Origin: an uncultured bacterium
GTDB taxonomy: Bacteria; Bacillota; Clostridia; Oscillospirales; Oscillospiraceae
NCBI GenBank assembly: GCA_947643715.1
Contig: CANRXB010000006.1
Coordinates: 1-64,000 of the forward strand
Reading direction: 5' to 3'
DNA: 64,000 nt
The translations under genes were made by a program, and so were the position numbers. The notes beneath the pieces were generated by a model. That model ran no database searches and was not told the origin of the DNA. It saw only the letters and a program-made list of their open reading frames with translations. Of the stretch, positions 1-64,000 are shown piece by piece; the first letter of the stretch is position 1, and every line of letters starts with the position of its first letter.

Positions 1-579
1 ACCATGGACCTCCACGCCAACCAGATCCAGGGCTTCTTCGACATCCCGGTGGACAATCTGATGGGCTCTCCGGTGTTCGTGGACCATTTCTTCCGCCGCT
101 TCGCCTCCGTCCACGACCAGACCATGGTGGTCTCCCCCGACGTGGGCAGCGTGGCCCGGGCCCGGGCCTTTGCCCAGAAGCTGGACGTCCCCATGGCCAT
201 CGTGGACAAGCGCCGGCAGAAGGCCAACTCCTCCGAAGTGATGAACATCATCGGCGACGTCACCGGCAAGCACGTCATCCTGCTGGACGACATGGTGGAC
301 ACCGGCGGGTCGCTGTGCCATGCGGCCAAGGCCCTGGTGGAGCTGGGGAAGGTCAAGTCCGTCACCGCCTGCGCCAGCCATGGCGTGCTCTCCGGCCCGG
401 CCATCAAGCGCATCAACGAGTCCGCTCTGGACGAGGTGGTGTTCCTGGACACCATCCAGCCCAAGTCCGACACGGCCCAAATCTGCCCCAAGATCAAATA
501 CCTGTCCGTGGCCCATCTCTTCGCCGAGGCCATCGAGCGCATCTATGAGGAGCGTTCCGTATCCAAGCTGTGGCAGTGA
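1..579 (+). CDS. prs: Ribose-phosphate pyrophosphokinase, C-terminal part (partial)
   Basis: Makes PRPP from ribose 5-phosphate and ATP for nucleotide and amino-acid synthesis in the cytoplasm. The reading frame is already open at base 1, so the N-terminal part lies outside the window. Visible landmarks are MDLHANQIQGFFDIPVDNL near the start, the central catalytic-domain region, and the PRPP-binding loop in the VILLDDMVDTGGSL stretch, all standard for class I PRPP synthetases. About 190 residues are present of the usual 310 to 320. The gene reads toward pth, the common Firmicutes order prs-pth-mfd, here with a small cassette inserted before mfd. Identification is secure; only the start is unseen. 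Confidence 0.95.
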   Translation, partial: TMDLHANQIQGFFDIPVDNLMGSPVFVDHFFRRFASVHDQTMVVSPDVGSVARARAFAQKLDVPMAIVDKRRQKANSSEVMNIIGDVTGKHVILLDDMVDTGGSLCHAAKALVELGKVKSVTACASHGVLSGPAIKRINESALDEVVFLDTIQPKSDTAQICPKIKYLSVAHLFAEAIERIYEERSVSKLWQ

Positions 580-655
580 CCGTCCCCCTCGAAAGGCCCG
601 TCCGCGCGGTACAGGACTAGGGCTGAGGCGGCTTTCGGGGCCATCCAAGAAAACT

Positions 656-692
656 GAACGCTCCGGGGCCGTCCTGCGGTCCCGGAGCGTTC
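656..692 (+). terminator. GC-rich hairpin between prs and pth
   Basis: A perfect 12-bp stem (GAACGCTCCGGG at 656-667 with CCCGGAGCGTTC at 681-692) encloses a 13-base loop. It is followed by TTCC-type sequence rather than a clean T run and lies only 8 bases before the pth ribosome site. It may be a weak terminator after prs or a processing or stability hairpin. Confidence 0.5.
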
Positions 693-712
693 CTTCCCCT
701 GGAGGTATGCTT

Positions 713-1300
713 ATGCTGTTCCAAAAGAAAGCGCCGGTGGCCTGGCTCATCGTGGGCCTGGGCAATCCCGGCAGCAGATATGAGTACACCCGCCACAACG
801 TGGGCTTCATGGTGGCAGACGAGCTGGGGGAACGGGAGGACATCCCCATCCAGAGGCTGAGATACCATGCCTTGACCAATACCGCCGTCATCGGCGGACA
901 GGGCGTGCTGCTGATGAAGCCGACCACCTATATGAACCTGTCCGGCGAGGCGGTGGGCGAGGCCGCGCGGTTCTATAAGCTGGATCCGGGCCATGTGCTG
1001 GTGATCTCCGACGACGTGGACCTGCCCCTGGGGAAGCTGCGCATCCGCACCGGCGGCTCCGCCGGGGGGCACAACGGGCTGAAGAGCATCATCCAGCACC
1101 TGGGCTCCGACCAGTTCCCACGGCTCAAGGTGGGGGTGGGAGGCAAGCCCCACCCCGATCACGACATGGCCGATTGGGTGCTGAGCAAGCTCCGGGGCGA
1201 GGACCTGAAGGTCATGGAGGAGGCCGTCGGCCGGGCTGCGGACGCGGTGGAGTGCTACCTGCGGGACGGCCCGCAGAAGGCCATGAACCGATTCAATTGA
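713..1300 (+). CDS. pth: Peptidyl-tRNA hydrolase
   Basis: Cleaves peptidyl-tRNA released by stalled ribosomes, recycling tRNA. The 195-residue product has the family signature GLGNPGSRYEYTRHNVGF near the N-terminus (catalytic His in TRHNVG), the KPTTYMNLSG segment, and the DDVDLPLGKLRIR and GGSAGGHNGLKS stretches, giving normal length and complete motifs. The start at 713 is chosen because it sits 7 bases after the GGAGG at 701-705; an in-frame ATG at 707 abuts the GGAGG and is too close. It follows prs across a 130-base gap holding a strong hairpin. In Firmicutes pth is usually followed by mfd, and here mfd comes next after a small repeat-flanked cassette. Confidence 0.96.
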   Translation: MLFQKKAPVAWLIVGLGNPGSRYEYTRHNVGFMVADELGEREDIPIQRLRYHALTNTAVIGGQGVLLMKPTTYMNLSGEAVGEAARFYKLDPGHVLVISDDVDLPLGKLRIRTGGSAGGHNGLKSIIQHLGSDQFPRLKVGVGGKPHPDHDMADWVLSKLRGEDLKVMEEAVGRAADAVECYLRDGPQKAMNRFN

Positions 1301-1336
1301 ATCCCTCCCCAAAGAGCGGAGGGCCGCCCTCCGGGG

Positions 1337-1450
1337 GGTCACTTTCTCTCACATGAGAGAAAGTGACCAAAGAGAATGCTCAGGGGGAAAAGCCGGCTCG
1401 GCTTCGAGCGCCAAGGGCGCGCTCTCGCTCGCAGGATTTTTCCCCCTGAG
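1337..1450 (+). repeat. Palindromic interspersed repeat, copy A
   Basis: Two nested palindromes lie side by side. The first is GGTCACTTTCTCTC/GAGAGAAAGTGACC (1337-1350 and 1355-1368, loop ACAT). The second is CTCAGGGGGAAAA at 1379-1391 with TTTTCCCCCTGAG at 1438-1450. The same pair, joined by a CAAAGAGA linker, occurs inverted at 2330-2416. The copy lies in the non-coding stretch after pth. Similarity continues a little past the second stem (GAGGA then CCCC). Confidence 0.85.
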
Positions 1451-1569
1451 GACCCCCTTTTACGGGAGAGTCTGACCGGCAGGCGTACATGGCCCTTCCG
1501 GCGCGATGGGCGTTCGACTCGTCTCCCCCTATCTTCGCTCAGCCGCTTCCCGGTCGCATCCATGGACGC

Positions 1570-1845
1570 TCACGCGGTCCACGGCCTGCGCCTGGGGCCC
1601 CGGATCTCCGCCCCCAGCTCCAGCGCGACCCGGAACAGCGCCTTGTCGTGTATCGCCGCGATCTCCATGTCCAGAGCGGTGATGGCTTCCAGGGATCTTT
1701 CTCCGTCTTTCCCCATACGCTGTATCACTTCGTCCCACAAGATCCCCCGGCTCGACTCCAACTCACGCAGCCCCTGCATCCCATAGCATCGCCGATCTAC
1801 CTCGTCCTCCACTATTTGATAGATCTCATCCATGATATCGATCAT
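1570..1845 (-). CDS. Small hypothetical protein of the repeat-flanked cassette
   Basis: A 91-residue acidic, probably helical protein of unknown function. Start 1845 is preferred over the ATG at 1869 because GGGGGG lies 6 bases upstream of it, while 1869 would sit almost at the transcription start. The C-terminal part (ALDMEIAAIHDKALFRVALELGAEI) resembles the ending of small clostridial proteins often found beside XRE regulators; that resemblance is from memory and unverified. It is divergent from the XRE gene at 1928 and has a canonical promoter overlapped by a 16-bp palindrome. It is probably controlled by the XRE protein. No catalytic motif is visible. Confidence 0.6.
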   Translation of the reverse strand: MIDIMDEIYQIVEDEVDRRCYGMQGLRELESSRGILWDEVIQRMGKDGERSLEAITALDMEIAAIHDKALFRVALELGAEIRGPRRRPWTA

Positions 1846-1872
1846 GATGCGCCCCCCTATGTGAATCATCTT

Positions 1873-1910
1873 CTATACCTAAGTATAGTGAACTATCTTC
1901 TACTTGTCAA
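1873..1910 (-). promoter_or_regulatory. Sigma-A promoter with overlapping palindromic operator
   Basis: On the minus strand TTGACA (1905-1910), a 17-base spacer and TATACT (1882-1887) form a near-consensus promoter for the small gene ending at 1570. The perfect palindrome CTATACCTAAGTATAG (1873-1888) covers the -10 box. It is well placed to be the operator of the divergent XRE repressor. Confidence 0.75.
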
Positions 1911-1927
1911 GAGGTAAATGGATCTAT

Positions 1928-2140
1928 ATGGAAAAATTTGCAGAGCGGTTGAAACTGCTTCGAGAAGAACGTGGACTTTCGCAAGACAAACTGGGGAAAG
2001 AGATCGGAGTTTCTCGTTATGCCATCTACACGTATGAAAAAGGAAAGGCTTTTCCAACGGTAGAGGGGTTGGTCATGTTGGCCGATCATTTTGACGTAAC
2101 GACGGATTACCTGTTGGGGCGGACGGACACGCCGCGATGA
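1928..2140 (+). CDS. XRE-family helix-turn-helix repressor, small
   Basis: A 70-residue DNA-binding protein consisting of a single lambda-Cro/C1-type HTH: residues 5-60 include LKLLREERGLSQDKLGKEIG and YAIYTYEKGKAFPTVEGLVMLADHFDV, ending in TTDYLLGRTD, a typical tail of short phage- and ICE-type XRE repressors. The start is ATG 1928; AGAGG lies about 13 bases upstream, slightly far, and an upstream TTG at 1904 would be in frame. Base composition is visibly more AT-rich than pth or mfd, which together with the flanking inverted repeats suggests acquisition. It probably represses the divergent small gene through the palindrome at 1873-1888. Confidence 0.85.
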   Translation: MEKFAERLKLLREERGLSQDKLGKEIGVSRYAIYTYEKGKAFPTVEGLVMLADHFDVTTDYLLGRTDTPR

Positions 2141-2329
2141 GGGAGGGACTCGAGGGGAGCCGGGCCGTATGCGGGGAGCACGCAGGCGCGGGGAGGAGAG
2201 CGGCATGGGGCCGGTCCGCCGTGCAGGCAGGCCCATGTGGGCCGGACAGCGAAGTGGGCCCCATGCGTGAGCCGCGATAGCCGGATGGATCTGCACCGTG
2301 GCGGGCGCGGGCCCTCGTAGACGGGGATC

Positions 2330-2416
2330 CTCAAGGGGGAAAAAGTGCGAGCTTGCGAGCATTTTCCCCCTTGAGCGCTCTCTTTGGTCACTTTCTCTCG
2401 CGTGAGAGAAAGTGAC
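2330..2416 (-). repeat. Palindromic interspersed repeat, copy B (inverted)
   Basis: Inverted copy of the repeat at 1337-1450. CTCAAGGGGGAAAA pairs with TTTTCCCCCTTGAG (2362-2375), then after CGCTCTCTTT comes GGTCACTTTCTCTC/GAGAGAAAGTGAC (2386-2399 and 2404-2416). The loop sequences differ between copies while the stems are conserved, the pattern expected of elements maintained as structures. Confidence 0.85.
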
Positions 2417-2506
2417 GCCCCGCAGGGCGCACCCTTGCGGCAGGCAAACGCAGTGGGGGGCCGTCTGCCCTCTTGGTTTCCAAATTTTTCAAATGCGAGG
2501 TCAGCC

Positions 2507-5500
2507 ATGAAGAAGCTGCTGAACATTTTAGAAACGGTGCCGGAGTTCGCCCGGCTGGCCGCCGATCTGGAGAGCGGCCGCTCTCCGGTGGAGGTGGCGG
2601 GCCTGTCCCCGATCCACCGGGCGCATTTCGCAGCGGGACTGATGGACCGGCTGCACTGCCCGGTGGTCCTGCTGTGCGCCGACGAGAGCGAGTGCGTCCG
2701 CTTGTCGGCGGACGTGACCGCGCTCACGGGGGTCCCGGCCACCATGCTGTGCGCCCGGGAGTTCCTGTTCCACGACGGGGCGGTGGCCTCCCACCAGTGG
2801 GAGCACCAGCGCCTTGCCGCGTTCCATGCCATGGCGGAGGGCCGGGCCCCGCTCATCGCCGCCACGGTGGAGGGTCTTTTGCAGCGCACCCTCCCCCCGG
2901 AGGACCTGGCCGCTCATGTCGTCACGGTGGAGGCCAGCGGCAGCTACGATCCGAACGAGCTGGCGGACCGGCTGGCGGCGCTGGGTTACACCAGGTGCCA
3001 GCAGGTGGAGGGCGTGGGCCAGTTCGCCCTGCGCGGGGGCATCCTGGACGTGTTCTCCCCCGGCCAGGAGGATCCTGCGCGGGTGGAGTTCTGGGATCGG
3101 GACGTGGACTCCATGGGGCTGTTCGACGTGTCCTCCCAGCGCCGGATAGGCCGTCTGGACAAAGCGGTGTTCCTCCCGGTGAGCGAGCTGCTCCCCATCC
3201 AGAAGGACGGGCAGTGGGAACGCCTGGGGGACCGCCAGCTCCCCGCACGATACAGCCGCCTGGCTACCGCCGCCCACCATCTGCCTCCCGATGCGGTGGT
3301 GTGCCTGTCCGGGTCCGGCCGGGTGGCGGAGCGGGGGAAGAACTGGCTGTGGCAGCTCGATGAGGACGTCAAGACCCTGCTGGAGAACGGGATGCTGGAG
3401 GGCAAGAACGCCCGGTTCTCTGCCACCATGGACGAGCTGATGGCGGTGCTGGCCGACCACGCCCTGTGCTTCCTGGACTCCTTCACCACCTCCGCCGTCC
3501 CCCTGCCGCCGAAGGACGTGCTCACCGCTCAGGGACGGCAGCTCTCCTCCTTCGGGGCCAGCCTGGACGCTGCGGCGTCGGACCTGAGCCAGTTCCAGTC
3601 GGCCAACGCGGGCGCGGTGGTGCTGGTGGGCAGCGAACAGCGGGCGCTCAACCTCCAGTCCATGCTCCGGGAACGGAAGGTGCGCTCGGCGGTGGACTTC
3701 CAGCTCCACGATCTGCCCCAGCCGGGCGGCATCACCATCGCCGTGGGGGGGCTGTCCGCCGGCTTCGACTATATCGGCTGTCCCTATGCTGTGCTCACCG
3801 AGGGGGGCAACGAGCCCCGCCGGAAGGGCAAACGCCTCAAGCACGCCGCCGACCGGAGGAAAGTGGACTCCTTCACCGATCTGTCCCCCGGTGACCTCAT
3901 CGTCCATGAGAACCACGGCATCGGCCGGTTCGTGGGCATGGTGAAGATGTCGGTGGACGGGGTGGAAAAGGACTATGTGAAGCTGGCCTATGCCGGGGCG
4001 GACGTATTGTATCTGCCCGCCACCCAACTGGACTCCATCGCCAAGTATATCGGCAGCGGGGACGACCCGGAGACCAAGAAACTGTCCAAGCTGGGGGGCG
4101 CCGATTGGGAGAAGGCAAAGAGCCGGACCCGCAAGGCGGTCAAGGATCTGGCGAAGGGCCTCATCCAGCTCTACGCCCAGCGGCAGCGCCAGCCGGGGCA
4201 CGCCTTCGCCGCCGATTCCCCTTGGCAGGAGGAGTTCGAGGAGGACTTCCCCTACGATGAGACGGAGGACCAGCTCCGTTCCATCCGGGAGATCAAGCAG
4301 GACATGGAGGCCCCCCGGCCCATGGACCGCCTGCTGTGCGGGGACGTGGGCTACGGCAAGACGGAGGTGGCCCTGCGGGCGGTGATGAAGTGCGTGCTGG
4401 ACGGCAAGCAGGCCGCCATCCTGGTGCCCACCACGGTGCTGGCCCGGCAGCACTACCTCACCGCCCGGAGCCGCTTCGCCAAATACCCCGTGAGCATCGA
4501 AGTGGTCAGCCGTTTCCGCACGCCCGCCCAGATGAAGAAGGCCCTGGCCGGGGTGGAGTCCGGTTCGGTGGACGTGCTCGTCGGCACCCACCGCCTGCTG
4601 CAAAAGGACGTGCGCTTCAAGGACCTGGGCCTGCTGGTGGTGGACGAGGAGCAGCGCTTCGGGGTCACCCACAAGGAGCGGCTGAAGGAGATATCCAAGC
4701 AGGTGGACGTGCTCACCCTGTCCGCCACGCCGATCCCGCGCACGCTGAACATGGCGCTGAGCGGCATCCGGGACATGTCCGCCATCGAGGAGCCCCCCGC
4801 CGACCGCCAGCCGGTGCAGACCTATGTCCTGGAGCACGATTGGTCGGTGCTGGCCGACGCCATGCGCCGGGAGCTGGAGCGCGGCGGGCAGGTCTACTAC
4901 CTCCACAACCGGGTGGATACCATCCAGCGCACCGCCGCCCGCATCAAAGACATGCTGGGGGAGGACGCCGCCGTCGCCGTGGGCCACGGCAAGATGAGCC
5001 AGGAGGAGCTGGCCGACGTGATGACCCGGGTGTCCGACGGCGAGGTGGACGTGCTGGTATGCACCACCATCATCGAGACGGGCATCGACATCGCCAACGT
5101 GAACACCCTGATCATCGAGGACGCGGACAAGATGGGCCTGTCCCAGCTCCACCAGATCCGGGGCCGGGTGGGCCGGTCCCACCGGCGGGCCTATGCCTAT
5201 ATGACCTACCGCCAGGGCAAGGTGCTCACCGAGGTGGCCGCGAAGCGCCTGTCCGCCATCCGGGAGTACGCCGAGTTCGGTTCCGGCTTCAAGATCGCCA
5301 TGCGGGACCTGGAGATCCGGGGCGCGGGGAACCTGCTGGGGCCGGAGCAGTCCGGCTTCCTGATGAGCGTGGGCTATGACCTCTATCTGAAGCTGTTGGA
5401 GGAAGCGGTGCTGGAGGAGAAGGGAGAGGTCCCCGTCCGTCTGCCCGAGTGTACGGTGGACCTGACGGTGTCCGCCTCCATCCCCGACCGCTATGTCCCC

Positions 5501-5926
5501 TCCCCGGAGCAGCGCATGGATCTGTACCGCCGCATCGCCCGGGTGCGCACGGCCGAGGACGCGGACGACGTGACGGACGAACTCATCGACCGGTTCGGCG
5601 ATCCGCCCCGGCAGGTGAACAGCCTCATCGCGGTGGCCCTGCTCCGGGGCCAGGCCGCGGCGTGCGCCATCACGGACATCTCCCAAAAAGGGGGCGCGCT
5701 GATCTTCACCCTGGAGCGCTTCGACCTGGGCCCCATCGCCGACCTGGCCGGGCAGTACCCGGGACGGATGCTGTTCTCCCCCAGCGACAAGCCCACGCTC
5801 ACCCTGAAGCTGCGCCGGACGGACGATCCCCTGCGCGTCGCGGCCCAGGCGGTGGAGCGGTATGCCGCCTTGCTGGAGGCCGACGGCCTCGCCGGGGACA
5901 AAAGATCTCCAGCGGGATCGAATTGA
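2507..5926 (+). CDS. mfd: Transcription-repair coupling factor
   Basis: An ATP-dependent translocase that removes RNA polymerase stalled at DNA lesions and recruits UvrA. The 1139-residue length is normal. Order: UvrB-like N-terminal modules; the RNA-polymerase-interacting CarD-like domain near residue 460 ([16 protein letters not shown]); helicase core with Walker [12 protein letters not shown] near 612, DEEQ near 712, the [13 protein letters not shown] motif, and motif VI in the [16 protein letters not shown] region; and the C-terminal TRCF domain ([20 protein letters not shown]). Start 2507 follows GAGG by 6 bases, whereas the longer open frame upstream runs through the repeat. Its stop codon overlaps the promoter of the next operon. 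Confidence 0.96.
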
Positions 5927-5951
5927 CGGGCGGAAAAGAGGGTGCTATAAT
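5923..5951 (+). promoter_or_regulatory. Sigma-A promoter for nfnAB
   Basis: TTGACG (5923-5928), a 17-base spacer and TATAAT (5946-5951). The -35 box includes the mfd stop codon. Transcription would start near 5958, exactly where a perfect hairpin begins (GGGGCGC at 5957-5963, AGT, GCGCCCC at 5967-5973). The leader is about 110 bases and has a second GCCGGC-rich stem. No known riboswitch class was recognised. Confidence 0.75.
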
Positions 5952-6067
5952 GACCAGGGGCGCAGTGCGCCCCGATCCATATGCGTCTTAGCCAGGGCCG
6001 GCGTCCGGCCGGCGGCTTTGATAGGAACGTTCCCCAGTTGTCCAATCCATAGGAAAGAGGAGAAGCT

Positions 6068-6910
6068 ATGTATCGGATCGTGAAAAAACGGGTGCTGAAC
6101 CCCACCGTGTCCCTCATGGAGATCGAAGCCCCTGCCGTGGCCCGCAAGGCGGAGCCCGGGCAGTTCATCATCCTCCGGGTGGACGAGGAGGGCGAGCGGA
6201 TCCCCTTGACCATCGCCGATTTCGACCGTCAGGCGGGCACCGTGACCATCATCTACCAGGTGGTAGGCGGCACCACAGAGAAGCTGAACCACAAGGAGGA
6301 GGGCGATTCCCTCCAGGACTTCGTGGGCCCCTTGGGCCGCGCCACCGAGACCGAGGGGCTGGAGCGCGTGGCCGTGGTGGGCGGCGGCGTGGGCACCGCC
6401 ATCGCCTATCCCGTGGCCAAGAAGCTCCACGACGTGGGCTGTCATGTGGACCTCATCGTGGGCTTCCGCAACAAGGATCTGGTGATCCTGGAGGACGAGT
6501 TCAAGGCCGCGTCCACCCAGCTCATCATCGGCACGGACGACGGCTCCTATGGCAAGAAGGCCCTGGTCACGGACCTGCTCAAAGAGCAGATCGAGGCGGG
6601 GGCCAAATACGATCGGGTCATCACCATCGGCCCGGTGATCATGATGAAGTTCGTGTGCGAGCTGACGAAGCAGTACGGCATCCCCACCGTGGTGAGCATG
6701 AACCCCATCATGATCGACGGCACCGGCATGTGCGGCGGCTGCCGCCTGTCCGTGGGCGGCGAGACCAAGTTCGCCTGCGTGGACGGCCCGGAGTTCGACG
6801 GCCACAAGGTGGACTTCGACGAGGCCATGGCCCGGGGCGCCATGTACAAGGATTTCGAGCGGCACGCCTATGAGGCGGCCTGCAACCTGTTCAAGCAGGA
6901 GGTAAGATGA
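6068..6910 (+). CDS. nfnA: NfnA-like NADH-dependent ferredoxin:NADP+ oxidoreductase, small subunit
   Basis: A 280-residue member of the PyrK/ferredoxin-NADP reductase family: N-terminal FAD-binding barrel (RIPLTIADF), NAD-binding core (VAVVGGGVGTAIAYPVAKKL), and a C-terminal [2Fe-2S] site with Cys at about 222, 225 and 237 (TGMCGGCR and FACV) plus a nearby Asp at 217. Three Cys and an Asp is the ligand set known for NfnA. The next gene starts one base after the stop and encodes the large subunit, so the pair most likely forms the electron-bifurcating NfnAB transhydrogenase, linking NADH, NADPH and ferredoxin pools in anaerobes. SudB/HydG-type naming is used for close relatives. The gene has its own strong promoter inside the mfd stop. 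Confidence 0.88.
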   Translation: MYRIVKKRVLNPTVSLMEIEAPAVARKAEPGQFIILRVDEEGERIPLTIADFDRQAGTVTIIYQVVGGTTEKLNHKEEGDSLQDFVGPLGRATETEGLERVAVVGGGVGTAIAYPVAKKLHDVGCHVDLIVGFRNKDLVILEDEFKAASTQLIIGTDDGSYGKKALVTDLLKEQIEAGAKYDRVITIGPVIMMKFVCELTKQYGIPTVVSMNPIMIDGTGMCGGCRLSVGGETKFACVDGPEFDGHKVDFDEAMARGAMYKDFERHAYEAACNLFKQEVR

Positions 6911-6911
6911 G

Positions 6912-8321
6912 ATGGCCAATATGAGTCCAAACAAGAACCCCATGCCCCACCAGGACCCCCAGGTCCGGGCGTGCAACTTCAACGAGGTGGCGCTGGGCTA
7001 TACCAAGGAGCAGGCCATAGACGAGGCCCAGCGCTGCCTGAACTGCAAGCACCGTCCCTGCGTGTCCGGCTGTCCGGTGGCCATCCATATCCCCGAGTTC
7101 ATCGCCAAGGTGGCCGAGGGCGACTTCGAGGGGGCTTATCAGATCATCGCTCAGGACTCCGCCCTGCCCGCCGTGTGCGGCCGGGTCTGTCCCCAGGAGA
7201 GCCAGTGTGAGGCGAAATGCGTCCGGGGCATCAAGGCCGAGCCGGTGGGCATCGGCCGGCTGGAGCGGTTCGTGGCCGACTGGCACAACGCCAACGCCAC
7301 CCAGAAGGCCGTCCCCCCCGCCCCCAACGGGCACAAGGTGGCGGTGATCGGCTCCGGCCCGGCGGGGCTGACCTGTGCCGGCGACCTGGCCAAGAAGGGC
7401 TACGAGGTCACCGTGTTCGAGGCCCTGCATCTCGCGGGCGGCGTGCTGGTGTACGGCATCCCCGAGTTCCGTCTGCCCAAGTCCATCGTGCAGAAGGAAG
7501 TGGACACGCTCAAGGAGCTGGGCGTGAAGATCGAGACGAACATGGTCATCGGACGGGCCATCACCATCGACGAGCTGAAAGAGGAGTTCGGCTTCGAGGC
7601 GGTGTTCATCGGCTCCGGCGCGGGCCTGCCCAAGTTCATGGACATCCCCGGCGAGAACCTGAAGGGCGTCTATTCCGCCAACGAGTTCCTCACCCGCATC
7701 AACTTGATGAAGGCGTACAAGGATGGGGCGGACACCCCCATCCAGCACAGCAAGAAGGTGGCCGTGGTGGGCGGCGGCAACGTGGCCATGGACGCGGCCC
7801 GGTGCGCCAAGCGGCTGGGCGCCGAGGTGTACATCGTCTACCGCCGCTCCGAGGCCGAGCTGCCCGCCCGCGCCGAGGAGGTGGAGCACGCCAAGGAGGA
7901 GGGCATCATCTTCAAGACCCTCACCAACCCCACCGAGATCCTGGGCTACCACAACCCGGACGATCCCCGGGACCCGAAGAACGGCTCCGTGTCCGGCATC
8001 CGCTGCGTGGAGATGGAGCTGGGCGAGCCGGACGCGTCGGGCCGCCGCCGCCCCATCGTGAAGGAGGGCAGCCAGTTCGACATCGGGCTGGACTGCGTGA
8101 TTATGGCCCTGGGCACCAGCCCCAACCCCCTCATCAAGTCCACCACCCAGGGGCTGGATACCGAGAAGTGGGGCGGCATCATCGCCGACGAGAACGGCCT
8201 GACCAGCCGGGAGAACGTGTACGCCGGGGGCGACGCGGTCACCGGCGCGGCCACGGTGATCCTGGCCATGGGCGCGGGCAAGACCGCGGCGAAGGCCATC
8301 GACGAGGCCCTTTCCAAATAG
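6912..8321 (+). CDS. nfnB: NfnB-like NADPH-dependent oxidoreductase, large subunit (gltA-type)
   Basis: A 469-residue flavoprotein of the glutamate-synthase small-subunit family. The N-terminal region carries two Cys clusters for [4Fe-4S] centres (RCLNCKHRPCVSGCP and CGRVCPQESQCEAKC). It is followed by a FAD dinucleotide fold (VAVIGSGPAGLTCAGDLAK), an NADPH fold (VAVVGGGNVAMDAARCAKRL) and the closing GGDAVTGAATVILAMGAGK motif. AGGAGG at 6897-6902 inside the upstream gene drives the start. Often annotated as glutamate synthase subunit, but there is no gltB nearby and the adjacent nfnA makes the bifurcating transhydrogenase the likelier role. An intrinsic terminator follows directly. Confidence 0.9.
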   Translation: MANMSPNKNPMPHQDPQVRACNFNEVALGYTKEQAIDEAQRCLNCKHRPCVSGCPVAIHIPEFIAKVAEGDFEGAYQIIAQDSALPAVCGRVCPQESQCEAKCVRGIKAEPVGIGRLERFVADWHNANATQKAVPPAPNGHKVAVIGSGPAGLTCAGDLAKKGYEVTVFEALHLAGGVLVYGIPEFRLPKSIVQKEVDTLKELGVKIETNMVIGRAITIDELKEEFGFEAVFIGSGAGLPKFMDIPGENLKGVYSANEFLTRINLMKAYKDGADTPIQHSKKVAVVGGGNVAMDAARCAKRLGAEVYIVYRRSEAELPARAEEVEHAKEEGIIFKTLTNPTEILGYHNPDDPRDPKNGSVSGIRCVEMELGEPDASGRRRPIVKEGSQFDIGLDCVIMALGTSPNPLIKSTTQGLDTEKWGGIIADENGLTSRENVYAGGDAVTGAATVILAMGAGKTAAKAIDEALSK

Positions 8322-8336
8322 GAAAAGCTGTGATAT

Positions 8337-8373
8337 AATGACTGCCGGGGCGAGAGCTTCGGCAGTCATTTTT
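8337..8373 (+). terminator. Intrinsic terminator after nfnAB
   Basis: Stem AATGACTGCCG (8337-8347) pairs perfectly with CGGCAGTCATT (8360-8370) and runs into TTTTT. The next ribosome site begins within 10 bases. Confidence 0.88.
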
Positions 8374-8389
8374 GGATCGAGGGATCTCA

Positions 8390-8794
8390 ATGAACATACG
8401 AACGGCAAATCCCGGCGACCTCCCCGTCCTTTCCTGCCTGGACCGCCACATCGCCTCCCAGGAGCTGGAGAGCAGCCTCCGGCTGGGCCGGGTGTATGTG
8501 GCGGAAGAAGGGGAGGCGCTGGTGGGGTGGCTGCGGTGGAACCTCTTCTGGGACAACACCCCGTTTATGAACCTGCTCTTCGTGCGGGAGGTCCGCCGGG
8601 GCGAGGGCCTGGGCCGGGCGCTGGCGGAACACTGGGAAACCCAAATGAAGCTGGCGGGATATAAGGTGGTCATGACCTCCACTCAGGCCAGCGAGTGCGC
8701 CCAGCATTTCTACGCAAAGCTGGGTTATGAGGCCGTGGGCGGCTTTCTGCCCCCCGGTGAGGGATATGAGCTGATTTTTTGCAAAAAACTGTGA
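8390..8794 (+). CDS. GNAT-family N-acetyltransferase
   Basis: A 134-residue cytoplasmic acyltransferase using acetyl-CoA; the substrate is unknown. The GNAT fold is recognisable from the N-terminal MNIRTANPGDLPVLSCLD, the VAEEGEALVGWLRW strand, the acetyl-CoA pyrophosphate loop VRRGEGLGRALAEHW (R/Q-x-x-G-x-G/A), and the C-terminal AQHFYAKLGYEAVGGF. Start 8390 follows GAGGGA; a TTG at 8372 in the same frame is unlikely because it lies in the terminator tail. It precedes tmrB by 16 bases and the two probably share a transcript. Confidence 0.88.
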   Translation: MNIRTANPGDLPVLSCLDRHIASQELESSLRLGRVYVAEEGEALVGWLRWNLFWDNTPFMNLLFVREVRRGEGLGRALAEHWETQMKLAGYKVVMTSTQASECAQHFYAKLGYEAVGGFLPPGEGYELIFCKKL

Positions 8795-8810
8795 GGGAGG
8801 GGCCGTTTTT

Positions 8811-9395
8811 GTGATCATCTGGCTCAACGGTGCCTTCGGCGCGGGCAAGACCCAGACCGCCTATGAGCTCCACCGCAGGCTGGAACGCTCCTATGTCTAC
8901 GACCCGGAGAACGCCGGTTTTTTCATCCGGGACAACCTCCCGCCGGGGTTGGGCCTGGAAGATTTCCAGGACTTCCCGATGTGGCGTTCGTTCAACTTGG
9001 AGATGCTGGACTATATCGCCTCCCGCTATGACGGCACCATCATCGTCCCCATGACCCTCACCAGCCGGGCGTATCACGACGAGCTGGTGGGCACGCTGTC
9101 GGAAAGACATGAGGTGGAGCACTTCATCTTATGGGCCAGCCGGGAGACCCTGCTGAAACGCCTGGCGTCCCGAGGGGAAGGTCCCGGTTCTTGGGGGGCC
9201 CTCCAGATCGGCCGGTGCCTGGACGCTTTCGAGACGGACATCACGCAGCGGAAGATCTACACGGACGACCGGGATCTGTACGAGGTCGTGGATGAGGTCG
9301 GGAGACTGTGCGGGCTCACGCTGTCTGAGGACAGGCGTGGCCGCCTGCGCAAATTGGCGGACCGCCTGGTCACACAAATCAAGCATATCCGATGA
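8811..9395 (+). CDS. tmrB: TmrB-like ATP-binding tunicamycin-resistance protein
   Basis: A 194-residue P-loop protein beginning with GTG 10 bases after GGGAGG. The N-terminus MIIWLNGAFGAGKTQTAYEL contains the Walker A loop, followed by YVYDPENAGFFIR, TIIVPMTL, ASRETLLKRLASRGEG and the C-terminal RRGRLRKLADRLV. Collinearity with Bacillus subtilis TmrB, as I recall that sequence, is striking along the whole length. TmrB is a membrane-associated ATP-binding protein that confers tunicamycin resistance; a kinase-type modification is possible but not shown here. It lies between an acetyltransferase and lspA. Confidence 0.85.
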   Translation: MIIWLNGAFGAGKTQTAYELHRRLERSYVYDPENAGFFIRDNLPPGLGLEDFQDFPMWRSFNLEMLDYIASRYDGTIIVPMTLTSRAYHDELVGTLSERHEVEHFILWASRETLLKRLASRGEGPGSWGALQIGRCLDAFETDITQRKIYTDDRDLYEVVDEVGRLCGLTLSEDRRGRLRKLADRLVTQIKHIR

Positions 9396-9413
9396 AACAG
9401 AAAGGCTGATATC

Positions 9414-9914
9414 ATGCTATATGCCATCCTCACTGCCGCTCTGGTGGTCATCGACCAGATCGTCAAATATCTGGTCCGGGCCCATATCCCTTTGGGGGAG
9501 TCCGTGCCGTTCATCCCCTATGTCCTGGACCTCACCTACGTACAGAACACCGGCGCGGCCTTTTCCATCCTGCGGCAGCATACCTGGCTTCTCACGCTCA
9601 CCTCGGCCGTGGTGGTGCTGGTGATGTGCTGGCTCATCATGAGGGGCTTTTTCCAGAACCGGCTGGGCCTGTGGTCCGCCGCCCTGGTGGTGGCGGGCGG
9701 CATGGGCAACCTGATCGATCGGGTGGCGTTCGGCTTCGTCACCGACATGTTCCGGACCACCTTCATGGAGTTCGCCGTGTTCAACGTGGCCGACTGCTGC
9801 ATCACCATAGGCGTGCCCCTGATGTTCCTGTACGTGATGCTGTATGTGGGCCGGGAGGAGAAAAAGGAGGGCAAGGCCGATGACAGCGCCCAGCTTCCCC
9901 CTGACGGTCAGTGA
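9414..9914 (+). CDS. lspA: Lipoprotein signal peptidase (signal peptidase II)
   Basis: Removes signal peptides from diacylglyceryl-modified prolipoproteins in the cytoplasmic membrane. The 166-residue protein has four hydrophobic segments and the aspartic-protease signatures: the first Asp in GGMGNLIDRVAFG and the second in FAVFNVADCCITIG. The YVQNTGAAFSIL motif is also standard. The lipoprotein substrates in this window include the binding proteins at 36050 and 55557 and the ApbE at 40075. The last 35 bases overlap the start of rluD, indicating translational coupling. Confidence 0.96.
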   Translation: MLYAILTAALVVIDQIVKYLVRAHIPLGESVPFIPYVLDLTYVQNTGAAFSILRQHTWLLTLTSAVVVLVMCWLIMRGFFQNRLGLWSAALVVAGGMGNLIDRVAFGFVTDMFRTTFMEFAVFNVADCCITIGVPLMFLYVMLYVGREEKKEGKADDSAQLPPDGQ

Positions 9915-10791
9915 GCCGGGCCGGGCGGACGCGTCGATCGCCGCCGCCCTGGACGGACTCACCCGCTCCGCCGCCCAGCGGTGGCTGGAGGAGGGGCGGA
10001 TCACGTTGGACGGAAAGGTCCTGAAAAAGAACGCGCGCCTCCAGCCGGGGGACGTTCTGCTCATTTCCCCGCCCCAGCCGGAACCTGTGGATCTCGTCCC
10101 CCAAGACATCCCCTTGGACGTGGCTTACGAGGACGATGACGTGATCGTGGTGGACAAGCCGGTGGGGATGGTGGTCCACCCTGCGCCGGGCCATCCGGAC
10201 GGCACATTGGTAAACGCATTGTTATATCATTGTGGAGACAGCCTATCTGGGATCAACGGAGAGCTGCGTCCCGGCATCGTCCACCGCATCGACCGGGACA
10301 CCTCCGGGCTGATCGTCGCGGCGAAGAACGACCGCGCCCACCTGTCCCTGGCGGCGCAGTTGCAGGATCATTCCCTGTTCCGTTCGTACCACGCGGTGGC
10401 GGTGGGCGGCTTCAAGGAGGACAGCGGCACCGTCCGCGCCCCCATCGGCCGGCACAGGACCGACCGGAAACGCATGGCCGTGTGCCCCGACGGCCGGGAG
10501 GCGGTGACCCACTGGCAGGTGGTGGACACGCGGGACGGCCACACCCACCTCACCTGCCGCCTGGAGACTGGGCGCACCCATCAGATCCGCGTCCACATGG
10601 CATATCTGGGCCATCCCCTGTTGGGGGACACGGTGTATGGCGCGAAAAAGCCTGTGCCTGGGCTGGCCGGGCAGTGCCTGCACGCCGCACAGCTCACCTT
10701 CACCCATCCGTCCACCGGGGAGCGCCTGACGGTGGAGTCCCCCCTGCCCGTCTGGTTCAGCGCGGCGCTGGAGCGATATGGGCTGCGGTGA
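9880..10791 (+). CDS. rluD: RluA/RluD-family 23S rRNA pseudouridine synthase
   Basis: Isomerises uridines to pseudouridine in large-subunit rRNA. The 303-residue protein has an N-terminal S4 RNA-binding domain (RSAAQRWLEEGRITLDGKVL) and a catalytic domain with the family signature HRIDRDTSGLIVAAKN, containing the catalytic Asp, and the RTHQIRVHMAYLGHPLLGD motif. Start 9880 is 9 bases after AAGGAGG inside lspA. The lspA-rluD pair is conserved across Firmicutes. The exact uridine target (RluD versus a paralogue) cannot be told from sequence alone. Confidence 0.92.
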   Translation: MTAPSFPLTVSEPGRADASIAAALDGLTRSAAQRWLEEGRITLDGKVLKKNARLQPGDVLLISPPQPEPVDLVPQDIPLDVAYEDDDVIVVDKPVGMVVHPAPGHPDGTLVNALLYHCGDSLSGINGELRPGIVHRIDRDTSGLIVAAKNDRAHLSLAAQLQDHSLFRSYHAVAVGGFKEDSGTVRAPIGRHRTDRKRMAVCPDGREAVTHWQVVDTRDGHTHLTCRLETGRTHQIRVHMAYLGHPLLGDTVYGAKKPVPGLAGQCLHAAQLTFTHPSTGERLTVESPLPVWFSAALERYGLR

Positions 10792-10797
10792 AAGGAT

Positions 10798-10848
10798 GAT
10801 CCCCTCCGCTTTGGGCAAACTACGTCCAAAACGGAAGGGGATCTTTTT
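10798..10848 (+). terminator. Terminator overlapping the ldh ribosome site
   Basis: GATCCCCTCCGCTTTGG (10798-10814) pairs, with one bulge and one wobble, with the segment 10826-10843, and TTTTT follows at 10844-10848. The ldh start codon begins at 10849. The 3' arm contains GGAAGGGG, the only ribosome site for ldh, so the hairpin both ends rluD transcription and masks ldh translation. Confidence 0.85.
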
Positions 10849-11796
10849 ATGCTCAATCATCGAAAAGCGGCCGTCATCGGCTGCGGCTTCGTGGGCTCCT
10901 CCATCGCGTTCAGCCTCATCCAGCGTGGGCTGTTCAGCGAGCTGGTGCTGATCGACGCCAACCAGGACAAGGCCGTGGGAGAGGCCATGGACCTGAGCCA
11001 CGGCCTGCCCTATATCGCCGCTATGGACGTCCACGCGGGAGGCTATGACGACCTGTCCGACTGCGCCCTCATCGTGGTCACCGCCGGGGCCAACCAGAAG
11101 CCGGGCCAGACCCGCCTGGAGCTCATCGGCCAGAACGTTGCCATCTTGAACTCGATCATCCCTCAGATCACCGCCCGGCCCTTCGAAGGGATCCTGCTCA
11201 TCGTATCCAACCCGGTGGACGTGCTCACCTACGCCGCGTTCCGCATCTCCGGCTACCCCGCCCACCGGGTGATGGGCTCGGGGACGGTGCTGGACTCGGC
11301 CCGTCTGCGCTACCTGCTGGGGGAGCATTTGGATGTGGACAGCCGGTCCATCCACGCCGTCATCGTGGGCGAGCATGGGGACAGCGAGCTGGCGGTGTGG
11401 AGCGGGGCCAACGTGTCCGGCGTCCCCTTGGACGACTTTTGCGAGATGCGGGGACGGTCCGACCACGAAAAGGCCCGAGAGCGGCTGTACGAGGACGTGC
11501 GGGACAGCGCCTATGAGATCATCCGGCGCAAGGGAGCCACTTACTATGGCATCGCCATGGCAGTGGCCCGGATCGCGGAGTGCATCATGAAGGACGAACG
11601 GGCGATCCTGCCCGTGTCTGTGGTCCTGGGCGGACAATACGGGCTGCGGGACTTGGCGCTGTCCATCCCCTCCATCGTGGGACGGCGGGGCGTGGAGCAG
11701 ATCCTGGAGATCCCACTGGCGGACGGGGAGCGGGAGGCGCTCCAAGCGTCCGCGGGACAGCTCGGCGAGGTCATCGGAGAACTGGACCTGCCGTGA
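10849..11796 (+). CDS. ldh: L-lactate dehydrogenase
   Basis: Reduces pyruvate to L-lactate with NADH, regenerating NAD in fermentation. The 315-residue protein has the dinucleotide fold GCGFVGSSIAFSL, the Asp in LVLIDAN that selects NADH, the DLSHG segment, TAGANQKPGQTR near the mobile loop, SNPVDVLTY, and the active-site IVGEHGDSELAVWS with catalytic His. These point to LDH rather than malate dehydrogenase (the Q in GANQKPGQTR). No promoter is visible between rluD and ldh; the start codon abuts the terminator at 10798-10848, so expression may depend on readthrough or hairpin opening. Confidence 0.93.
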   Translation: MLNHRKAAVIGCGFVGSSIAFSLIQRGLFSELVLIDANQDKAVGEAMDLSHGLPYIAAMDVHAGGYDDLSDCALIVVTAGANQKPGQTRLELIGQNVAILNSIIPQITARPFEGILLIVSNPVDVLTYAAFRISGYPAHRVMGSGTVLDSARLRYLLGEHLDVDSRSIHAVIVGEHGDSELAVWSGANVSGVPLDDFCEMRGRSDHEKARERLYEDVRDSAYEIIRRKGATYYGIAMAVARIAECIMKDERAILPVSVVLGGQYGLRDLALSIPSIVGRRGVEQILEIPLADGEREALQASAGQLGEVIGELDLP

Positions 11797-11802
11797 ACGA
11801 TG

Positions 11803-11838
11803 GAAGGCCCCCGGCGTGAGCCGGGGGCCTTCGTTGTT
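11803..11838 (+). terminator. Intrinsic terminator after ldh
   Basis: GAAGGCCCCCGGC (11803-11815), loop GTGA, GCCGGGGGCCTTC (11820-11832), then GTTGTT. It touches the stop of the convergent M56 gene and may serve both strands. Confidence 0.85.
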
Positions 11839-13448
11839 CAATGATGGCTGCTGTGGTGGCCACTGACGGGGCTGGGAAGGGTGGCGAGGCAGCTCCTGTC
11901 GCATACGCCGCCGCTGTGGTGTCCATTGCAGGTGTAGAACGTGTCCCCGTGGTGGTGGCTCCCCTGGACGGTGCAGCCCTCTACGGGACAGGCGGTGGGC
12001 AGCAGGACGGTGCGTCCGTTAGCGTGCTGGTGCAGCCTGGTCTCGGTGCATTCCTCCACGCAGTTGGACTGTACGGGAGTGATGGTGAGCTGCGCAGCGG
12101 TCGGGGCAGCCTGCTCCGGCAGAGCGGAAGGCACGGGGCCGAGCTCCGGGTCGAGGATGGTGAAGTTGCCGGCTTGCCCGTAGTAGGTCACGCCGTCGTG
12201 CTCATGGACGTCTTCTTCCTCGCAGTCGGGCTTTGCGCAGAGCAGGCCGGGGTATTCCAGATAGGCACGGACCACCATGCCGTCGATGTGGCAGTGAGGC
12301 TCGGCCTCTGGGCGATCCTCTGCATCGCACAGGGCATAGGATCCGGAGGAGGTCCGGACCTGTACGTCGATCAGGCCGTTGTCGTCCTCGAGATAGAGCT
12401 GGTCGAAGCCGTCGTCCGGGTCCACAGCGGAGGGATCGGGCTGGAGGTCTTGGACCCCGTCCAGGAGGGGCGTGCCGGATGCGTCGGGGCCGGACGCGGG
12501 AGCGTTCTTGTCGATCGGATCGCTGGCGAATGCGGCGGTGACGCCCAACACCAAGGTCAGCGACAAGACTATCCCCAGGAGCGAAGTCTTTTTGAATCTC
12601 ATGATGGATCGTATCCTTTCTTCGGTGGCCTTACGGCCGAACGTGTGGCAGAAGGCGGGGCCTCCTGCCTGGGCAGATAGGGAGACGAGGGCCCTGGCGT
12701 AGCCTGCCCGGCGATCCGCCCCCAAAATACGCAGGACCGCCCGGTCACAGGACAGCTCGATGTCCTGCCGCAGCAAGCGCGCCATGAGCCAGACCAGCGG
12801 ATCCCACCAAAAGACCGCCAGGACCAGCGCCATGGCATAATGCCACAGATTGTCCCGCCGGGTGGCGTGGACCCCCTCATGGACCAGCACATAGTCCAGT
12901 TCCTCGCTGCTCAGGCCGGGGGACAAGACCACCGTAGGCCGCACAGCGCCGAAGGTGAGCGGCGCGCCCTCCATGGGGCCCACCCGCAGGCGGGCGCACT
13001 TGGGCAGGATGGCATACTGAGGGTCCTCCCGATCCAGAGGGATGGCACAGGCCACCGCCTGCTTGGTACGGGTCCAGGAAAGGACGTACCGCACCGTGAG
13101 CACACCGGCCACCGCCAGCCACACGGCTATAAGAGCCGCGTCCCAAGGGGAGCCGGGCTCCACAGGCGCAGGTCCGGGAACCGTGACGTAGGCGGAGGGG
13201 GGTGGGAGGGGGGATGCCGGGGGGAGCGGCGTGGGCGCCGGCTGGCCTTTCGGGGCCAGGGACCGGGCCAGTCCGTACAGGGACAGCGCGCTCTTGGGGG
13301 CCACAGGTGTGAGCAGCCGGAACAGGCATACCGCCCATAGGCCAAGCCGCACCTCGGGCAGCAGGCGGGCCTTCAGGACCCGGCGCAGCACGACCACGGC
13401 CAAGATCAGGCCAGAGCCTGCAACGGCGTTTTGCAGTAAGTGGGCCAT
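11838..13448 (-). CDS. BlaR1/MecR1-type M56 membrane metalloprotease with Cys/His-rich C-terminal tail
   Basis: A 536-residue membrane zinc protease of the signal-sensing M56 family. N-terminal transmembrane segments are followed by a cytoplasmic protease domain with HEGVHATRRDNL (HExxH) and ELSCDRAV. A further membrane helix near residues 290-312 (LLGIVLSLTLVLGVTAAFA) leads to an extracytoplasmic tail. Instead of a penicillin-binding domain, the tail has about four C-x(4)-C...H-x-H-x-G units (CAKPDCEEEDVHEHDG, CVEECTETRLHQHANG, CPVEGCTVQGSHHHGD) and ends in SGHHSSHH. It is downstream of blaI by 9 bases. By family logic it would cleave BlaI on signal; metal or redox sensing by the tail is inference. 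Confidence 0.85.
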   Translation of the reverse strand: MAHLLQNAVAGSGLILAVVVLRRVLKARLLPEVRLGLWAVCLFRLLTPVAPKSALSLYGLARSLAPKGQPAPTPLPPASPLPPPSAYVTVPGPAPVEPGSPWDAALIAVWLAVAGVLTVRYVLSWTRTKQAVACAIPLDREDPQYAILPKCARLRVGPMEGAPLTFGAVRPTVVLSPGLSSEELDYVLVHEGVHATRRDNLWHYAMALVLAVFWWDPLVWLMARLLRQDIELSCDRAVLRILGADRRAGYARALVSLSAQAGGPAFCHTFGRKATEERIRSIMRFKKTSLLGIVLSLTLVLGVTAAFASDPIDKNAPASGPDASGTPLLDGVQDLQPDPSAVDPDDGFDQLYLEDDNGLIDVQVRTSSGSYALCDAEDRPEAEPHCHIDGMVVRAYLEYPGLLCAKPDCEEEDVHEHDGVTYYGQAGNFTILDPELGPVPSALPEQAAPTAAQLTITPVQSNCVEECTETRLHQHANGRTVLLPTACPVEGCTVQGSHHHGDTFYTCNGHHSGGVCDRSCLATLPSPVSGHHSSHH

Positions 13449-13457
13449 CGCGACACC

Positions 13458-13814
13458 TCACTCCTGATCTTCGATCAGTGCCCGGAGCTGTTGGACTTCT
13501 GCCGGGGTCAAGCCGTTCTCGCTGAGGAACGCGGAGAGGAACTGGGTCTTGGAACCGCTGAAGAGCCGGCTGATGAGGCTGTCCGTCTCCTGCCGCCGGA
13601 CCTCCTCTCGGGAGATCAGCGCGGAACACAGGAAACCGGGGTCGGACCGGGCCACCGCCTTTTTGCTGATAAGCTTTTTGATGACGGTGTATGTGGTGTT
13701 GCGGTTCCAGCCCCAGGACTGGGCCAGCCGTTTGGCCAGCTCCCCCGCGGTCTGAGGACCGTACTCCCACAGGGGCTCCATCACTTTCAGTTCTGAGTCG
13801 AACAACTTTTCCAT
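13458..13814 (-). CDS. blaI: BlaI/MecI/CopY-family transcriptional repressor
   Basis: A 118-residue winged-helix repressor: MEKLFDSELKVMEPLWEYGPQTAGELAKRL, then NRNTTYTVIKKLISKKAVAR (recognition helix and wing) and a C-terminal dimerisation region. Start 13814 is 8 bases after GAGGAGG; the ATG at 13820 is too close. It heads a two-gene operon with the M56 protease, the standard sensor-repressor pair. The promoter and two palindromic BlaI-like boxes lie directly upstream (13855-13908), implying autorepression. Confidence 0.92.
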   Translation of the reverse strand: MEKLFDSELKVMEPLWEYGPQTAGELAKRLAQSWGWNRNTTYTVIKKLISKKAVARSDPGFLCSALISREEVRRQETDSLISRLFSGSKTQFLSAFLSENGLTPAEVQQLRALIEDQE

Positions 13815-13854
13815 GGCCATGACCTCCTCGCACCCTATGAGGGGACGCAGAATG

Positions 13855-13908
13855 ACTATTGCAATAGTATCCAAGAAGAATACTACTACGATAGTCATCT
13901 GTTGTCAA
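13855..13908 (-). promoter_or_regulatory. blaI promoter with two dyad operators
   Basis: Minus-strand TTGACA (13903-13908), a 17-base spacer and TAGTAT (13880-13885). One box is the perfect palindrome ACTATTGCAATAGT (13855-13868), downstream of the start site. The second, imperfect dyad TACTACTACGATAGTCA (13881-13897) covers the -10 box and spacer. Both resemble the BlaI/MecI consensus TACTA...TAGTA. Confidence 0.8.
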
Positions 13909-13981
13909 GAGCTTTTTCACATCTCATGAAAAACGGCTGGGCCACTGCGGCGCCTGCCCGCCGTGAAGGTCCAGCCTATAT

Positions 13982-14017
13982 AAAAAAACGCCGCAGACTT
14001 GGAAAAAAGTCTGCGGC
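13982..14017 (-). terminator. Intrinsic terminator of the ricT operon
   Basis: Minus-strand stem GCCGCAGACTT/AAGTCTGCGGC (11 bp, loop TTTTCC) followed by GTTTTTTT. It ends the long minus-strand operon that reads through ricT. Confidence 0.92.
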
Positions 14018-14024
14018 ATCCCGG

Positions 14025-15308
14025 TCAAGACTGCGGGGGCTGAGAGGACTGCCCGCCGCCCGGCTTGCGGCGGTGATGGGGGCGGTAGCGACGCTTTTGG
14101 TTGGTCTTGGCATCGTCGGTGGGTGCGGCCTGGGCGTGCCTGGGCTGGGACTGGGGATCCCTCTGGGGTTTGGGCTGCGGCTGGACGTCCCTTTGGGGCC
14201 TGGGTTGGGCCTGACGCTGGGGAGCGGACTGCTGGCGGGGCTTGGCGGGCGTTTTGTCCTGCCGGTGCTGGTTCTGTGCAGGTTTGCCTGGGCCGCCGCG
14301 GCTGCGCCGGCTCCCCTGCTTGTGCCCGTCATGCTGCTTTTCCTGGCTGCTCTCCCCCAGATAGCGCTCCAGCATGGCGTTCAGATCGGCGGGGCCCTCC
14401 TGGGTGCGGCCGTTCCGGACCCGCTCCCCCTCCTGGGTGCGGAGCTGCTCCAGCTCCGCCTTGGGCGGAGCCGTATATCCTTCGGGCCGCCTGCCCTTGC
14501 CGCTGCGCACCACACGGATCTCGTCGGTGAGATAGCACTTGGGCTGCTCCGTGGAATCCTCCAGGCGGACCTTCACCTGCTCCTTCAAAAGGTTGACGGA
14601 GGACACCGTGCCCGCTCCATCTGGGCACTCTACGAAGGATTCCTGCTTGGGACAACGCTTCACCGCGTCCTCATAGGCTTCCTGCTCATATTTCAGGCAG
14701 CACATCAGCCGCCCGCAGGTGCCGGAGATCTTGGTGGGGTTCAAAGACAGGTTCTGGGTCTTGGCCATCTTGATGGACACAGGCTGGAACTCGTCCAGGA
14801 ACTGGGCACAGCAGAAGGGCTTGCCGCAGATGCCGAAGCCGCCCAGCATACGGGCCTCGTCCCGCACGCCGATCTGCCGCAGCTCGATGCGGGCCCGAAA
14901 GATGCTCGCGAGGTCTTTCACCAGGGCGCGGAAATCCACCCGGCCGTCGGAGGTGAAGAAAAAGATGATCTTGCTGCCGTCGAAGCTGTATTCCACCTGG
15001 ACCAGTTTCATGTCCAGCCCGTGGCGTTCCACGAGCTGCTGGCAGGTCCGCAGGGCGTCCTTCTCTTTGCCCCGGTTCTCCCGGACCTGGCGTTCGTCCT
15101 TTTCCGTGGCCAGCCGCACCACCGGGCGCAGGGGCTGGACCACCGACTCGTCCTCCACCATGGAATTGTGTCTGACGCAGGCGCCGTATTCCAGCCCTTT
15201 GCCCGTCTCCACGATGACGTGTTGGCCCTCGGCTACAGTGAGTCCGGCGGGATCGAAATAATATTGTTTGCCGCCCGGTCGGAACCGGACGCTGATGATC
15301 TCCGTCAT
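14025..15308 (-). CDS. ricT: PSP1-domain regulator RicT (YaaT)
   Basis: A 427-residue homologue of B. subtilis YaaT, a subunit of the RicAFT complex that modulates RNase Y and mRNA maturation. The PSP1 region carries the conserved Cys set: GGFGICGKPFCCAQFL and KISGTCGRLMCCLKYE, which in Bacillus help bind [4Fe-4S] clusters. The last ~100 residues are a Gln/Arg/Pro-rich low-complexity tail (for example RQQSAPQRQAQPRPQ), longer than in Bacillus and probably disordered and RNA-binding. It is last in the operon with holB and darA, the conserved Firmicutes order. RNase Y is encoded at 38169. Confidence 0.93.
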   Translation of the reverse strand: MTEIISVRFRPGGKQYYFDPAGLTVAEGQHVIVETGKGLEYGACVRHNSMVEDESVVQPLRPVVRLATEKDERQVRENRGKEKDALRTCQQLVERHGLDMKLVQVEYSFDGSKIIFFFTSDGRVDFRALVKDLASIFRARIELRQIGVRDEARMLGGFGICGKPFCCAQFLDEFQPVSIKMAKTQNLSLNPTKISGTCGRLMCCLKYEQEAYEDAVKRCPKQESFVECPDGAGTVSSVNLLKEQVKVRLEDSTEQPKCYLTDEIRVVRSGKGRRPEGYTAPPKAELEQLRTQEGERVRNGRTQEGPADLNAMLERYLGESSQEKQHDGHKQGSRRSRGGPGKPAQNQHRQDKTPAKPRQQSAPQRQAQPRPQRDVQPQPKPQRDPQSQPRHAQAAPTDDAKTNQKRRYRPHHRRKPGGGQSSQPPQS

Positions 15309-15378
15309 GGGGATATCCTCCGTATCAGTTTGAATATGGCGGCGGGGCGCCGGCCGCCGGGCCTGACCGTCCGGGCCG

Positions 15379-16134
15379 CTATGACGGCTCCGCGCACATG
15401 ACGGCCAGCAGGCCCAAGGTATGGCCCGCCCCGGGATTGAACACCGCGTTCTCTCTGACGGCCTTGAGCGCGCGCAGCACCTTCGCGCCCTGCCGGGGGG
15501 CTTGGGCCAGGCGGCCGGAGACCTGCCGCTCTACCTCCGCCAGCAGCGCGGTGAGCTGTGCGCTCTTGGGCTTGGTGAGCTCCAGCTCCACCAGGGCCCG
15601 GACCAGCGGCAGCTCCTCCCCGGCCAGCAGCAGCCCCGCCAGGGCCGAGGTGCGCTCCACCGTCTCCGGGTCGGGGGGCGTCTCCTCCGGCGGAAGGGCG
15701 AGAGGCTCGCACCGGGAGCGCACGGTGTCCAGCAGCCGGCCGGGTTGGTCCGCCAGCAGAAGGAAAGCGGCGTAAGCCGGCCCCTCCTCCAGCACCTTGA
15801 GCAGAGCGTTCTGGGCGGCGGGGTTCATGGCGTCCGCCGGGTCGATGACATACACCTTCCTGCTGCCCTCGTTGGGGCGCACGTATGCGTCCGCCCGAAG
15901 AGCGCGGATCTGATCCACCGCGATCTCCCGCTTGTCCGGTGCGGGAGCGGTGCGGGACACGTCCGGGTGGATGCCTGCCGCCGCTTTCCGGCAGGCCCTG
16001 CACCTCCCACAAGGAGGGCGGTCCTCCTGGCACAGATAAGCCGCCGTCAGGCGGCCGGCCAGGGCGGTGCGGCTGTCTGCGCTCCCCCCGGTGATGAGGT
16101 AAGCGTGGGACAGGGGATGTGGGAGCTCCATCAT
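15379..16134 (-). CDS. holB: DNA polymerase III delta-prime subunit
   Basis: A clamp-loader subunit of the replicative polymerase. The 251-residue AAA+-like protein has the zinc-finger Cys set CGRCRACRKAAAGIHPD, the KVYVIDPADAMNPAAQNALLKVLEEGP stretch (SRC/sensor region, with RSRCEPL following). The N-terminal loop GGSADSRTA is not a functional Walker A, as is usual for delta-prime. The length is short (B. subtilis about 330), with a compact C-terminal domain. Its start overlaps the darA stop (ATGA-type), and it lies 70 bases upstream of ricT. Confidence 0.88.
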   Translation of the reverse strand: MMELPHPLSHAYLITGGSADSRTALAGRLTAAYLCQEDRPPCGRCRACRKAAAGIHPDVSRTAPAPDKREIAVDQIRALRADAYVRPNEGSRKVYVIDPADAMNPAAQNALLKVLEEGPAYAAFLLLADQPGRLLDTVRSRCEPLALPPEETPPDPETVERTSALAGLLLAGEELPLVRALVELELTKPKSAQLTALLAEVERQVSGRLAQAPRQGAKVLRALKAVRENAVFNPGAGHTLGLLAVMCAEPS

Positions 16135-16454
16135 AGCCGCTCGAACCGCTCCACGTCCACCACGAACAGGGTGGCGCCGCCTACGGTGACCTCCACAGGC
16201 ATGACGGGCATGAAGCCGTAGCTCATCTCGGTGAGGGCAGGCACCATCTCCCTGCGGCTGTGGGAATATCTGTGGATGATGTCGATGGCGGCCTGGAGCC
16301 GCTCCTCCTCCACGCCCACCAGCAGCGTGACGTTGCCTGCCAGCAGGAAGCCGCCGGTGGTGGCCAGCCGGGTAGAGGAAAAGCCGCTTTTGGACAGGTT
16401 CTGGACCACCGCCCCCGCGTCGTCATAATTGATGATAGCGATGATGAGCTTCAT
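16131..16454 (-). CDS. darA: Cyclic-di-AMP receptor DarA (PII-like)
   Basis: A 107-residue PII-fold protein that in B. subtilis and Staphylococcus (DarA/PstA) binds c-di-AMP. Diagnostic features are the N-terminal MKLIIAIINYDDAGAVVQNL, the TRLATTGGFLLAGNVTLLVGV segment that forms the nucleotide pocket, and the C-terminal GGATLFVVDVERFERL. GAGGAGT sits 6 bases before the start. It overlaps the upstream decarboxylase gene by 32 bases and the holB start by 4, so the three are translationally coupled. The downstream target is unknown in any species I can name with certainty. Confidence 0.92.
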   Translation of the reverse strand: MKLIIAIINYDDAGAVVQNLSKSGFSSTRLATTGGFLLAGNVTLLVGVEEERLQAAIDIIHRYSHSRREMVPALTEMSYGFMPVMPVEVTVGGATLFVVDVERFERL

Positions 16455-17784
16455 GGTTCCACTCCTCTCTGGGCTGGATGATGTCGCAGTGTCTTTTATT
16501 ATATCCTATTTCCCGCAAATAGGCCAGATGTTTTTTTTCAATCGTCTCTCCCGGCGCGATCACCGGCACGCCGGGGGGGTAAGGAGCGATCTGGCAGGCG
16601 GCGATGCGGCCCAGGCTGTCCGCCAGGAGCGCCCGGGCACGGGGGGCGAACAGAGCCTGCCGTGGGGTGAGGACCGCTTGAGGCGGCTCCGGCGGAGGCG
16701 GGCAAAAGGCGCAAGGGCCGGTGAGGCCCGTTTCGGCCAGCGCACGCTCCAAGCGTCCCACCTCCGCCGCGCCGGTGGCGCAGGTGAGGATGGACACCAC
16801 ATGGCCCCGGTCGGAGAGCTCCGTGTAGATGTCCCGGCGGCGAAGCGCCTCCCCCAGAGCGAAGCCGTCGGGGCTGGACAGGGTGAGGCGGGCAGGGTCC
16901 AGAGCGAGGCCGTCCCGTTCCCGAAGGGAGGGCCACCGCCGGCGCAGGGCTTGGGTGAGGCGGGCGGTCTCCTGATAGCGGGCGGTCCCCTCCCCTTCCA
17001 TATGGTCCCGCACCGCGTCCAGAGCGGCCATGAGCACATAAGAAGGGGACGAGGTACCATAGACGGCCCCCCACCGCTGGAGTTCGGCCAGCCCTACGCC
17101 GTTGGCCAGCAGCAGGGCGGTCTGGCCGGGGGCGGGGAGGGTCTTGTGGGCGGACATGACCACCACGTCCGCCGCTTGGAAGCCGGTATAGCCCAGGAAC
17201 GGCAGGTGGGCGCCATGGGCGCCGTCCACCATCAGCCTTGCCCCGTGGGCATGGCACACCTGGGCGATGGCGGGGATATCAGACAACACACCGTAATAAG
17301 TCGGCGATGTGATACAGACAGTGCTGCACCCTGGGTGGCGGCGAAGGGCATCGTCCACCGTCTCGGGCAGGATGGGCCCGGCCACCCCGTCCTCGGCCAG
17401 CCAGGGACGCAGGAGGAAGTGGGGGGCCAGATCTAGCAGGGCCAGGGCGTGGTGGACGGAACGGTGGCTGCCCCGATCCACGACGGCGCGCCCCCCTGCC
17501 CCGGTCAGCATCGCCAGCCCTGCGTGGATCCCCTGGGTGGAGCCGCCGGTGAGGAACAGGCAGGCGTCGAAGCCGAAGCGGTCGGCCCACAGGCGTTCCG
17601 CCGCCTGGATCGCGTCCGCCTCTTCCCCGAACAGGTCGCCGGTGGCGCCGTTCTCCGTGAAGTCGATGCCGGAGGGCCAGAGGGGCCCACCGGGCAAGGG
17701 CTTTCCCTGGTGTCCGGGCATGTCCAGGCGCAGGGGGCCTCGTGCCGCCAGCGCCTGGAGGCTGTCATACAGTGGAGTGGGCAT
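16423..17784 (-). CDS. PLP-dependent Orn/Lys/Arg decarboxylase-family protein (YaaO-like)
   Basis: A 453-residue fold-type I PLP enzyme. Visible features: LDMPGHQGKPLPGG at the N-terminus, FLTGGSTQGIHAGL, VDRGSHRSVHHALALL, the PLP-contacting SPTYYGVLSDI and DGAHGAHLPF, the Schiff-base Lys in MSAHKTLPAPGQTA, and a C-terminal decarboxylase domain with CQIAPYPPGVPVIAPGE. Closest named relative is B. subtilis YaaO at the same position upstream of darA. The substrate (arginine, lysine or ornithine) cannot be assigned. It follows the Nudix gene by 3 bases and overlaps darA. Confidence 0.88.
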   Translation of the reverse strand: MPTPLYDSLQALAARGPLRLDMPGHQGKPLPGGPLWPSGIDFTENGATGDLFGEEADAIQAAERLWADRFGFDACLFLTGGSTQGIHAGLAMLTGAGGRAVVDRGSHRSVHHALALLDLAPHFLLRPWLAEDGVAGPILPETVDDALRRHPGCSTVCITSPTYYGVLSDIPAIAQVCHAHGARLMVDGAHGAHLPFLGYTGFQAADVVVMSAHKTLPAPGQTALLLANGVGLAELQRWGAVYGTSSPSYVLMAALDAVRDHMEGEGTARYQETARLTQALRRRWPSLRERDGLALDPARLTLSSPDGFALGEALRRRDIYTELSDRGHVVSILTCATGAAEVGRLERALAETGLTGPCAFCPPPPEPPQAVLTPRQALFAPRARALLADSLGRIAACQIAPYPPGVPVIAPGETIEKKHLAYLREIGYNKRHCDIIQPREEWNHEAHHRYHQL

Positions 17785-17787
17785 GGG

Positions 17788-18195
17788 TCAGCGTCCGGCC
17801 AGGAAAGCGTCCGCTTTTTGGAGGACCTCCCGGTCGGAGCCGTGGGTCAGCGCGGCCAACGCCCGCTCGAAGGGCAGGAAAGCGGCGTCCGCCACCTCCT
17901 CGGGCTGGCAGGTCAGCGTGCCGCCGGACACACGGGCCAGGAAGAACACCACGTCCTTGGTGTATCCGGCATAGGGAGAATAGGTGATGACCTCCCGGAA
18001 ACCGTCGAGGAAGTCCACCGTCAGGGCGGTCTCCTCCATGATCTCGCGCACGGCGGTCTGCCGCTCGGTCTCCCCTGCCTCCACATGGCCTTTGCACAGC
18101 GTGGTGTGGCCCTTGACGCTGTGCAGGACGAGATAATGGCGCTGAGCGTCTGTCTCGCGGAACATCACGGCTCCGCAGCTTTTTTCCTGTTTCAT
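17788..18195 (-). CDS. Nudix hydrolase, Ap4A-hydrolase-like
   Basis: A 135-residue hydrolase of nucleoside diphosphates linked to another moiety. The complete Nudix box is GHVEAGETERQTAVREIMEET (G-x5-E-x7-REUXEE), preceded by KSCGAVMFRE and LHSVKGHTTLCKGH, which matches the asymmetric bis(5'-nucleosyl)-tetraphosphatase subgroup. The substrate is inferred only from subgroup resemblance. It sits between the DJ-1 gene (4 bases) and the decarboxylase (3 bases) in one operon. Confidence 0.88.
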   Translation of the reverse strand: MKQEKSCGAVMFRETDAQRHYLVLHSVKGHTTLCKGHVEAGETERQTAVREIMEETALTVDFLDGFREVITYSPYAGYTKDVVFFLARVSGGTLTCQPEEVADAAFLPFERALAALTHGSDREVLQKADAFLAGR

Positions 18196-18199
18196 GGGA

Positions 18200-18847
18200 T
18201 CAGTCCTTGTCCGTGTATTCTTTCAGCTCTTCCAAAAACTCCTGATAGTCCTCTTCGGACCAATGGAAGGTCAGGTCCTCCGGGGTGTGCTCCTGCCCGG
18301 AGGGATCCATAAAATGGTCTCCCACGTCATAGCCCAGCCGTTCCAGCACGCATTGGGCGAACTCCCGGAAGAACATCCCGATGGCGGTGATCGTGTTGCC
18401 GCTCTCCACCACGGGCCGGTGGACGAAATGGGCCGTGTCGATGAAGGGGAAGGCGTCGGCGAACTGCATGAAGAACCCGGCGGTGAAGTCCTTACCGTCC
18501 AGCAGGCCCGCCTTGGACAGCAGGGCCGGAGCGCTGGAGATGGCGGCGAACAGGGTGTCCGAGCCCCTCCCCCGGCGCAAAAAGCCGATGAGCTTCTCGT
18601 CGAAAAGGGCGGGCAGGGGATCCACCGTGCCGGGGAGGATGATGCAGGCATAATCGGAGGGTTCCGCCTCGTCCAGCGTTTTGATCGGGGAGACGGAAAA
18701 ACCGTCCTCACTGATATACGGCCGATCCTCGCTGGCGATCGTGTCGATCGGTTCTCCGAACCAGACAGCCAAGCAGGAGGTCAGGCAGGTGACCTCCTGG
18801 AGAGAAAAGCCGGGGTAGATCAGTACTGCATACTTCTTTCGTTCCAT
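18200..18847 (-). CDS. DJ-1/PfpI-family protein
   Basis: A 215-residue flavodoxin-like protein: KYAVLIYPGFSLQEVTCLTSCL at the start, ACIILPGTVDPLPALFDEKLIGFLRR, and LFAAISSAPALLSKAGLL. At the usual nucleophile-elbow Cys (AICHG-type) the sequence reads AISSAPAL, so the catalytic Cys appears replaced by Ser and an enzymatic deglycase or protease role is doubtful. The C-terminus is acidic (WSEEDYQEFLEELKEYTDKD). Start 18847 follows GAGGGA; the longer frame upstream runs into the kinase-like gene. Function unknown. Confidence 0.8.
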   Translation of the reverse strand: MERKKYAVLIYPGFSLQEVTCLTSCLAVWFGEPIDTIASEDRPYISEDGFSVSPIKTLDEAEPSDYACIILPGTVDPLPALFDEKLIGFLRRGRGSDTLFAAISSAPALLSKAGLLDGKDFTAGFFMQFADAFPFIDTAHFVHRPVVESGNTITAIGMFFREFAQCVLERLGYDVGDHFMDPSGQEHTPEDLTFHWSEEDYQEFLEELKEYTDKD

Positions 18848-18858
18848 ATATCTGTCCC

Positions 18859-19416
18859 TCACAGGTCTCCATGCTCTTTGGCATAGGCGTCGAAGTCCGG
18901 CGTGCGGGACCAGTAACGCACGCCCCACTCCTCGAAGCTCCACTGGTCCATATAGCCGTTGCATTCGTAGTCCACATAATACAGCGTGCCGTCCCGGCAC
19001 ATGAAGTTGGTGGGGAACCAGTCGAGGTTCAGGCCCTGGGCCCGCAGCGCCCCGGACAGCGAACGGACCTGCTCCAGATGCCACGGCTCCAGAGCGTCCC
19101 GCAGGACGAGCTGGTAGATGGTCTCGCCAGGGATCAGCTCCTTGAGCAGCCGCTCCGCCGCCCGGTCCACGTCCAGCAGGGCGGGGATGGGGACGCGAAG
19201 GGCGGACAGACGCTGATGGTCCCGCAGCTCGGCGGCAAGCTTGTCACCGAACTGGTAATAGTCACAGGGCTCGTGGTGGATCTGCTTGAGGGCGTATCGG
19301 GCCCCGTCCCGTTCAGCCAGCCAGGTGTAGCCGCCCTTCCCCTTCCCCAGCAGGCGCAGCACGGCGTACTCCTTCCCGTTCACGCGCAGGACAGCGGGGA
19401 CGTCCATAGCGCTCAT
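18859..19416 (-). CDS. Small protein-kinase-fold protein
   Basis: A 185-residue compact kinase-like protein. A glycine loop (LGKGKGGYTWLAERDG) is followed by the ATP-binding Lys in YALKQIHHE; LLKELIPGETIYQLVL resembles the hinge; LNLDWFPTNFM is the catalytic-loop equivalent (D...N) and YYVDYECNGYMDQWSFEEWG carries the metal-binding Asp in place of DFG. It is much smaller than Ser/Thr kinases and closer to RIO or aminoglycoside phosphotransferase-type folds. The start overlaps the PII stop by 4 bases (ATGA), implying coupled synthesis. The phosphate acceptor is unknown. Confidence 0.8.
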   Translation of the reverse strand: MSAMDVPAVLRVNGKEYAVLRLLGKGKGGYTWLAERDGARYALKQIHHEPCDYYQFGDKLAAELRDHQRLSALRVPIPALLDVDRAAERLLKELIPGETIYQLVLRDALEPWHLEQVRSLSGALRAQGLNLDWFPTNFMCRDGTLYYVDYECNGYMDQWSFEEWGVRYWSRTPDFDAYAKEHGDL

Positions 19417-20111
19417 TCGTCCGTATCGTCCCCCGCCAGCTCCAGCAGGCGCATCCCGGCGGTGCCGGTGACGGGCAGGGAGAACACGATGGACTTGGCG
19501 TCGCTGTTCAGCCCGGCCTTGTCCATGATGGCGCGCATGATGCGGTTCTTGGTGGCGGTCTTGACCACGATGAGCACCATCTCTTTTTCGTTCACCAGGG
19601 TGACCCCCAGGAACTTTTCCGCCTTCTCCATGCCGGTGCCCTTGGCGTGCAGGACGGTGCCGCCGCCGGCCTGCTCTTCCCGTGCGGCATCCATGATCAG
19701 CTCGGTGTAGCCCTGGTTGGCGATGACCACCAGCAGCTCGTATTTGGTGTTTTTCAAGACGCTCTCCTCCCCTGTCTCATGATCCTGGCCGTCTGTGAGG
19801 AACTGCAGCGGCTTCTTCCCGCCGATGCTGCTCATCGGGACGATGAAGGCGATGCCCGTGCCGGGCACGTCGATCTTCAGCTCCCGCTGCATGGCGGACT
19901 TCACCGAACGCCAGGTGGATCGGGTTACCACGGAGAAGATGACCGCTTTTTCCGTCTTTTCCAGGCCAAAATAGTCCAAAAGCTCGTTCCCGGCCGTGCC
20001 CGCGCCCAAGGTGCTCAAGGTGACGCCGGCGTTGTGGCGTGCGAACAGGTCCAGGAACTGCCGGGCACAGTTCCTGGGCGCGATGGCGGCCATGAGATAG
20101 AGTTCGTTCAA
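19413..20111 (-). CDS. Tandem PII-domain signalling protein
   Basis: A 232-residue protein made of two PII-like ferredoxin folds. The first half is MNELYLMAAIAPRN to PMSSIGGKK; the second begins at YELLVVIANQGYTELIMDAA and ends SLPVTGTAGMRLLEL. Each half carries the alternating strand-helix pattern and a T-loop-like insertion. Start codon is TTG at 20111, 10 bases after AAGGAG; an in-frame ATG at 20093 is the alternative. It lies 15 bases after the DUF1538 membrane protein, as expected for a PII partner of a transporter. The ligand is unknown. Confidence 0.85.
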   Translation of the reverse strand: MNELYLMAAIAPRNCARQFLDLFARHNAGVTLSTLGAGTAGNELLDYFGLEKTEKAVIFSVVTRSTWRSVKSAMQRELKIDVPGTGIAFIVPMSSIGGKKPLQFLTDGQDHETGEESVLKNTKYELLVVIANQGYTELIMDAAREEQAGGGTVLHAKGTGMEKAEKFLGVTLVNEKEMVLIVVKTATKNRIMRAIMDKAGLNSDAKSIVFSLPVTGTAGMRLLELAGDDTDE

Positions 20112-20126
20112 GCCGGATCCGCTCCT

Positions 20127-21671
20127 TTACAGTTCGATGATGGCGTCGTCGTCCAGCAGGTCGAAGGGCCGCGCTCCCGGTGCGGGTTCGGCCTTGACCG
20201 CGGCGCGCTGCCGGGCCTGATAGACCATGCCCAGGACCTGGATGGCGATCAGCGGGGTCATGGCCACCATGGCCACCACGCCGAAGGCGTCGGTGACGAT
20301 GTCCCCCCCCACGGCCACGCAGGCCCCTTGGGCGAAGGGGAGCAGGAAGGTGGCGGTCATAGGGCCGGAGGCCACGCCGCCGGAGTCGAAGGCGATGGCG
20401 GTGAAGATGCGCGGCACGAAAAAGGACAGGACGATGGCGGCGGCATAGCCCGGGACGAGGAACCACAGGATGGACACCCCCGTGAGCACCCGCACCATGG
20501 CCAAGCCGATGGACACGGCCACGCCCAGGGACAGAGCGGCGCCCATCGCGGCGCTGGAGATGGCCCCGTCGGTGATCTCCTCCACCTGCCGCTGGAGCAC
20601 GTAGACGGCGGGCTCCGCCTTCACGATGAAATAGCCGATGACCATGCCCACCGGGACGATGGCCCAGGGGCAGTCCAGCCCGGCCATCACCTGGCCCAGA
20701 TAGTTGCCGGCGGGCATGAAGCCCACGTTGGCCCCCGTGAGGAAGAGCACCAGGCCGATGTAGGTATAGACCAGGCCCACGCCGATCTTTTTCAGCGTCC
20801 GGGGCGAGAGCTTGAGGACGGCGAGCTGGAACAGGCCGAACAGGATCACGATGGGCAGCAGGGAGACCGCGATCTCCCTCATGTACGTGGGCAGGCCGGA
20901 GCGGAACAGCGCCCACAGCTCTACGGAGTCGGCGATCTCCGGCAGGACGGGGACGGTGTAGGCCCCGTCTGCGGGACGGAAGATCATGCCCAGCACGAGC
21001 ACCGCCAGGATGGGGCCGACCGAGCACAGGGCCACCAGGCCGAAGCTGTCGTCGGCGGCCCGGCGGTCGTTACGGATGGCGGAGATGCCCACGCCCAGGG
21101 CCATGATGAACGGGACGGTCATGGGCCCGGTGGTGACGCCGCCGGAGTCGAAAGCCACGGCCAGGAAGTCCCGGGGAACGAACAGGGCCAGGGCGAACAC
21201 CACCGCGTAGGAGAACACCAGCATAGGGGGCAGCGGGACGCCGAACAGCATCCGCAGCAGCGCCAGGACCAGGAAGGCCCCCACCCCCGCCGCCACTGAC
21301 AGGATCAGGGTCATGTTCGGCACGGCGGGCACCTGCCCCGCCAGCACCTGGAGGTCGGGCTCCGAGATGGTGATGAGGAAGCCCAGCAAAAAGCCCATGA
21401 TGACGATGACGGGCAGGCTGCGGCTGCGGGTGACGGCGGTGCCCACCCGCTCCCCCATGGGGGTCATGCTGGCCTCCGCGCCCAGGGTGAAGGACATCAC
21501 GCCCACCACGATCATGGCCGCCCCCAGCAGGAAGCACAGCAGGATGCTGGGAGAGATGGGAGCCACGCTGAAGCACAGCGCCACCACGATGCCCACGATG
21601 GGGAGCACCGCTTTCAGCGCCTCCAGCAGCTTTTCCTTCAATTTTGGGAGGGAACCACGCAAACGTCCCAT
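20127..21671 (-). CDS. DUF1538-family polytopic membrane protein
   Basis: A 514-residue membrane protein with about a dozen hydrophobic segments and an internal duplication: the motif AFDSGGVTTGPMTVPF is repeated as AFDSGGVASGPMTATF in the second half, each followed by an FGLVAL/FGVVAM and LGMIF/LGMVY block. That two-fold repeat is characteristic of DUF1538 and typical of transporters, though the substrate is not known. The ATG at 21671 abuts GGAGG; the TTG at 21662 has better spacing and may be the true start. It heads a nine-gene minus-strand operon and is adjacent to a tandem PII protein. Confidence 0.85.
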   Translation of the reverse strand: MGRLRGSLPKLKEKLLEALKAVLPIVGIVVALCFSVAPISPSILLCFLLGAAMIVVGVMSFTLGAEASMTPMGERVGTAVTRSRSLPVIVIMGFLLGFLITISEPDLQVLAGQVPAVPNMTLILSVAAGVGAFLVLALLRMLFGVPLPPMLVFSYAVVFALALFVPRDFLAVAFDSGGVTTGPMTVPFIMALGVGISAIRNDRRAADDSFGLVALCSVGPILAVLVLGMIFRPADGAYTVPVLPEIADSVELWALFRSGLPTYMREIAVSLLPIVILFGLFQLAVLKLSPRTLKKIGVGLVYTYIGLVLFLTGANVGFMPAGNYLGQVMAGLDCPWAIVPVGMVIGYFIVKAEPAVYVLQRQVEEITDGAISSAAMGAALSLGVAVSIGLAMVRVLTGVSILWFLVPGYAAAIVLSFFVPRIFTAIAFDSGGVASGPMTATFLLPFAQGACVAVGGDIVTDAFGVVAMVAMTPLIAIQVLGMVYQARQRAAVKAEPAPGARPFDLLDDDAIIEL

Positions 21672-21894
21672 CCTCCTTTCCGCGGCGCAGGGTCCGCCGA
21701 TCGATCATGCACGATATTATATCAAAAGATCAAAGGAAAGCCAACACCTGGAGGACGATTTTTATCCAGTGTCCAAAAATCGACACAGAAGAGAGAAAAA
21801 AGAGGTCCGCAGTTGTTTTCGGCCGCCATATGTGATAAACTAAAGACCTACGTATCACAGGCCGGACATCCCGGCAGAGCAGAGGAGAAAGCTT

Positions 21895-23853
21895 ATGGAG
21901 GAAAACAGACGGATCTTTGGCCATATGCCCGACGGGACGCCGGTGGAGGAGATCACCTTGCGGAGCAGGAGCGCGACCTGCCAGATCATCACCTACGGCG
22001 GCGCGGTGCGGTCCCTGAAGCTCCCGCGCCTGCGCGAAGAGCCGTTGGACGTGGTGCTGGGGTTCGACACGCTGGAGGACTATATCGCCCAGGACAAGTA
22101 TATGGGCGCTCTGGTGGGGCGGTATGCCAACCGCATCGCCAGGGCCAGGTTCACCCTGGGCGGTGTGGAGCACAGCCTTGCCGCGAACGACGGGCCCAGT
22201 TCCCTCCACGGCGGGAACGTGGGCTTCGACAAGCGGGTGTGGACGGTGGAAGGTCTGGGGCAGGACTATGTGACGCTCTCTCTGGTGAGCCCCGACGGAG
22301 AGGAGGGCTATCCCGGCACGCTGGAGGTCCGGGTGACCTACACACTGAGCGGTGCGCACATAGATGAGAGAGGGAGGCTGGATATCGACTACAGCGCCAA
22401 ATGCGACAAGGACACCGTGTTCAACCCCACCAGCCACATCTATTTCAACCTGTCCGGCCATGCCAGCGGCAGCGTGGAGGGGCAATATATCGAGCTCGAT
22501 GCCTCCCGGTATACGCCGGTGGGCCCCGGCCTCATCCCCACCGGGGCGATCGACCCGGTGGACGGCGCCCCGATGGATCTGCGCAAGGCCCAGAGGATCG
22601 GGGCGCACATCGACGACCCGTTCCATCAGGTCCGCATGGCCGGGGGCTACGACCACAACTGGGCCATCGACGGCTGGGCGGAAAAGGGAGCGGGCAGGCA
22701 GGCGGCCTGGGCCTGGTCTCCCGACACCGGGATCGCCATGAGCATGAGCACCGACATGCCCGGGGTGCAGTTCTACACCGGCGATCATCTGGACGGCTGT
22801 CCCAAAGGGAAGGGCGGCGCGGTGTACGGCAAGCGCTGCGGCTTCTGCCTGGAGAGCCAGTCCTTCCCCGATTCCCCCAACCAGCCGGGGTTCCCTTCCT
22901 GCGTGCTGCGGGCGGGAGAGGGATACCGCAGCCATACAGGATATCGCTTTTCCTTCCCTTTCAGCTACGAGCTGGCCGGGAGAGGCATTAAAGAAAGAAG
23001 GGATCGCATGACCGACAAAGAGAAAAAGGAACTGATGGTGACTGCCTGCAAGGTGCGGATCGGCATCATCGAATCCACCCACGCGGCCAAAGCGGGCCAT
23101 CCCGGCGGGAGCTTGTCCGCCGCCGAACTGTTCACGTACCTTTACTTCAAAGAGCTGAACGTGGATCCCAAGGATCCCAAGAAATGGGATCGGGACCGGT
23201 TCGTGCTCTCCAAGGGCCACTGCGCCCCGGGGATGTACGCGGCCATGGCGCTGCGGGGCTTCTTCCCCTGGGAGGATCTCAAGACCCTGCGGCACATCGG
23301 CAGCTATCTCCAGGGCCACCCCGACATGCGCAGCGTCCCCGGGGTGGACATGTCCACCGGGTCTTTGGGCCAGGGCATCTCCGCCGCGTGCGGCATGGCG
23401 CTGGTGGCCAAGCAGCGCCACGACCCCATCCGCGTCTACACCTTGCTGGGGGACGGGGAGATCCAGGAGGGCCAGGTGTGGGAGGCCATGATGTTCGCCC
23501 ACCACTATGGGCTGGACGGCCTGTGCGCCATCATCGACAACAACGGCCTCCAGATCGACGGGCCGGTGGAGAAGGTCATGAGCCCTTATCCCATCGAGGA
23601 CAAGCTGCGGGCCTTCGGCTGGGAGGCGGTCACGGTGAACGGCCACGACTTCGACCAACTGGCGGATGCCTTCGCCCAGGCCAGGGCGGTGAAGGGCCGT
23701 CCCTTCGCCATCGTGATGAGGACCACCAAGGGCAAAGGGGTCAGCTTCATGGAGGATCAGGCGGACTGGCACGGGAAGGCACCGAACGACGAACAGTGCG
23801 AGATCGCGCTGAAGGAGCTCAACGCCGAATTGGTGAGACTGGAGGGCATGTGA
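21895..23853 (+). CDS. Aldose 1-epimerase fused in frame to transketolase N-terminal subunit
   Basis: A single open frame of 652 codons. Residues 1-365 are a galactose mutarotase: VGRYANRIARARFTLGG, SSLHGGNVGFDKRVW, the catalytic-His region FNPTSHIYFNLSGHA, GYDHNWAIDG, and the catalytic Glu in GFCLESQSFPDSPNQPGF. A short linker (AGRGIKERRDR) leads without a stop into the transketolase N-terminal subunit (see 23008). Start 21895 follows AGAGGAGAAAGCTT. Either one bifunctional protein is made or the second half is also translated from the internal ATG. Sugar anomer interconversion beside a pentose-phosphate enzyme makes metabolic sense, but a fusion of these two is not a family architecture I know. 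Confidence 0.8.
   Translation: MEENRRIFGHMPDGTPVEEITLRSRSATCQIITYGGAVRSLKLPRLREEPLDVVLGFDTLEDYIAQDKYMGALVGRYANRIARARFTLGGVEHSLAANDGPSSLHGGNVGFDKRVWTVEGLGQDYVTLSLVSPDGEEGYPGTLEVRVTYTLSGAHIDERGRLDIDYSAKCDKDTVFNPTSHIYFNLSGHASGSVEGQYIELDASRYTPVGPGLIPTGAIDPVDGAPMDLRKAQRIGAHIDDPFHQVRMAGGYDHNWAIDGWAEKGAGRQAAWAWSPDTGIAMSMSTDMPGVQFYTGDHLDGCPKGKGGAVYGKRCGFCLESQSFPDSPNQPGFPSCVLRAGEGYRSHTGYRFSFPFSYELAGRGIKERRDRMTDKEKKELMVTACKVRIGIIESTHAAKAGHPGGSLSAAELFTYLYFKELNVDPKDPKKWDRDRFVLSKGHCAPGMYAAMALRGFFPWEDLKTLRHIGSYLQGHPDMRSVPGVDMSTGSLGQGISAACGMALVAKQRHDPIRVYTLLGDGEIQEGQVWEAMMFAHHYGLDGLCAIIDNNGLQIDGPVEKVMSPYPIEDKLRAFGWEAVTVNGHDFDQLADAFAQARAVKGRPFAIVMRTTKGKGVSFMEDQADWHGKAPNDEQCEIALKELNAELVRLEGM
23008..23853 (+). 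CDS. Transketolase, N-terminal subunit (internal start of the fused frame)
   Basis: The thiamine-diphosphate-binding half of a split transketolase of the pentose phosphate pathway, 281 residues from ATG 23008. Motifs: AAKAGHPGGSLSAAELFTYL, SKGHCAPGMYA, TGSLGQGISAACGMAL, the ThDP motif GDGEIQEGQVWEAMMFAHHY ending in DNNGLQIDG, and TTKGKGVSFMED. AGAAGGGAT is about 7 bases upstream, an acceptable though imperfect ribosome site, so independent initiation is plausible. The frame is also continuous with the epimerase upstream. The C-terminal subunit starts one base after its stop. Confidence 0.85.
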   Translation: MTDKEKKELMVTACKVRIGIIESTHAAKAGHPGGSLSAAELFTYLYFKELNVDPKDPKKWDRDRFVLSKGHCAPGMYAAMALRGFFPWEDLKTLRHIGSYLQGHPDMRSVPGVDMSTGSLGQGISAACGMALVAKQRHDPIRVYTLLGDGEIQEGQVWEAMMFAHHYGLDGLCAIIDNNGLQIDGPVEKVMSPYPIEDKLRAFGWEAVTVNGHDFDQLADAFAQARAVKGRPFAIVMRTTKGKGVSFMEDQADWHGKAPNDEQCEIALKELNAELVRLEGM

Positions 23854-23854
23854 G

Positions 23855-24799
23855 ATGGCATCTGTGAAAAAGATCGCGACCCGGCAGGGATACGGGGCCG
23901 CGCTGAAGGAGCTGGGCGAGCTCCATGACGACATCGTGGTCTTCGACGCCGACCTGGCGGGCTCCACCCAGACCGGGGTGTTCGGCAAAGCGTTCCCGGA
24001 CCGCCACTTCAACTGCGGCATCGCGGAGGGGAACATGATGGCCGCCGCCGCCGGGGCCGCAGCCATGGGGATGGTGGCGTTTGCCTCCTCCTTCGCCATG
24101 TTCGCCGCCGGGCGGGCCTATGAGCAGGTGCGCAACTCCATCGGCTACACCCAGCTCAACGTGAAGATCGGCGCGTCCCACGGGGGCATCTCCGTGGGGG
24201 AGGACGGGGCCTCCCACCAGTGTCTGGAGGATTACGCCCTCATGCGCTCCATCCCCGGCATGGTGGTCATGTCCCCCGCCGACGAGGTGGAGGCCCGGGC
24301 CATGGTGAAGGCGGCTTATGAGCACGAAGGGCCGGTATATATGCGCTTCGGCCGCTCCCCGGTGCCCGTGTTCCACGACGAGGACGAGTTCGTGTTCACC
24401 ATCGGCAAGGGCGAGGTGATGCGGGAGGGCACGGATGTGGCCATCATCGCCAACGGACTTCTGGTGGCGGAGGCGGTGGAGGCCGGGAAGCTGCTGGAGC
24501 AGCGCGGCATCTCCGCCAGGGTCATCGATATGGCCACCATCAAGCCGCTGGATGAGGAGCTGGTGCTCAAGGCCGCCCGGGAATGCGGGAGGATCGTCAC
24601 CTGTGAAGAGCATTCCGTCATCGGCGGGCTGGGCGAGGCGGTGTGCTCCCTGCTCAGCGAGAAGCTCCCCACTCCGGTGAAGCGCATCGGCATCGACGAC
24701 GTGTTCGGCCACTCCGGCCCGGCGGCGGCGCTGCTGGAGGAGTTCGGGCTGTGCGCCGAGAACATCGCCCGTGTGGCAGAGGGCTGGTCGAAGGGCTGA
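23855..24799 (+). CDS. Transketolase, C-terminal subunit
   Basis: The pyrimidine-binding and C-terminal domains of split transketolase, 314 residues. DADLAGSTQTGVFGKAFPDRHFNCGIAEGNMM contains the catalytic Glu of the Pyr domain; SFAMFAAGRAYEQVRNSI and SHGGISVGEDGASHQ follow, then the C-terminal domain (VIDMATIKPLDEELV). GGAGGG sits 8 bases before the start, inside the upstream gene. Together with the preceding N-terminal subunit it makes a complete two-subunit enzyme, an arrangement common in Clostridia and archaea. Confidence 0.95.
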   Translation: MASVKKIATRQGYGAALKELGELHDDIVVFDADLAGSTQTGVFGKAFPDRHFNCGIAEGNMMAAAAGAAAMGMVAFASSFAMFAAGRAYEQVRNSIGYTQLNVKIGASHGGISVGEDGASHQCLEDYALMRSIPGMVVMSPADEVEARAMVKAAYEHEGPVYMRFGRSPVPVFHDEDEFVFTIGKGEVMREGTDVAIIANGLLVAEAVEAGKLLEQRGISARVIDMATIKPLDEELVLKAARECGRIVTCEEHSVIGGLGEAVCSLLSEKLPTPVKRIGIDDVFGHSGPAAALLEEFGLCAENIARVAEGWSKG

Positions 24800-25051
24800 G
24801 GCCGGACCGATCTTCCAGATCTTGGAGAGTCGTGGGATCCACGGAAAAAGTCCCGCTTTTTGGTCTTATGTAAACCGGGCGTCGAGGAAAAACCTCTCTC
24901 ACGTAGTTGCACAAGGCTGTGGAAGTTCCTGTTGAAGTTGTGGAAGCCTTGATATGACTGGGGTCTGCGGGGAGAGGCGCGCAAGGCCCCGGTAGGATCT
25001 CGACGTTTTTCGTACTGTACGATCCGACGAAAGTGGTTTATGATAACGGCG
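24800..25051 (+). other. Non-coding gap with DnaA-box-like array
   Basis: About 250 bases between the transketolase and PBP2 genes. No convincing gene or strong terminator for the + strand: GGAAAAAGTCCCGCTTTTT at 24840-24858 is only a weak stem with T run. The array described at 24918-24945 is the main structured element. Base composition is lower in GC than the genes on either side. Confidence 0.6.
24918..24945 (+). promoter_or_regulatory. DnaA-box-like array 1
   Basis: Three same-strand heptamers, TGTGGAA (24918), TGTTGAA (24930) and TGTGGAA (24939), spaced 12 and 9 bases. On the opposite strand they read TTCCACA and TTCAACA, the cores of clostridial DnaA boxes. The neighbouring TTGCACAA at 24907 is a related word. 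Binding is inferred from motif only. Confidence 0.45.
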
Positions 25052-25097
25052 AAAAAAGGCGCTGCATGGGATATGGTCCCATGCAGCGTCCTTTTTT
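25052..25097 (-). terminator. Bidirectional intrinsic terminator after PBP2
   Basis: Perfect 11-bp stem CGCTGCATGGG (25060-25070) with CCCATGCAGCG (25078-25088). It is flanked by six A on one side and TTTTTT on the other, so it works on both strands; it directly follows the PBP2 stop on the minus strand. Confidence 0.92.
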
Positions 25098-25100
25098 GGT

Positions 25101-27206
25101 TCATCTCAGCAGGGCGTTCTCGCCGGTGACGGTGCGCAGGGAGCTGTCGGTGGAGAAGTATTGGGCCAGGATGCCTGCGGCCAGCTCGGCCAGGCTGCCG
25201 CCGGCGTCCCCCCCCTCCGCCACCAGGCACAGGGCCACCTGAGGATCGTCATAGGGAGCGAAGCAGACGAACACGGCGTTGGTGGCCGCAGCCTTGGCCG
25301 CGACCTCGGCCGTGCCGGTCTTACAGCCCACCTCCACCGGGAGGGAGGAGAAATGCCGGGCCATGGTGGCGGTCTTGGACAGGTCGTACATGCCCCGGAG
25401 CACCGCGTCCAGGTTGCTCTCTTCGATGTCGATGGAGTCCAGCAGGACCGGCTCATAGACCTCGGTCACCTGACTGTAATCGCTGGACTTGAACTCCTTT
25501 AGGAGATGGCACTGGTAATGGTGGCCTCCGTTCACCAGGGTGGCCACATAGTTGGCGATCTGGAGCGGGGTGAACTGGTTGTTTTCCTGGCCGATGGAGG
25601 CGTACATGGTGTTCCCGTCGAACCAGGGCTGGCCGAAATGCTCCGAGGTCTCCGGGCCGGCCATCCAGCCCTTCTCCTCGGTGATCTCGATGCCGGTGTA
25701 TTCCCCCAGGCCGAACTTGGCGGCGTACTCCCGCAGGACGGCGATGGTGGTGCGCCGTCCCACGTCGTAGAAGAAGATGTTGCAGGAGTCGGTGATGGCG
25801 CGGGTCACGTTCTCTTTGCCGTGCCGCCCCGGGTTGATCCAGCAGGCGGGGTGGACGTCGGGATAGAACCGATACCGGCCGGTACACTCCACCGTCTCTC
25901 GGGCGGTGATGGTGCCGGAGGACAGGGCGGCGACGGCGGTGAGCATCTTGAAGGTGGAGCCGGGGGAATACAGGCCCTGGGTGGCCCGGTTGTAAAGGGG
26001 CCTGTTCGTCGTGTCGTTGACCAGCTCCGAGTAATTGTCCCAGAAGGAGGACAGCTCGTAGGTGGGATAGGAGGCCAGGGCCAGCACGCCGCCCGTCATG
26101 TCCACCACCGCCGCGGCCATGGGCTTGGGCTCTTCCTGCCGGGCGGCGTATTGGGCCAACAGGTCCTCCGTGGTGGCCTGGAGGGCGATGTCCAGGGTGA
26201 GCACCGCGTTGTCCCCCGGCTTGGGAGCCACCCGCCACTCCTGGCTGGTGATGTTGTTGTTTTCGTCCTTCACGATGCGCCGGGTGCCGCTGGCGCCGTG
26301 GAGGCGTTCCTCGAAGGCCAGCTCCACCCCGTCCCGGCCCACGGTGGCGTCCATGGGATAGCCCAGCTCTTTGTAATGCTCCGTGCTGGCCTTGGTGATG
26401 GCGCCCGTCCAGCCCAGCACATGGGCGGCATAGTTGGTCTCGTACCGCCGGGCGGTGTCCGTCTCGATGCGCACGCCGGACAGGGCGTTCTCCTTCACCT
26501 TGGAGATGAAGGTGATGTCCACCCCCTGGGCGAACACGTAGGTGTTGTTGTTGAGGCCGGTGTTACGCAGATAGAGCTCGTACAGTACCCCGGCCAGCTC
26601 CCGGTCCCGCAGGGAGGGGACCTCCCCCTCCTCCACCAGATCGAAGGTCGTACACATGGCCAGCAGCAGGTCGGAGGCGGAGGGCTCCGAGTCCTGCACC
26701 CATTTATATTCCTTGGCGAGGCGGCCCAGCAGGGTGCTGTAAGTGTGCATCTCACCTTCCTCGTCCTCGGCCTGATAGGAGAGTGGGGTGTCGGTGGTAT
26801 AGGTCCAGGGGGCGGTCTTGGAGATGGGCAGGGAATCGGACCAGCTCACCCCTTCGTCCAGGCAGATGTCCAGCAGACGGCCCAGGATGTCGTTGCGCCG
26901 ATCCTCCATGGCGGTGGTGTCCAGTTCCACGTCGTAGCTGACCACGTTCGTCACCAGGATCCGGCCGTAGCGGTCCAGGATCTCTCCGCGGACGCTGTCC
27001 ACCTGCTCGGTCTGAGCGATGCGGATGGCGGAGTCCACCAGGTAATTGGCGCCGTCCACCACCTGCACCTGATAGAGCACGGCGAAGAAGCCGCCCAGCA
27101 CCGCGCAGAACAGGGCGATGAGCAGGTTCGTGCGCAGCTTGAGGCGGCGGGACTCCCGTTCCGCTTTCTCCTCCTGGATGTGCATGGGGTCGAAGGGGTT
27201 ATTCAT
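25101..27206 (-). CDS. mrdA: Class B penicillin-binding protein, PBP2/MrdA type
   Basis: A membrane-anchored peptidoglycan transpeptidase of the elongation machinery, 701 residues. One N-terminal transmembrane helix (LLIALFCAVLGGFFAVLYQV), the dimerisation domain with RGEILDRYGRILVTNVVSYDVEL, then the transpeptidase domain with active-site Ser in LYSPGSTFKMLTA, SxN in ITDSCNIFF, and KTGTAEVAAK. Preceded by mreD with an 8-base overlap, matching the rod-system pairing mreD-PBP2. The start 27206 follows GGGAGGAT by 6 bases. The mreB and mreC genes that usually precede mreD are not in this window. Confidence 0.94.
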   Translation of the reverse strand: MNNPFDPMHIQEEKAERESRRLKLRTNLLIALFCAVLGGFFAVLYQVQVVDGANYLVDSAIRIAQTEQVDSVRGEILDRYGRILVTNVVSYDVELDTTAMEDRRNDILGRLLDICLDEGVSWSDSLPISKTAPWTYTTDTPLSYQAEDEEGEMHTYSTLLGRLAKEYKWVQDSEPSASDLLLAMCTTFDLVEEGEVPSLRDRELAGVLYELYLRNTGLNNNTYVFAQGVDITFISKVKENALSGVRIETDTARRYETNYAAHVLGWTGAITKASTEHYKELGYPMDATVGRDGVELAFEERLHGASGTRRIVKDENNNITSQEWRVAPKPGDNAVLTLDIALQATTEDLLAQYAARQEEPKPMAAAVVDMTGGVLALASYPTYELSSFWDNYSELVNDTTNRPLYNRATQGLYSPGSTFKMLTAVAALSSGTITARETVECTGRYRFYPDVHPACWINPGRHGKENVTRAITDSCNIFFYDVGRRTTIAVLREYAAKFGLGEYTGIEITEEKGWMAGPETSEHFGQPWFDGNTMYASIGQENNQFTPLQIANYVATLVNGGHHYQCHLLKEFKSSDYSQVTEVYEPVLLDSIDIEESNLDAVLRGMYDLSKTATMARHFSSLPVEVGCKTGTAEVAAKAAATNAVFVCFAPYDDPQVALCLVAEGGDAGGSLAELAAGILAQYFSTDSSLRTVTGENALLR

Positions 27207-27702
27207 GGTAGATCCTCCCGTAGTTGACGCAGCAGGCCCGGCCCAGCCAGTAGACCGGCAGGATGAAGGCCAGGGTCCAGAGCAGCTCCGGCACGGCCAC
27301 CCGGAGCAGCACCTCCAGCGGGGCCGTGTGGGCCAGCAGGCGGCTGCCGACCGCCCACAGCTCCCACGCCAGGATGGCGATGACGGAGCAGATGAGATGG
27401 CCCCACACGTCCCGGCGCAGGACGTATTGGGTGGCGAGCCCGGCGAACCAGCCCATGGCGGACAGGACGACGATGCAGCCGGGGCTGAGATGGCCCAGGC
27501 CGGACATCACCGCCCCGGCGACCCCGCCGTAGACGGCGCCGAAGGGCGCGCCCTCCAGCGTCCCCCCCGCCACCGCCAGGATGGGCAGCAGCAGGGGCAG
27601 GGCCATGGGGAGGGGGCCCAGGACATAGTAGTTGACCACCGCCGTCAGCCACAGGACGACGAGGTATGCGGTCCATTTGATGATGGTGTCGCGTCTTGTC
27701 AT
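27199..27702 (-). CDS. mreD: Rod shape-determining protein MreD
   Basis: A 167-residue membrane protein with five to six hydrophobic segments (IIKWTAYLVVLWLTAVVNYYV, PLLLPILAVAGGTL, GAVYGGVAGAVMSGL, IVVLSAMGWFAGL). Sequence is weakly conserved in this family; the call rests on size, topology, the EGAPFGAVYGGVAGAVMSGL segment typical of MreD, and overlap with a PBP2 gene. It works with MreC and MreB in lateral wall synthesis. Here it follows miaB by 15 bases rather than mreC. Confidence 0.82.
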   Translation of the reverse strand: MTRRDTIIKWTAYLVVLWLTAVVNYYVLGPLPMALPLLLPILAVAGGTLEGAPFGAVYGGVAGAVMSGLGHLSPGCIVVLSAMGWFAGLATQYVLRRDVWGHLICSVIAILAWELWAVGSRLLAHTAPLEVLLRVAVPELLWTLAFILPVYWLGRACCVNYGRIYHE

Positions 27703-27717
27703 GGCGGCTCCTGTCTG

Positions 27718-29133
27718 TTACCGGGCCAGCTCGCCGGACAGGGCCCAGGTGGAGCAGCCGGTGATGCGCACGGGCGCGAACTGACCGATCAGGGCGGGGG
27801 CGCCGCTGAGGTGGACCAGCCGGTTGCCCGGGGTCCGGGCGGTGAGGCCGCCGTCGGGGCCTTGCGCCGTGCCGTCGATGAGGCAGCGCTGTACGCTGCC
27901 GATGTAGGCGCGGTGCTTCTCCAGCGAGATGCGGTCCTGCACCGCCACCATGCGCTCGAAGTTGGCGGACTTCTCCTGCTTCGGCATGGGGTCGGGCAGC
28001 TCTGCCGCCGGGGTGCCCTTCCGAGGGGAGTAGATGAAGGTGAACAGAGCGTCGAACCGGACGGCTTCGATGAGGGACAGGGTGTCCTCGAATTCCTGGG
28101 TGGTCTCCCCTGGGAAGCCCACGATCACGTCGCTGGTTAGCACGATGTCGGGGATGCGCTGGCGCAGGGCGTGGACCTTTTCCAGATAGCCCTCCCGGGT
28201 GTAGCGGCGGTTCATGGCGGCGAGCACCCGGGTGTTCCCCGACTGGAAAGGCAGGTGGAGGCAGGGGGCCACCTTCTGGCACCGGGCCATCACGTCGAAC
28301 AGCTTTTCCGTGGCGTCCTTGGGGTGGCTGGTCATGAAGCGCAGGAGGAAATCGCCGGGGATGGCATCGGCGCGCTCCAGGAGGGCGGGAAAGTCCATCT
28401 CCCCCTCCAGATCCTTGCCGTAGGAGTTCACGTTCTGGCCCAGCAGGGTGATGTCCTTATAGCCCTGCTCCACCAGCGCCCGGATCTCGGACAGGACGAT
28501 CTCCGGCTCCCGGCTGCGCTCCCGGCCCCGGACGTAGGGCACGATGCAGTAGGAACAGAAGTTGTTGCAGCCGTACATGATGGACACCCAGGCTTTCAGC
28601 TTGCCGGACCTGCGCACGGGCAGGCCCTCGGCGATCGCGCCGTCGGAGGGCTCCGTCTCGAACACCCGGCCCCGGCGCAGGTAGACCCGGCGCAGGAGTT
28701 CCGGGAAACGCCACAGGGCCTGGGGCCCGAACACCAGGTCCACATGGCGGTAGGACTGGCGCAGCCGGTCGGCCACGTGGGGCTCCTGGGCCATGCAGCC
28801 GCACAGGCAGACGATCTGGTCCGGGTGGCGCCGCTTGCCGTGGACCAGCGCGCCCACGTTGCCGAACACCCGCTGCTCCGCGTGTTCCCGGATGGCGCAG
28901 GTGTTGATGACGATGACGTCCGCCCCCTGCTCCGTGTCGGAGATCTGATAGCCCATCTCGCACAGCATCCCCCGCAGCAGCTCGGAGTCGGCCTCGTTCT
29001 GCTGGCAGCCGTAGGTGTCCACCCAGGCCAAGGGGGGGACGGGCCGGCGGGCGTTCAGCGCGCGCAATTCATCGCAGTATCCCATCTGCCGGCGGATGTC
29101 CTCGGCGGGGACGACAGGTGTGGTTCGTTTCAA
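27718..29133 (-). CDS. miaB: tRNA-2-methylthio-N6-dimethylallyladenosine synthase MiaB
   Basis: A radical-SAM methylthiotransferase modifying A37 of tRNAs reading UNN codons. The 471-residue protein has the N-terminal UPF0004 cluster (YGCQQNEADSE, VINTCAIREHAE, CGCMAQEP), the radical-SAM motif in MYGCNNFCSYCIVPYVRGRE (CxxxCxxC), and a C-terminal TRAM domain. Start is TTG at 29133, 7 bases after GGAGGG. It heads the miaB-mreD-PBP2 minus-strand operon. A second DnaA-box-like array lies upstream of it. Confidence 0.95.
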   Translation of the reverse strand: MKRTTPVVPAEDIRRQMGYCDELRALNARRPVPPLAWVDTYGCQQNEADSELLRGMLCEMGYQISDTEQGADVIVINTCAIREHAEQRVFGNVGALVHGKRRHPDQIVCLCGCMAQEPHVADRLRQSYRHVDLVFGPQALWRFPELLRRVYLRRGRVFETEPSDGAIAEGLPVRRSGKLKAWVSIMYGCNNFCSYCIVPYVRGRERSREPEIVLSEIRALVEQGYKDITLLGQNVNSYGKDLEGEMDFPALLERADAIPGDFLLRFMTSHPKDATEKLFDVMARCQKVAPCLHLPFQSGNTRVLAAMNRRYTREGYLEKVHALRQRIPDIVLTSDVIVGFPGETTQEFEDTLSLIEAVRFDALFTFIYSPRKGTPAAELPDPMPKQEKSANFERMVAVQDRISLEKHRAYIGSVQRCLIDGTAQGPDGGLTARTPGNRLVHLSGAPALIGQFAPVRITGCSTWALSGELAR

Positions 29134-29223
29134 GGGAAGGCCCTCCAGTGAAAATTTGTAGGATCAGCCGGACAAGTCATGCTTGACAGCGGCCGGTAGT
29201 GCTCCAACCTGGGGAAAAGGGAC

Positions 29224-29261
29224 TGTGGAAAACTATGTGCAACCTGTTGAAAACTGTGGAA
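29224..29261 (+). promoter_or_regulatory. DnaA-box-like array 2
   Basis: Four same-strand words, TGTGGAA (29224), TGTGCAA (29236), TGTTGAA (29245) and TGTGGAA (29255), spaced 12, 9 and 10 bases; the first and third extend to TGTGGAAAA and TGTTGAAAA, which are TTTTCCACA and TTTTCAACA on the other strand. The leading spacing 12-9 equals that of array 1. It lies in the 244-base gap between the FAD oxidoreductase and miaB, where no other structure was seen except a short GCCCG/CGGGC stem near 29358. Confidence 0.5.
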
Positions 29262-29377
29262 CGGTGGGGATATGCGTCGTTCGGCCCCGAAAAGGATCGG
29301 GTGGACGCGTCACTTTTTGAGGGTGAAAAACTGGACAAATAAAATGACCGAAAGCCCGGCGGCGGGCCTGTGGAGGG

Positions 29378-30772
29378 CTATCGGGACAGCCGCGCGGATA
29401 CGACCCGCGCCGCTTTCACGCCCGACGCGCCCGCTTGGGCCAGGCCCCTGGTCACGCCCGCGCCGTCGCCGACGGCGAAGAAGCCGGGCAGGGCGGTCTC
29501 CAGCTCGGAGGAGAGGCGGATGCGGGAGGAGTAGAACTTCACCTCCGCGCCGTAGAGCAGGGTATCGTAGTTGGCGGTGCCCGGGGCCAGCTTGTCCAGG
29601 GCGTAGATCATCTCGATGATGTCGTCGAGCTGGCGCTTCGGCAGGGCCAGGGACAGGTCCCCCGGCACGGCGGCGGTGAGGGTGGGGGAAACGAAGGACT
29701 GGCTCATACGGTGGCTGTTGGTCCGCCGGCCCCCCACCAGGTCGCCGAAGCGCTGGACCAGCACGCCCCCGGCCAGCATGTTGGACAGGGAGGCGATGTG
29801 CTTGCCGTAGCGGTAGGGCTCGTTGAAGGGGGAGGTGAAGCGGTTGGACACCAGCAGGGCGAAGTTGGTGTTCTCGCTGCGCAGGGCCGGGTCCGAGTAG
29901 GAGTGGCCGTTCACGGTGTTGATGCCCTCCACGTTCTCCGCCACCACGTGGCCGTAGGGGTTCATGCAGAAGGTGCGCACCGAGTCGCCGTACTGCTTGG
30001 TGCGGTAGATGAGCTTGGACTCGTACACCACGTCGGTGATGTGCTCGAACACTGTGGCGGGCAGTTCCACCCGCACACCGATGTCCACCTGGTTGTTCAG
30101 CAGCTCCAGCCCCAGGGCCTTGCACTGGTTGGCGAACCACTCCGCGCCGGAGCGGCCGGGGCCCGCGATGAGGTACGGGGCGGTATACCGCCTGCCGTCC
30201 TCAGTGACCAGGGTGTATACGCCGTCCTTCGCCTCGATGGAGGTGACGGTGGTGTCGAACAAAAAGGTATGGTGGTCCCGGATCGCCTCGTAGATGCTGG
30301 TGAGGATCTTGAGGTTGTTCTCGGTCCCCAAATGCTTGCACTTGGCCTGGAGGAGATGGAGGTCGTACTTGAGCGCCTCCCGTTCCAGGGCGCGAGCCTG
30401 GGGAGTGGAGGTGGAATAGACCTCGGTGGTGGCGCCGTGCTTGACGTTCAGCTCGTCCACATGGTCGATGAGCTCCATCACCTCCCGCTGGTCCAAGAAG
30501 TCGGTGAGCCAGCCGCCGAAAGCGGTGGTGAAGTTGAACTTCCCGTCGGAGAAGGCCCCCGCGCCGCCGAAGCCGCACATGGTGCCGCACACCCGGCACT
30601 GCACGCAGGAACGGGCCTTGCCCGCGACGATGGGGCAGTGGCGGCGGTAGATGTCCGCCCCCCGGTCGATCACCAGCACCCGGGCGGCGGGGCATTCCAA
30701 AGCCAGCTCGTAGGCGGCGTAGATACCGGCCTCTCCGGTGCCCAGGATCATCACGTCATATTTGGTGTCCAT
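29378..30772 (-). CDS. FAD-dependent oxidoreductase (putative dehydrogenase)
   Basis: A 464-residue flavoprotein: N-terminal dinucleotide fold DVMILGTGEAGIYAAYEL, then a Cys cluster CVQCRVCGTMCGFGGAGAFSDG characteristic of a clostridial group of uncharacterised FAD dehydrogenases, IAGPGRSGAEWF, and a C-terminal GFFAVGDGAGVTRGLAQAGASG FAD motif. The four Cys may bind a cluster or metal. The substrate is unknown. It is monocistronic, with a short leader containing CCCGCC/GGCGGG and CCTCTCGGAGG stems and a TATAAT box 77 bases upstream. Confidence 0.85.
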   Translation of the reverse strand: MDTKYDVMILGTGEAGIYAAYELALECPAARVLVIDRGADIYRRHCPIVAGKARSCVQCRVCGTMCGFGGAGAFSDGKFNFTTAFGGWLTDFLDQREVMELIDHVDELNVKHGATTEVYSTSTPQARALEREALKYDLHLLQAKCKHLGTENNLKILTSIYEAIRDHHTFLFDTTVTSIEAKDGVYTLVTEDGRRYTAPYLIAGPGRSGAEWFANQCKALGLELLNNQVDIGVRVELPATVFEHITDVVYESKLIYRTKQYGDSVRTFCMNPYGHVVAENVEGINTVNGHSYSDPALRSENTNFALLVSNRFTSPFNEPYRYGKHIASLSNMLAGGVLVQRFGDLVGGRRTNSHRMSQSFVSPTLTAAVPGDLSLALPKRQLDDIIEMIYALDKLAPGTANYDTLLYGAEVKFYSSRIRLSSELETALPGFFAVGDGAGVTRGLAQAGASGVKAARVVSARLSR

Positions 30773-30848
30773 AAAAAGCGGGCCCCCTTCTGGAAATGAT
30801 CCCGCCTTATGCGGCGGGTGCGTCCTCCGAGAGGCCGCATATGTCGAT

Positions 30849-30878
30849 ATTATATCATCGATGCCCCGTCAGACACAA
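30849..30878 (-). promoter_or_regulatory. Promoter for the FAD oxidoreductase gene
   Basis: TTGTGT (30873-30878), 18 bases, TATAAT (30849-30854) on the minus strand. The -35 match is moderate. Confidence 0.55.
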
Positions 30879-30999
30879 GAGGGTGGGAGATATTTTGAGC
30901 GTGGATGGACGATCTGTGCGTTGCCGGCGCTCCCCGCCCCCTTGGCCTGAACGGCGGGAAGGCGCATATTTCAAAACTGTAAAATTTGTTCTCGGGGAC

Positions 31000-31028
31000 T
31001 TGTCAGCTCCTGTCGGATCATGTAAAAT
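31000..31028 (+). promoter_or_regulatory. Promoter for the SLH/GH25 gene
   Basis: TTGTCA (31000-31005), a 17-base spacer, TAAAAT (31023-31028), 46 bases before the start codon and followed by AAGGAGA. Confidence 0.7.
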
Positions 31029-31074
31029 AGAGGCGAAAGACTATCCACTTCCGGACCTGTGAAAAGGAGACCAC

Positions 31075-32682
31075 ATGAAAAAACGCACTGCTGTCCTTCT
31101 ACTGGCCGTCCTTCTGGCGGTCACAGCCAGCCCCATCGCCATGGCCGCCCAGGAACGGGGCTCCCCGTTCGCCGATCTGCGGGAGGACCATTGGGCCTAT
31201 CCCTATGTCCTGGACCTCTACGATCAGGGCGTGGTGGCGGGCGACCCGGACGGGACCTTCCGCGGGACGGATCCGGTCACCTGGGGAGAGTCCTTCAAGC
31301 TCATCCTGTTGGCCGTGGGCGTCGAGGAGCCGGAACGGGAGCCGGACCAGCATTGGGCACACTGCTACATACAGCCCGCGCTGGACAACCGGCTGGTATA
31401 CGCGTTCAGCGAGGGCGCACTGGACGATGTGCCCACCCGGCTGAGCGTGGCCCGGATGGCCGCCCGGGCGCTGGACCTCACCGACATCTCCGGCGAGAGC
31501 CCCTACGTGGACTGTGAAGACGGCTACGTGGTGGAGCTGTTCGAGAAGGGGATCATGGAGGGCACCGTGGAGGCCGACGGGATGCGCTGGTTCTACCCCG
31601 ACCGGCCCATCGACCGGGAGGAGATCGCCACCATCGTGTGGCGGATGATGAACATCGACGTCACACAAGGGATGTTCCGGTTCAACAACTACTGGCTGGA
31701 CACGCTGGAAGGGGTGCCTCCCGTCTCGTTCTCTCCGGAACAGTTCCGCAAAGACGAGTCGGGCAGGATGACCTACTCCGGCGGCTACTACGCCCGGGGC
31801 ATCGATGTGTCCGGCCACAAGCAGGACATCGACTGGCAGGCGGTGGCCGGGGACGGCATCGATTTCGCCATCATCCGAGCGGGCAACCGCACCTACGGTT
31901 CGGGCCTGCTGTTCGAGGATTCCTACTTCCACCGGAACATGCAGGGGGCCATCGCCGCCGGGCTGGACGTAGGGGCGTATTTCTTCTCCAACGCCATCAC
32001 CGTGGAGGAGGCGCTGGAGGAGGCGGACATGTTCCTGGCCATGGTGGAGCCGTACCGGGAATACGTCACCTATCCGGTGGTATGCGACTGGGAGTATCTG
32101 GGGGGCAAGGACTCCCGGGCCTACGGCGTGGACGCCAAGGTGATCACCCAATGCGTGGCCGCGTTCTGTCAGAGAGTGGAGGAAGCGGGCTATACCCCCA
32201 TGTTCTATTTCAACGACTACTGCGGCTATGTGAAGATGGACCTGAGCGAGCTCACCCAATTCGACGGATGGTACGCGGAATATGCCGACGTCCCGGGTTT
32301 CATTTATGATTTCCAGATGTGGCAGTACTCCTCCAAGGGGAAGGTGGCGGGCATCAGCTCCGACGTGGATATGAACCTGTGCTTCGTGCCCTATCCTGAG
32401 CCGGAGCAGACGTGGCCGGACCCGGATCCCGACCAGACGCAGACATGGCCCGATCCGGATCCCAGCCAGACGCAGACATGGCCCGATCCGGATCCCAACC
32501 AGACGCAGACATGGCCCGACCCGGAACCCAGCCAGACGCAGACATGGCCGGACCCGGAGCCCAGCCAGACACAGACATGGCCGGATCCGGAACCCACCGA
32601 GTCGCAGCCATGGACCGGTCCGGACATCGTGGTGCGGGAGCATCCGGTCCCGCGGCCCTTGGACACAGCATCCCTGCGATGA
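31075..32682 (+). CDS. Secreted SLH-domain GH25 lysozyme with C-terminal 11-residue repeats
   Basis: A 535-residue exported cell-wall hydrolase. Signal peptide: [20 protein letters not shown] with cleavage after AMA. Residues 30-195 contain SLH repeats ([44 protein letters not shown]), which anchor to wall polymers. Residues ~240-440 form a glycosyl hydrolase family 25 domain ([16 protein letters not shown] and the catalytic [10 protein letters not shown]), cleaving muramic acid linkages. Then six TWPDPxPxQTQ repeats and a short tail. The repeat region is proline/acid-rich and may span the wall. Monocistronic, with its own promoter and a strong terminator. Confidence 0.9.
32410..32607 (+). 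repeat. Six tandem 33-bp coding repeats
   Basis: Six in-frame 33-bp units starting at 32410, 32443, 32476, 32509, 32542 and 32575 encode TWPDP(D/E)P(D/S/N/T)QTQ-type units; the last is degenerate (ESQ). Neighbouring units differ by few bases, consistent with recent expansion by slippage or recombination. Confidence 0.93.
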
Positions 32683-32710
32683 TGGGATAGAGTGCCTCTC
32701 ATGAAAAAGC

Positions 32711-32750
32711 AAAGGGCAAGGTATACCGTCTGGTATACCTTGCCCTTTTA
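32711..32750. terminator. Bidirectional intrinsic terminator
   Basis: Perfect 17-bp stem AAAGGGCAAGGTATACC (32711-32727) with its complement from 32732, loop GTCT, ending TTTT. It serves the GH25 gene on + and the uracil permease on -. Confidence 0.93.
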
Positions 32751-32863
32751 TTACGAAATGGCTTGCTGCGATCCTATCGGGAAAGCGTCCGCAGGCAGCA
32801 GGTCCGGCACCGCTCTGAGCATCTCCCGGGACGGACGATCATGGCGTGTTCCGGACAAGGCGG

Positions 32864-34261
32864 TCAATACCGGCCGAAGTCGGCGGAACGGCCCTCGGTG
32901 ACGTCGGAGCCGAACTCGTAATCCTTGCCGGGGAGGATAGCGTTGAGGGCGATGCCTGCGATGGCGGCGATGGCCAGCGAGGTGAGGGTGATCGAGGTGC
33001 CCAAGACCTCGAAGGTCAGCCCGCCGGTGAAGCCCAGGCCGCACACCAGGATGATAGCGGCGATGATGAGATTGCGGGAGTTGGTGAAGTCCACCCGGTT
33101 CTCCACCACGTTACGTACACCGATGGCGGAGATCATGCCGTACAGGATGAAGCTGACGCCGCCCACGATCGCGGCAGGCATGGAGTTGACCACAGCGGCG
33201 AACATGGGGCTGAAGGACAGGATCAGGGCATAGAGCGCGGCCAGCCGGATGACCCGGGGGTCGTACACCCGGGAGAGCACCAACACGCCGGTGTTCTCGC
33301 CGTAGGTGGTGTTGGCAGGGCCGCCGAAGAGGGCGGAGAGAGACGTGGCGACGCCGTCTCCGATGAGGGTGCGGTGGAGGCCGGGATCCTGGATGAAGTT
33401 CTCCTCCACGGTGGCGGAGATGGCGGACATGTCGCCGATGTGCTCCATCATAGCGGCGATGGCGATGGGGGCCATGACCAGGATGGAGGTGATGTCGAAC
33501 TTGGCGATGGAGCCGCCGAAGTTGGTGAGGAAGGGCTGGAGGCCCACGATCTTAGCGGAGGCCACAGAGCTGAAGTCCATCAGGGGCACGGCCACGGGCT
33601 CAGCGCCGGAGAAGTCCAGCGCGGTGGCGCCCAGGGCGTTGGCGGCCACGGCCACCAGATAGGAGCCCACCACGCCCAGCAGGATGGGGACGATCTTGAT
33701 CATGCCCTTGCCCCAGATGTTGGCGGCGATGATGATGGCCATGGCCACCAGGGCCAGCCACCAGCAGGTCTTGGCGTTGTTCACCGCCGAAGGGGCCAGG
33801 TTCAGGCCGATGAGGATGATGATGGGTCCGGTGACCACCGGGGGCAGGAAGCGCATGACCTTCTTCACGCCCACCGCCTTGATGACGCCGGCCAGGACCA
33901 CATACAGGAGCCCCGCCGCTACGATGCCGCCGCAGGCGTACTGGAGCTTCTCTGCGGCGTCCATCCCGGCATACTTCCCGGCGTCCAGCTTGGACATGGC
34001 CTCGAAGCCGCCCAGGAAAGCGAAGGAGGAACCCAGGAAGGCGGGCACCTTCAGCCGGGTGCAGACGTGGAAGAACAGTGTGCCGAGGCCGGCGAAGAAC
34101 AGTGTGGTCTGGATGCTCAGGGGAAGGCCGTACACGTTGTTGACCAGGATGGGCACCAGCACGGTGGCGCCGAACATGGCGAACATGTGCTGCAGGCCCA
34201 GGACGAGCATCTTTGGCACGCCCAGGGCGCGTGCGTCGCGGATAGGTCCTTGATCGTTCAT
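32864..34261 (-). CDS. uraA: Uracil permease (NCS2 family)
   Basis: A 465-residue nucleobase transporter with about twelve to fourteen membrane helices. Features: LGLQHMFAMFGATVLVP at the N-terminus, GSSFAFLGGFEAM, LPPVVTGPIIILIGLNLAP, the substrate-site region MEHIGDMSAISATV, and the NCS2 signature GGPANTTYGENTGVLVLSRV with NTTYGEN. These match UraA/PyrP rather than xanthine permeases. Start 34261 follows AAGGAGA; the longer frame runs back through the leader. Expression is probably set by the attenuator and leader peptide upstream (34290-34388). Confidence 0.93.
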   Translation of the reverse strand: MNDQGPIRDARALGVPKMLVLGLQHMFAMFGATVLVPILVNNVYGLPLSIQTTLFFAGLGTLFFHVCTRLKVPAFLGSSFAFLGGFEAMSKLDAGKYAGMDAAEKLQYACGGIVAAGLLYVVLAGVIKAVGVKKVMRFLPPVVTGPIIILIGLNLAPSAVNNAKTCWWLALVAMAIIIAANIWGKGMIKIVPILLGVVGSYLVAVAANALGATALDFSGAEPVAVPLMDFSSVASAKIVGLQPFLTNFGGSIAKFDITSILVMAPIAIAAMMEHIGDMSAISATVEENFIQDPGLHRTLIGDGVATSLSALFGGPANTTYGENTGVLVLSRVYDPRVIRLAALYALILSFSPMFAAVVNSMPAAIVGGVSFILYGMISAIGVRNVVENRVDFTNSRNLIIAAIILVCGLGFTGGLTFEVLGTSITLTSLAIAAIAGIALNAILPGKDYEFGSDVTEGRSADFGRY

Positions 34262-34289
34262 GATCTCTCTCCTTTTCCTTTGTTTGCGC

Positions 34290-34322
34290 AAAAAAAGAGG
34301 CAACCGCCCAACGGCGACTGCC
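34290..34322 (-). terminator. uraA: Attenuator terminator in the uraA leader
   Basis: Minus-strand stem GGCAGTCGCC (34313-34322) and GGCGGTTGCC (34299-34308), ten pairs including two G-U, loop GTTG, followed by TCTTTTTTT. It lies between the leader-peptide stop codon and the uraA ribosome site, where readthrough would be needed for expression. Confidence 0.88.
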
Positions 34323-34325
34323 CGG

Positions 34326-34388
34326 TCAGGAAAAATAGGAACGGTATGCCCGCAGAGAAAGCTTCCCGGCAAACATCGACTCGCGCAT
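34326..34388 (-). CDS. uraA leader peptide, 20 codons
   Basis: ATG at 34388 follows AAGGAGGGG by 5-6 bases, the strongest kind of ribosome site. The peptide is MRESMFAGKLSLRAYRSYFS; its TGA ends 3 bases before the attenuator stem begins. The last codons are U-rich in mRNA (UUCCUAUUUUUCCUGA). A ribosome completing this peptide would cover the 5' arm of the terminator. The peptide itself has no recognised function; its position argues for a role in attenuation. Confidence 0.7.
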   Translation of the reverse strand: MRESMFAGKLSLRAYRSYFS

Positions 34389-34416
34389 ATCGTCCCCTCC
34401 TTTTCGCGTTCGGTCT

Positions 34417-34445
34417 ATGATACCAGAAGCTGGGGGAGAATGCAA
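34417..34445 (-). promoter_or_regulatory. uraA: uraA promoter
   Basis: Minus strand TTGCAT (34440-34445), a 17-base spacer, TATCAT (34417-34422). Transcription would begin near 34410, giving about 22 bases before the leader-peptide start and about 150 before uraA. Confidence 0.72.
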
Positions 34446-34460
34446 CATGGCAGATCGCAC

Positions 34461-34487
34461 AAAAACCGCCCGGGACGACCGGGCGGT
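34461..34487 (-). terminator. Intrinsic terminator of the amino-acid ABC operon
   Basis: Minus-strand ACCGCCCGG/CCGGGCGGT stem (34465-34473, 34479-34487) followed by TTTTTGTG, 13 bases after the ATPase stop codon. Confidence 0.9.
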
Positions 34488-34499
34488 CTTGGCACGTGC

Positions 34500-35222
34500 T
34501 CAGAGCACCTTGGACAAGAATTCGATGGTGCGCTGCTCCTTGGGGTGGGCGAAGAAAGCCTGGGGTTCGTCCTGCTCCAGGATCTTGCCTGCGTCCATGA
34601 ACAGCACACGGGTGCCCACCTCCCGGGCGAAGCCCATCTCGTGGGTGACCACGACCATGGTCATGCCCTCCTGGGCCAGCTCCTTCATGACCTCCAGCAC
34701 CTCGCCCACCATCTCAGGGTCCAGGGCGGAGGTGGGCTCATCGAAGAGCATCAGCTTGGGCTTCATGGCCAGGGCCCGGACGATGGCGATGCGCTGCTTC
34801 TGCCCGCCGGATAGCTGCGCGGGGTAGGCGTCCGCCTTCTCCTCCAGCCCCACCCGGCGCAGCAGCGCCGAAGCGGCCTCGTCCGCCTCGGCCTGGCTCA
34901 TCAGCTTGGTCTGCACGGGGGCCAGGGTGATGTTCTTCCGGATGGTCATGTTGGGGAAGAGGTTGAAATGCTGGAACACCATGCCCATCTGCCGGCGGAT
35001 GGCGTTGATGTCCGCCTTGGGATCGGTGATCTCCTGGCCCTGGAAGGTGATGGTGCCGGAGGTAGGCTCCTCCAACAAGTTGAGGCAGCGCAGGAAAGTG
35101 GACTTGCCGGACCCGGACGGGCCGATGACCACCACCTTTTCCCCAGGATGGATGTGCTCGGAGATGCCGTTGAGCACCAAGTGCTTGCCGAAGGACTTGG
35201 TGAGGTCTTTAACGTCGATCAC
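34500..35222 (-). CDS. glnQ: Polar amino-acid ABC transporter, ATP-binding protein
   Basis: A 240-residue ABC ATPase: Walker [18 protein letters not shown]-loop [13 protein letters not shown], signature [16 protein letters not shown], Walker [16 protein letters not shown], and H-loop [13 protein letters not shown]. The PMT/PAAT-family phrasing ([13 protein letters not shown]) matches GlnQ/HisP-type importers. It overlaps the permease by 14 bases and ends the operon SBP-permease-ATPase. Confidence 0.94.
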
Positions 35223-35979
35223 TTTGCCGCAGCCTCCTTTCCAGCCTGCCCTGGAGCCAGGTGAAGATCAGCACCAGGATGAGATAGATCACGGCGCTGC
35301 CGATGAGTGGGAACATGGCGTCGTAGGTGCGGTTGATGACGTCCCGGGCGGCTTTGATCAGCTCCTGCCCGCCGATGACGGAGATCATGGACGTGTCTTT
35401 GAGCAGGACGATGAACTCGTTGCCCAGGGAGGGGAGGATGGCCTTGAACGCCTGGGGGATGACGATGAAGCGCATGGTCTGTATGTAGTTCAGGCCCAGG
35501 GAACGGCCCGCCTCCATCTGCCCGGGGTCCAGGGACATCAGCCCGCCCCGGATGATCTCCGCCACATAGGCCCCCGAGTTGATGCCCAGGGTGAGTGCGC
35601 CCACCATGGTGAAGTTCCGGCTGCTGGAGAAGATGACCATGCCCATGATGAGGATCTGCACCATCATGGGGGTGCCGCGGATGATGGTCACATACACCCG
35701 GCACACGAGGTCGGCCAGGCCCAGCAGAAAATTGCGCCGTCCGGGCCGCTGCTGATCGTGGGCGGTGCGGATCACCGCCACCAGCACGCCCAGGACCACG
35801 CCCAGGCACAGGGCCATGGCGGTGACGTACAGGGTGGTGCCCACCCCCCGAAGGTACTGCTGCCAGCGGCCGTTCTCCAGGAACGCCTGATAGAAGCGCA
35901 CGAAGAACACCTGCCACCAGTCCAGGTCGCCGGACGACATCATACTGCGCCACAGCTCGTAGTGATAGGCCAGATCCAT
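35209..35979 (-). CDS. Polar amino-acid ABC transporter, permease
   Basis: A 256-residue membrane permease of the HisMQ family: [21 protein letters not shown] at the first core helix, [48 protein letters not shown] with the EAA loop (EAGRSLGL...[18 protein letters not shown]), ending in a cationic tail. Transports polar amino acids with the binding protein upstream, from which it is separated by a strong hairpin. Substrate specificity is not assignable here. Confidence 0.93.
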
Positions 35980-36001
35980 CCTTCTCCCCTCTTTCTCATA
36001 T

Positions 36002-36036
36002 GGCGCAGAGGAGCGGTGCTACCGCTCCTCTGCGCC
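36002..36036 (-). other. Intercistronic hairpin without U run
   Basis: A perfect 16-bp stem, GGCGCAGAGGAGCGGT and its complement (36002-36017, 36021-36036), with a 3-base loop lies between the binding-protein stop and the permease start. No T run follows on the minus strand, so it probably stabilises the 3' end of the binding-protein message or partly attenuates. Confidence 0.75.
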
Positions 36037-36049
36037 GCTTCCTTACGGA

Positions 36050-36946
36050 TCAGTCCGCGGTGATATACTTGTCGATGATCCTCTGCACGGTGCCGTCGGC
36101 GATCAGCTCGTTCAGGGCGTTGTTGATGGCGTCGAGCAGGGCGGTGTTGCCCTCGTCGACAGCGGCGCAGTAGTCCTCTTCCACATACTTGGCTTTCAGG
36201 ATGGTGAGGCCGGGGTTGGCTGCCACATACTCCTGCGCGGGGCCGTTGTCGATGACCACGCAGTCCACCTGGCCGTTGATCAGGGCCTGGACCGCCAGGG
36301 AGCCGTTGTCCAGAGAGGTGACGTGTTCCGTGCCGTGGGCACTCTGGCAATACTCCTCGCCGGTGGTGCCGCGCTGCACGCCGATCTGGATGTCCTCCAG
36401 CACGTTGCCGTCGGCGTCCACCAGCTGCAGCTCGTCATTGGTGCCGGCGATGGTGTCGTCCCCCTCGTTGACGATGATGACCTGGATGCCGGTGGCGTAC
36501 TTGTCGGTGAAGTCCAGTACCAAGTCGCGGTCCTCCCGGTAGGACAGGCCGGCCAGCATCACGTCGTGGCGGTTCTCCTGCACGGAGATCAGGGCGGCGT
36601 CGAAGTCGATATCGTCGATGACCAGCTCCAGGCCCAGCTTGTCGGCGATGGCCTGGGCGATCTCAGGGTCGATGCCGATCACGTTGCCGCTGTCGTCGGT
36701 CATCTCATAGGGAGGGAAGGCGGCGTTGGTGACCATCAGCAGCTTGCCCGGCTCGATGGTGGTGAACTCAGCGCCGGCCTGGCTGGGCTGTGTGTCGTCG
36801 GGTCCCTGGGACGGGGCGCTGCTGGTGGGGGTCTGGGAAGGTGTGCTGCTGGGCTGATTGCCCTGATCGGAGCAGGCAGCCAGGGCGAACGCCATGACCG
36901 CTGCCAACAGCAGGGCGGTGAGTCTCTTCATCGCTTTCATTTTCAT
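36050..36946 (-). CDS. Polar amino-acid ABC transporter, substrate-binding lipoprotein
   Basis: A 298-residue lipoprotein: MKRLTALLLAAVMAFALAACSDQ has a lipobox LAAC, followed by a Ser/Pro/Gln linker and a family-3 extracellular solute-binding domain (LLMVTNAAFPPYEMTDDSGNVIGIDPEIAQAIADKL, LSYREDRDLVLDFTDKYATGIQ, VQRGTTGEEYCQS). GIDPEIAQAIADKLGLEL is the typical phrase. It is first in the operon behind a consensus promoter, and the hairpin after it would favour excess of the binding protein over the membrane parts. Confidence 0.93.
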   Translation of the reverse strand: MKMKAMKRLTALLLAAVMAFALAACSDQGNQPSSTPSQTPTSSAPSQGPDDTQPSQAGAEFTTIEPGKLLMVTNAAFPPYEMTDDSGNVIGIDPEIAQAIADKLGLELVIDDIDFDAALISVQENRHDVMLAGLSYREDRDLVLDFTDKYATGIQVIIVNEGDDTIAGTNDELQLVDADGNVLEDIQIGVQRGTTGEEYCQSAHGTEHVTSLDNGSLAVQALINGQVDCVVIDNGPAQEYVAANPGLTILKAKYVEEDYCAAVDEGNTALLDAINNALNELIADGTVQRIIDKYITAD

Positions 36947-37022
36947 TCATCTCCTAGAATAGTTGCGCACAGGAGGCCGGCAGGGCGCTCCTGAAAGGAC
37001 CAGCCTTTCGGCCGGTGATTGG

Positions 37023-37051
37023 ATTATAAACGTTATGCAAAAAGAATGCAA
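37023..37051 (-). promoter_or_regulatory. Promoter of the amino-acid ABC operon
   Basis: Minus strand TTGCAT (37046-37051), 17 bases, TATAAT (37023-37028). The -35 box lies within the 3' arm of the preceding terminator. About 90 bases upstream is TGCATAAAAATGTA, an imperfect dyad resembling an ARG box. Confidence 0.75.
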
Positions 37052-37079
37052 GGGGATGACGCGGATCTCCCCTTGCATT
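37036..37079 (-). terminator. Intrinsic terminator after the DUF2156 gene
   Basis: A perfect 12-bp stem (AATGCAAGGGGA at 37045-37056 with TCCCCTTGCATT at 37068-37079). On the minus strand it is followed by CTTTTT, on + by TTTT; it also carries the -35 box of the next promoter. Confidence 0.88.
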
Positions 37080-37160
37080 TTGCTCATTTCATCGTTTTGA
37101 CGGACGTCGGACGAATAAAGATACATTTTTATGCAAATTTGAGTGGATACGGCGGGCCGA

Positions 37161-38066
37161 TCAGACGGCTCGGGCGGTGTACTTGGCCACCAGGACGTCC
37201 GGCTGATAGGACAGCTTTGCCCGGCGCAGGCCCTCCAAGCCCAGATCGTCCTCGCGGTTGAGCCACTTCACCTGGGGGTGGCGCTCCCGGACGAGCCGGG
37301 CCATCTCCCGGTTGATGGCGGGATAGGCCCCCTGGATGTCGCCGAAGGATTTCTCGAAGTTCACGTCGAAGCACTCCGGCGTGATGAGCCCGCCCAGGGA
37401 GAAGGCCACCGGACTGCCGTCGGCCCGGATGAGCAGGCCCTCCAGCCCCAGCTTGTCCATGTGGTAGAGCGCCTCGATGACGGCCACGGTCTCCTCGGAG
37501 ACCGTCTCCTCTCCCCCCTCCTCCTCTTGCCGGATGGCGGTCCACTGGCGTTCCAGCTCCACGCATTCGGGGACGTTGGCGGGGGTGATGTCCTCGGCCA
37601 GCCAATCGGGGAACTGCTCGTCGAAGCGCCGGATGTGGTTGCGCTTGGCGTGGAGCTTCTTGCCGGGCAGGTCGGCCAGGCGGTCGATCTCATAGAGGTA
37701 ATCGAAGCCGTTCCGATCCTCTTCGAAGGTGAAGCGGCCGGGACATGCCGCCTCCAAGGCGGCTCGCTGCTCCTGCGTCACGCATACTAGGGTGAGGGAA
37801 CGGCCCTGAGAGGCGGCGTCCGCGGCCAGGGCGTCCACCGCCGGGGCCAACGGGCCGCTCCCGGCGGGGTACAGACAGCTCGGGCCGAGGGACCCCTGGA
37901 TGCACACCAGCAGACGGTCGCCATGGCGGGCGATCTTCTGGGGCCAGGCCCGGCTCCACAGATAGATGTTGGCGAAGCTGTACTCGCAGGCGAGGCTGCC
38001 CTCGGCGTCCAGCAGAGGCTGGGCCCACTGACGGTCTTCGAACTGGGGGGACGTGAATGTGATCAT
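37161..38066 (-). CDS. DUF2156 protein (MprF C-terminal acyltransferase-like)
   Basis: A 301-residue soluble protein with the GNAT-like fold of DUF2156, the domain that in MprF transfers aminoacyl groups to phosphatidylglycerol. Visible are FEDRQWAQPLLDAEGSLACEYSFANIYLW at the N-terminus, a central KRNHIRRFDEQFP, and C-terminal AFSLGGLITPECFDVNFEKSFGDIQGAYPAINREMARLVRE plus WLNREDDLGLEGLRRAKLSYQPD. No membrane part is present, so it is the stand-alone clostridial form whose substrate is unknown. Start 38066 is 9 bases after AAAAGGA; ATG 38075 abuts it. Confidence 0.88.
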   Translation of the reverse strand: MITFTSPQFEDRQWAQPLLDAEGSLACEYSFANIYLWSRAWPQKIARHGDRLLVCIQGSLGPSCLYPAGSGPLAPAVDALAADAASQGRSLTLVCVTQEQRAALEAACPGRFTFEEDRNGFDYLYEIDRLADLPGKKLHAKRNHIRRFDEQFPDWLAEDITPANVPECVELERQWTAIRQEEEGGEETVSEETVAVIEALYHMDKLGLEGLLIRADGSPVAFSLGGLITPECFDVNFEKSFGDIQGAYPAINREMARLVRERHPQVKWLNREDDLGLEGLRRAKLSYQPDVLVAKYTARAV

Positions 38067-38168
38067 GGTCACCATTCCTTTTGGTAGTGTTGGGATATCG
38101 TATCACAACCCTAAGAAAAACGCAACGGGAAAACGCGCCGCCGTGGAGCCCCACAGCGGCGCGCTCGT

Positions 38169-39728
38169 TCATTTTGCATACTCGATGGCCTTGGTCTCCC
38201 GGATCAGGTTCACCTTGATCTGGCCGGGGTACTCCAGTTCCTCCTGGATCTTCATGGCGATCTCCCGGGCCAGCAGCACCATGCGGTCCTCGGGCACCTC
38301 CTCGGGATCGACCATGATGCGCACTTCCCGGCCCGCCTGGATGGCATAGGCCTTGTCCACGCCCGGGAAAGAGGAGGTGAGCTCCTCCAGCTTCTCCAGC
38401 CGCTTGATGTAGAACTCCACGTTCTCCTTGCGTGCGCCGGGCCGGGCGGCGGAGATGGCGTCGGCGGCCTGCACCAGACAGGCCACGATGGTGCGTGCCT
38501 CCACGTCCCCATGATGGGCCTCGATGGCGTGGATCACGTTCTCGCTCTCCCGGTACTTCCGGGCCAGCTCGACGCCGATCTGCACATGGGAGCCCTCCAC
38601 CTCGTGGTCGATGGACTTGCCCAGGTCGTGGAGCAGGCCGGCCCGTTTGGCCTCGGCCACGTTCACGCCGATCTCGGCAGCCAGCAGGCCGGCGAGCTGG
38701 GACACCTCGATGGAGTGGTTGAGCACGTTCTGCCCATAGCTGGTGCGGTAGTGCTGGCGGCCCAGCAGCTTCACCAGTTCCGGGTTGAGGCCGTGGACGT
38801 TGGTCTCGAACACGGCGCGCTCGCCCTCGGCGCGGATGGTGGCGTCCACCTCGCGCTTGGCCTTCTCCACCATCTCCTCGATGCGGGTGGGGTGGATGCG
38901 CCCGTCCAGGATGAGCTTTTCCAAGGCCAGCCGGGCGATCTCCCGGCGCACCGGGTCGAAGCAGGACACAGTGATGGCCTCGGGGGTGTCGTCGATGATG
39001 AGGTCCACGCCGGTCATGGTCTCCAGCGTGCGGATGTTGCGGCCCTCCCGGCCGATGATGCGGCCCTTCATCTCGTCGTTGGGCAGGGGCACCACGGACA
39101 CGGTGGCCTCCGCCACGTGGTCGGCGGCGCAGCGCTGGATGGCCAGGGCGATCTGCTCCCGGGCGTAGGTCTCCGCCTCCTCCTTGAAGCGGGCCTGGAT
39201 CTCCTTGAGCTTCAGGGCCTGCTCGTGGGTGACGTCGTCCTCCAACTGGTCGATGAGGTAGCGCCTGGCTTCCTCCACGGTCAGGCCGGAGATGCGCTCG
39301 AGCAGCTCGAGCTGGCTATCCTTCAATCCGTCCAGTTCACGCTTCTCATGCTCGAGCTGGGCGATGCGGGCGGACACGTTCTCTTCCTTGCGCTCCAGGT
39401 TCTCCAACTTGCGGTCCAGGTTCTCTTCCTTGGAGTTGAGCCGGTTCTCCTGGCGCTGGATCTCGTTGCGGCGGTCCTTGACCTCTTTGTCGAACTCGCT
39501 GCGGGCCTTGAGGATCTCCTCCTTGGCCTCCACTGTGGCTTCCCGCTTCTTGTTCTCGGCGCTCTTGATCGCGTCGTTGATGATGCGGCGGGCCTCTTCC
39601 TCGGCGGAGCCGATTTCCCGTTCGGCGGCGGCCTTCCGCCGCTGATAGCCCAGCACGACGCCGGCGATCAGGCAGATCAGGCCCACCGCTACGGCGACGA
39701 TCACTGTGACATAGACTGGCACTTGCAT
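38169..39728 (-). CDS. rny: Ribonuclease Y
   Basis: A membrane-anchored endoribonuclease initiating mRNA decay. The 519-residue protein has an N-terminal membrane helix ([22 protein letters not shown]), a long charged coiled coil (residues ~35-200), a KH domain ([25 protein letters not shown]), and an HD domain with [10 protein letters not shown] and [21 protein letters not shown] 39728 is chosen because the helix would then begin right at the N-terminus as in the family; AGGAGG is 13 bases upstream, slightly distant. Its partner RicT is at 14025. A T-rich hairpin at 39783-39807 precedes the gene. Confidence 0.95.
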
Positions 39729-40074
39729 GTTGGGTACCACACCTCCTGTTTTCTGTTTTGTGAAAAAATAAGCAAAATAAGACGCGATGCGTGGGAGACG
39801 CACCGCGATAACCGAAAAACCGCCCCCTCATCAGGGCGCACCTACACTATTTGAGAGTCAATAGAATCTATGAACGCTCGATAGACTATATGGACACGCC
39901 CTCATGGGCGATGTAAACGCTCAAAACGGTGGAAAAGCACGGCGGCTCTTCAAAATTATCCTTATCCATTCTAATGGCAGGAAGCTTTCCTGTCAAGTGG
40001 AAATATGGAAGTCCCGCGCATATTCCATAAATTTTCTGTGCAACATGCGCAAGCGGCCCCTGGCCCAAAGGGGC
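39729..40074 (-). other. rny leader and gap to apbE
   Basis: About 345 bases without a gene. On the minus strand the stem CGCGGTGCGT/ACGCATCGCG (39783-39807, one wobble) is followed by TCTTATTTT, a terminator-like structure 55 bases before rny. Further upstream are a CAGGAA/TTCCTG dyad (39979-39993) and AT-rich sequence. No promoter with both boxes could be fixed. Confidence 0.6.
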
Positions 40075-41070
40075 TCAGGGGCGGGCGATGGTGAGCATAC
40101 GGTCCGGCTCGGCCAGGGTGAAACGTCCCTCCAGCCCGGCGGTGACGGTGACGCTGCCGTCCTCGGAGACGAACACCGCCTCGAAGTCCCGGTGCTCCCG
40201 CCAGTGGTCCAGCGCGTCCTCCAGCCCCATCACGAACAGGGCGGTGGACAGGCCGTCGCACAGCAGGCCGCTGTCCCCCACGACGGTGACGGACGAGAGC
40301 CCGCTCCGGGCAGGTGCGCCGGTCGCCGGGGCCAGGATGTGCCAATAGCGCACGCCGTCCCGCTCGAAGTACCGTTCGTACCCGCCGGAGGTGACCACCG
40401 CCTGGCCGGAGACCGTGATGACGCCGAGCTCCCCCTCCCCTGCCGGATCGCGGATCGCGACGCGCCAGGGGGAGCCGTCCGGCTTGGTCCCAACGGCCTG
40501 GATGTTCCCGCCCAGGTCCAATAGGGCGGAGCCGACGCCGCGCTGCTCCAGCAGAGCGCACAGCGCGTCCCCGGTATAGCCCTTCGCCACGCTGCCCAGG
40601 TCGATCTCCATGCCCTGGGGCAGTGTGGCCATGGTCCCGTCCAGATCGATCCGGGCATGATCCACCAAGGGGAGCAGCCCGGCCAGCACGTCCTCCCCGG
40701 GGACCGTGTACGCGCCGGTAGTGAAGCCCCAGGCGCGCAGCACCGGATAGATGGATATGTCCAGCGCGCCGCCGGTGCGCTGGCACAGCTCCAGTGCGCC
40801 GGCCAGCAGCTCCGCCGCCTCCGGGGACAGCTCCGCCGCGCCGGTCTCGTTGAGCGCATATATCTCGCTGTCCGGGTCGGTGACGGACACGAGGGCCTCC
40901 AGGTCCTCTACGAAGCGCTGGGCCTCGTCCAGCAGGGCCGCGTCCCCGCCCTGGTACAGCCGGACGGACATCATGGTGTCCATGGCGAAGAACACGCTCT
41001 GTTCCGGCTGGGCCTGGGCGCAGCCGGACAGCAGCAGGAGCGCCAGGCACACAGCGGCCAGCCGTTTCAT
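40075..41070 (-). CDS. apbE: ApbE-family FAD:protein FMN transferase lipoprotein
   Basis: Attaches FMN covalently to Thr in flavoproteins such as Rnf and Nqr subunits, on the outer face of the membrane. The 331-residue lipoprotein has a signal with lipobox LLSGC, FFAMDTMMSVRLY, the conserved IDLGSVAKGYTGDAL, LLDLGGNIQAVGTKPDGSPWRVAIRDP, and GLSSVTVVGDSGLLCDGLSTALFVMG (metal-binding Asp region). Start 41070 follows GGAGGA. It overlaps the dCMP deaminase stop by 4 bases. Its flavin acceptor is not in this window. Confidence 0.94.
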   Translation of the reverse strand: MKRLAAVCLALLLLSGCAQAQPEQSVFFAMDTMMSVRLYQGGDAALLDEAQRFVEDLEALVSVTDPDSEIYALNETGAAELSPEAAELLAGALELCQRTGGALDISIYPVLRAWGFTTGAYTVPGEDVLAGLLPLVDHARIDLDGTMATLPQGMEIDLGSVAKGYTGDALCALLEQRGVGSALLDLGGNIQAVGTKPDGSPWRVAIRDPAGEGELGVITVSGQAVVTSGGYERYFERDGVRYWHILAPATGAPARSGLSSVTVVGDSGLLCDGLSTALFVMGLEDALDHWREHRDFEAVFVSEDGSVTVTAGLEGRFTLAEPDRMLTIARP

Positions 41071-41573
41071 CCGCGTCGGTCCTCCGGCCGGAGGTGCGGC
41101 GGGATGGAGTCGTCCTCGTCGATCCACTCCTTCTGCACGTCCACCACGCGGTATCGCTCGGCGCTGTCCCGTATGACCACCTTGGCGATGCCCGCGTTGA
41201 TGATGAGGCGGCGGCACATGGAACAGGAGGTGGAGCCGGGGATCAGGTCGCCGGAGGCAGGGTCCTTGCACACCATGTACAGCGTGGCCCCCAGCACCTC
41301 CCGCCGGGGGGCGGAGATGATGGCGTTGGCCTCGGCGTGGACGGAGCGGCACAGCTCGTAGCGCTGCCCGGAGGGGATGTTCATGGCCTCCCTGGCGCAA
41401 TAGGCCAGGTCCGCGCAGTTCCGCCGCCCCCGGGGCGCTCCGTTGTAGCCGGAGGAGACGATCTCATCGTTTTGCACGATGATGGCCCCATAGTGCCTGC
41501 GCATACAGGTGGAGCGCTCCAGAACGGTGCCTGCGATGTCCAGATAATAGTTCTCTTTATCGATTCGGGCCAT
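41067..41573 (-). CDS. comEB: Deoxycytidylate (dCMP) deaminase
   Basis: Deaminates dCMP to dUMP, feeding thymidylate synthesis. The 168-residue protein has the zinc-deaminase motifs SVHAEANAI (HAE, zinc His and catalytic Glu) and TSCSMCRRLI (CxxC), plus IIVQNDEIVSSGYNGAPRGRRNC. These are the dCMP-deaminase/ComEB subgroup; the competence name is by homology only. GGGAGG lies 7 bases before 41573; the ATG at 41579 is too close. It is 5' in a two-gene unit with apbE. Confidence 0.93.
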   Translation of the reverse strand: MARIDKENYYLDIAGTVLERSTCMRRHYGAIIVQNDEIVSSGYNGAPRGRRNCADLAYCAREAMNIPSGQRYELCRSVHAEANAIISAPRREVLGATLYMVCKDPASGDLIPGSTSCSMCRRLIINAGIAKVVIRDSAERYRVVDVQKEWIDEDDSIPPHLRPEDRRG

Positions 41574-41665
41574 GCCCATCCCTCCCGATGTTCCCGGCGG
41601 TCCTCCGAGGGCCCTTCCCCCGCGGCCGGCCGCCACAAATTCACATTTTGTTTACGCTTGCCCCA

Positions 41666-41694
41666 TTGACGCGGCCATATCGGCGCGTTATATT
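41666..41694 (+). promoter_or_regulatory. Promoter for the zinc-ribbon membrane protein
   Basis: TTGACG (41666-41671), 17 bases, TATATT (41689-41694), 55 bases upstream of the start codon. Confidence 0.75.
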
Positions 41695-41749
41695 TATGAT
41701 CGTACCCTAAAAACCCGAGGACCCGATCCCCAGCAGGAGGTGTGCGCCT

Positions 41750-42145
41750 ATGATCCGCCGTTTCATGGCCGGCTTTATGGCCGGGCGCTATGGAGGAGAC
41801 CAGTTGAATCTGCTCTTGACGGCGCTGTATATGGTCCTCTATGTGGTCTTTCTGTTCACCAGGATGCTGGTGTTCGAGGTGCTGGTGCTGATCCTGGTGG
41901 TCGTGAGCCTGTACCGCGCCCTCTCCCGGGACGTGGCCCGCCGCCGGGCGGAGAACGCCCGCTTCCTCCAATTCGTGCGGCCCGTCGCCCGCCGGTGGAA
42001 CACCTTCCGCGCCAGGACCCAGGACCGGGAGCACCGTTATTTCAAATGCCCCAACTGCGGCCAGCACATGCGCGTGCCGCGGGGCAAGGGGCGCATCACC
42101 GTGCACTGCCGCTCCTGCGGCGCGGTGTTCGAAGAGAAGAGCTAG
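41750..42145 (+). CDS. Small membrane protein with C-terminal zinc ribbon
   Basis: A 131-residue protein with two hydrophobic helices near residues 20-57 (NLLLTALYMVLYVVFLF, MLVFEVLVLILVVVSLY), a basic Arg-rich stretch, then a zinc ribbon with two CxxC knuckles (FKCPNCGQHMRVPRGKGRITVHCRSCGAVFEEK). The ribbon is of the type used for nucleic-acid or protein contacts. Function is unknown; no partner gene is adjacent on this strand. It has its own consensus promoter and a hairpin after the stop. Confidence 0.85.
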   Translation: MIRRFMAGFMAGRYGGDQLNLLLTALYMVLYVVFLFTRMLVFEVLVLILVVVSLYRALSRDVARRRAENARFLQFVRPVARRWNTFRARTQDREHRYFKCPNCGQHMRVPRGKGRITVHCRSCGAVFEEKS

Positions 42146-42151
42146 TCCAGC

Positions 42152-42182
42152 GAGAGCTCCCCGCCGTCGGCGGGGGGCTCTC
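42152..42182. terminator. Hairpin between convergent genes
   Basis: GAGAGCTCCCCGCC (42152-42165) pairs with GGCGGGGGGCTCTC (42169-42182), 14 pairs with one wobble, loop GTC. It has no T run on either side, so termination strength is uncertain. Confidence 0.6.
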
Positions 42183-42200
42183 GAGCTTATCGGGAGGGGC

Positions 42201-42635
42201 TCACGGGACGTCCTCCTGGGCCGGCGTGGGGCCGTCGGGGCGGGCGACCATCACGTTGTCCCGGGTCATCCGCTGGCGCAGCAGCACGAAATCGGGCATC
42301 CCTCCGGCGGCGCACACCTGCTTGACCAGCACCTCCCCATAGGGGAAGAGCTGCTGGTAGCACATGACGTGGAAGTCCCGCTTGTCCTCGTCCGTGAGCT
42401 GCCCGGAGATCTCGAACATGCCCACCAGCTCCACAGAGACGAAGAAGCGGTGGTCGGGGCCGTCCGTCTTGTCCTTCACACACTGATACAGCTTGGCCAT
42501 ACAGCGGGTGTGGTCCTGGCTGTAGTTCACGGAGAAGGAGAAATTGTTCTCGAGCTGGATCTGGCCGGGGGCCTCCAGCTTGTTGAAGAATTGCAGGTCC
42601 TGGAGCTTGTAAGAGAGCATGTCGAGTCGCGCCAT
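42201..42635 (-). CDS. SecB-like protein
   Basis: A 144-residue protein with weak but recognisable SecB-fold features: LQFFNKLEAPGQIQLENNFSFSVNYSQD, VSVELVGMFEISG, and LFPYGEVLVKQVCAAGGMPDFVLLRQ, matching SecB's YLFPYARELISNLTARGGFPPL-type helix. SecB is the Sec chaperone of Proteobacteria; Firmicutes relatives mostly belong to toxin-antitoxin chaperones or have unknown roles. No toxin-antitoxin pair is adjacent. Start 42635 follows GGAGGT by 6 bases. Minus-strand TATACT (42668-42673) upstream may be its -10 box. Confidence 0.65.
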   Translation of the reverse strand: MARLDMLSYKLQDLQFFNKLEAPGQIQLENNFSFSVNYSQDHTRCMAKLYQCVKDKTDGPDHRFFVSVELVGMFEISGQLTDEDKRDFHVMCYQQLFPYGEVLVKQVCAAGGMPDFVLLRQRMTRDNVMVARPDGPTPAQEDVP

Positions 42636-42704
42636 CGAGGCACCTCCAAAACAGTAGATTCGCCTATAGTATACCACGGATCGGCCCGCCGACGCAACCT
42701 CGCG

Positions 42705-42733
42705 TTGAAAGATCTGCCGGATCGTGTTAAGAT
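42705..42733 (+). promoter_or_regulatory. mnmE: mnmE promoter
   Basis: TTGAAA (42705-42710), 17 bases, TAAGAT (42728-42733), 29 bases upstream of the start codon. Confidence 0.65.
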
Positions 42734-42762
42734 ATCACAAAACGGTCCCGAGGTGATCCGCT

Positions 42763-44148
42763 ATGCCCGATACCATCGCAGCCATCGCTACCTGCCCCGC
42801 GCCCTCCGCCATCGGCATCCTGCGCCTGTCCGGGCCGGAGGCCATGGGCGTGGTGGACCGGGTGTTCGTCCCGTTCCGCGGCGGGCCCATGGGGGAACGC
42901 CCCGACCGCACGCTGATATACGGCGTGCTCCACGACCGGGAGGGCGTGCCCATCGACCACTGCCTGGCCACCGTCTCCCGTGCTCCCCACAGCTATACCG
43001 GAGAGGATACGGCGGAGCTGCAGTGCCACGGCTCCCCCGCTGTGCTGACGCTGGCGCTGGAGGCGCTCTTCCACGCGGGGGCCCGGCAGGCTCAGGCCGG
43101 AGAGTTCACCCGCCGGGCCTTCCTCAATGGAAGGCTGGACCTCACCCGCGCCGAGGCGGTGGCCGATCTGATCCACGCCGAGAGCCCCGCCGCCGTGCGT
43201 CATGCGGTGGGGCGGCTGGGCGGCGCGCTGGAGCGGGCGGTGGAGGGGATCTATCAGGAGCTGGCCGACCTGTGCGCCCATTTCCACGCCGTGTTGGACT
43301 ATCCGGACGAGGACATCGAGCCGTTCGAGGCGCGGGAGCTGGCCCAGGGGCTGGGCCGGGCGGCGGCGGAGCTGGACGCGCTGGCGGCCACCTACCGCCG
43401 GGGGAGGCTGCTGGACGAGGGCGCGCCCTGCGCCATCGTGGGCAGGCCGAACGCGGGGAAATCCACCCTGTTCAACGCCCTGCTGGGCTACGAGCGGGCC
43501 ATCGTCACGCCGGTCCCCGGCACCACCCGGGACACGGTGGAGGAGCGTTCGAGCTTCGGCGGCGTGCTGCTGCGGTTCATCGACACGGCGGGCCTGCGGG
43601 AGACGGACGACGAAGCGGAGCGGCTGGGGGTGGAGCGGTCCCGGGCCGCGATCGAGCGGGCGGAGCTGATCCTGGCGGTGACGGACGGCTCCGAGACGCC
43701 GTCCCGGGAGGACGAGGAGGCGCTGGGCATGGCCGCCGCGTCCGGGAAGCCCTGGATCTGGGTGGTGAGCAAACGGGATCTGATGGGGCCCGGCGCGTCG
43801 TGGAGCGCGGACCGGGCGGGCCGCGCCCCCGCCGCTGTGGTCTCCCTCTCCGCCAAGACCGGGGAGGGGCTGGAGGAGCTGGAGCGCACGGTGGCGGCAC
43901 TGTTCCCCCAGGACGCGGGAGAGGCGCAGGCCGGGACGATGCTCACCAACGCCAGGCAGGCCGAGGCGGCGCAGCGGGCGCGCCAGGCAGTGGAACGGGG
44001 CGCGCAGGCGCTGGCGGCGGGCTTCTCCCCCGACGCGGTGGTGGCCGACGTGGAGCAGGCCATGTCCGCCCTGGGAGAGCTGACGGGGCGCACCGTGCGG
44101 GAGGACGTGACGGCCAGGATCTTCCAGCGGTTCTGCGTGGGAAAGTGA
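42763..44148 (+). CDS. mnmE: tRNA uridine-5-carboxymethylaminomethyl modification GTPase MnmE
   Basis: With MnmG installs the cmnm5U34 wobble modification. The 461-residue protein has the N-terminal folate-binding domain (ATCPAPSAIGILRLSGPEAM), GTPase motifs GRPNAGKSTLFNAL (G1), PGTTRDTVEE (G2), DTAGLRE (G3) and SKRDLMG in place of the usual NKxD (G4), and the invariant C-terminal FCVGK with the catalytic Cys. No mnmG is near; the gene heads a run with dtd and mutL on +. Length and motifs are normal. Confidence 0.96.
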   Translation: MPDTIAAIATCPAPSAIGILRLSGPEAMGVVDRVFVPFRGGPMGERPDRTLIYGVLHDREGVPIDHCLATVSRAPHSYTGEDTAELQCHGSPAVLTLALEALFHAGARQAQAGEFTRRAFLNGRLDLTRAEAVADLIHAESPAAVRHAVGRLGGALERAVEGIYQELADLCAHFHAVLDYPDEDIEPFEARELAQGLGRAAAELDALAATYRRGRLLDEGAPCAIVGRPNAGKSTLFNALLGYERAIVTPVPGTTRDTVEERSSFGGVLLRFIDTAGLRETDDEAERLGVERSRAAIERAELILAVTDGSETPSREDEEALGMAAASGKPWIWVVSKRDLMGPGASWSADRAGRAPAAVVSLSAKTGEGLEELERTVAALFPQDAGEAQAGTMLTNARQAEAAQRARQAVERGAQALAAGFSPDAVVADVEQAMSALGELTGRTVREDVTARIFQRFCVGK

Positions 44149-44167
44149 GCGTTCGGGAAAATAAAGA

Positions 44168-44196
44168 ATGACAGGGACGCTTTCCCGGTGTATAAT
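44168..44196 (+). promoter_or_regulatory. Promoter for dtd-mutL
   Basis: ATGACA (44168-44173), 17 bases, TATAAT (44191-44196), 79 bases upstream of dtd. Confidence 0.65.
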
Positions 44197-44274
44197 GGGG
44201 AAAACGGAAGGCGTCTCCGCTCCGAAGGACAGCGGGAGCGCAAGGCGCTCGAGATGAGAAAAGGAGGGCTCGCC

Positions 44275-44709
44275 ATGCGGGCGGTGGTGACACGGGTGAA
44301 AGACGCCCGGGTAGAGATAGAGGGACAGGTCAACGGGGCCATCGGCCATGGCCTGCTGGTGCTGCTGGGGGTGGGCCCGGAGGATGGCCAGGCCGCGGCG
44401 GACAAGATGGCGGACAAGGTATGCGGCCTTCGCATCTTCGAGGACGCGGGAGGCAAGATGAACCTGGATCTGGCCGCGGTAGGAGGCGCGTTGTTGGTGG
44501 TGAGCCAGTTCACCCTGTATGCCGACACCTCCTCCCGCCGGCCGGGATTCTCCCATGCGGCCAAGCCAGATCTGGCCGCTCCCCTTTATGAGCGGTTCAT
44601 GGAGCAGTGCCGGGAGCGGGGCTTCCGGGTGGAGCACGGCGAGTTCGGAGCCGACATGCAGGTGTTTTCCCAGAACGACGGCCCTGTGACCATATTGCTC
44701 GAGGTGTAG
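44275..44709 (+). CDS. dtd: D-aminoacyl-tRNA deacylase
   Basis: Removes D-amino acids mischarged on tRNA. The 144-residue protein carries the cross-subunit active-site motifs SQFTLYADTSSRRPGF (SQxTLx) and, near the C-terminus, NDGPVTILLEV (NxGP(V/F)T). Start 44275 is 6 bases after GGAGGG. It is 3 bases upstream of mutL, so the pair is translated together. The usual Firmicutes neighbour relA is absent. Confidence 0.96.
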   Translation: MRAVVTRVKDARVEIEGQVNGAIGHGLLVLLGVGPEDGQAAADKMADKVCGLRIFEDAGGKMNLDLAAVGGALLVVSQFTLYADTSSRRPGFSHAAKPDLAAPLYERFMEQCRERGFRVEHGEFGADMQVFSQNDGPVTILLEV

Positions 44710-44712
44710 GCC

Positions 44713-46728
44713 ATGCCGACGATCCAACGATTGGACCCTCATGTGGCAGACCTGATCGCCGCCGGCGAGGTGGTGGAGCGGCCCGCCAGCGTGGTGAAGG
44801 AGCTGATGGAGAACGCCGTGGACGCCGGGGCGGGGGCCGTCACCGTGGAGATCGTCCACGGGGGGATGACCCTGATCCGGGTCACGGACGACGGCTGTGG
44901 CATCGCCGCAGGTCAGGCGGCCACCGCGTTCCTGCGCCACGCCACGTCCAAGATCTCCACGGAACACGACCTGGAGGCCATCGGCACTCTGGGGTTCCGG
45001 GGGGAGGCGCTGGCGGCGATCTCCGCCGTAGCCAAGGTGGAGATGCTCACCCGTACGGAGGACGAGGAGCTCGGGACCGCCCTCACCGTGGTCGCCGGAG
45101 AGGTGACGGGCCAGGAGGAGGCGGGGTGTCCCAAGGGCTCGGCCATGACCGTGCGGGAGCTGTTCTTCAACACCCCCGCCCGGCTGAAGTTCATGAAAAA
45201 AGACGCCGCCGAGGGGGCGGCGGTGTTCTCGGTGGTCCAGCGGATCGCCCTGTCCCACCCGGAGATCTCCGTCAGGTTCATCCGGGACGGGAAGCAGGAG
45301 CTGCTCACCCCGGGGGACGGACAGCTCAAGAGCGCCGTTTACGCCGTCATGGGGCGGGACATCGCCCTGGGCTTCCTGCCGGTGATGGGCTCGGGCGAGG
45401 GGATGAGCGTGGAGGGCTTCGCCTCCCTGCCCGCCTGCTGCCGGGGGAGCCGGGGGTATCAGCACTTTTTCGTCAACGGACGGTATGTGAAGAGCCGCCT
45501 CATGATGGCGGCGGTGGAGGAGGCGTACAAGAACCAGAAGATGGTGGGGCGGTTCCCCGGCTGCGTCATCCAGCTCACCGTGAAGCCCAACGAGGTGGAC
45601 GTGAACGTCCACCCCACCAAGACCGAGGTGAAGTTCCAGCGGGAGCAGCAGGTGTTCTCCACCGTGTACGGCGCGGTGCGCGGCGCATTGGACGCGGGCC
45701 ATGCCCGGCCCCAGGCGGTGATGTCCAAGCCCAAGAAGGAGGACTCGGTGACGGGGAGCCAGACCAGTCTGCCGCTCCACGACGGGGCGAAAGAGCTGTC
45801 TGGCACCAGGTTCATGCCCGCCGCTCGGTTCAAGCCTATCCCCGGCCTGTCGCCGGGGGTCCAGCCGGATCCGGCTGGACCGCCCCCCACCTCCGAGCGG
45901 ACCAAGTCCCCGTTCCGCTGGGTGGAGCCGCTGCCGGAAAAAGAGCGCCCGGCCCCGGTGCGGGAGCCGGACCGACCGGTTTCCCCGTGCCCCGAGCCGG
46001 AACGGACCACGCCGAAGCGCGCAGGAGAGGGAGCGCCTGCTCCGATGGGGCCGCGTGTGCCAGAGCCGGTCCCGGCGTCTGTCCCTGAGCCGAAGCCCGT
46101 CTTCGCGCCGCAGGCCGCTCCCCGCCCGTCCCCGCCCGCCCCGGAGCCCGTCTCAGAGCCGGAGGAGCCCTGGACGGTGCGGGGGGAGCTGTTCCACACT
46201 TACGTCCTGGTGGAACAAGGGGACAAGGTGCTGCTCATCGACAAGCACGCCGCCCACGAGCGGGCCAACTTCGACCGCCTCAAGGCGGAGGAGCACCGGC
46301 CCATGGTGCAGGAGCTGCTCACGCCGGTGACGCTCTCCCTCGCCCCGGAGGACCGGGAGGTCCTGCTGGAGCAGACCGGACTGCTGGCCCGGTTCGGCTT
46401 CGACGTGGAGGAGTTCGGCTCCTCTGCCCTGGCGGTGCGCTGCGTGCCCGATCACCTGGACGTGCAGGACGTGGAGCCTACCCTGGCTGAGCTGGCCCGG
46501 CGGCTCCGGGTCACGGGGACGGCGGACCCGGAGGGGGCCAGGGACGAGCTGCTCCATACGATGGCGTGCAAGGCGGCCGTCAAGGGCGGCTGGCACAGTG
46601 AGCGGGAGGAGCTGGAGGCGGTGGCCGGGCTGGTCATGTCCGGCGCGGTGAAATACTGCCCCCACGGTCGGCCCGTGGCCATCGAGATGACGAAGAAGCA
46701 GCTCGAGAAGCAGTTCAAACGCACCTGA
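44713..46728 (+). CDS. mutL: DNA mismatch repair protein MutL
   Basis: Couples MutS mismatch recognition to strand removal. The 671-residue protein has the GHKL ATPase N-terminus (IAAGEVVERPASVVKELMENAVDAG, DDGCGI, TLGFRGEAL), a Pro-rich linker (about residues 360-485), and a C-terminal endonuclease domain with DKHAAHERANFD, ACKAAVKGG and CPHGRP. The metal-binding motif is usually DQHA(x2)E(x4)E; here Q is K and the last E appears as D. No mutS is in the window. Full-length and intact. Confidence 0.95.
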   Translation: MPTIQRLDPHVADLIAAGEVVERPASVVKELMENAVDAGAGAVTVEIVHGGMTLIRVTDDGCGIAAGQAATAFLRHATSKISTEHDLEAIGTLGFRGEALAAISAVAKVEMLTRTEDEELGTALTVVAGEVTGQEEAGCPKGSAMTVRELFFNTPARLKFMKKDAAEGAAVFSVVQRIALSHPEISVRFIRDGKQELLTPGDGQLKSAVYAVMGRDIALGFLPVMGSGEGMSVEGFASLPACCRGSRGYQHFFVNGRYVKSRLMMAAVEEAYKNQKMVGRFPGCVIQLTVKPNEVDVNVHPTKTEVKFQREQQVFSTVYGAVRGALDAGHARPQAVMSKPKKEDSVTGSQTSLPLHDGAKELSGTRFMPAARFKPIPGLSPGVQPDPAGPPPTSERTKSPFRWVEPLPEKERPAPVREPDRPVSPCPEPERTTPKRAGEGAPAPMGPRVPEPVPASVPEPKPVFAPQAAPRPSPPAPEPVSEPEEPWTVRGELFHTYVLVEQGDKVLLIDKHAAHERANFDRLKAEEHRPMVQELLTPVTLSLAPEDREVLLEQTGLLARFGFDVEEFGSSALAVRCVPDHLDVQDVEPTLAELARRLRVTGTADPEGARDELLHTMACKAAVKGGWHSEREELEAVAGLVMSGAVKYCPHGRPVAIEMTKKQLEKQFKRT

Positions 46729-46743
46729 GCCGGGGCGGACAGG

Positions 46744-47202
46744 TCACGGCCACTTTTTCCGGGCCTGCCAGAGCTTGGCCAGGATGTCTTTCAGCACCAG
46801 GAAGGCATCCAGCTCGCCGTAGCCGTACTGGGCCTTGAGCCGGTCCAGCAGCTCGCCCAGGCCCTGGACGTAGGGAGCAGGGTCCACCTCGCTCTGGTAG
46901 GAGAGCAGGATGGGATACTTTTTCCCCCATGCTTTCGTCCAGTCTACCTTTTCCGTCACCGCGTCGCTGGTCTTTTCGATGGCCTGCTGGATCTCCTGCA
47001 CGTCGGTGTCGAAGTCGATGAGCTCGTCCAAAGACAGTCCGTAGAGCACGGCCAGCCGCTTGGCCTGCCGGATGTCCGGCAGGGTCTCGTCCGTCTCCCA
47101 CTTCGAGATGGTCTGACGGCTCACCCCCAGCTTTTCCGCGACGGCCTCCTGAGACAGCCCGCTCTTTTTTCGGGCGCGGTACAACGCGTTGCCCAGATCC
47201 AT
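46744..47202 (-). CDS. XRE-family transcriptional regulator with C-terminal domain
   Basis: A 152-residue protein: residues 1-65 are a classic HTH_3 (LYRARKKSGLSQEAVAEKLGVSRQTISKWE, TDETLPDIRQAKRLAVLYGLSLDELI). Residues 70-152 form a helical domain (QQAIEKTSDAVTEKVDWTKAWGKKYP... LDAFLVLKDILAKLWQARKKW) of unknown role, perhaps dimerisation or effector binding. Start 47202 follows AAAGGAG. It is convergent with mutL and divergent from udk; a TATAAT at 47231-47236 region on the minus strand is a candidate -10. Confidence 0.87.
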   Translation of the reverse strand: MDLGNALYRARKKSGLSQEAVAEKLGVSRQTISKWETDETLPDIRQAKRLAVLYGLSLDELIDFDTDVQEIQQAIEKTSDAVTEKVDWTKAWGKKYPILLSYQSEVDPAPYVQGLGELLDRLKAQYGYGELDAFLVLKDILAKLWQARKKWP

Positions 47203-47330
47203 AGATCTCACTCCTTTCTGTCGATGTGCTATATTATAAACGAGGCCGATATGGGAATCCACCACTTGAACGGTACACTTTCGCCCCGATATCTAACATT
47301 TCGAACATCATGATCCAAGGAGGAAGCGAT

Positions 47331-48272
47331 ATGGCATTCCAGCTTTCAGACATCAACGCCGCTGTGCGGCGGGACCCGGTGGGGTTCATGGAGGAGTGCG
47401 ACCAGGGCTATCAGGACAAGATATCCCAGGCGGCCGACCAGATCTGCGAGAACATGAAAAAGAGCCCGGTGGTGCTGCTGTCCGGCCCTTCCGGATCGGG
47501 CAAGACCACCACGGCGGAGAAGCTGGGCCGGGAGCTGGAGCGCCGGGGGGTGCGCACCCACGCGGTGTCCATGGACGACTATTACATCCGTCCCGACCCC
47601 GCCCACACGCCCCGTACCCCCGACGGGGCCGTGGATTACGAGTCCCCGGAGATGATGGACCTCAAGCTGCTGGACGAACACTTCGCCAAGCTCACCAAGG
47701 GCGAGTGGATCCTGGTGCCCAAGTTCGAGTTCGCCCGCCAGATGCGCAACGACAGCCGGGGCACTCCGCTGAGGCTGAGCAAGGACGAGGTGGCCATCTT
47801 CGAGGGGATCCATGCCCTGAACACCCAGCTCACCAGCCGCCATCCCGACGCCACCCGGCTGTATATCTCCGCCCGGAGCGACATCCTGGACGAGACAGGG
47901 GCGCTCCTGTTCAAGCGCACCTGGCTGCGCCTCACCCGCCGGGCGGTGCGGGACTATAATTTCCGGGGCACCGACATCAGCGGTACGCTGGACATGTGGG
48001 CCAACGTGCGCCGGGGGGAGAAGCTTTACATCTCTCCGTATAAGGACACTGCCCATATCAAGTTCGACTCCGCGCTGGCCTACGAGACTTCGGTGATGGC
48101 TTGTTATGCCAAGCCCATCATGGCGGCGGTGCCGGAGGAGAACCAGCGGCGCTGTGAGCTGCTCGAGCTGGTGAGCGCGTTCGCGGGTTTGCCCCCCATC
48201 TACCCATTGGGGGCCCCGCCCTTTCCCATTAACCAGTTTTACTGGTTTTTAAACGGGCGGGCGGGCCCCTAA
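47331..48272 (+). CDS. udk: Uridine kinase-like nucleoside kinase
   Basis: A 313-residue P-loop kinase: VVLLSGPSGSGKTTTAEKLGREL (Walker A), VSMDDYYIRPDPAHTPRTPDG, ESPEMMDLKLLDEH, EVAIFEGIHALN (Walker B-like), and KRTWLRLTRRAVRDYNFRGTDI. This is the clostridial uridine kinase group lacking the N-terminal TGS/ThrRS domain. The last ~20 residues (GAPPFPINQFYWFLNGRAGP) do not look like the family C-terminus and are encoded by a large palindrome (48209-48269), suggesting a repeat has replaced or extended the native end. Start 47331 follows AAGGAGG by 7 bases. Confidence 0.9.
   Translation: MAFQLSDINAAVRRDPVGFMEECDQGYQDKISQAADQICENMKKSPVVLLSGPSGSGKTTTAEKLGRELERRGVRTHAVSMDDYYIRPDPAHTPRTPDGAVDYESPEMMDLKLLDEHFAKLTKGEWILVPKFEFARQMRNDSRGTPLRLSKDEVAIFEGIHALNTQLTSRHPDATRLYISARSDILDETGALLFKRTWLRLTRRAVRDYNFRGTDISGTLDMWANVRRGEKLYISPYKDTAHIKFDSALAYETSVMACYAKPIMAAVPEENQRRCELLELVSAFAGLPPIYPLGAPPFPINQFYWFLNGRAGP
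48209..48269. repeat. Nested palindrome at the udk 3' end
   Basis: An outer near-palindrome (GGGGGCCCCGCCC at 48209-48221 against GGGCGGGCGGGCCCC at 48255-48269) surrounds an inner stem AACCAGT (48231-48237), TTT, ACTGGTT (48241-48247) followed by TTT. It lies inside the udk frame and just before its stop, facing the convergent pepV stop. It has the look of a REP-type element that also acts as terminator. Confidence 0.75.
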
Positions 48273-48303
48273 AAAGAGCGCCGCGCTCCGTTTTGTGCAG
48301 GGA

Positions 48304-49704
48304 TCACGAACACAGGTCGATGATGATATGGGTGAACAGCTTGGCGGACAGCATCAGATCGCTCACCCGCACCCGTTCGTCCGGGCCGTGGAGATGGGTG
48401 TCGAAGCCGGGCAGGGTGCAGCCGAAGGCCACGCCGCCGGGGATGTCGTGGACGTAGGTGCCGCCGCCGGTGGACAGGCACTCCCCCTTCAGCCCGGTAT
48501 ATTCCTCATACCGGCGCAGGAGGGTGCGGATGAACGGACTGTCGGAGGGGACGTGATGGGGCGCACCCTGGGTCCCCTGGAAGGTGAAGCCGCGGCTCTC
48601 AAAAGCGGCGCGGGCCGGTGCGAGGCAGTTGCTCTCGTCGGCGCACAGGGGGACGCGGCTGTCGAACCGGCCCTCCAGCCCGGTCTCGGTGACCTCCAGC
48701 AGAGAGAAGGCCACGGTGAGCGGTCCGGCCACGGGCTCCTCCTGAGCGATGCCCAAGGCCCGGCCTTTGTAGTCCCCATGGGGGAGCAGGGCGTTGAGGT
48801 CGCGCAGGGCGTCCCGGCATCCCCCGTCCGCCAGGGGCAGGGCGCACAGCAGGGCGATGAGCCCCGTGACGGCGTTGTTGCCTCCCTGGGGCCAGGCGGC
48901 GTGGGACGCCTCTCCCCTGGCCTTGATGACGGTGAGGCCGTTCTCATGGGCGAAGGTGAACTTGATGCCGGTGCGGGAGGTGACGTCCCGGGCGATGGGC
49001 TGGATGTCGTACATGGTCAGGCCCTCCACCGCGGCGGAGGCGTCCCCGGGCAGGATGTTCAGGCGGATCCCACCATGGAGCCACTTCACCCTGGGCAGCG
49101 CGTCCTGAGCGGGCCAGCTCCGGGAGAAGGAGGGCCGGAAGCCTCCCTTTTCCGTGTTGACGACGGGGAAGCCGGAGTCGGGAGAGAAGGTGGCGGGGGC
49201 GTAGGGGTGGCGGGCGAAATACCAGGCGATGTCGCCGGACCCGCTCTCCTCATTGGTGCCCATGATGACCTTGCAGTTTTTCTTCAGCGGCACGCCCAGG
49301 TCCTTCACCGCCTTCATGGCCAGCAGGGACGCTGCCACGGGTCCCTTGTCGTCGTCGGTCCCCCGGCCGTACAGCAGCCCGTCCACCAGCTTGGGGGCAT
49401 AGGGGCTGGTCACCGTCCACCCTTCTCCGGGGGCCACCACGTCCAGATGGCCCAGGATATGCAGGGCGTCCTCCTGAGCGTTGAGGTCGGCGGTGCCCAC
49501 ATAGCCCTCGTGGTCCTGGGCAGCCAGCCCCCATTCCTGGGCGATGGCCAGCGCTTCGCGCAGAGCGGCGGCAGGACCGGGGCCGAAGGGCGCACCGGGG
49601 GCGCTCGGGCCCTCTACGCTGTCGATGGACACCAGGCGGCTGACCGCGTCCACCAGGAGCTTTTCTTTGTCCGCGAAATAAGTCTCGATCTGTTCTCTTG
49701 TCAT
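48304..49704 (-). CDS. pepV: Dipeptidase PepV (M20 family)
   Basis: A zinc dipeptidase/amidohydrolase of 466 residues: ALHILGHLDVVAPGEGWTVT (zinc His, Asp), GRGTDDDKGPVAASLLAMKAV, TNEESGSGDIAWYF (catalytic Glu), FSPDSGFPVVNTEKG, and CLSTGGGTYVHDIPGGVAFGC near the end. Matches the PepV/carnosinase-type subgroup. Start 49704 follows GGGGAGTG. The divergently placed-looking but co-directional YheO-like regulator lies 87 bases upstream, an arrangement typical of peptide or amino-acid catabolism. Confidence 0.93.
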   Translation of the reverse strand: MTREQIETYFADKEKLLVDAVSRLVSIDSVEGPSAPGAPFGPGPAAALREALAIAQEWGLAAQDHEGYVGTADLNAQEDALHILGHLDVVAPGEGWTVTSPYAPKLVDGLLYGRGTDDDKGPVAASLLAMKAVKDLGVPLKKNCKVIMGTNEESGSGDIAWYFARHPYAPATFSPDSGFPVVNTEKGGFRPSFSRSWPAQDALPRVKWLHGGIRLNILPGDASAAVEGLTMYDIQPIARDVTSRTGIKFTFAHENGLTVIKARGEASHAAWPQGGNNAVTGLIALLCALPLADGGCRDALRDLNALLPHGDYKGRALGIAQEEPVAGPLTVAFSLLEVTETGLEGRFDSRVPLCADESNCLAPARAAFESRGFTFQGTQGAPHHVPSDSPFIRTLLRRYEEYTGLKGECLSTGGGTYVHDIPGGVAFGCTLPGFDTHLHGPDERVRVSDLMLSAKLFTHIIIDLCS

Positions 49705-49791
49705 ATGTAACACTCCCCGGCGGCGCACCGCCTGTTTGATCGATATCCATTCTATCCTTTTTTCCCGTCGATTACAAGAGAAAAACGGCAT

Positions 49792-50427
49792 TCAGTCCTC
49801 GCCGTCCTCCTCCAACTCCTCCAGATACTTATAGACGGTGTACCGGGAGACCCCCAGCCGCCCGGCGACATAGGGCACGGATTTGCGGTAAGAGAAGGCG
49901 CTGCGCTGCCGCAGCAGGGCCACCAGCTTCAGCCGGTCCGTCTTGGACAGCGACTCCAAGGGCTTCCCCATGGCAGACAGGCACTGATCGAACAGGTCGG
50001 CGAGCTGGCGGGAATCCCCCGGCCGCCACAGAGCGGAGCGCAGGTCGGATTGGGCGCTCATCAGGTCCACCAGGATACGGTTGGCGAACACCAGGGAGGT
50101 GTAGTCGAAATTGATGCCCAGGGCCAGGTTGTACCCGTCCCCGATCATGTGGAAGGTGGAGGATTTCGTCTGCCGCCCGTCGGGGGTGACGGCGGCCAGG
50201 TTCACCTGGTCGGTGGTGGCGGCCTGCTCGTCCAGTTCCAGGCCGACGCCCATGATGTCCATGGTGGAGCCCACCTCCCGGCCGGATACATGGCCGTTGT
50301 AGATGGACAGGATGGGGTGGGTGGGCACCCCCATGTCGTGGACCAGGGTCTCACAGGTGGAGCCGAACATCTCGGCGATCCCGCGGGCGGTGCGGTCCAA
50401 AAATTCAAAGGCTTCGTCTCGCGTCAT
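49792..50427 (-). CDS. YheO-like PAS/HTH transcriptional regulator
   Basis: A 211-residue regulator: N-terminal YheO-like PAS sensor (FLDRTARGIAEMFGSTCETLVHDMGVPTHPILSIYNGHVSGREVG, DQVNLAAVTPDGRQTKSSTFHMIG) and a C-terminal helix-turn-helix (LVALLRQRSAFSYRKSVPYVAGRLGVSRYTVYKYLEEL, HTH_22 type). Start 50427 follows GAGGAGC. It is co-directional with and upstream of pepV, so it may regulate this peptidase. Ligand unknown. Confidence 0.88.
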   Translation of the reverse strand: MTRDEAFEFLDRTARGIAEMFGSTCETLVHDMGVPTHPILSIYNGHVSGREVGSTMDIMGVGLELDEQAATTDQVNLAAVTPDGRQTKSSTFHMIGDGYNLALGINFDYTSLVFANRILVDLMSAQSDLRSALWRPGDSRQLADLFDQCLSAMGKPLESLSKTDRLKLVALLRQRSAFSYRKSVPYVAGRLGVSRYTVYKYLEELEEDGED

Positions 50428-50567
50428 GGCAGGCAGCTCCTCGTGCAAAGTTTGCCGCCGGGCTGGGCCCGGTCCGTCTATTGTAATCCATTCCCGAGGA
50501 AAAGACAACCCCCCGAGGGAACGGCCGGCCGCTCCGCCGGGCGGTGGGACGTGCGCGGAAATCGCTG

Positions 50568-50596
50568 TTTACTTTATCCCTTTCATCTGCTAAAAT
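50568..50596 (+). promoter_or_regulatory. Promoter of yerC
   Basis: TTTACT (50568-50573), 17 bases, TAAAAT (50591-50596), 32 bases upstream of the start codon. Confidence 0.7.
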
Positions 50597-50628
50597 AGGG
50601 GAAAAGCCTGAGAGCGGGAGGGATAGCG

Positions 50629-50925
50629 ATGCCAAGAACTACCAATAAGGAGCGCAGCATGGCGCTTTATGAGAGCATCCTGGAGCTGAAGAGCATAGAA
50701 GAGTGCTGCGCCTTTTTCGACGACCTGTGCACCGTGGGCGAACTGCGGGCCATGGAGCAGCGGTACGACGTGGCCCTGCTGCTGGACGAGGGACTGGTGT
50801 ACACAGAGATCCTGGAGAGGACGGGAGCCAGTTCCGCCACCATCAGCCGGGTGAACCGCATCTTCTCATTTGGAACGGGGGGCTTCCGCAAGATGATCCA
50901 GCGCAGGAAGGGAAAGGGACAGTGA
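50629..50925 (+). CDS. yerC: YerC/YecD-family TrpR-like regulator
   Basis: A 98-residue TrpR-superfamily protein: LYESILELKSIEECCAFFDDLCTVGELRAMEQRYDVALLL, YTEILERTGASSATISRVNRIFSFGTGGFRKMI. The ATISRVNR recognition helix and TVGELRAMEQR phrase are diagnostic of the YerC/YecD subgroup. GGGAGGG precedes the ATG. In Firmicutes its regulon is not established. No operon partner: the next gene begins 110 bases later. Confidence 0.93.
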   Translation: MPRTTNKERSMALYESILELKSIEECCAFFDDLCTVGELRAMEQRYDVALLLDEGLVYTEILERTGASSATISRVNRIFSFGTGGFRKMIQRRKGKGQ

Positions 50926-51035
50926 TGCACGACAGAGCGTCTGGGACGGCCCAGGCGCTTTTTCGCGCTCTACGCTGCGTAGGTGGACAGCGGGGCGGGG
51001 CCGTGGTATGGTGGAGGGGAAAGGTGTGAGACGAT

Positions 51036-51686
51036 ATGGACAACTATGTGACAGGAGAGGCGATCAAGCGCCTCCGGGAAGCCCGGCGCATGACCCAGGC
51101 CCAACTGGCCGGGAAGCTGGGGGTGACGGACAAGGCGGTGTCGAAATGGGAGACCTGCCGCGGCCTGCCCGACGTGTCTCTGCTGGAGCCGCTGGCCCGG
51201 GCGCTGGGCATCTCGGTGCCTGAACTGCTCAGCGGCGAGCAGGTGATCAATGCCAACCGCTCGGCCAACATCCTGCGCTCGGCGCTGTATGTCTGCCCGG
51301 TCTGCGGGAACATCATCCAGGGCACGGGCGCGGCGGTGGTATCCTGCTGCGGGGTCGCCCTGCCGCCCCTGGAGGCGGAGGAGCCGGACGAGGCCCACCG
51401 TCTGGTGCGGGAGGAGATCGACGGGGAGCTGTTCCTGACGGTCCCCCATGAGATGAGCAAGGCGCACTACATCTCCTTCATCGCGTATGTGACCACCGGG
51501 CGGTCCGATCTGGTGAAGCTCTATCCGGAGGGGCAGCCCGGGGCCCGGTTCTATCCCCGGGGCAGCGGCTGGCTGTATTGGTACTGCAACCGCCACGGCC
51601 TGTTCCGGGAACGGCTGGGGCCGGAGCGTATCCGCCGGGGCAGCGTCCCGGCGTCCCCCAAAGAGGGCGAGGGGCCCACAGCGTGA
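51036..51686 (+). CDS. HTH regulator fused to desulfoferrodoxin-like iron domain
   Basis: A 216-residue fusion. Residues 5-65 are an XRE HTH (LREARRMTQAQLAGKLGVTDKAVSKWET). Residues 85-195 begin with a rubredoxin-like knuckle (YVCPVCGNIIQ plus CC) and continue with the superoxide-reductase/neelaredoxin domain: ETVPHEMS-like sequence here read as VPHEMSKAHYISFIAYV, then YPEGQPGARFY and YWYCNRHGLF. His in PHEMS and KAHYI and the Cys and His of YCNRHG occupy the positions of the Fe(His)4-Cys centre, with one His of the classic set not placed with certainty. A redox- or superoxide-sensing repressor is a reasonable inference. Confidence 0.88.
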   Translation: MDNYVTGEAIKRLREARRMTQAQLAGKLGVTDKAVSKWETCRGLPDVSLLEPLARALGISVPELLSGEQVINANRSANILRSALYVCPVCGNIIQGTGAAVVSCCGVALPPLEAEEPDEAHRLVREEIDGELFLTVPHEMSKAHYISFIAYVTTGRSDLVKLYPEGQPGARFYPRGSGWLYWYCNRHGLFRERLGPERIRRGSVPASPKEGEGPTA

Positions 51687-51694
51687 GGAAAGAG

Positions 51695-51729
51695 CGGCGG
51701 CAGGTAGATGTCTACCTGCCGCCGTTTTT
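51695..51729. terminator. Intrinsic terminator between convergent genes
   Basis: CGGCGGCAGGTAGA (51695-51708) and its perfect complement (51711-51724), followed by TTTTT on +. On the minus strand the same stem is followed by CTCTTT, so purL may also end here. Confidence 0.88.
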
Positions 51730-51768
51730 CTATATGCGTTGGGGTGCCCGTGCTCGGGGCGGAGGTTT

Positions 51769-54700
51769 TCAGCGGAAGTACAGCGCGCCGGAGTCGAAGA
51801 TAGGCTGGAGCTTGTTGCCGGGGACGTTCTTGGCCACGTGCTCGCCCCGCCGTTCGCTGTGGCCCATCTTGCCGAACACCCGGCCGTCGGGGGAGAAGAT
51901 GCCCTCGATGGCGCACATGGAGCCGTTGGGGTTCACCGAGATGTCCATGGACGGCACGCCGTGCTCATCCACGTATTGGGTGGCCACCTGGCCGTTGGCG
52001 ATGAGCTGATCCAGTACCGGCTGAGGGGCCACGAAGCGGCCCTCGCCGTGGGAGACGGGGATGGTGTGGAGGTCGCCCACATGGCTGAGCAGCATCCAGG
52101 GGGACTTCACCGACGCCACGCGGGTGGTGACATAGCGGCTCTGGTGCCGCCCGATGAGGTTGTAGGTCAGGGTCGGGGCGTCCTCGTGGACGGGGCGGAT
52201 CTCCCCATGGGGGAGCAGGCCCAGCTTCACCAGGGCCTGGAAGCCGTTGCAGATGCCCAGCATCAGCCCGTCCCGGTGCTTGAGCAGGCCGTGGACCGCG
52301 TCCGTGAGCCGGGGGTTGCGGAAGAAGGACACGATCAGCTTGGCGGAGCCCTCCGGTTCGTCGCCGCCGGAGAAGCCGCCGGGGAGGAACACGATCTGGG
52401 CGTGCTTGATGGCCCGCTCCAATTCGACGGCGGACTGGGCCAGGCCCTCCGGGGTCAGGTTGCGGATCACCACGGTCTCCGCGTCCATCCCCGCCCGCAG
52501 GCAGGCCCGGACGGAGTCGTACTCGCAGTTGGTGCCGGGGAACACGGGGATGACCACCCTCGGCCGGGCGATCTCGCCGTCGAACACGGCGGGAGAGCGG
52601 CGGTCCCAGGAGACTGCCTCCACCGGCTCGGAGGTCCCGGCCCGGGTGGGGTAGACCGCCTCCAAAACGCCCTCGTTGAGCTCCAGCAGCTCGTCGATGG
52701 GGGCGGGATCGTCTCCGATGGTGATGACCGGCTCCTCCGTGGTCCAGCCGATCTTGGCCCACAGCCCGTCCGGATGGCAGTTGCCCAGATCCTCGGTGAG
52801 CTCCGCCACGATGGCGCCGGGCCGGGCTGCGTACCACGCCGCGCCGCCCTTGTCCAAGGATCGGAAGCCCACCCGGTCGCCGAAGGACATCTTCATCACG
52901 GCCTCAGCCAAGCCGTTTTCCACCGCCCAAGCGGCCTTCACCTTCCCTGCCTGCGCCAAGGTGTGGAACTCCGTCCAAGCCGCTTTCCGGCTATCTGCAC
53001 TGCCGTCCAGGCCGTCCTCCAGGAACAGGTACACCGGGTGGCCCGCCTCCTTGAACTCGGGGGAGATCACGTCGCCTGCCCTGACGGGGGCGATGGCGAA
53101 GGAGATGAGGGTGGGGGGCACGTCCAGGTCCAGGAAGGATCCGGACATGGAGTCCTTGCCGCCGATGGCGGCGCAGCCGTAGGAGAGCTGGGCGTCCAGC
53201 GCGCCCAACAGGGCGGAGAAGGGCTTACCCCAGCGCTTTGGATCGTCCCGCAGCTTCTCGAAGAACTCCTGCATGGTCAGGTAGGCGTCCTTGTAGTCCG
53301 CCCCCGCCGCCACGATCTTGGCCAGGGAGAGGGTGACGCTGGCCCGGGCCCCGGCGAAGGGGTCTGCGGACAGCCACTCCGGGTCGCAGCCCCAGGCCAT
53401 GACGCTGGCCTGGTCGGTCTCCTCGCCGGGCATGGTGGGCAGCAGCGCCGCCATGGCCTGGGCGGGTGTGGTCTGGTACTTGCCGCCGAAGGGCATGAGG
53501 ACGGAGCCCGCGCCGATGGAGCCGTCGAACCGCTCCACCAGCCCCCGGCGGGAGGCGCACTTGAGGCTTGCCGCCATCTCCCGGAGATTGGAAAGATCAT
53601 GCCCGATCACGGAGAGATCCCGCTCCGGCACGGACACGCGGGCGTGCTTCACCGCGCCGTTGGTGTTCAGGAACTCCCGGCTGAGGTCCACGATGGTCTG
53701 GCCCTTCCAGGTCATGACCATCCGGGGGGACTCGGTGACCACCGCCACCCGGTACGCCTCCAGGTTCTCCGCGCCGGCCGCGGCGATGAACGCCTCCTCG
53801 TCCTCCTGGGACACCACCACGGCCATGCGCTCCTGGCTCTCGGAGATGGCCAGCTCCGTGCCGTCCAGGCCGTCGTATTTTTTCCGCACCGCGTCCAGGT
53901 CGATCTCCAGGCCGTCGGCCAGCTCGCCGATGGCCACGGACACGCCGCCCGCGCCGAAGTCGTTGCACCGCTTGATGAGCCGGGTGACGTTCTCGTCCCG
54001 GAACAGCCGCTGGAGCTTGCGCTCCTCGGGGGCGTTCCCCTTCTGCACCTCGCTGGCCATGGTGGCCAGGGACTTTTTGTTATGGCTCTTGGAGGATCCG
54101 GTGGCCCCGCCGATGCCGTCCCGTCCGGTGCGTCCCCCCAGCAGGATCACCACGTCCCCGGGGATGGGACGCTCCCGGCGGACATGGCCGGCGGGGGCGG
54201 CGGCGGCCACCGCGCCGCACTCCAAGCGCTTGGCGATGTAGCCGGGGTGATAGAGCTCCGCCACATGGCCGGTGGCCAGGCCGATCTGGTTGCCGTAGGA
54301 GGAATAGCCCGCAGCGGCCGTCTGGGCGATCTTCCGCTGGGGCAGCTTGCCCTCCAGCGTTTGGCTCAGCGGGACGGTGGGGTCGCCGCCTCCCGTGACG
54401 CGCATGGCCTGATGGACGTAGGCCCGTCCGGACAAGGGGTCGCGGATGCAGCCGCCGATGCAGGTGGCCGCGCCGCCGAAGGGCTCGATCTCGGTGGGGT
54501 GGTTGTGGGTCTCGTTTTTGAACATGAGCAGCCAGTCCTGGGTCTCGCCGTCCACCTGGGCGGGGACGTGGATGGAGCAGGCGTTGATCTCCTCGCTCTC
54601 GTCCAGCTCGGGCAGCTCCCCCCGCTTTTTGAGGACCTTCGCGCCGATGGTGGCGATGTCCATCAGGGTCTGGGGGCGTTTTTTGGCCTTCTCCTGGCCG

Positions 54701-55497
54701 TACACCTCCTCCCGGGCGGCCAGGTAGCGCTCGTAGGCTCCCCGCACCTGGGGGTCCTGGATGTCCACGCCGTCCAGATGGGTGGAGAAGGTGGTGTGCC
54801 GGCAGTGATCGGACCAGTAGGTGTCCACCACCCGAACCTCGGTGATGGTGGGATCGCGGCGCTCCCAGTCCCGGAAGTAGCCCTGGAGGAAGCTCAAGTC
54901 GTCCAGGTCCATGGCCAGGCCCAGCCGGTCCAGCAGGTCGGCCAGGGCCGCTGCGTCCAAGGTGATGAAGCCGTCCAGCGTCTCCACCTGGGCGGGGACG
55001 TCATAGGTCCGGGCCAGGGTGTCGGGCTTGTCCAGGGACGCTTCCCGGCACTCCACGGGGTTGATGAGGTAGGCGCGGATCTCGTCCAGGCTGGCCTGGG
55101 ACAGCGTGCCCTCCAGCACGTATACCCTGGCATAAGCGACGAGGGGACGCCCGCCCCCGGTCATGAGCTGGATGCACTGAGCGGCGGAATCCGAACGCTG
55201 ATCGAACTGCCCCGGCAGGGCCTCCACCGCCAGCACGCTGTGAGGGCGGTCCGGACGGGGGAAGTCCTCGTCGTACACCGCATCGACCTGGGGCTCGGAG
55301 AACACGGTCCCCTTGGCCTGTCCATACACGTCGGGGGAGATGCCCTGGATGTCGTAGCGGTTCAGGATGGAAAGACCGCTCAGCTCTTGGATGCCCAGAT
55401 GCTCCCGCAGGTCCCGGCACAGGCCCTGGGCCTCCACGTCGAAGCCGGGCCGCTTTTGGACGAAGCAGCGGGATACTTGGCTGTTGCTCTGATTCAT
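51769..55497 (-). CDS. purL: Phosphoribosylformylglycinamidine synthase, single-chain
   Basis: Converts FGAR to FGAM in purine synthesis using glutamine and ATP. The 1242-residue protein is the long form: PurS-like N-terminus, tandem PurM-like ATPase domains (KNETHNHPTEIEPFGGAATCIGGCIRDPLSGR; GGRTGRDGIGGATGSSKSH; KCNDFGAGG-type region; CAAIGGKDSMSGSF), and a C-terminal class I glutaminase (PVFPGTNCEYDSVRACLRAG, FLPGGFSGGDE, nucleophile Cys in GICNGFQALVKLG). Start 55497 follows AAGGAGAT. This long chain replaces the separate PurS/PurL/PurQ of Bacillus. No other pur genes are in the window. Confidence 0.95.
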   Translation of the reverse strand: MNQSNSQVSRCFVQKRPGFDVEAQGLCRDLREHLGIQELSGLSILNRYDIQGISPDVYGQAKGTVFSEPQVDAVYDEDFPRPDRPHSVLAVEALPGQFDQRSDSAAQCIQLMTGGGRPLVAYARVYVLEGTLSQASLDEIRAYLINPVECREASLDKPDTLARTYDVPAQVETLDGFITLDAAALADLLDRLGLAMDLDDLSFLQGYFRDWERRDPTITEVRVVDTYWSDHCRHTTFSTHLDGVDIQDPQVRGAYERYLAAREEVYGQEKAKKRPQTLMDIATIGAKVLKKRGELPELDESEEINACSIHVPAQVDGETQDWLLMFKNETHNHPTEIEPFGGAATCIGGCIRDPLSGRAYVHQAMRVTGGGDPTVPLSQTLEGKLPQRKIAQTAAAGYSSYGNQIGLATGHVAELYHPGYIAKRLECGAVAAAAPAGHVRRERPIPGDVVILLGGRTGRDGIGGATGSSKSHNKKSLATMASEVQKGNAPEERKLQRLFRDENVTRLIKRCNDFGAGGVSVAIGELADGLEIDLDAVRKKYDGLDGTELAISESQERMAVVVSQEDEEAFIAAAGAENLEAYRVAVVTESPRMVMTWKGQTIVDLSREFLNTNGAVKHARVSVPERDLSVIGHDLSNLREMAASLKCASRRGLVERFDGSIGAGSVLMPFGGKYQTTPAQAMAALLPTMPGEETDQASVMAWGCDPEWLSADPFAGARASVTLSLAKIVAAGADYKDAYLTMQEFFEKLRDDPKRWGKPFSALLGALDAQLSYGCAAIGGKDSMSGSFLDLDVPPTLISFAIAPVRAGDVISPEFKEAGHPVYLFLEDGLDGSADSRKAAWTEFHTLAQAGKVKAAWAVENGLAEAVMKMSFGDRVGFRSLDKGGAAWYAARPGAIVAELTEDLGNCHPDGLWAKIGWTTEEPVITIGDDPAPIDELLELNEGVLEAVYPTRAGTSEPVEAVSWDRRSPAVFDGEIARPRVVIPVFPGTNCEYDSVRACLRAGMDAETVVIRNLTPEGLAQSAVELERAIKHAQIVFLPGGFSGGDEPEGSAKLIVSFFRNPRLTDAVHGLLKHRDGLMLGICNGFQALVKLGLLPHGEIRPVHEDAPTLTYNLIGRHQSRYVTTRVASVKSPWMLLSHVGDLHTIPVSHGEGRFVAPQPVLDQLIANGQVATQYVDEHGVPSMDISVNPNGSMCAIEGIFSPDGRVFGKMGHSERRGEHVAKNVPGNKLQPIFDSGALYFR

Positions 55498-55556
55498 GGT
55501 CGATATCTCCTTCTCTCGGCGGGGTCTCCGCCGGCCGGGCGCCGCGCCCGGCGTTT

Positions 55557-57110
55557 TCAACTATAAGAAGTGGTAGTCCACTCCTCGATCCGGTAGAAGG
55601 GGTTCGCGCGGGTGGGCTGGAGGTTGGAGGCCATCCCCCAGCGCACCAACAAAGAGCCCCGTTTGAAACACAGTGGAGCGATGGGCGCGTCCTGAGCGAA
55701 CTGCTCCCACAGGGCCTGGGCGGCGTCGGCCCGGGCCTCGCCCCAGGCGGACTTCCACTCTGTCAGGGCCTGGGTGAGAGCGGCGCTGGGATATCCGCCG
55801 TAGGACAGCGTCCCGGTGAGCAGCACAGAGGGATCGAAATCTCCTGTGAGGCGCACCTCGCCGATGTACAGGTCGAACCGCCCCGCCTCCAGCGCGGAGA
55901 TGTAGCTGTTCCACGGCAGGGTGTCCACCGTGACGCTGGCCCCCAGGCTGATGAGGGCATCGGCTAGGGCGTCGGCCACGGCCTGACGGTGTTCGTTGTC
56001 GCTGTTCACCAGCAGAGTGAGCGTCAAGGGCGTGCGGCGGTGGTAGAGCAGTCCGTCCTCCTCGCTGCGCTCGTAGCCCGCCTGGGCCAGCAGGGCCGCA
56101 GCGGCTTCCAGGTCGAAGCTCAGGGCCTGCGCCGCGTCGTCGCTGTAGTGGGCGTGGAGGGGGGAGATGGGCAGGCAGGCCGGGTCCGCGTGGCCGGACA
56201 GGAGGACCTGGGCGATATCCTCCCGGTCGAAGGCCCGGGAGAACGCCTGCCGCACCAAAGGGGACTGGCATGGGCCGCCGGAGGCTTTGAAGCCCACGTA
56301 CAGCAGGGCGGTGGTGGGGTGATCGCAGGTCTCATAGCTGCTGGAGTACCCCAAGGCGTAGGCGGAAGAGAAGTCGGTGGTGACGGCGGTGATGTCCCCG
56401 CTGTCGAAGGCGGCGATGCGCTCATCGGCGCTGGTCACCGCCGTCAGGGGGATGGTGGAGTAAGGCAGCGCGGCGCAGGCGGGGTGGTGTGGATTGGCCT
56501 GGAGGAACAGGCGGTCCCCCGCGTGCTCATATTGATAATACCCGGTGCCCAAGGGGGCGATTGCGTCCTCCTGCTCCAGCACAACCGGCACGTCCAGCAG
56601 GGCGGGAAGGTCCCCGTTCGGGGCGGAGAGATAGACCGCCAGCGTGGCGTCGTCCACCGCGGCCGCCCCCACGACCCCAACCAGCCGGGCGGCGTAAGGC
56701 CCCGAGAGCCGGGCGGCGTTCAGGGACGAGGCGGCGTGCTGGGCGGTGAAGGGCGTGCCGTCGGAGAAGAGCACGCCGCCTCGCAGGGTGAAGCTCCAGC
56801 TATATCCGTCCTCGCTGGGGGAGCCGGAGACGGCCAGCACCGGCTGGGGGACGAACTCGCCGTCCAGCTCGTACAGGCCCTGATAGACCAGCCCCGTCAG
56901 CTCCTGGTTCACCTGACCGTCCCCTGTGATGGGGTGGAAGGAGGCGGTGGGATCGCAGCCCAGGCTGAAACGGACGCTCTCCGGCGACCGGGTGGGGACG
57001 GGGGACGGATCCTGGGAGGGGGACGGGGAGGGCGAAGGGACGTCCTGCCCGCAGCCCGGCAGGGCCAAGGCCAGGCAGAACGCCAGGAGCAGGCACAGCC
57101 AGCGCCTCAT
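55557..57110 (-). CDS. ABC transporter substrate-binding lipoprotein, oligopeptide/nickel type
   Basis: A 517-residue lipoprotein of extracellular solute-binding family 5: lipobox LALPGC, a Ser/Pro-rich linker (SPSPSPSQDPSPVPTR), then GLVYQGLYELDGEFVPQPVLAVSGSPSEDGYSWSFTLRGGVLFSDGTPFTAQHAASSLNAAR and the C-terminal half with LDVPVVLEQEDAIAPLGTGYY, LVNSDNEHRQAVADAL. Family-5 proteins bind peptides, nickel or other ligands. No permease or ATPase gene is adjacent, so it may act as an orphan receptor. Overlaps the pgeF stop by 4 bases (ATGA), a translationally coupled pair. Confidence 0.9.
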   Translation of the reverse strand: MRRWLCLLLAFCLALALPGCGQDVPSPSPSPSQDPSPVPTRSPESVRFSLGCDPTASFHPITGDGQVNQELTGLVYQGLYELDGEFVPQPVLAVSGSPSEDGYSWSFTLRGGVLFSDGTPFTAQHAASSLNAARLSGPYAARLVGVVGAAAVDDATLAVYLSAPNGDLPALLDVPVVLEQEDAIAPLGTGYYQYEHAGDRLFLQANPHHPACAALPYSTIPLTAVTSADERIAAFDSGDITAVTTDFSSAYALGYSSSYETCDHPTTALLYVGFKASGGPCQSPLVRQAFSRAFDREDIAQVLLSGHADPACLPISPLHAHYSDDAAQALSFDLEAAAALLAQAGYERSEEDGLLYHRRTPLTLTLLVNSDNEHRQAVADALADALISLGASVTVDTLPWNSYISALEAGRFDLYIGEVRLTGDFDPSVLLTGTLSYGGYPSAALTQALTEWKSAWGEARADAAQALWEQFAQDAPIAPLCFKRGSLLVRWGMASNLQPTRANPFYRIEEWTTTSYS

Positions 57111-57919
57111 GCCAACTGGATGGCGGCGGCCATGGAGCCGCGGTTGGTGCCCAGCTTGCGGTGGCTCCAGAACCGGTCCGGGTCGCAGGCGGTGCACAGG
57201 CGGCTGGTGGCGATGTGGTCCGGATCCAGCCCGGCCTGCTCCAGACGCATGGCGTTGATCGTTTTCAGGTCCACCGCGAACTTGCCGTTCTCTTTGATCG
57301 CGATGTGCTGGAGCACGCAGGTGGACAGCGCGGCGGTCATGGCGTTGGGCACGTCCTCGTGGGTCTCGAAGCAGTCCGGGCCGATGCCCGGGCCCACGGC
57401 GGCCAGGATGTCCGCCGGACGGCAGCCGTATACGTCGCGCATACGCTCCACGGCGGCGGTGGCGATGCCGGCGGCGGTGCCCCGCCAGCCCGCGTGGACG
57501 GCGGCGATCACCCGGCGGACCGGGTCGTAGAACAGGACGGGGATGCAGTCGGCGGAGAACACCACCAGTGCGGTCCCGGGCAGGTCGGTCATCAGTCCGT
57601 CGGCCTCATAGCTCACCTTGTCGTAGGGGTCGGCCTTCACGTCGGCGGTGGTGACGCAGCGCACCACGCCGCCGTGGACCTGGTTGGTCATGACGATCCG
57701 ATCCCCGGATGCGCCGATAGCGGCGAAGAAGCGGCGGTAGTTCTCCCGGACGTGGTCAGGGTCGTCCCCCCGGCTGGGGCCCAGGTTCAGGCTGGCCCAC
57801 ATCCCTTGGGACACGCCGCCCAGACGGGTGGAGAAGCCGTGGACGACGCCTCCGGCGGCATCCATCCCGTCGGAGCTGAAGAAGGTCACGCCGTTACGAG
57901 TACGTTCCGTGATTTCCAT
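57107..57919 (-). CDS. pgeF: YfiH/PgeF polyphenol-oxidase-fold protein
   Basis: A 270-residue member of the multi-copper-oxidase-like YfiH family, now known to act as purine nucleoside phosphorylase/adenosine deaminase or as a peptidoglycan editing factor. Motifs: VHGFSTRLGGVSQGMWASLNLG, TNQVHGGVV, SADCIPVLFYDP, and HAGWRGTAAGI, supplying the zinc-binding His, Cys and His. Start 57919 (7 bases from GAGGAG) is preferred over ATG 57925. It precedes the binding-protein and purL genes on the same strand, a purine connection that fits its phosphorylase activity but may be chance. Confidence 0.92.
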   Translation of the reverse strand: MEITERTRNGVTFFSSDGMDAAGGVVHGFSTRLGGVSQGMWASLNLGPSRGDDPDHVRENYRRFFAAIGASGDRIVMTNQVHGGVVRCVTTADVKADPYDKVSYEADGLMTDLPGTALVVFSADCIPVLFYDPVRRVIAAVHAGWRGTAAGIATAAVERMRDVYGCRPADILAAVGPGIGPDCFETHEDVPNAMTAALSTCVLQHIAIKENGKFAVDLKTINAMRLEQAGLDPDHIATSRLCTACDPDRFWSHRKLGTNRGSMAAAIQLA

Positions 57920-58063
57920 TTGCATACTCCTCTCGCAGCAAGCCGTACCGAATATAGATCCTTCCAAAGTCTGTCCTGCCCCGGGACATCGCCCACGGAC
58001 CGCCGGGGCCGTCCCCGGCAAGGTCCCGCAGGATCGGCCGGTCTGTCTCCAGGCGCATCTATG

Positions 58064-60847
<2,784 letters not shown>

Positions 60848-61071
60848 AGCTCGCGTGTCCTTTCTGTATCCTGAATCGTGAAAAAGTACGATGTCCCAAT
60901 TTAACTCGATACAGTATATCACGATCCCCAGGCAGAAAAAAGAGGAAAATGTAAATAATATGTGGTCTGGTCAACCCCGGTCCGTTGTGGTAGAATGTTC
61001 ATAAACGCCCCGCCCGGCGGCTCCCGCGCCGGCGGGGGCCTGCCCGCCCATCTTGAAAGGAGGCCCTCCTC
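60848..61071. other. Divergent gap between secA and the phosphoesterase gene
   Basis: A 224-base region. On the minus strand a TATACT box near 60914 could be the -10 of secA, but a matching -35 was not clear. On + a TAGAAT near 60991 is a candidate -10 for the phosphoesterase with a poor -35. No open frame or hairpin of note. Confidence 0.4.
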
Positions 61072-62259
61072 ATGCCCTGTTTCGCTCAGGTCGTCCGCCC
61101 TCATATCCAGCCCGGCCGCCGTGTCGTCGCCGTCAGCGACGTCCACGGGGACCTGCCCTTTTTGAAGGGCCTGCTGGCCAAGGTCCGCTTCTGCCCTGAC
61201 GACGTGCTGATCGTCGTGGGCGACCTGCTGGAGAAAGGGCGGGAGAGCCTGGCCACCCTGCGGTATGTGATGGAGCTGGGCAAGACCCACACCGTGTATA
61301 CCCTGAGCGGCAACTGTGACCACATCGACCGGGTGCTGCTGGAGGGGAAGGACAGCCAGGACGTGAGGCTCTCGGCCCTGATGAGGCAGCGGTACGGACT
61401 GCCGCCGGAGGGGGGGCCCGACCCGGACGTGGAGCTGTGGCCCATCCTGTCCGGCCCATGGCGGAACACCTCCGTGCTGGCCCAGATGGGGGCGGAGCTC
61501 GGGCTGCCGTTCCCCAAGGGCCCGGAGGAGCTGCCCGCCCTGCGCCGCGCCCTGCGGGAGCACTTCCCGGAGGAGACCGGGTTCCTGCTGGGGCTGCCCA
61601 CCATCCTGGAGGCGGGGGGCTTCCTCTTCGTCCACGGCGGCATCCCCCGGGAGGACCGGCTGGAGGAGCTGGAGGCATACCCCTGCATGAAGTTCGACGA
61701 TTTCCTGGGGAAAGGGCTCAGCTTCCGCAAATGGGTGGTGGTGGGCCACTGGCCGGTGACCTTGTACGACCCGGCCGTCCAGCGCACCTCCCCCATCCTG
61801 GACCGGGAGCGGCACATCGCCTGTATCGACGGCGGCTGTGTGCTGAAGGTGGGCGGGCAGCTCAACGCCCTCATCATCCCGGACATCTACGGGGAGGCCC
61901 TGGAGTACGACTGGTACGACGGCCTGCCCACCGTCACCGCCCTGGACGGGCAGGAGGCGTCCGAACATCCGCTGAACATCCGTTGGTCGGACAGCGTGGT
62001 GGAGGTGCTGAAGGAGGAAGGGGACTGCGTGCTGTGCCGCCATGTCTCCTCGGGCCGGGAGCTGTGGGCGCCCCGGACCCATATCAGCCGCTGGCGGGAC
62101 GGGAAGACCCATACCGAGGACATCACCGACCTCCGGCTGCCCGTCTCCCCTGGGGACGAGCTGGCCGTGGTGTGCCAGACCGGGCGCGGCTTCCTGGTGA
62201 AGAAGGACGGGATCACAGGATGGTATCACGGCCGGATCGAGTGTGAGAAGGGGACGTGA
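61072..62259 (+). CDS. Metallophosphoesterase (Ser/Thr phosphatase-like)
   Basis: A 395-residue calcineurin-like phosphoesterase. Metal-site motifs in order: VAVSDVHGDLPFLK (DxH), VVGDLLEKGRESL (GDxxxxG), LSGNCDHIDRV (GNxD/H-type), LFVHGGIPRED and VVGHWPVTLYDP (His ligands). The C-terminal ~120 residues form a separate domain (LNIRWSDSVVEVLKEEGDCVLCRHVSSGRELWAPRTHISRWRDGKTHTEDITDLRLPVSPGDELAVVC) resembling an SH3-like or beta-barrel module. Substrate unknown. GGAGG lies 8 bases before the ATG. Confidence 0.9.
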   Translation: MPCFAQVVRPHIQPGRRVVAVSDVHGDLPFLKGLLAKVRFCPDDVLIVVGDLLEKGRESLATLRYVMELGKTHTVYTLSGNCDHIDRVLLEGKDSQDVRLSALMRQRYGLPPEGGPDPDVELWPILSGPWRNTSVLAQMGAELGLPFPKGPEELPALRRALREHFPEETGFLLGLPTILEAGGFLFVHGGIPREDRLEELEAYPCMKFDDFLGKGLSFRKWVVVGHWPVTLYDPAVQRTSPILDRERHIACIDGGCVLKVGGQLNALIIPDIYGEALEYDWYDGLPTVTALDGQEASEHPLNIRWSDSVVEVLKEEGDCVLCRHVSSGRELWAPRTHISRWRDGKTHTEDITDLRLPVSPGDELAVVCQTGRGFLVKKDGITGWYHGRIECEKGT

Positions 62260-62282
62260 GGTCCGCATGAGCGCAGATACGT

Positions 62283-62310
62283 CGCCCGCTCCGGTACGCC
62301 GGGGCGGGCG
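62283..62310 (+). terminator. Hairpin after the phosphoesterase gene
   Basis: CGCCCGCTCCGG (62283-62294) pairs with CCGGGGCGGGCG (62299-62310), one wobble, loop TACG; only two T follow, so termination is uncertain. Confidence 0.6.
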
Positions 62311-62400
62311 TTCCCGCGTCCGGGCGAGGCTTTGCCTGGGGCCGGCAGGCGGGGAAAGATGACAAGGGGGTTACAAATGATTACAGGTCCGCACAGCCCC

Positions 62401-62429
62401 TTGATTTTCGACAGGCTTCGACCTATACT
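62401..62429 (+). promoter_or_regulatory. Promoter of the polysaccharide deacetylase gene
   Basis: TTGATT (62401-62406), 17 bases, TATACT (62424-62429), 35 bases upstream of the start codon, which follows AGAGGAT. Confidence 0.72.
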
Positions 62430-62464
62430 GGGAGGCAGTAAACGAGATCGGGAGAGGATCTGCT

Positions 62465-63526
62465 ATGGAACGTGCTGCCCACCACGACGCGCTTTTGGAC
62501 GAGACGGGAGGGACCGCCGCGCCGACCGAGGAGGGCCGGAAGGCCGCCCGGGTGCGCACGGTGTTCAAGCCCCTGTTCGCCGCTGCCCTGACTGCGGCGC
62601 TGGCCCTGTCGGGGGTGTGCGGCTGGCTGGTGGAGCAGCAGCAGGCGGCGCTGCTGCGTCAGTTCGAGCTGGACCGGCGGGTGGCCCAGCTCGAGCAGGA
62701 GCTGAGCCGCCAGATGGATCTCTCCCAACAGCAGCGGGAGGAACTGGAGCGCCGGGGGCGGGAGCTGGAACAGGCCCAGGACACCATCGGGCTGCTGGAG
62801 GAGTACTCTATGGCCACCCGGGAGGGCGTGGTGCCGGGATATACCCAGATCTACCCGGAGATGTATGTCCAGCCCTGGGAGGGGGAGCGGATCGACGGCG
62901 GGAAGGTGTGCTGCCTGACCTTCGACGACGGGCCCTCCCCTAACACCGACCGGGTGCTGGAGGTGCTGGGGCGCTATGGGATCAAGGCCACCTTCTTCGT
63001 GGTGGGCAAGACCGGCCAGCAGGACCAGGAGCGTATGCGCAGCATCGTGGCAGCGGGACACACCATCGCCATGCATAGCTGGAGCCATGACTACAAGAGC
63101 GTATACGCCTCGGTGGACGCCTTCCTGGAGGAGTTCCACCGGCTGTACCAATGGATCTACGAGGTGACGGGGGTGTATCCCCAGGTGTTCCGCTTCCCCG
63201 GCGGCAGCATCAACGGCTATGACCGGGGGGTGTACCAGGAGATCGTGGCGGAGATGACCCGCCGGGGCTTCGTCTACTACGATTGGAACGCCTCCGCGCA
63301 GGACGCCACCGTCACGCCCCTCTCCCCTGCCACCGTGGCGGCCAACTGCCTGAAGGGGGTGGGTCAGGACCTGGTGGTGGTGCTGGCCCACGACAGCGCC
63401 GCCCGGGGCACCACCGTAGACGCCCTGCCCGCCGTGATCGAGGGATATCAGGCGGCGGGGTACACCTTCTCGCCCCTGCATCCGGGGGTGGAGCCGGTGA
63501 TCATGGGTTATCCCGCCGTGCGTTGA
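62465..63526 (+). CDS. Membrane-anchored polysaccharide deacetylase
   Basis: A 353-residue exported carbohydrate deacetylase, likely acting on peptidoglycan. One N-terminal membrane helix (FAAALTAALALSGVCGWLV), a coiled coil (about residues 60-105), then a NodB domain: CCLTFDDGPSPNTDRVLEVL (catalytic DD), MHSWSHDYKSVY (metal His pair), RFPGGSINGYDRG, and VLAHDSAARGTTVDALPAVI. The coiled coil could oligomerise or place the enzyme in the wall. Start 62465 follows GAGAGGAT. Monocistronic with its own promoter and terminator. Confidence 0.93.
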   Translation: MERAAHHDALLDETGGTAAPTEEGRKAARVRTVFKPLFAAALTAALALSGVCGWLVEQQQAALLRQFELDRRVAQLEQELSRQMDLSQQQREELERRGRELEQAQDTIGLLEEYSMATREGVVPGYTQIYPEMYVQPWEGERIDGGKVCCLTFDDGPSPNTDRVLEVLGRYGIKATFFVVGKTGQQDQERMRSIVAAGHTIAMHSWSHDYKSVYASVDAFLEEFHRLYQWIYEVTGVYPQVFRFPGGSINGYDRGVYQEIVAEMTRRGFVYYDWNASAQDATVTPLSPATVAANCLKGVGQDLVVVLAHDSAARGTTVDALPAVIEGYQAAGYTFSPLHPGVEPVIMGYPAVR

Positions 63527-63529
63527 TAG

Positions 63530-63563
63530 AAGCCCGTCCGCAGTCTTGCGGGCGGGCTTTTAT
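63530..63563 (+). terminator. Intrinsic terminator after the deacetylase gene
   Basis: AAGCCCGTCCGCA (63530-63542), loop GTCT, TGCGGGCGGGCTT from 63547 (one wobble), then TTATCC, closing the gene 4 bases after its stop. Confidence 0.9.
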
Positions 63564-63594
63564 CCTGTGTGGGAGAAAAAAGTCTGGGCGGGCC

Positions 63595-63623
63595 TTGACA
63601 GGGCGCGTCGGCTGTGGTATCTT
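63595..63623 (+). promoter_or_regulatory. Consensus promoter of the terminal XRE operon
   Basis: TTGACA (63595-63600), 17 bases, TATCTT (63618-63623). Transcription would begin near 63630, exactly where the three-operator array starts. Confidence 0.8.
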
Positions 63624-63629
63624 ATGGAT

Positions 63630-63687
63630 GACAAATAAAGTTGTCAAATAGACAAGGAAGATTGTCAGAACGACAAAGAGACCTGTC
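63630..63687 (+). promoter_or_regulatory. Three tandem 16-bp operators, 21-bp period
   Basis: Three inverted repeats GACAA-N6-TTGTC at 63630-63645, 63651-63666 and 63672-63687; the third has one change (CTGTC). Each is separated by 5 bases, so the period is 21 bp, two helical turns, placing all three on one face of the DNA. Located between the transcription start and the first ribosome site. Confidence 0.85.
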
Positions 63688-63701
63688 AGGAGGGATGTGG
63701 C

Positions 63702-63785
63702 ATGTGGGAAGGGACGTGGATCGCCGCAGGCAGGCGGGACGGGCGCGGGAGAGGCTGGGACGCTCTGTCCGGAAGAGGCGGCTGA
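63702..63785 (+). CDS. Possible 27-residue leader ORF
   Basis: ATG 63702 follows AGGAGGG by 7 bases and opens a frame encoding MWEGTWIAAGRRDGRGRGWDALSGRGG, ending 13 bases before the XRE start. Composition (Gly/Arg, three Trp) is unlike a folded protein. It may be translated only to couple or regulate the downstream gene, or be chance. Confidence 0.3.
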   Translation: MWEGTWIAAGRRDGRGRGWDALSGRGG

Positions 63786-63798
63786 ACGGGAAGGAGGT

Positions 63799-64000
63799 AT
63801 GGCTTTGCTGCGCAACCGTTTGAAGGAGCGACGAGCGGCACTGGGCGTCAACCAGCAGGAGCTGGGACGTATGGCCGGGGTGTCCCGGCAGACCATCAGC
63901 CTCATCGAGCGGGGGGACTATTCGCCGTCGGTGACGCTGGCCCTCACCCTGGCGAAGATCTGCGGGGTGACGGTGGAGGACATCTTCATTTTGGAGGAGG
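63799..64000 (+). CDS. XRE-family HTH regulator (partial at window end)
   Basis: The first 67 codons of a small XRE repressor are visible: LLRNRLKERRAALGVNQQELG, MAGVSRQTISLIERG, YSPSVTLALTLAKICGVTVEDIF, which is the full HTH of the short YgzD/YozG-like type. ATG 63799 abuts AAGGAGGT; the in-frame TTG at 63805 has better spacing (7) and gives MLRNRLKERR, so either may be the start. The stop lies beyond the window. It is downstream of a consensus promoter and a three-operator array, so autorepression is likely. Confidence 0.88.
   Translation, partial: MALLRNRLKERRAALGVNQQELGRMAGVSRQTISLIERGDYSPSVTLALTLAKICGVTVEDIFILEE

Follow-up and report, generated by a model that had tools for sequence, protein, structure and literature searches.

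A pyrBI-like leader upstream of a uracil permease gene in Oscillospiraceae, with a proposed gate on ribosome loading

Results

A short open reading frame abuts a terminator upstream of uraA

The stretch of DNA analysed here, hereafter the window, comprises 64,000 nucleotides of a contig from an uncultured member of the Oscillospiraceae. Its gene uraA encodes a product whose top sequence matches in the PDB carry the name uracil permease, while its score against the uracil permease model PRK10720 is below the cut-off (269.5 of 477 bits). The product is probably a uracil permease, with the substrate assigned by homology. The gene upstream encodes an ABC transporter (best model GlnQ, below its cut-off) and has a terminator of its own, so that uraA seems to form a separate transcription unit. 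On the other side of uraA, at 31075-32682 on the plus strand, the window encodes an SLH and glycosyl hydrolase 25 protein with a tandem repeat near its C-terminus. The features of the uraA region are as follows.

34461-34488, minus strand: strong terminator GACCGCCCGG/CCGGGCGGTT after the ABC transporter gene, just 5' of the uraA promoter
34445-34440, minus strand: -35 element TTGCAT, located by eye in the sequence
34422-34417, minus strand: -10 element TATCAT, located by eye, with a 17-nt spacer to the -35 element
34400-34394, minus strand: Shine-Dalgarno (SD) sequence GGAGGGG of the leader ORF, seen in the sequence and kept in genus alignments
34388-34326, minus strand: leader ORF of 20 codons, MRESMFAGKLSLRAYRSYFS*, from the sequence and genus comparison
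34385-34405, minus strand: 5' arm of a predicted SD/start-codon hairpin, from the L001 fold, z tests and covariation
34330-34349, minus strand: 3' arm of the same hairpin, the pyrimidine-rich ORF end, from the fold and covariation; proposed UTP-sensitive stretch
34323-34298, minus strand: intrinsic terminator GGGCAGTCGCC/GGCGGTTGCCT, 11 pairs in a terminator scan, with covariation
34296-34290, minus strand: T7 tail of the terminator, seen in the sequence
32864-34261, minus strand: uraA, NCS2 permease of 465 amino acids (PF00860; TIGR00801 over cut-off), with its own SD sequence before the start at 34261

A first-pass annotation of this DNA had described a promoter, an SD sequence, a 20-codon ORF with its stop, a terminator with a T7 run and then uraA. 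All of these are present on the minus strand, and our scan gives the stem 11 pairs. The leader stop lies 2 nt from the first stem base (3 nt for a stem of 10 bp). The promoter was placed by eye and is absent from the list produced by a sigma-70 promoter scan; its -10 element is conserved as TATNAT in genus alignments. Transcription would start about 20-25 nt upstream of the 20-codon ORF. A few nucleotides past the -10 element, CCGA/CGAA occurs at uraA (34417-34405) and also at genus promoters of pyrC (L247, L250) and carA (L229), where it might permit nucleotide-dependent start-site choice; it is absent from pyrC (L255) in the genome that contains the window.

Folded singly, the leader in the window is unexceptional (z -1.5, with 13 of 200 shuffles equally good). 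The case for the leader therefore rests on comparison with relatives.

The layout is conserved in the genus

A search of 60 related genomes yielded uraA loci L001-L030, of which 28 are from the same genus, and a script flagged those with a terminator plus a nearby SD-led ORF. A short ORF reached the terminator at 23 of 29 close genus loci. This count comprises 22 of 28 flagged by the script and L014, recognised by eye; L182 (G023), which lacks a leader, is the 29th locus. No leader was found at the other six (L017-L021 and L182), with an upstream sequence of only 117 nt at L017. At L018-L021 and L182, uraA comes after the end of an apparent gene for another membrane protein.

The genus leader peptides span 19-28 codons and differ in sequence. 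The stop falls 0-3 nt before the stem or inside its first bases; at L007, L010, L013 and L014 the ORF extends into or through the stem, and at L072 and L082 it spans the terminator, as does Escherichia coli pyrL. At L015 the loss of 1 nt shifts the frame, yet the new stop again abuts the stem. Since the position of the stop is kept while the peptides vary, selection seems to act on translation up to the terminator and not on the peptide. Across 49 leaders, the distance from start codon to stem is 44-95 nt.

We then measured this arrangement against its chance background. One rule was applied to 264 scripted genes, taken from related loci as well as from the window. It found a terminator-like site in range for 54 genes and a terminator with an abutting ORF for 13. 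Of these 13, 12 were uraA, leaving one non-uraA match among the 264 genes. A shuffle test locus by locus was weak at many loci (p 0.1 to 1.0), because a base of the stem often supplies part of the stop codon; in that set 30 of 107 were flagged as abutting, and L119, which has a TTG start and a weak terminator, was removed as a false positive. L009, whose leader resembles that of L007, stands outside the set of 33 leaders used below.

The terminator stem itself is maintained by compensating changes. Among 22 genus sequences, 98.8% of cells were paired, against at most 64.5% in slid controls, and the covariation score exceeded 500 of 500 shuffles and all slides. Four pairs had changed on both sides, which 14 of 500 shuffles matched. 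Two further measures gave no contrast: additional pair types were matched by 98 of 500 shuffles, and 12 cells had changed on both sides, compared with 13 in one slide. As the leaders share ancestry, the p values throughout are too small. The first-pass annotation had pointed to related uraA leaders as the place to look for a conserved ORF at a covarying stem, and the 23 of 29 loci and the stem covariation bear this expectation out.

The leader extends beyond the genus

To follow the leader further, we used a covariance model, R1, derived from 21 leaders of the genus. It gave one strong site in 23 of 37 genus genomes, each adjoining uraA (21 of them by construction). Two matches away from uraA in the genus search (L300 and L301, E about 2e-4) were judged to be chance. 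Within the family, R1 matched 22 of 200 genomes, with a site beside uraA in 16 genomes from 10 genera. The seven best matches outside the genus (L302-L308) all lie 5' of uraA and have an SD sequence and an ORF whose stop falls at the stem or inside it; their negative SD-pairing z values (7 of 7) are not independent evidence, as R1 includes the SD helix. Named carriers of the uraA leader are Pseudoflavonifractor capillosus An386a, Pseudoflavonifractor sp. 60, and Lawsonibacter and Oscillibacter metagenome-assembled genomes. Lachnospiraceae uraA loci mostly lack it.

Family matches elsewhere than uraA numbered seven, in six genomes, with a second one in G237. In G237, which also has a leader on uraA (L321), a 27-codon ORF runs into a terminator before a cytosine permease-like gene (L378:696-837, L384; NF008241, cytosine permease, below cut-off and PF02133 over cut-off). 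Its SD pairing has a z of -3.17 and its tail is 54% T. This single case favours a pyrimidine signal; among nine cytosine-permease-like loci it is the one with a leader, and none was found at the other eight. The permease-like gene of G237 has an apparent frame change near residue 190 relative to its relatives. In G184 (L377; R1 E 7e-7), a 53-codon ORF runs through a terminator before a gene for a branched-chain-type ABC binding protein. The other five non-uraA matches in the family look like chance.

PyrR, its RNA element and an antiterminator are not detected in the genus

In the window, Rfam gave no match at gathering scores, and four sub-threshold matches nearby were judged to be chance. 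RF00515 (E 0.001, stricter filters) was found in 7 of 60 genomes and PyrR over cut-off in 10 of 60; both were found in 0 of the 37 genus genomes, whose completeness is 96% for G000 and 64-100% for the others. The first-pass annotation, which had recognised no PyrR loop consensus here, thus agrees with the wider search, and a PyrR element or other riboswitch was rejected as a candidate on these grounds. Outside the genus, PyrR was over cut-off in 10 of 23 relatives from the order and in 35 of 200 family genomes.

We then compared 61 family uraA loci with and without PyrR. These are 61 of 67, after exclusion of L345 (too short), L375 (49% identity), and L327, L331, L332 and L334 (start not located). 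A leader was present at 27 of 49 loci without PyrR and at 0 of 12 with PyrR (Fisher p 6e-4, with no correction for kinship), under a loose rule by which some of the 27 leaders may be false. At the remaining 22 of the 49 PyrR-less loci no leader was seen. Several PyrR-bearing relatives have pyrR directly before uraA, and most PyrR-bearing loci have no terminator in range because pyrR lies just upstream.

An alternative antiterminator, which the first-pass annotation had named as a finding that would speak against its model, was sought in the same way. Upstream pairing with the 5' arm of the terminator reached p<0.05 in 0 of 49 leaders (mean z +0.35), and an antiterminator was rejected as a candidate. 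No conserved control codons were seen by eye in the leader peptides. A trp-type amino-acid attenuator was likewise rejected, for the lack of such codons and of any antiterminator sign.

On other pyrimidine genes, leaders were found at 0 of 30 pyrB loci (330 nt upstream) and 0 of 30 pyrD loci; a loose scripted rule flagged 1 of 30 pyrC loci (L262) and 1 of 28 carA loci (L240). Two genomes, G014 and G021 (completeness 84% and 94%), carry the uraA leader and have none of pyrB, pyrD, carA and pyrC over cut-off, and may depend on uracil uptake. In G000, pyrB is the only one of these four genes missing over cut-off.

The ORF end is U-rich and can pair with its own ribosome-binding site

The last 24 nt before the stem contain 48.7% T, compared with 26.4% in the ORF body, and the tail was higher in 33 of 33 leaders. 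This bears out the U-rich ORF end that the first-pass annotation had noticed. At third codon positions, T occupies 153 of 284 sites in the tail; the ORF body has 78 of 291 and uraA 1529 of 12605. When Phe, Tyr, His and Cys codons were taken separately, tail and body did not differ (78 of 111 and 37 of 55), while uraA was far lower (346 of 1383). The T bias relative to uraA is thus set at the nucleotide level, and part of its concentration in the tail reflects the amino acids encoded there.

RNAalifold on 14 leaders and folds of single sequences predict a long hairpin that joins the SD and start codon to the end of their own ORF. In the 40 nt that precede the stem, 41 of 42 leaders offer pairing partners for at least 12 bases of the SD/start region. 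Against dinucleotide shuffles, this pairing had a mean z of -1.94 among the 42 leaders, compared with +0.11 among 188 ordinary genes, and p<0.05 was reached by 20 of 42 leaders versus 5 of 188 genes (Mann-Whitney p 2e-14, kinship not corrected). Composition-preserving shuffles gave a mean z of -2.19, with p<0.05 in 21 of 33. Nine of ten clade means were negative; that of L122 was positive. Signal was weak or missing in L122 (z +1.66), L120 (+1.12), L082 (+0.82), L073 (-0.05) and L013 (-0.40). Cognate arms outpaired about 70% of swapped arms, and the non-cognate arm was better in about 30%.

Covariation provides a further line of evidence. The 13-pair core of the hairpin was 88.7% paired across 21 genus leaders, against at most 58.6% when slid, and its covariation score was above all 500 shuffles and all slides. 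Six pairs had changed on both sides, a number matched by 35 of 500 shuffles and exceeded by one slide, which has seven. The hairpin loop is not conserved.

Through this pairing, the U-rich stretch doubles as the anti-SD strand. Its U-richness is partly forced by pairing with the A-rich SD region, yet is not due to pairing alone: among unpaired positions of the last 40 nt, 243 of 575 (42%) are T. Pairing with the SD/start region may nevertheless give the ORF end a second, possibly the main, reason to be pyrimidine-rich.

A proposed mechanism and its alternatives

From the conserved anatomy we infer that the leader ORF is translated, that ribosomes mask the terminator in this organism, that UTP is the signal and that the SD hairpin acts as a gate. 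A ribosome at the leader stop would cover the adjoining 5' arm of the terminator, and polymerase would read on into uraA; if no ribosome followed closely behind polymerase, the terminator would form. With a usual distance of 0-3 nt from stop to stem, a ribosome that has reached the stop codon should mask the hairpin. According to one E. coli study (PMC4824070), a terminator 5 nt past a stop is suppressed, with a termination efficiency below 10%, and suppression is not seen beyond 27 nt. Over the 44-95 nt from start codon to stem, polymerase may outrun the ribosome unless it pauses. With the SD and start codon able to pair with the pyrimidine-rich ORF end, a ribosome could load only before that strand leaves polymerase. 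Low UTP would slow synthesis of the anti-SD strand, leaving the SD open, so that the leader would be translated, polymerase would read through and uracil would be taken up; at high UTP the SD would close and transcription would terminate. The first-pass annotation had proposed leader translation that masks the terminator without PyrR, which comparison supports; it had missed the pairing of the U-rich end with the SD and start codon.

We consider it probable, from comparative sequence evidence, that this is ribosome-masked attenuation answering to pyrimidine supply, whether or not the gate is part of it. The fuller version, in which the anti-SD strand is itself the UTP sensor and low UTP gives ribosomes more time to load, we favour only tentatively, as a possibility that falls short of an even chance. 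Alternatively, UTP-sensitive pausing in the U-rich tail may suffice, as in plain pyrBI-type attenuation, with the SD hairpin a by-product of a purine-rich stretch facing a pyrimidine-rich one. That account is the gate-less half of the explanation we prefer, so our confidence in the two overlaps. The tail is U-rich at unpaired positions too, the anatomy matches that of E. coli pyrL, and the hairpin signal is missing in some leaders; however, SD pairing is stronger than in composition-preserving shuffles (mean z -2.19, 21 of 33 at p<0.05) and covaries, and we regard an entirely gate-less leader as somewhat unlikely. A leader that responds to translation as such (an amino acid, the supply of ribosomes or the rate of initiation), so that uraA follows growth or translation capacity and not UTP, would fit all the sequence evidence for ribosome masking equally well. 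Against it stand the lack of conserved control codons by eye and of any antiterminator sign, a stop usually within 3 nt of the stem when amino-acid attenuators are described with more than 20 nt from stop to terminator (PMC4824070), and the controlled genes, which are pyrimidine base carriers; we judge it improbable.

Two explanations dispense with the ribosome. A protein or ligand might bind a leader hairpin and select terminator or antiterminator, as in PyrR-type control or a riboswitch. PyrR is given as the usual regulator in Gram-positives (PMC13328217), and 10 of 23 order relatives outside the genus have it. However, PyrR over cut-off and RF00515 were found in 0 of 37 genus genomes, the window has no Rfam match at gathering scores, there is no antiterminator sign and the hairpin loop is not conserved, which makes such control very improbable here. 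That an ordinary terminator between transcription units merely happens to follow a chance ORF is the least credible reading of all. Its appeal lies in the unexceptional single-sequence fold, the commonness of short ORFs and the weakness of the per-locus shuffle test; conservation of the layout, the 12 of 13 in the background count, the covariation of both terminator and SD hairpin, and the spread through the family speak against it and refute its strong form. Ribosome-masked attenuation thus remains our preferred reading. Given that the U-rich end pairs with its own SD and start codon, we describe the uraA leader as a candidate pyrBI-type attenuator with a proposed extra gate on ribosome loading.

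Discussion

The design known from E. coli pyrBI is unexpected in this branch of the bacteria. According to a 2026 review, Gram-positives use PyrR and Gram-negatives premature termination (PMC13328217), and a 2010 paper states that, erm apart, no leader-peptide attenuators outside Proteobacteria and Actinobacteria were known before its own his leader from bacilli (PMC2965389); bmrB is a later case of a leader in Bacillus (PMC4191407). Among the open-access papers searched, we recognised none on a pyrBI-type leader of a Bacillota uracil permease. Many gut Oscillospiraceae appear to have no PyrR and to place a pyrBI-like leader before the uracil carrier gene instead, and at the loci examined PyrR and this leader never occur together.

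PyrR with RF00515 resembles the uraA leader in placing pyrimidine genes of Gram-positives under transcription attenuation, whereas the genus with the uraA leader shows no PyrR, RF00515 or antiterminator sign. In Bacillus subtilis bmrB and in amino-acid leaders, translation of the leader likewise decides termination; the uraA leaders gave no antiterminator sign, whereas the bmrB model includes an antiterminator and ribosomes stalled by antibiotic (PMC4191407).

A different precedent exists for the hairpin. E. coli pyrC uses an SD-sequestering hairpin that depends on start-site choice by nucleotide supply. As would be the case at uraA, nucleotide supply decides whether a hairpin closes the SD. 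The uraA hairpin differs in that it would shut the SD of the leader, with timing proposed to come from elongation and not from start-site choice. If this is true, the SD gate would be a new timing step in ribosome-controlled attenuation.

The closest likeness is to E. coli pyrBI and its leader pyrL, with a short ORF that leads up to a terminator, a U-rich stretch before the stem and a pyrimidine gene 3' of it. Judged from its sequence, the uraA leader carries the pyrBI features: a leader ORF with an SD reaching to the terminator, an intrinsic terminator, no antiterminator sign, a U-rich stretch and a pyrimidine gene. Unlike pyrBI, it occurs in Oscillospiraceae (Bacillota) and would control a uracil permease; the ORFs seen have 17-42 codons against 44 in pyrL, the stop usually abuts the stem, and a covarying hairpin includes the SD and start codon. 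Pairing of this kind is conceivable in pyrL as well. In E. coli K-12 (L309:3400-3534), the SD GGGAGGA can pair with the U/C-rich UUCUUCCCG later in the ORF, with a z of -2.2 (p 0.02) for the whole leader and -1.0 (p 0.17) for the last 36 nt in this one sequence; pyrL varies too little within E. coli for covariation. By analogy, the same SD gate may operate in E. coli pyrBI. Gating at the SD would then belong to pyrBI-type attenuation in general, having arisen or persisted in both Bacillota and Pseudomonadota, and would suggest a re-reading of E. coli pyrBI itself.
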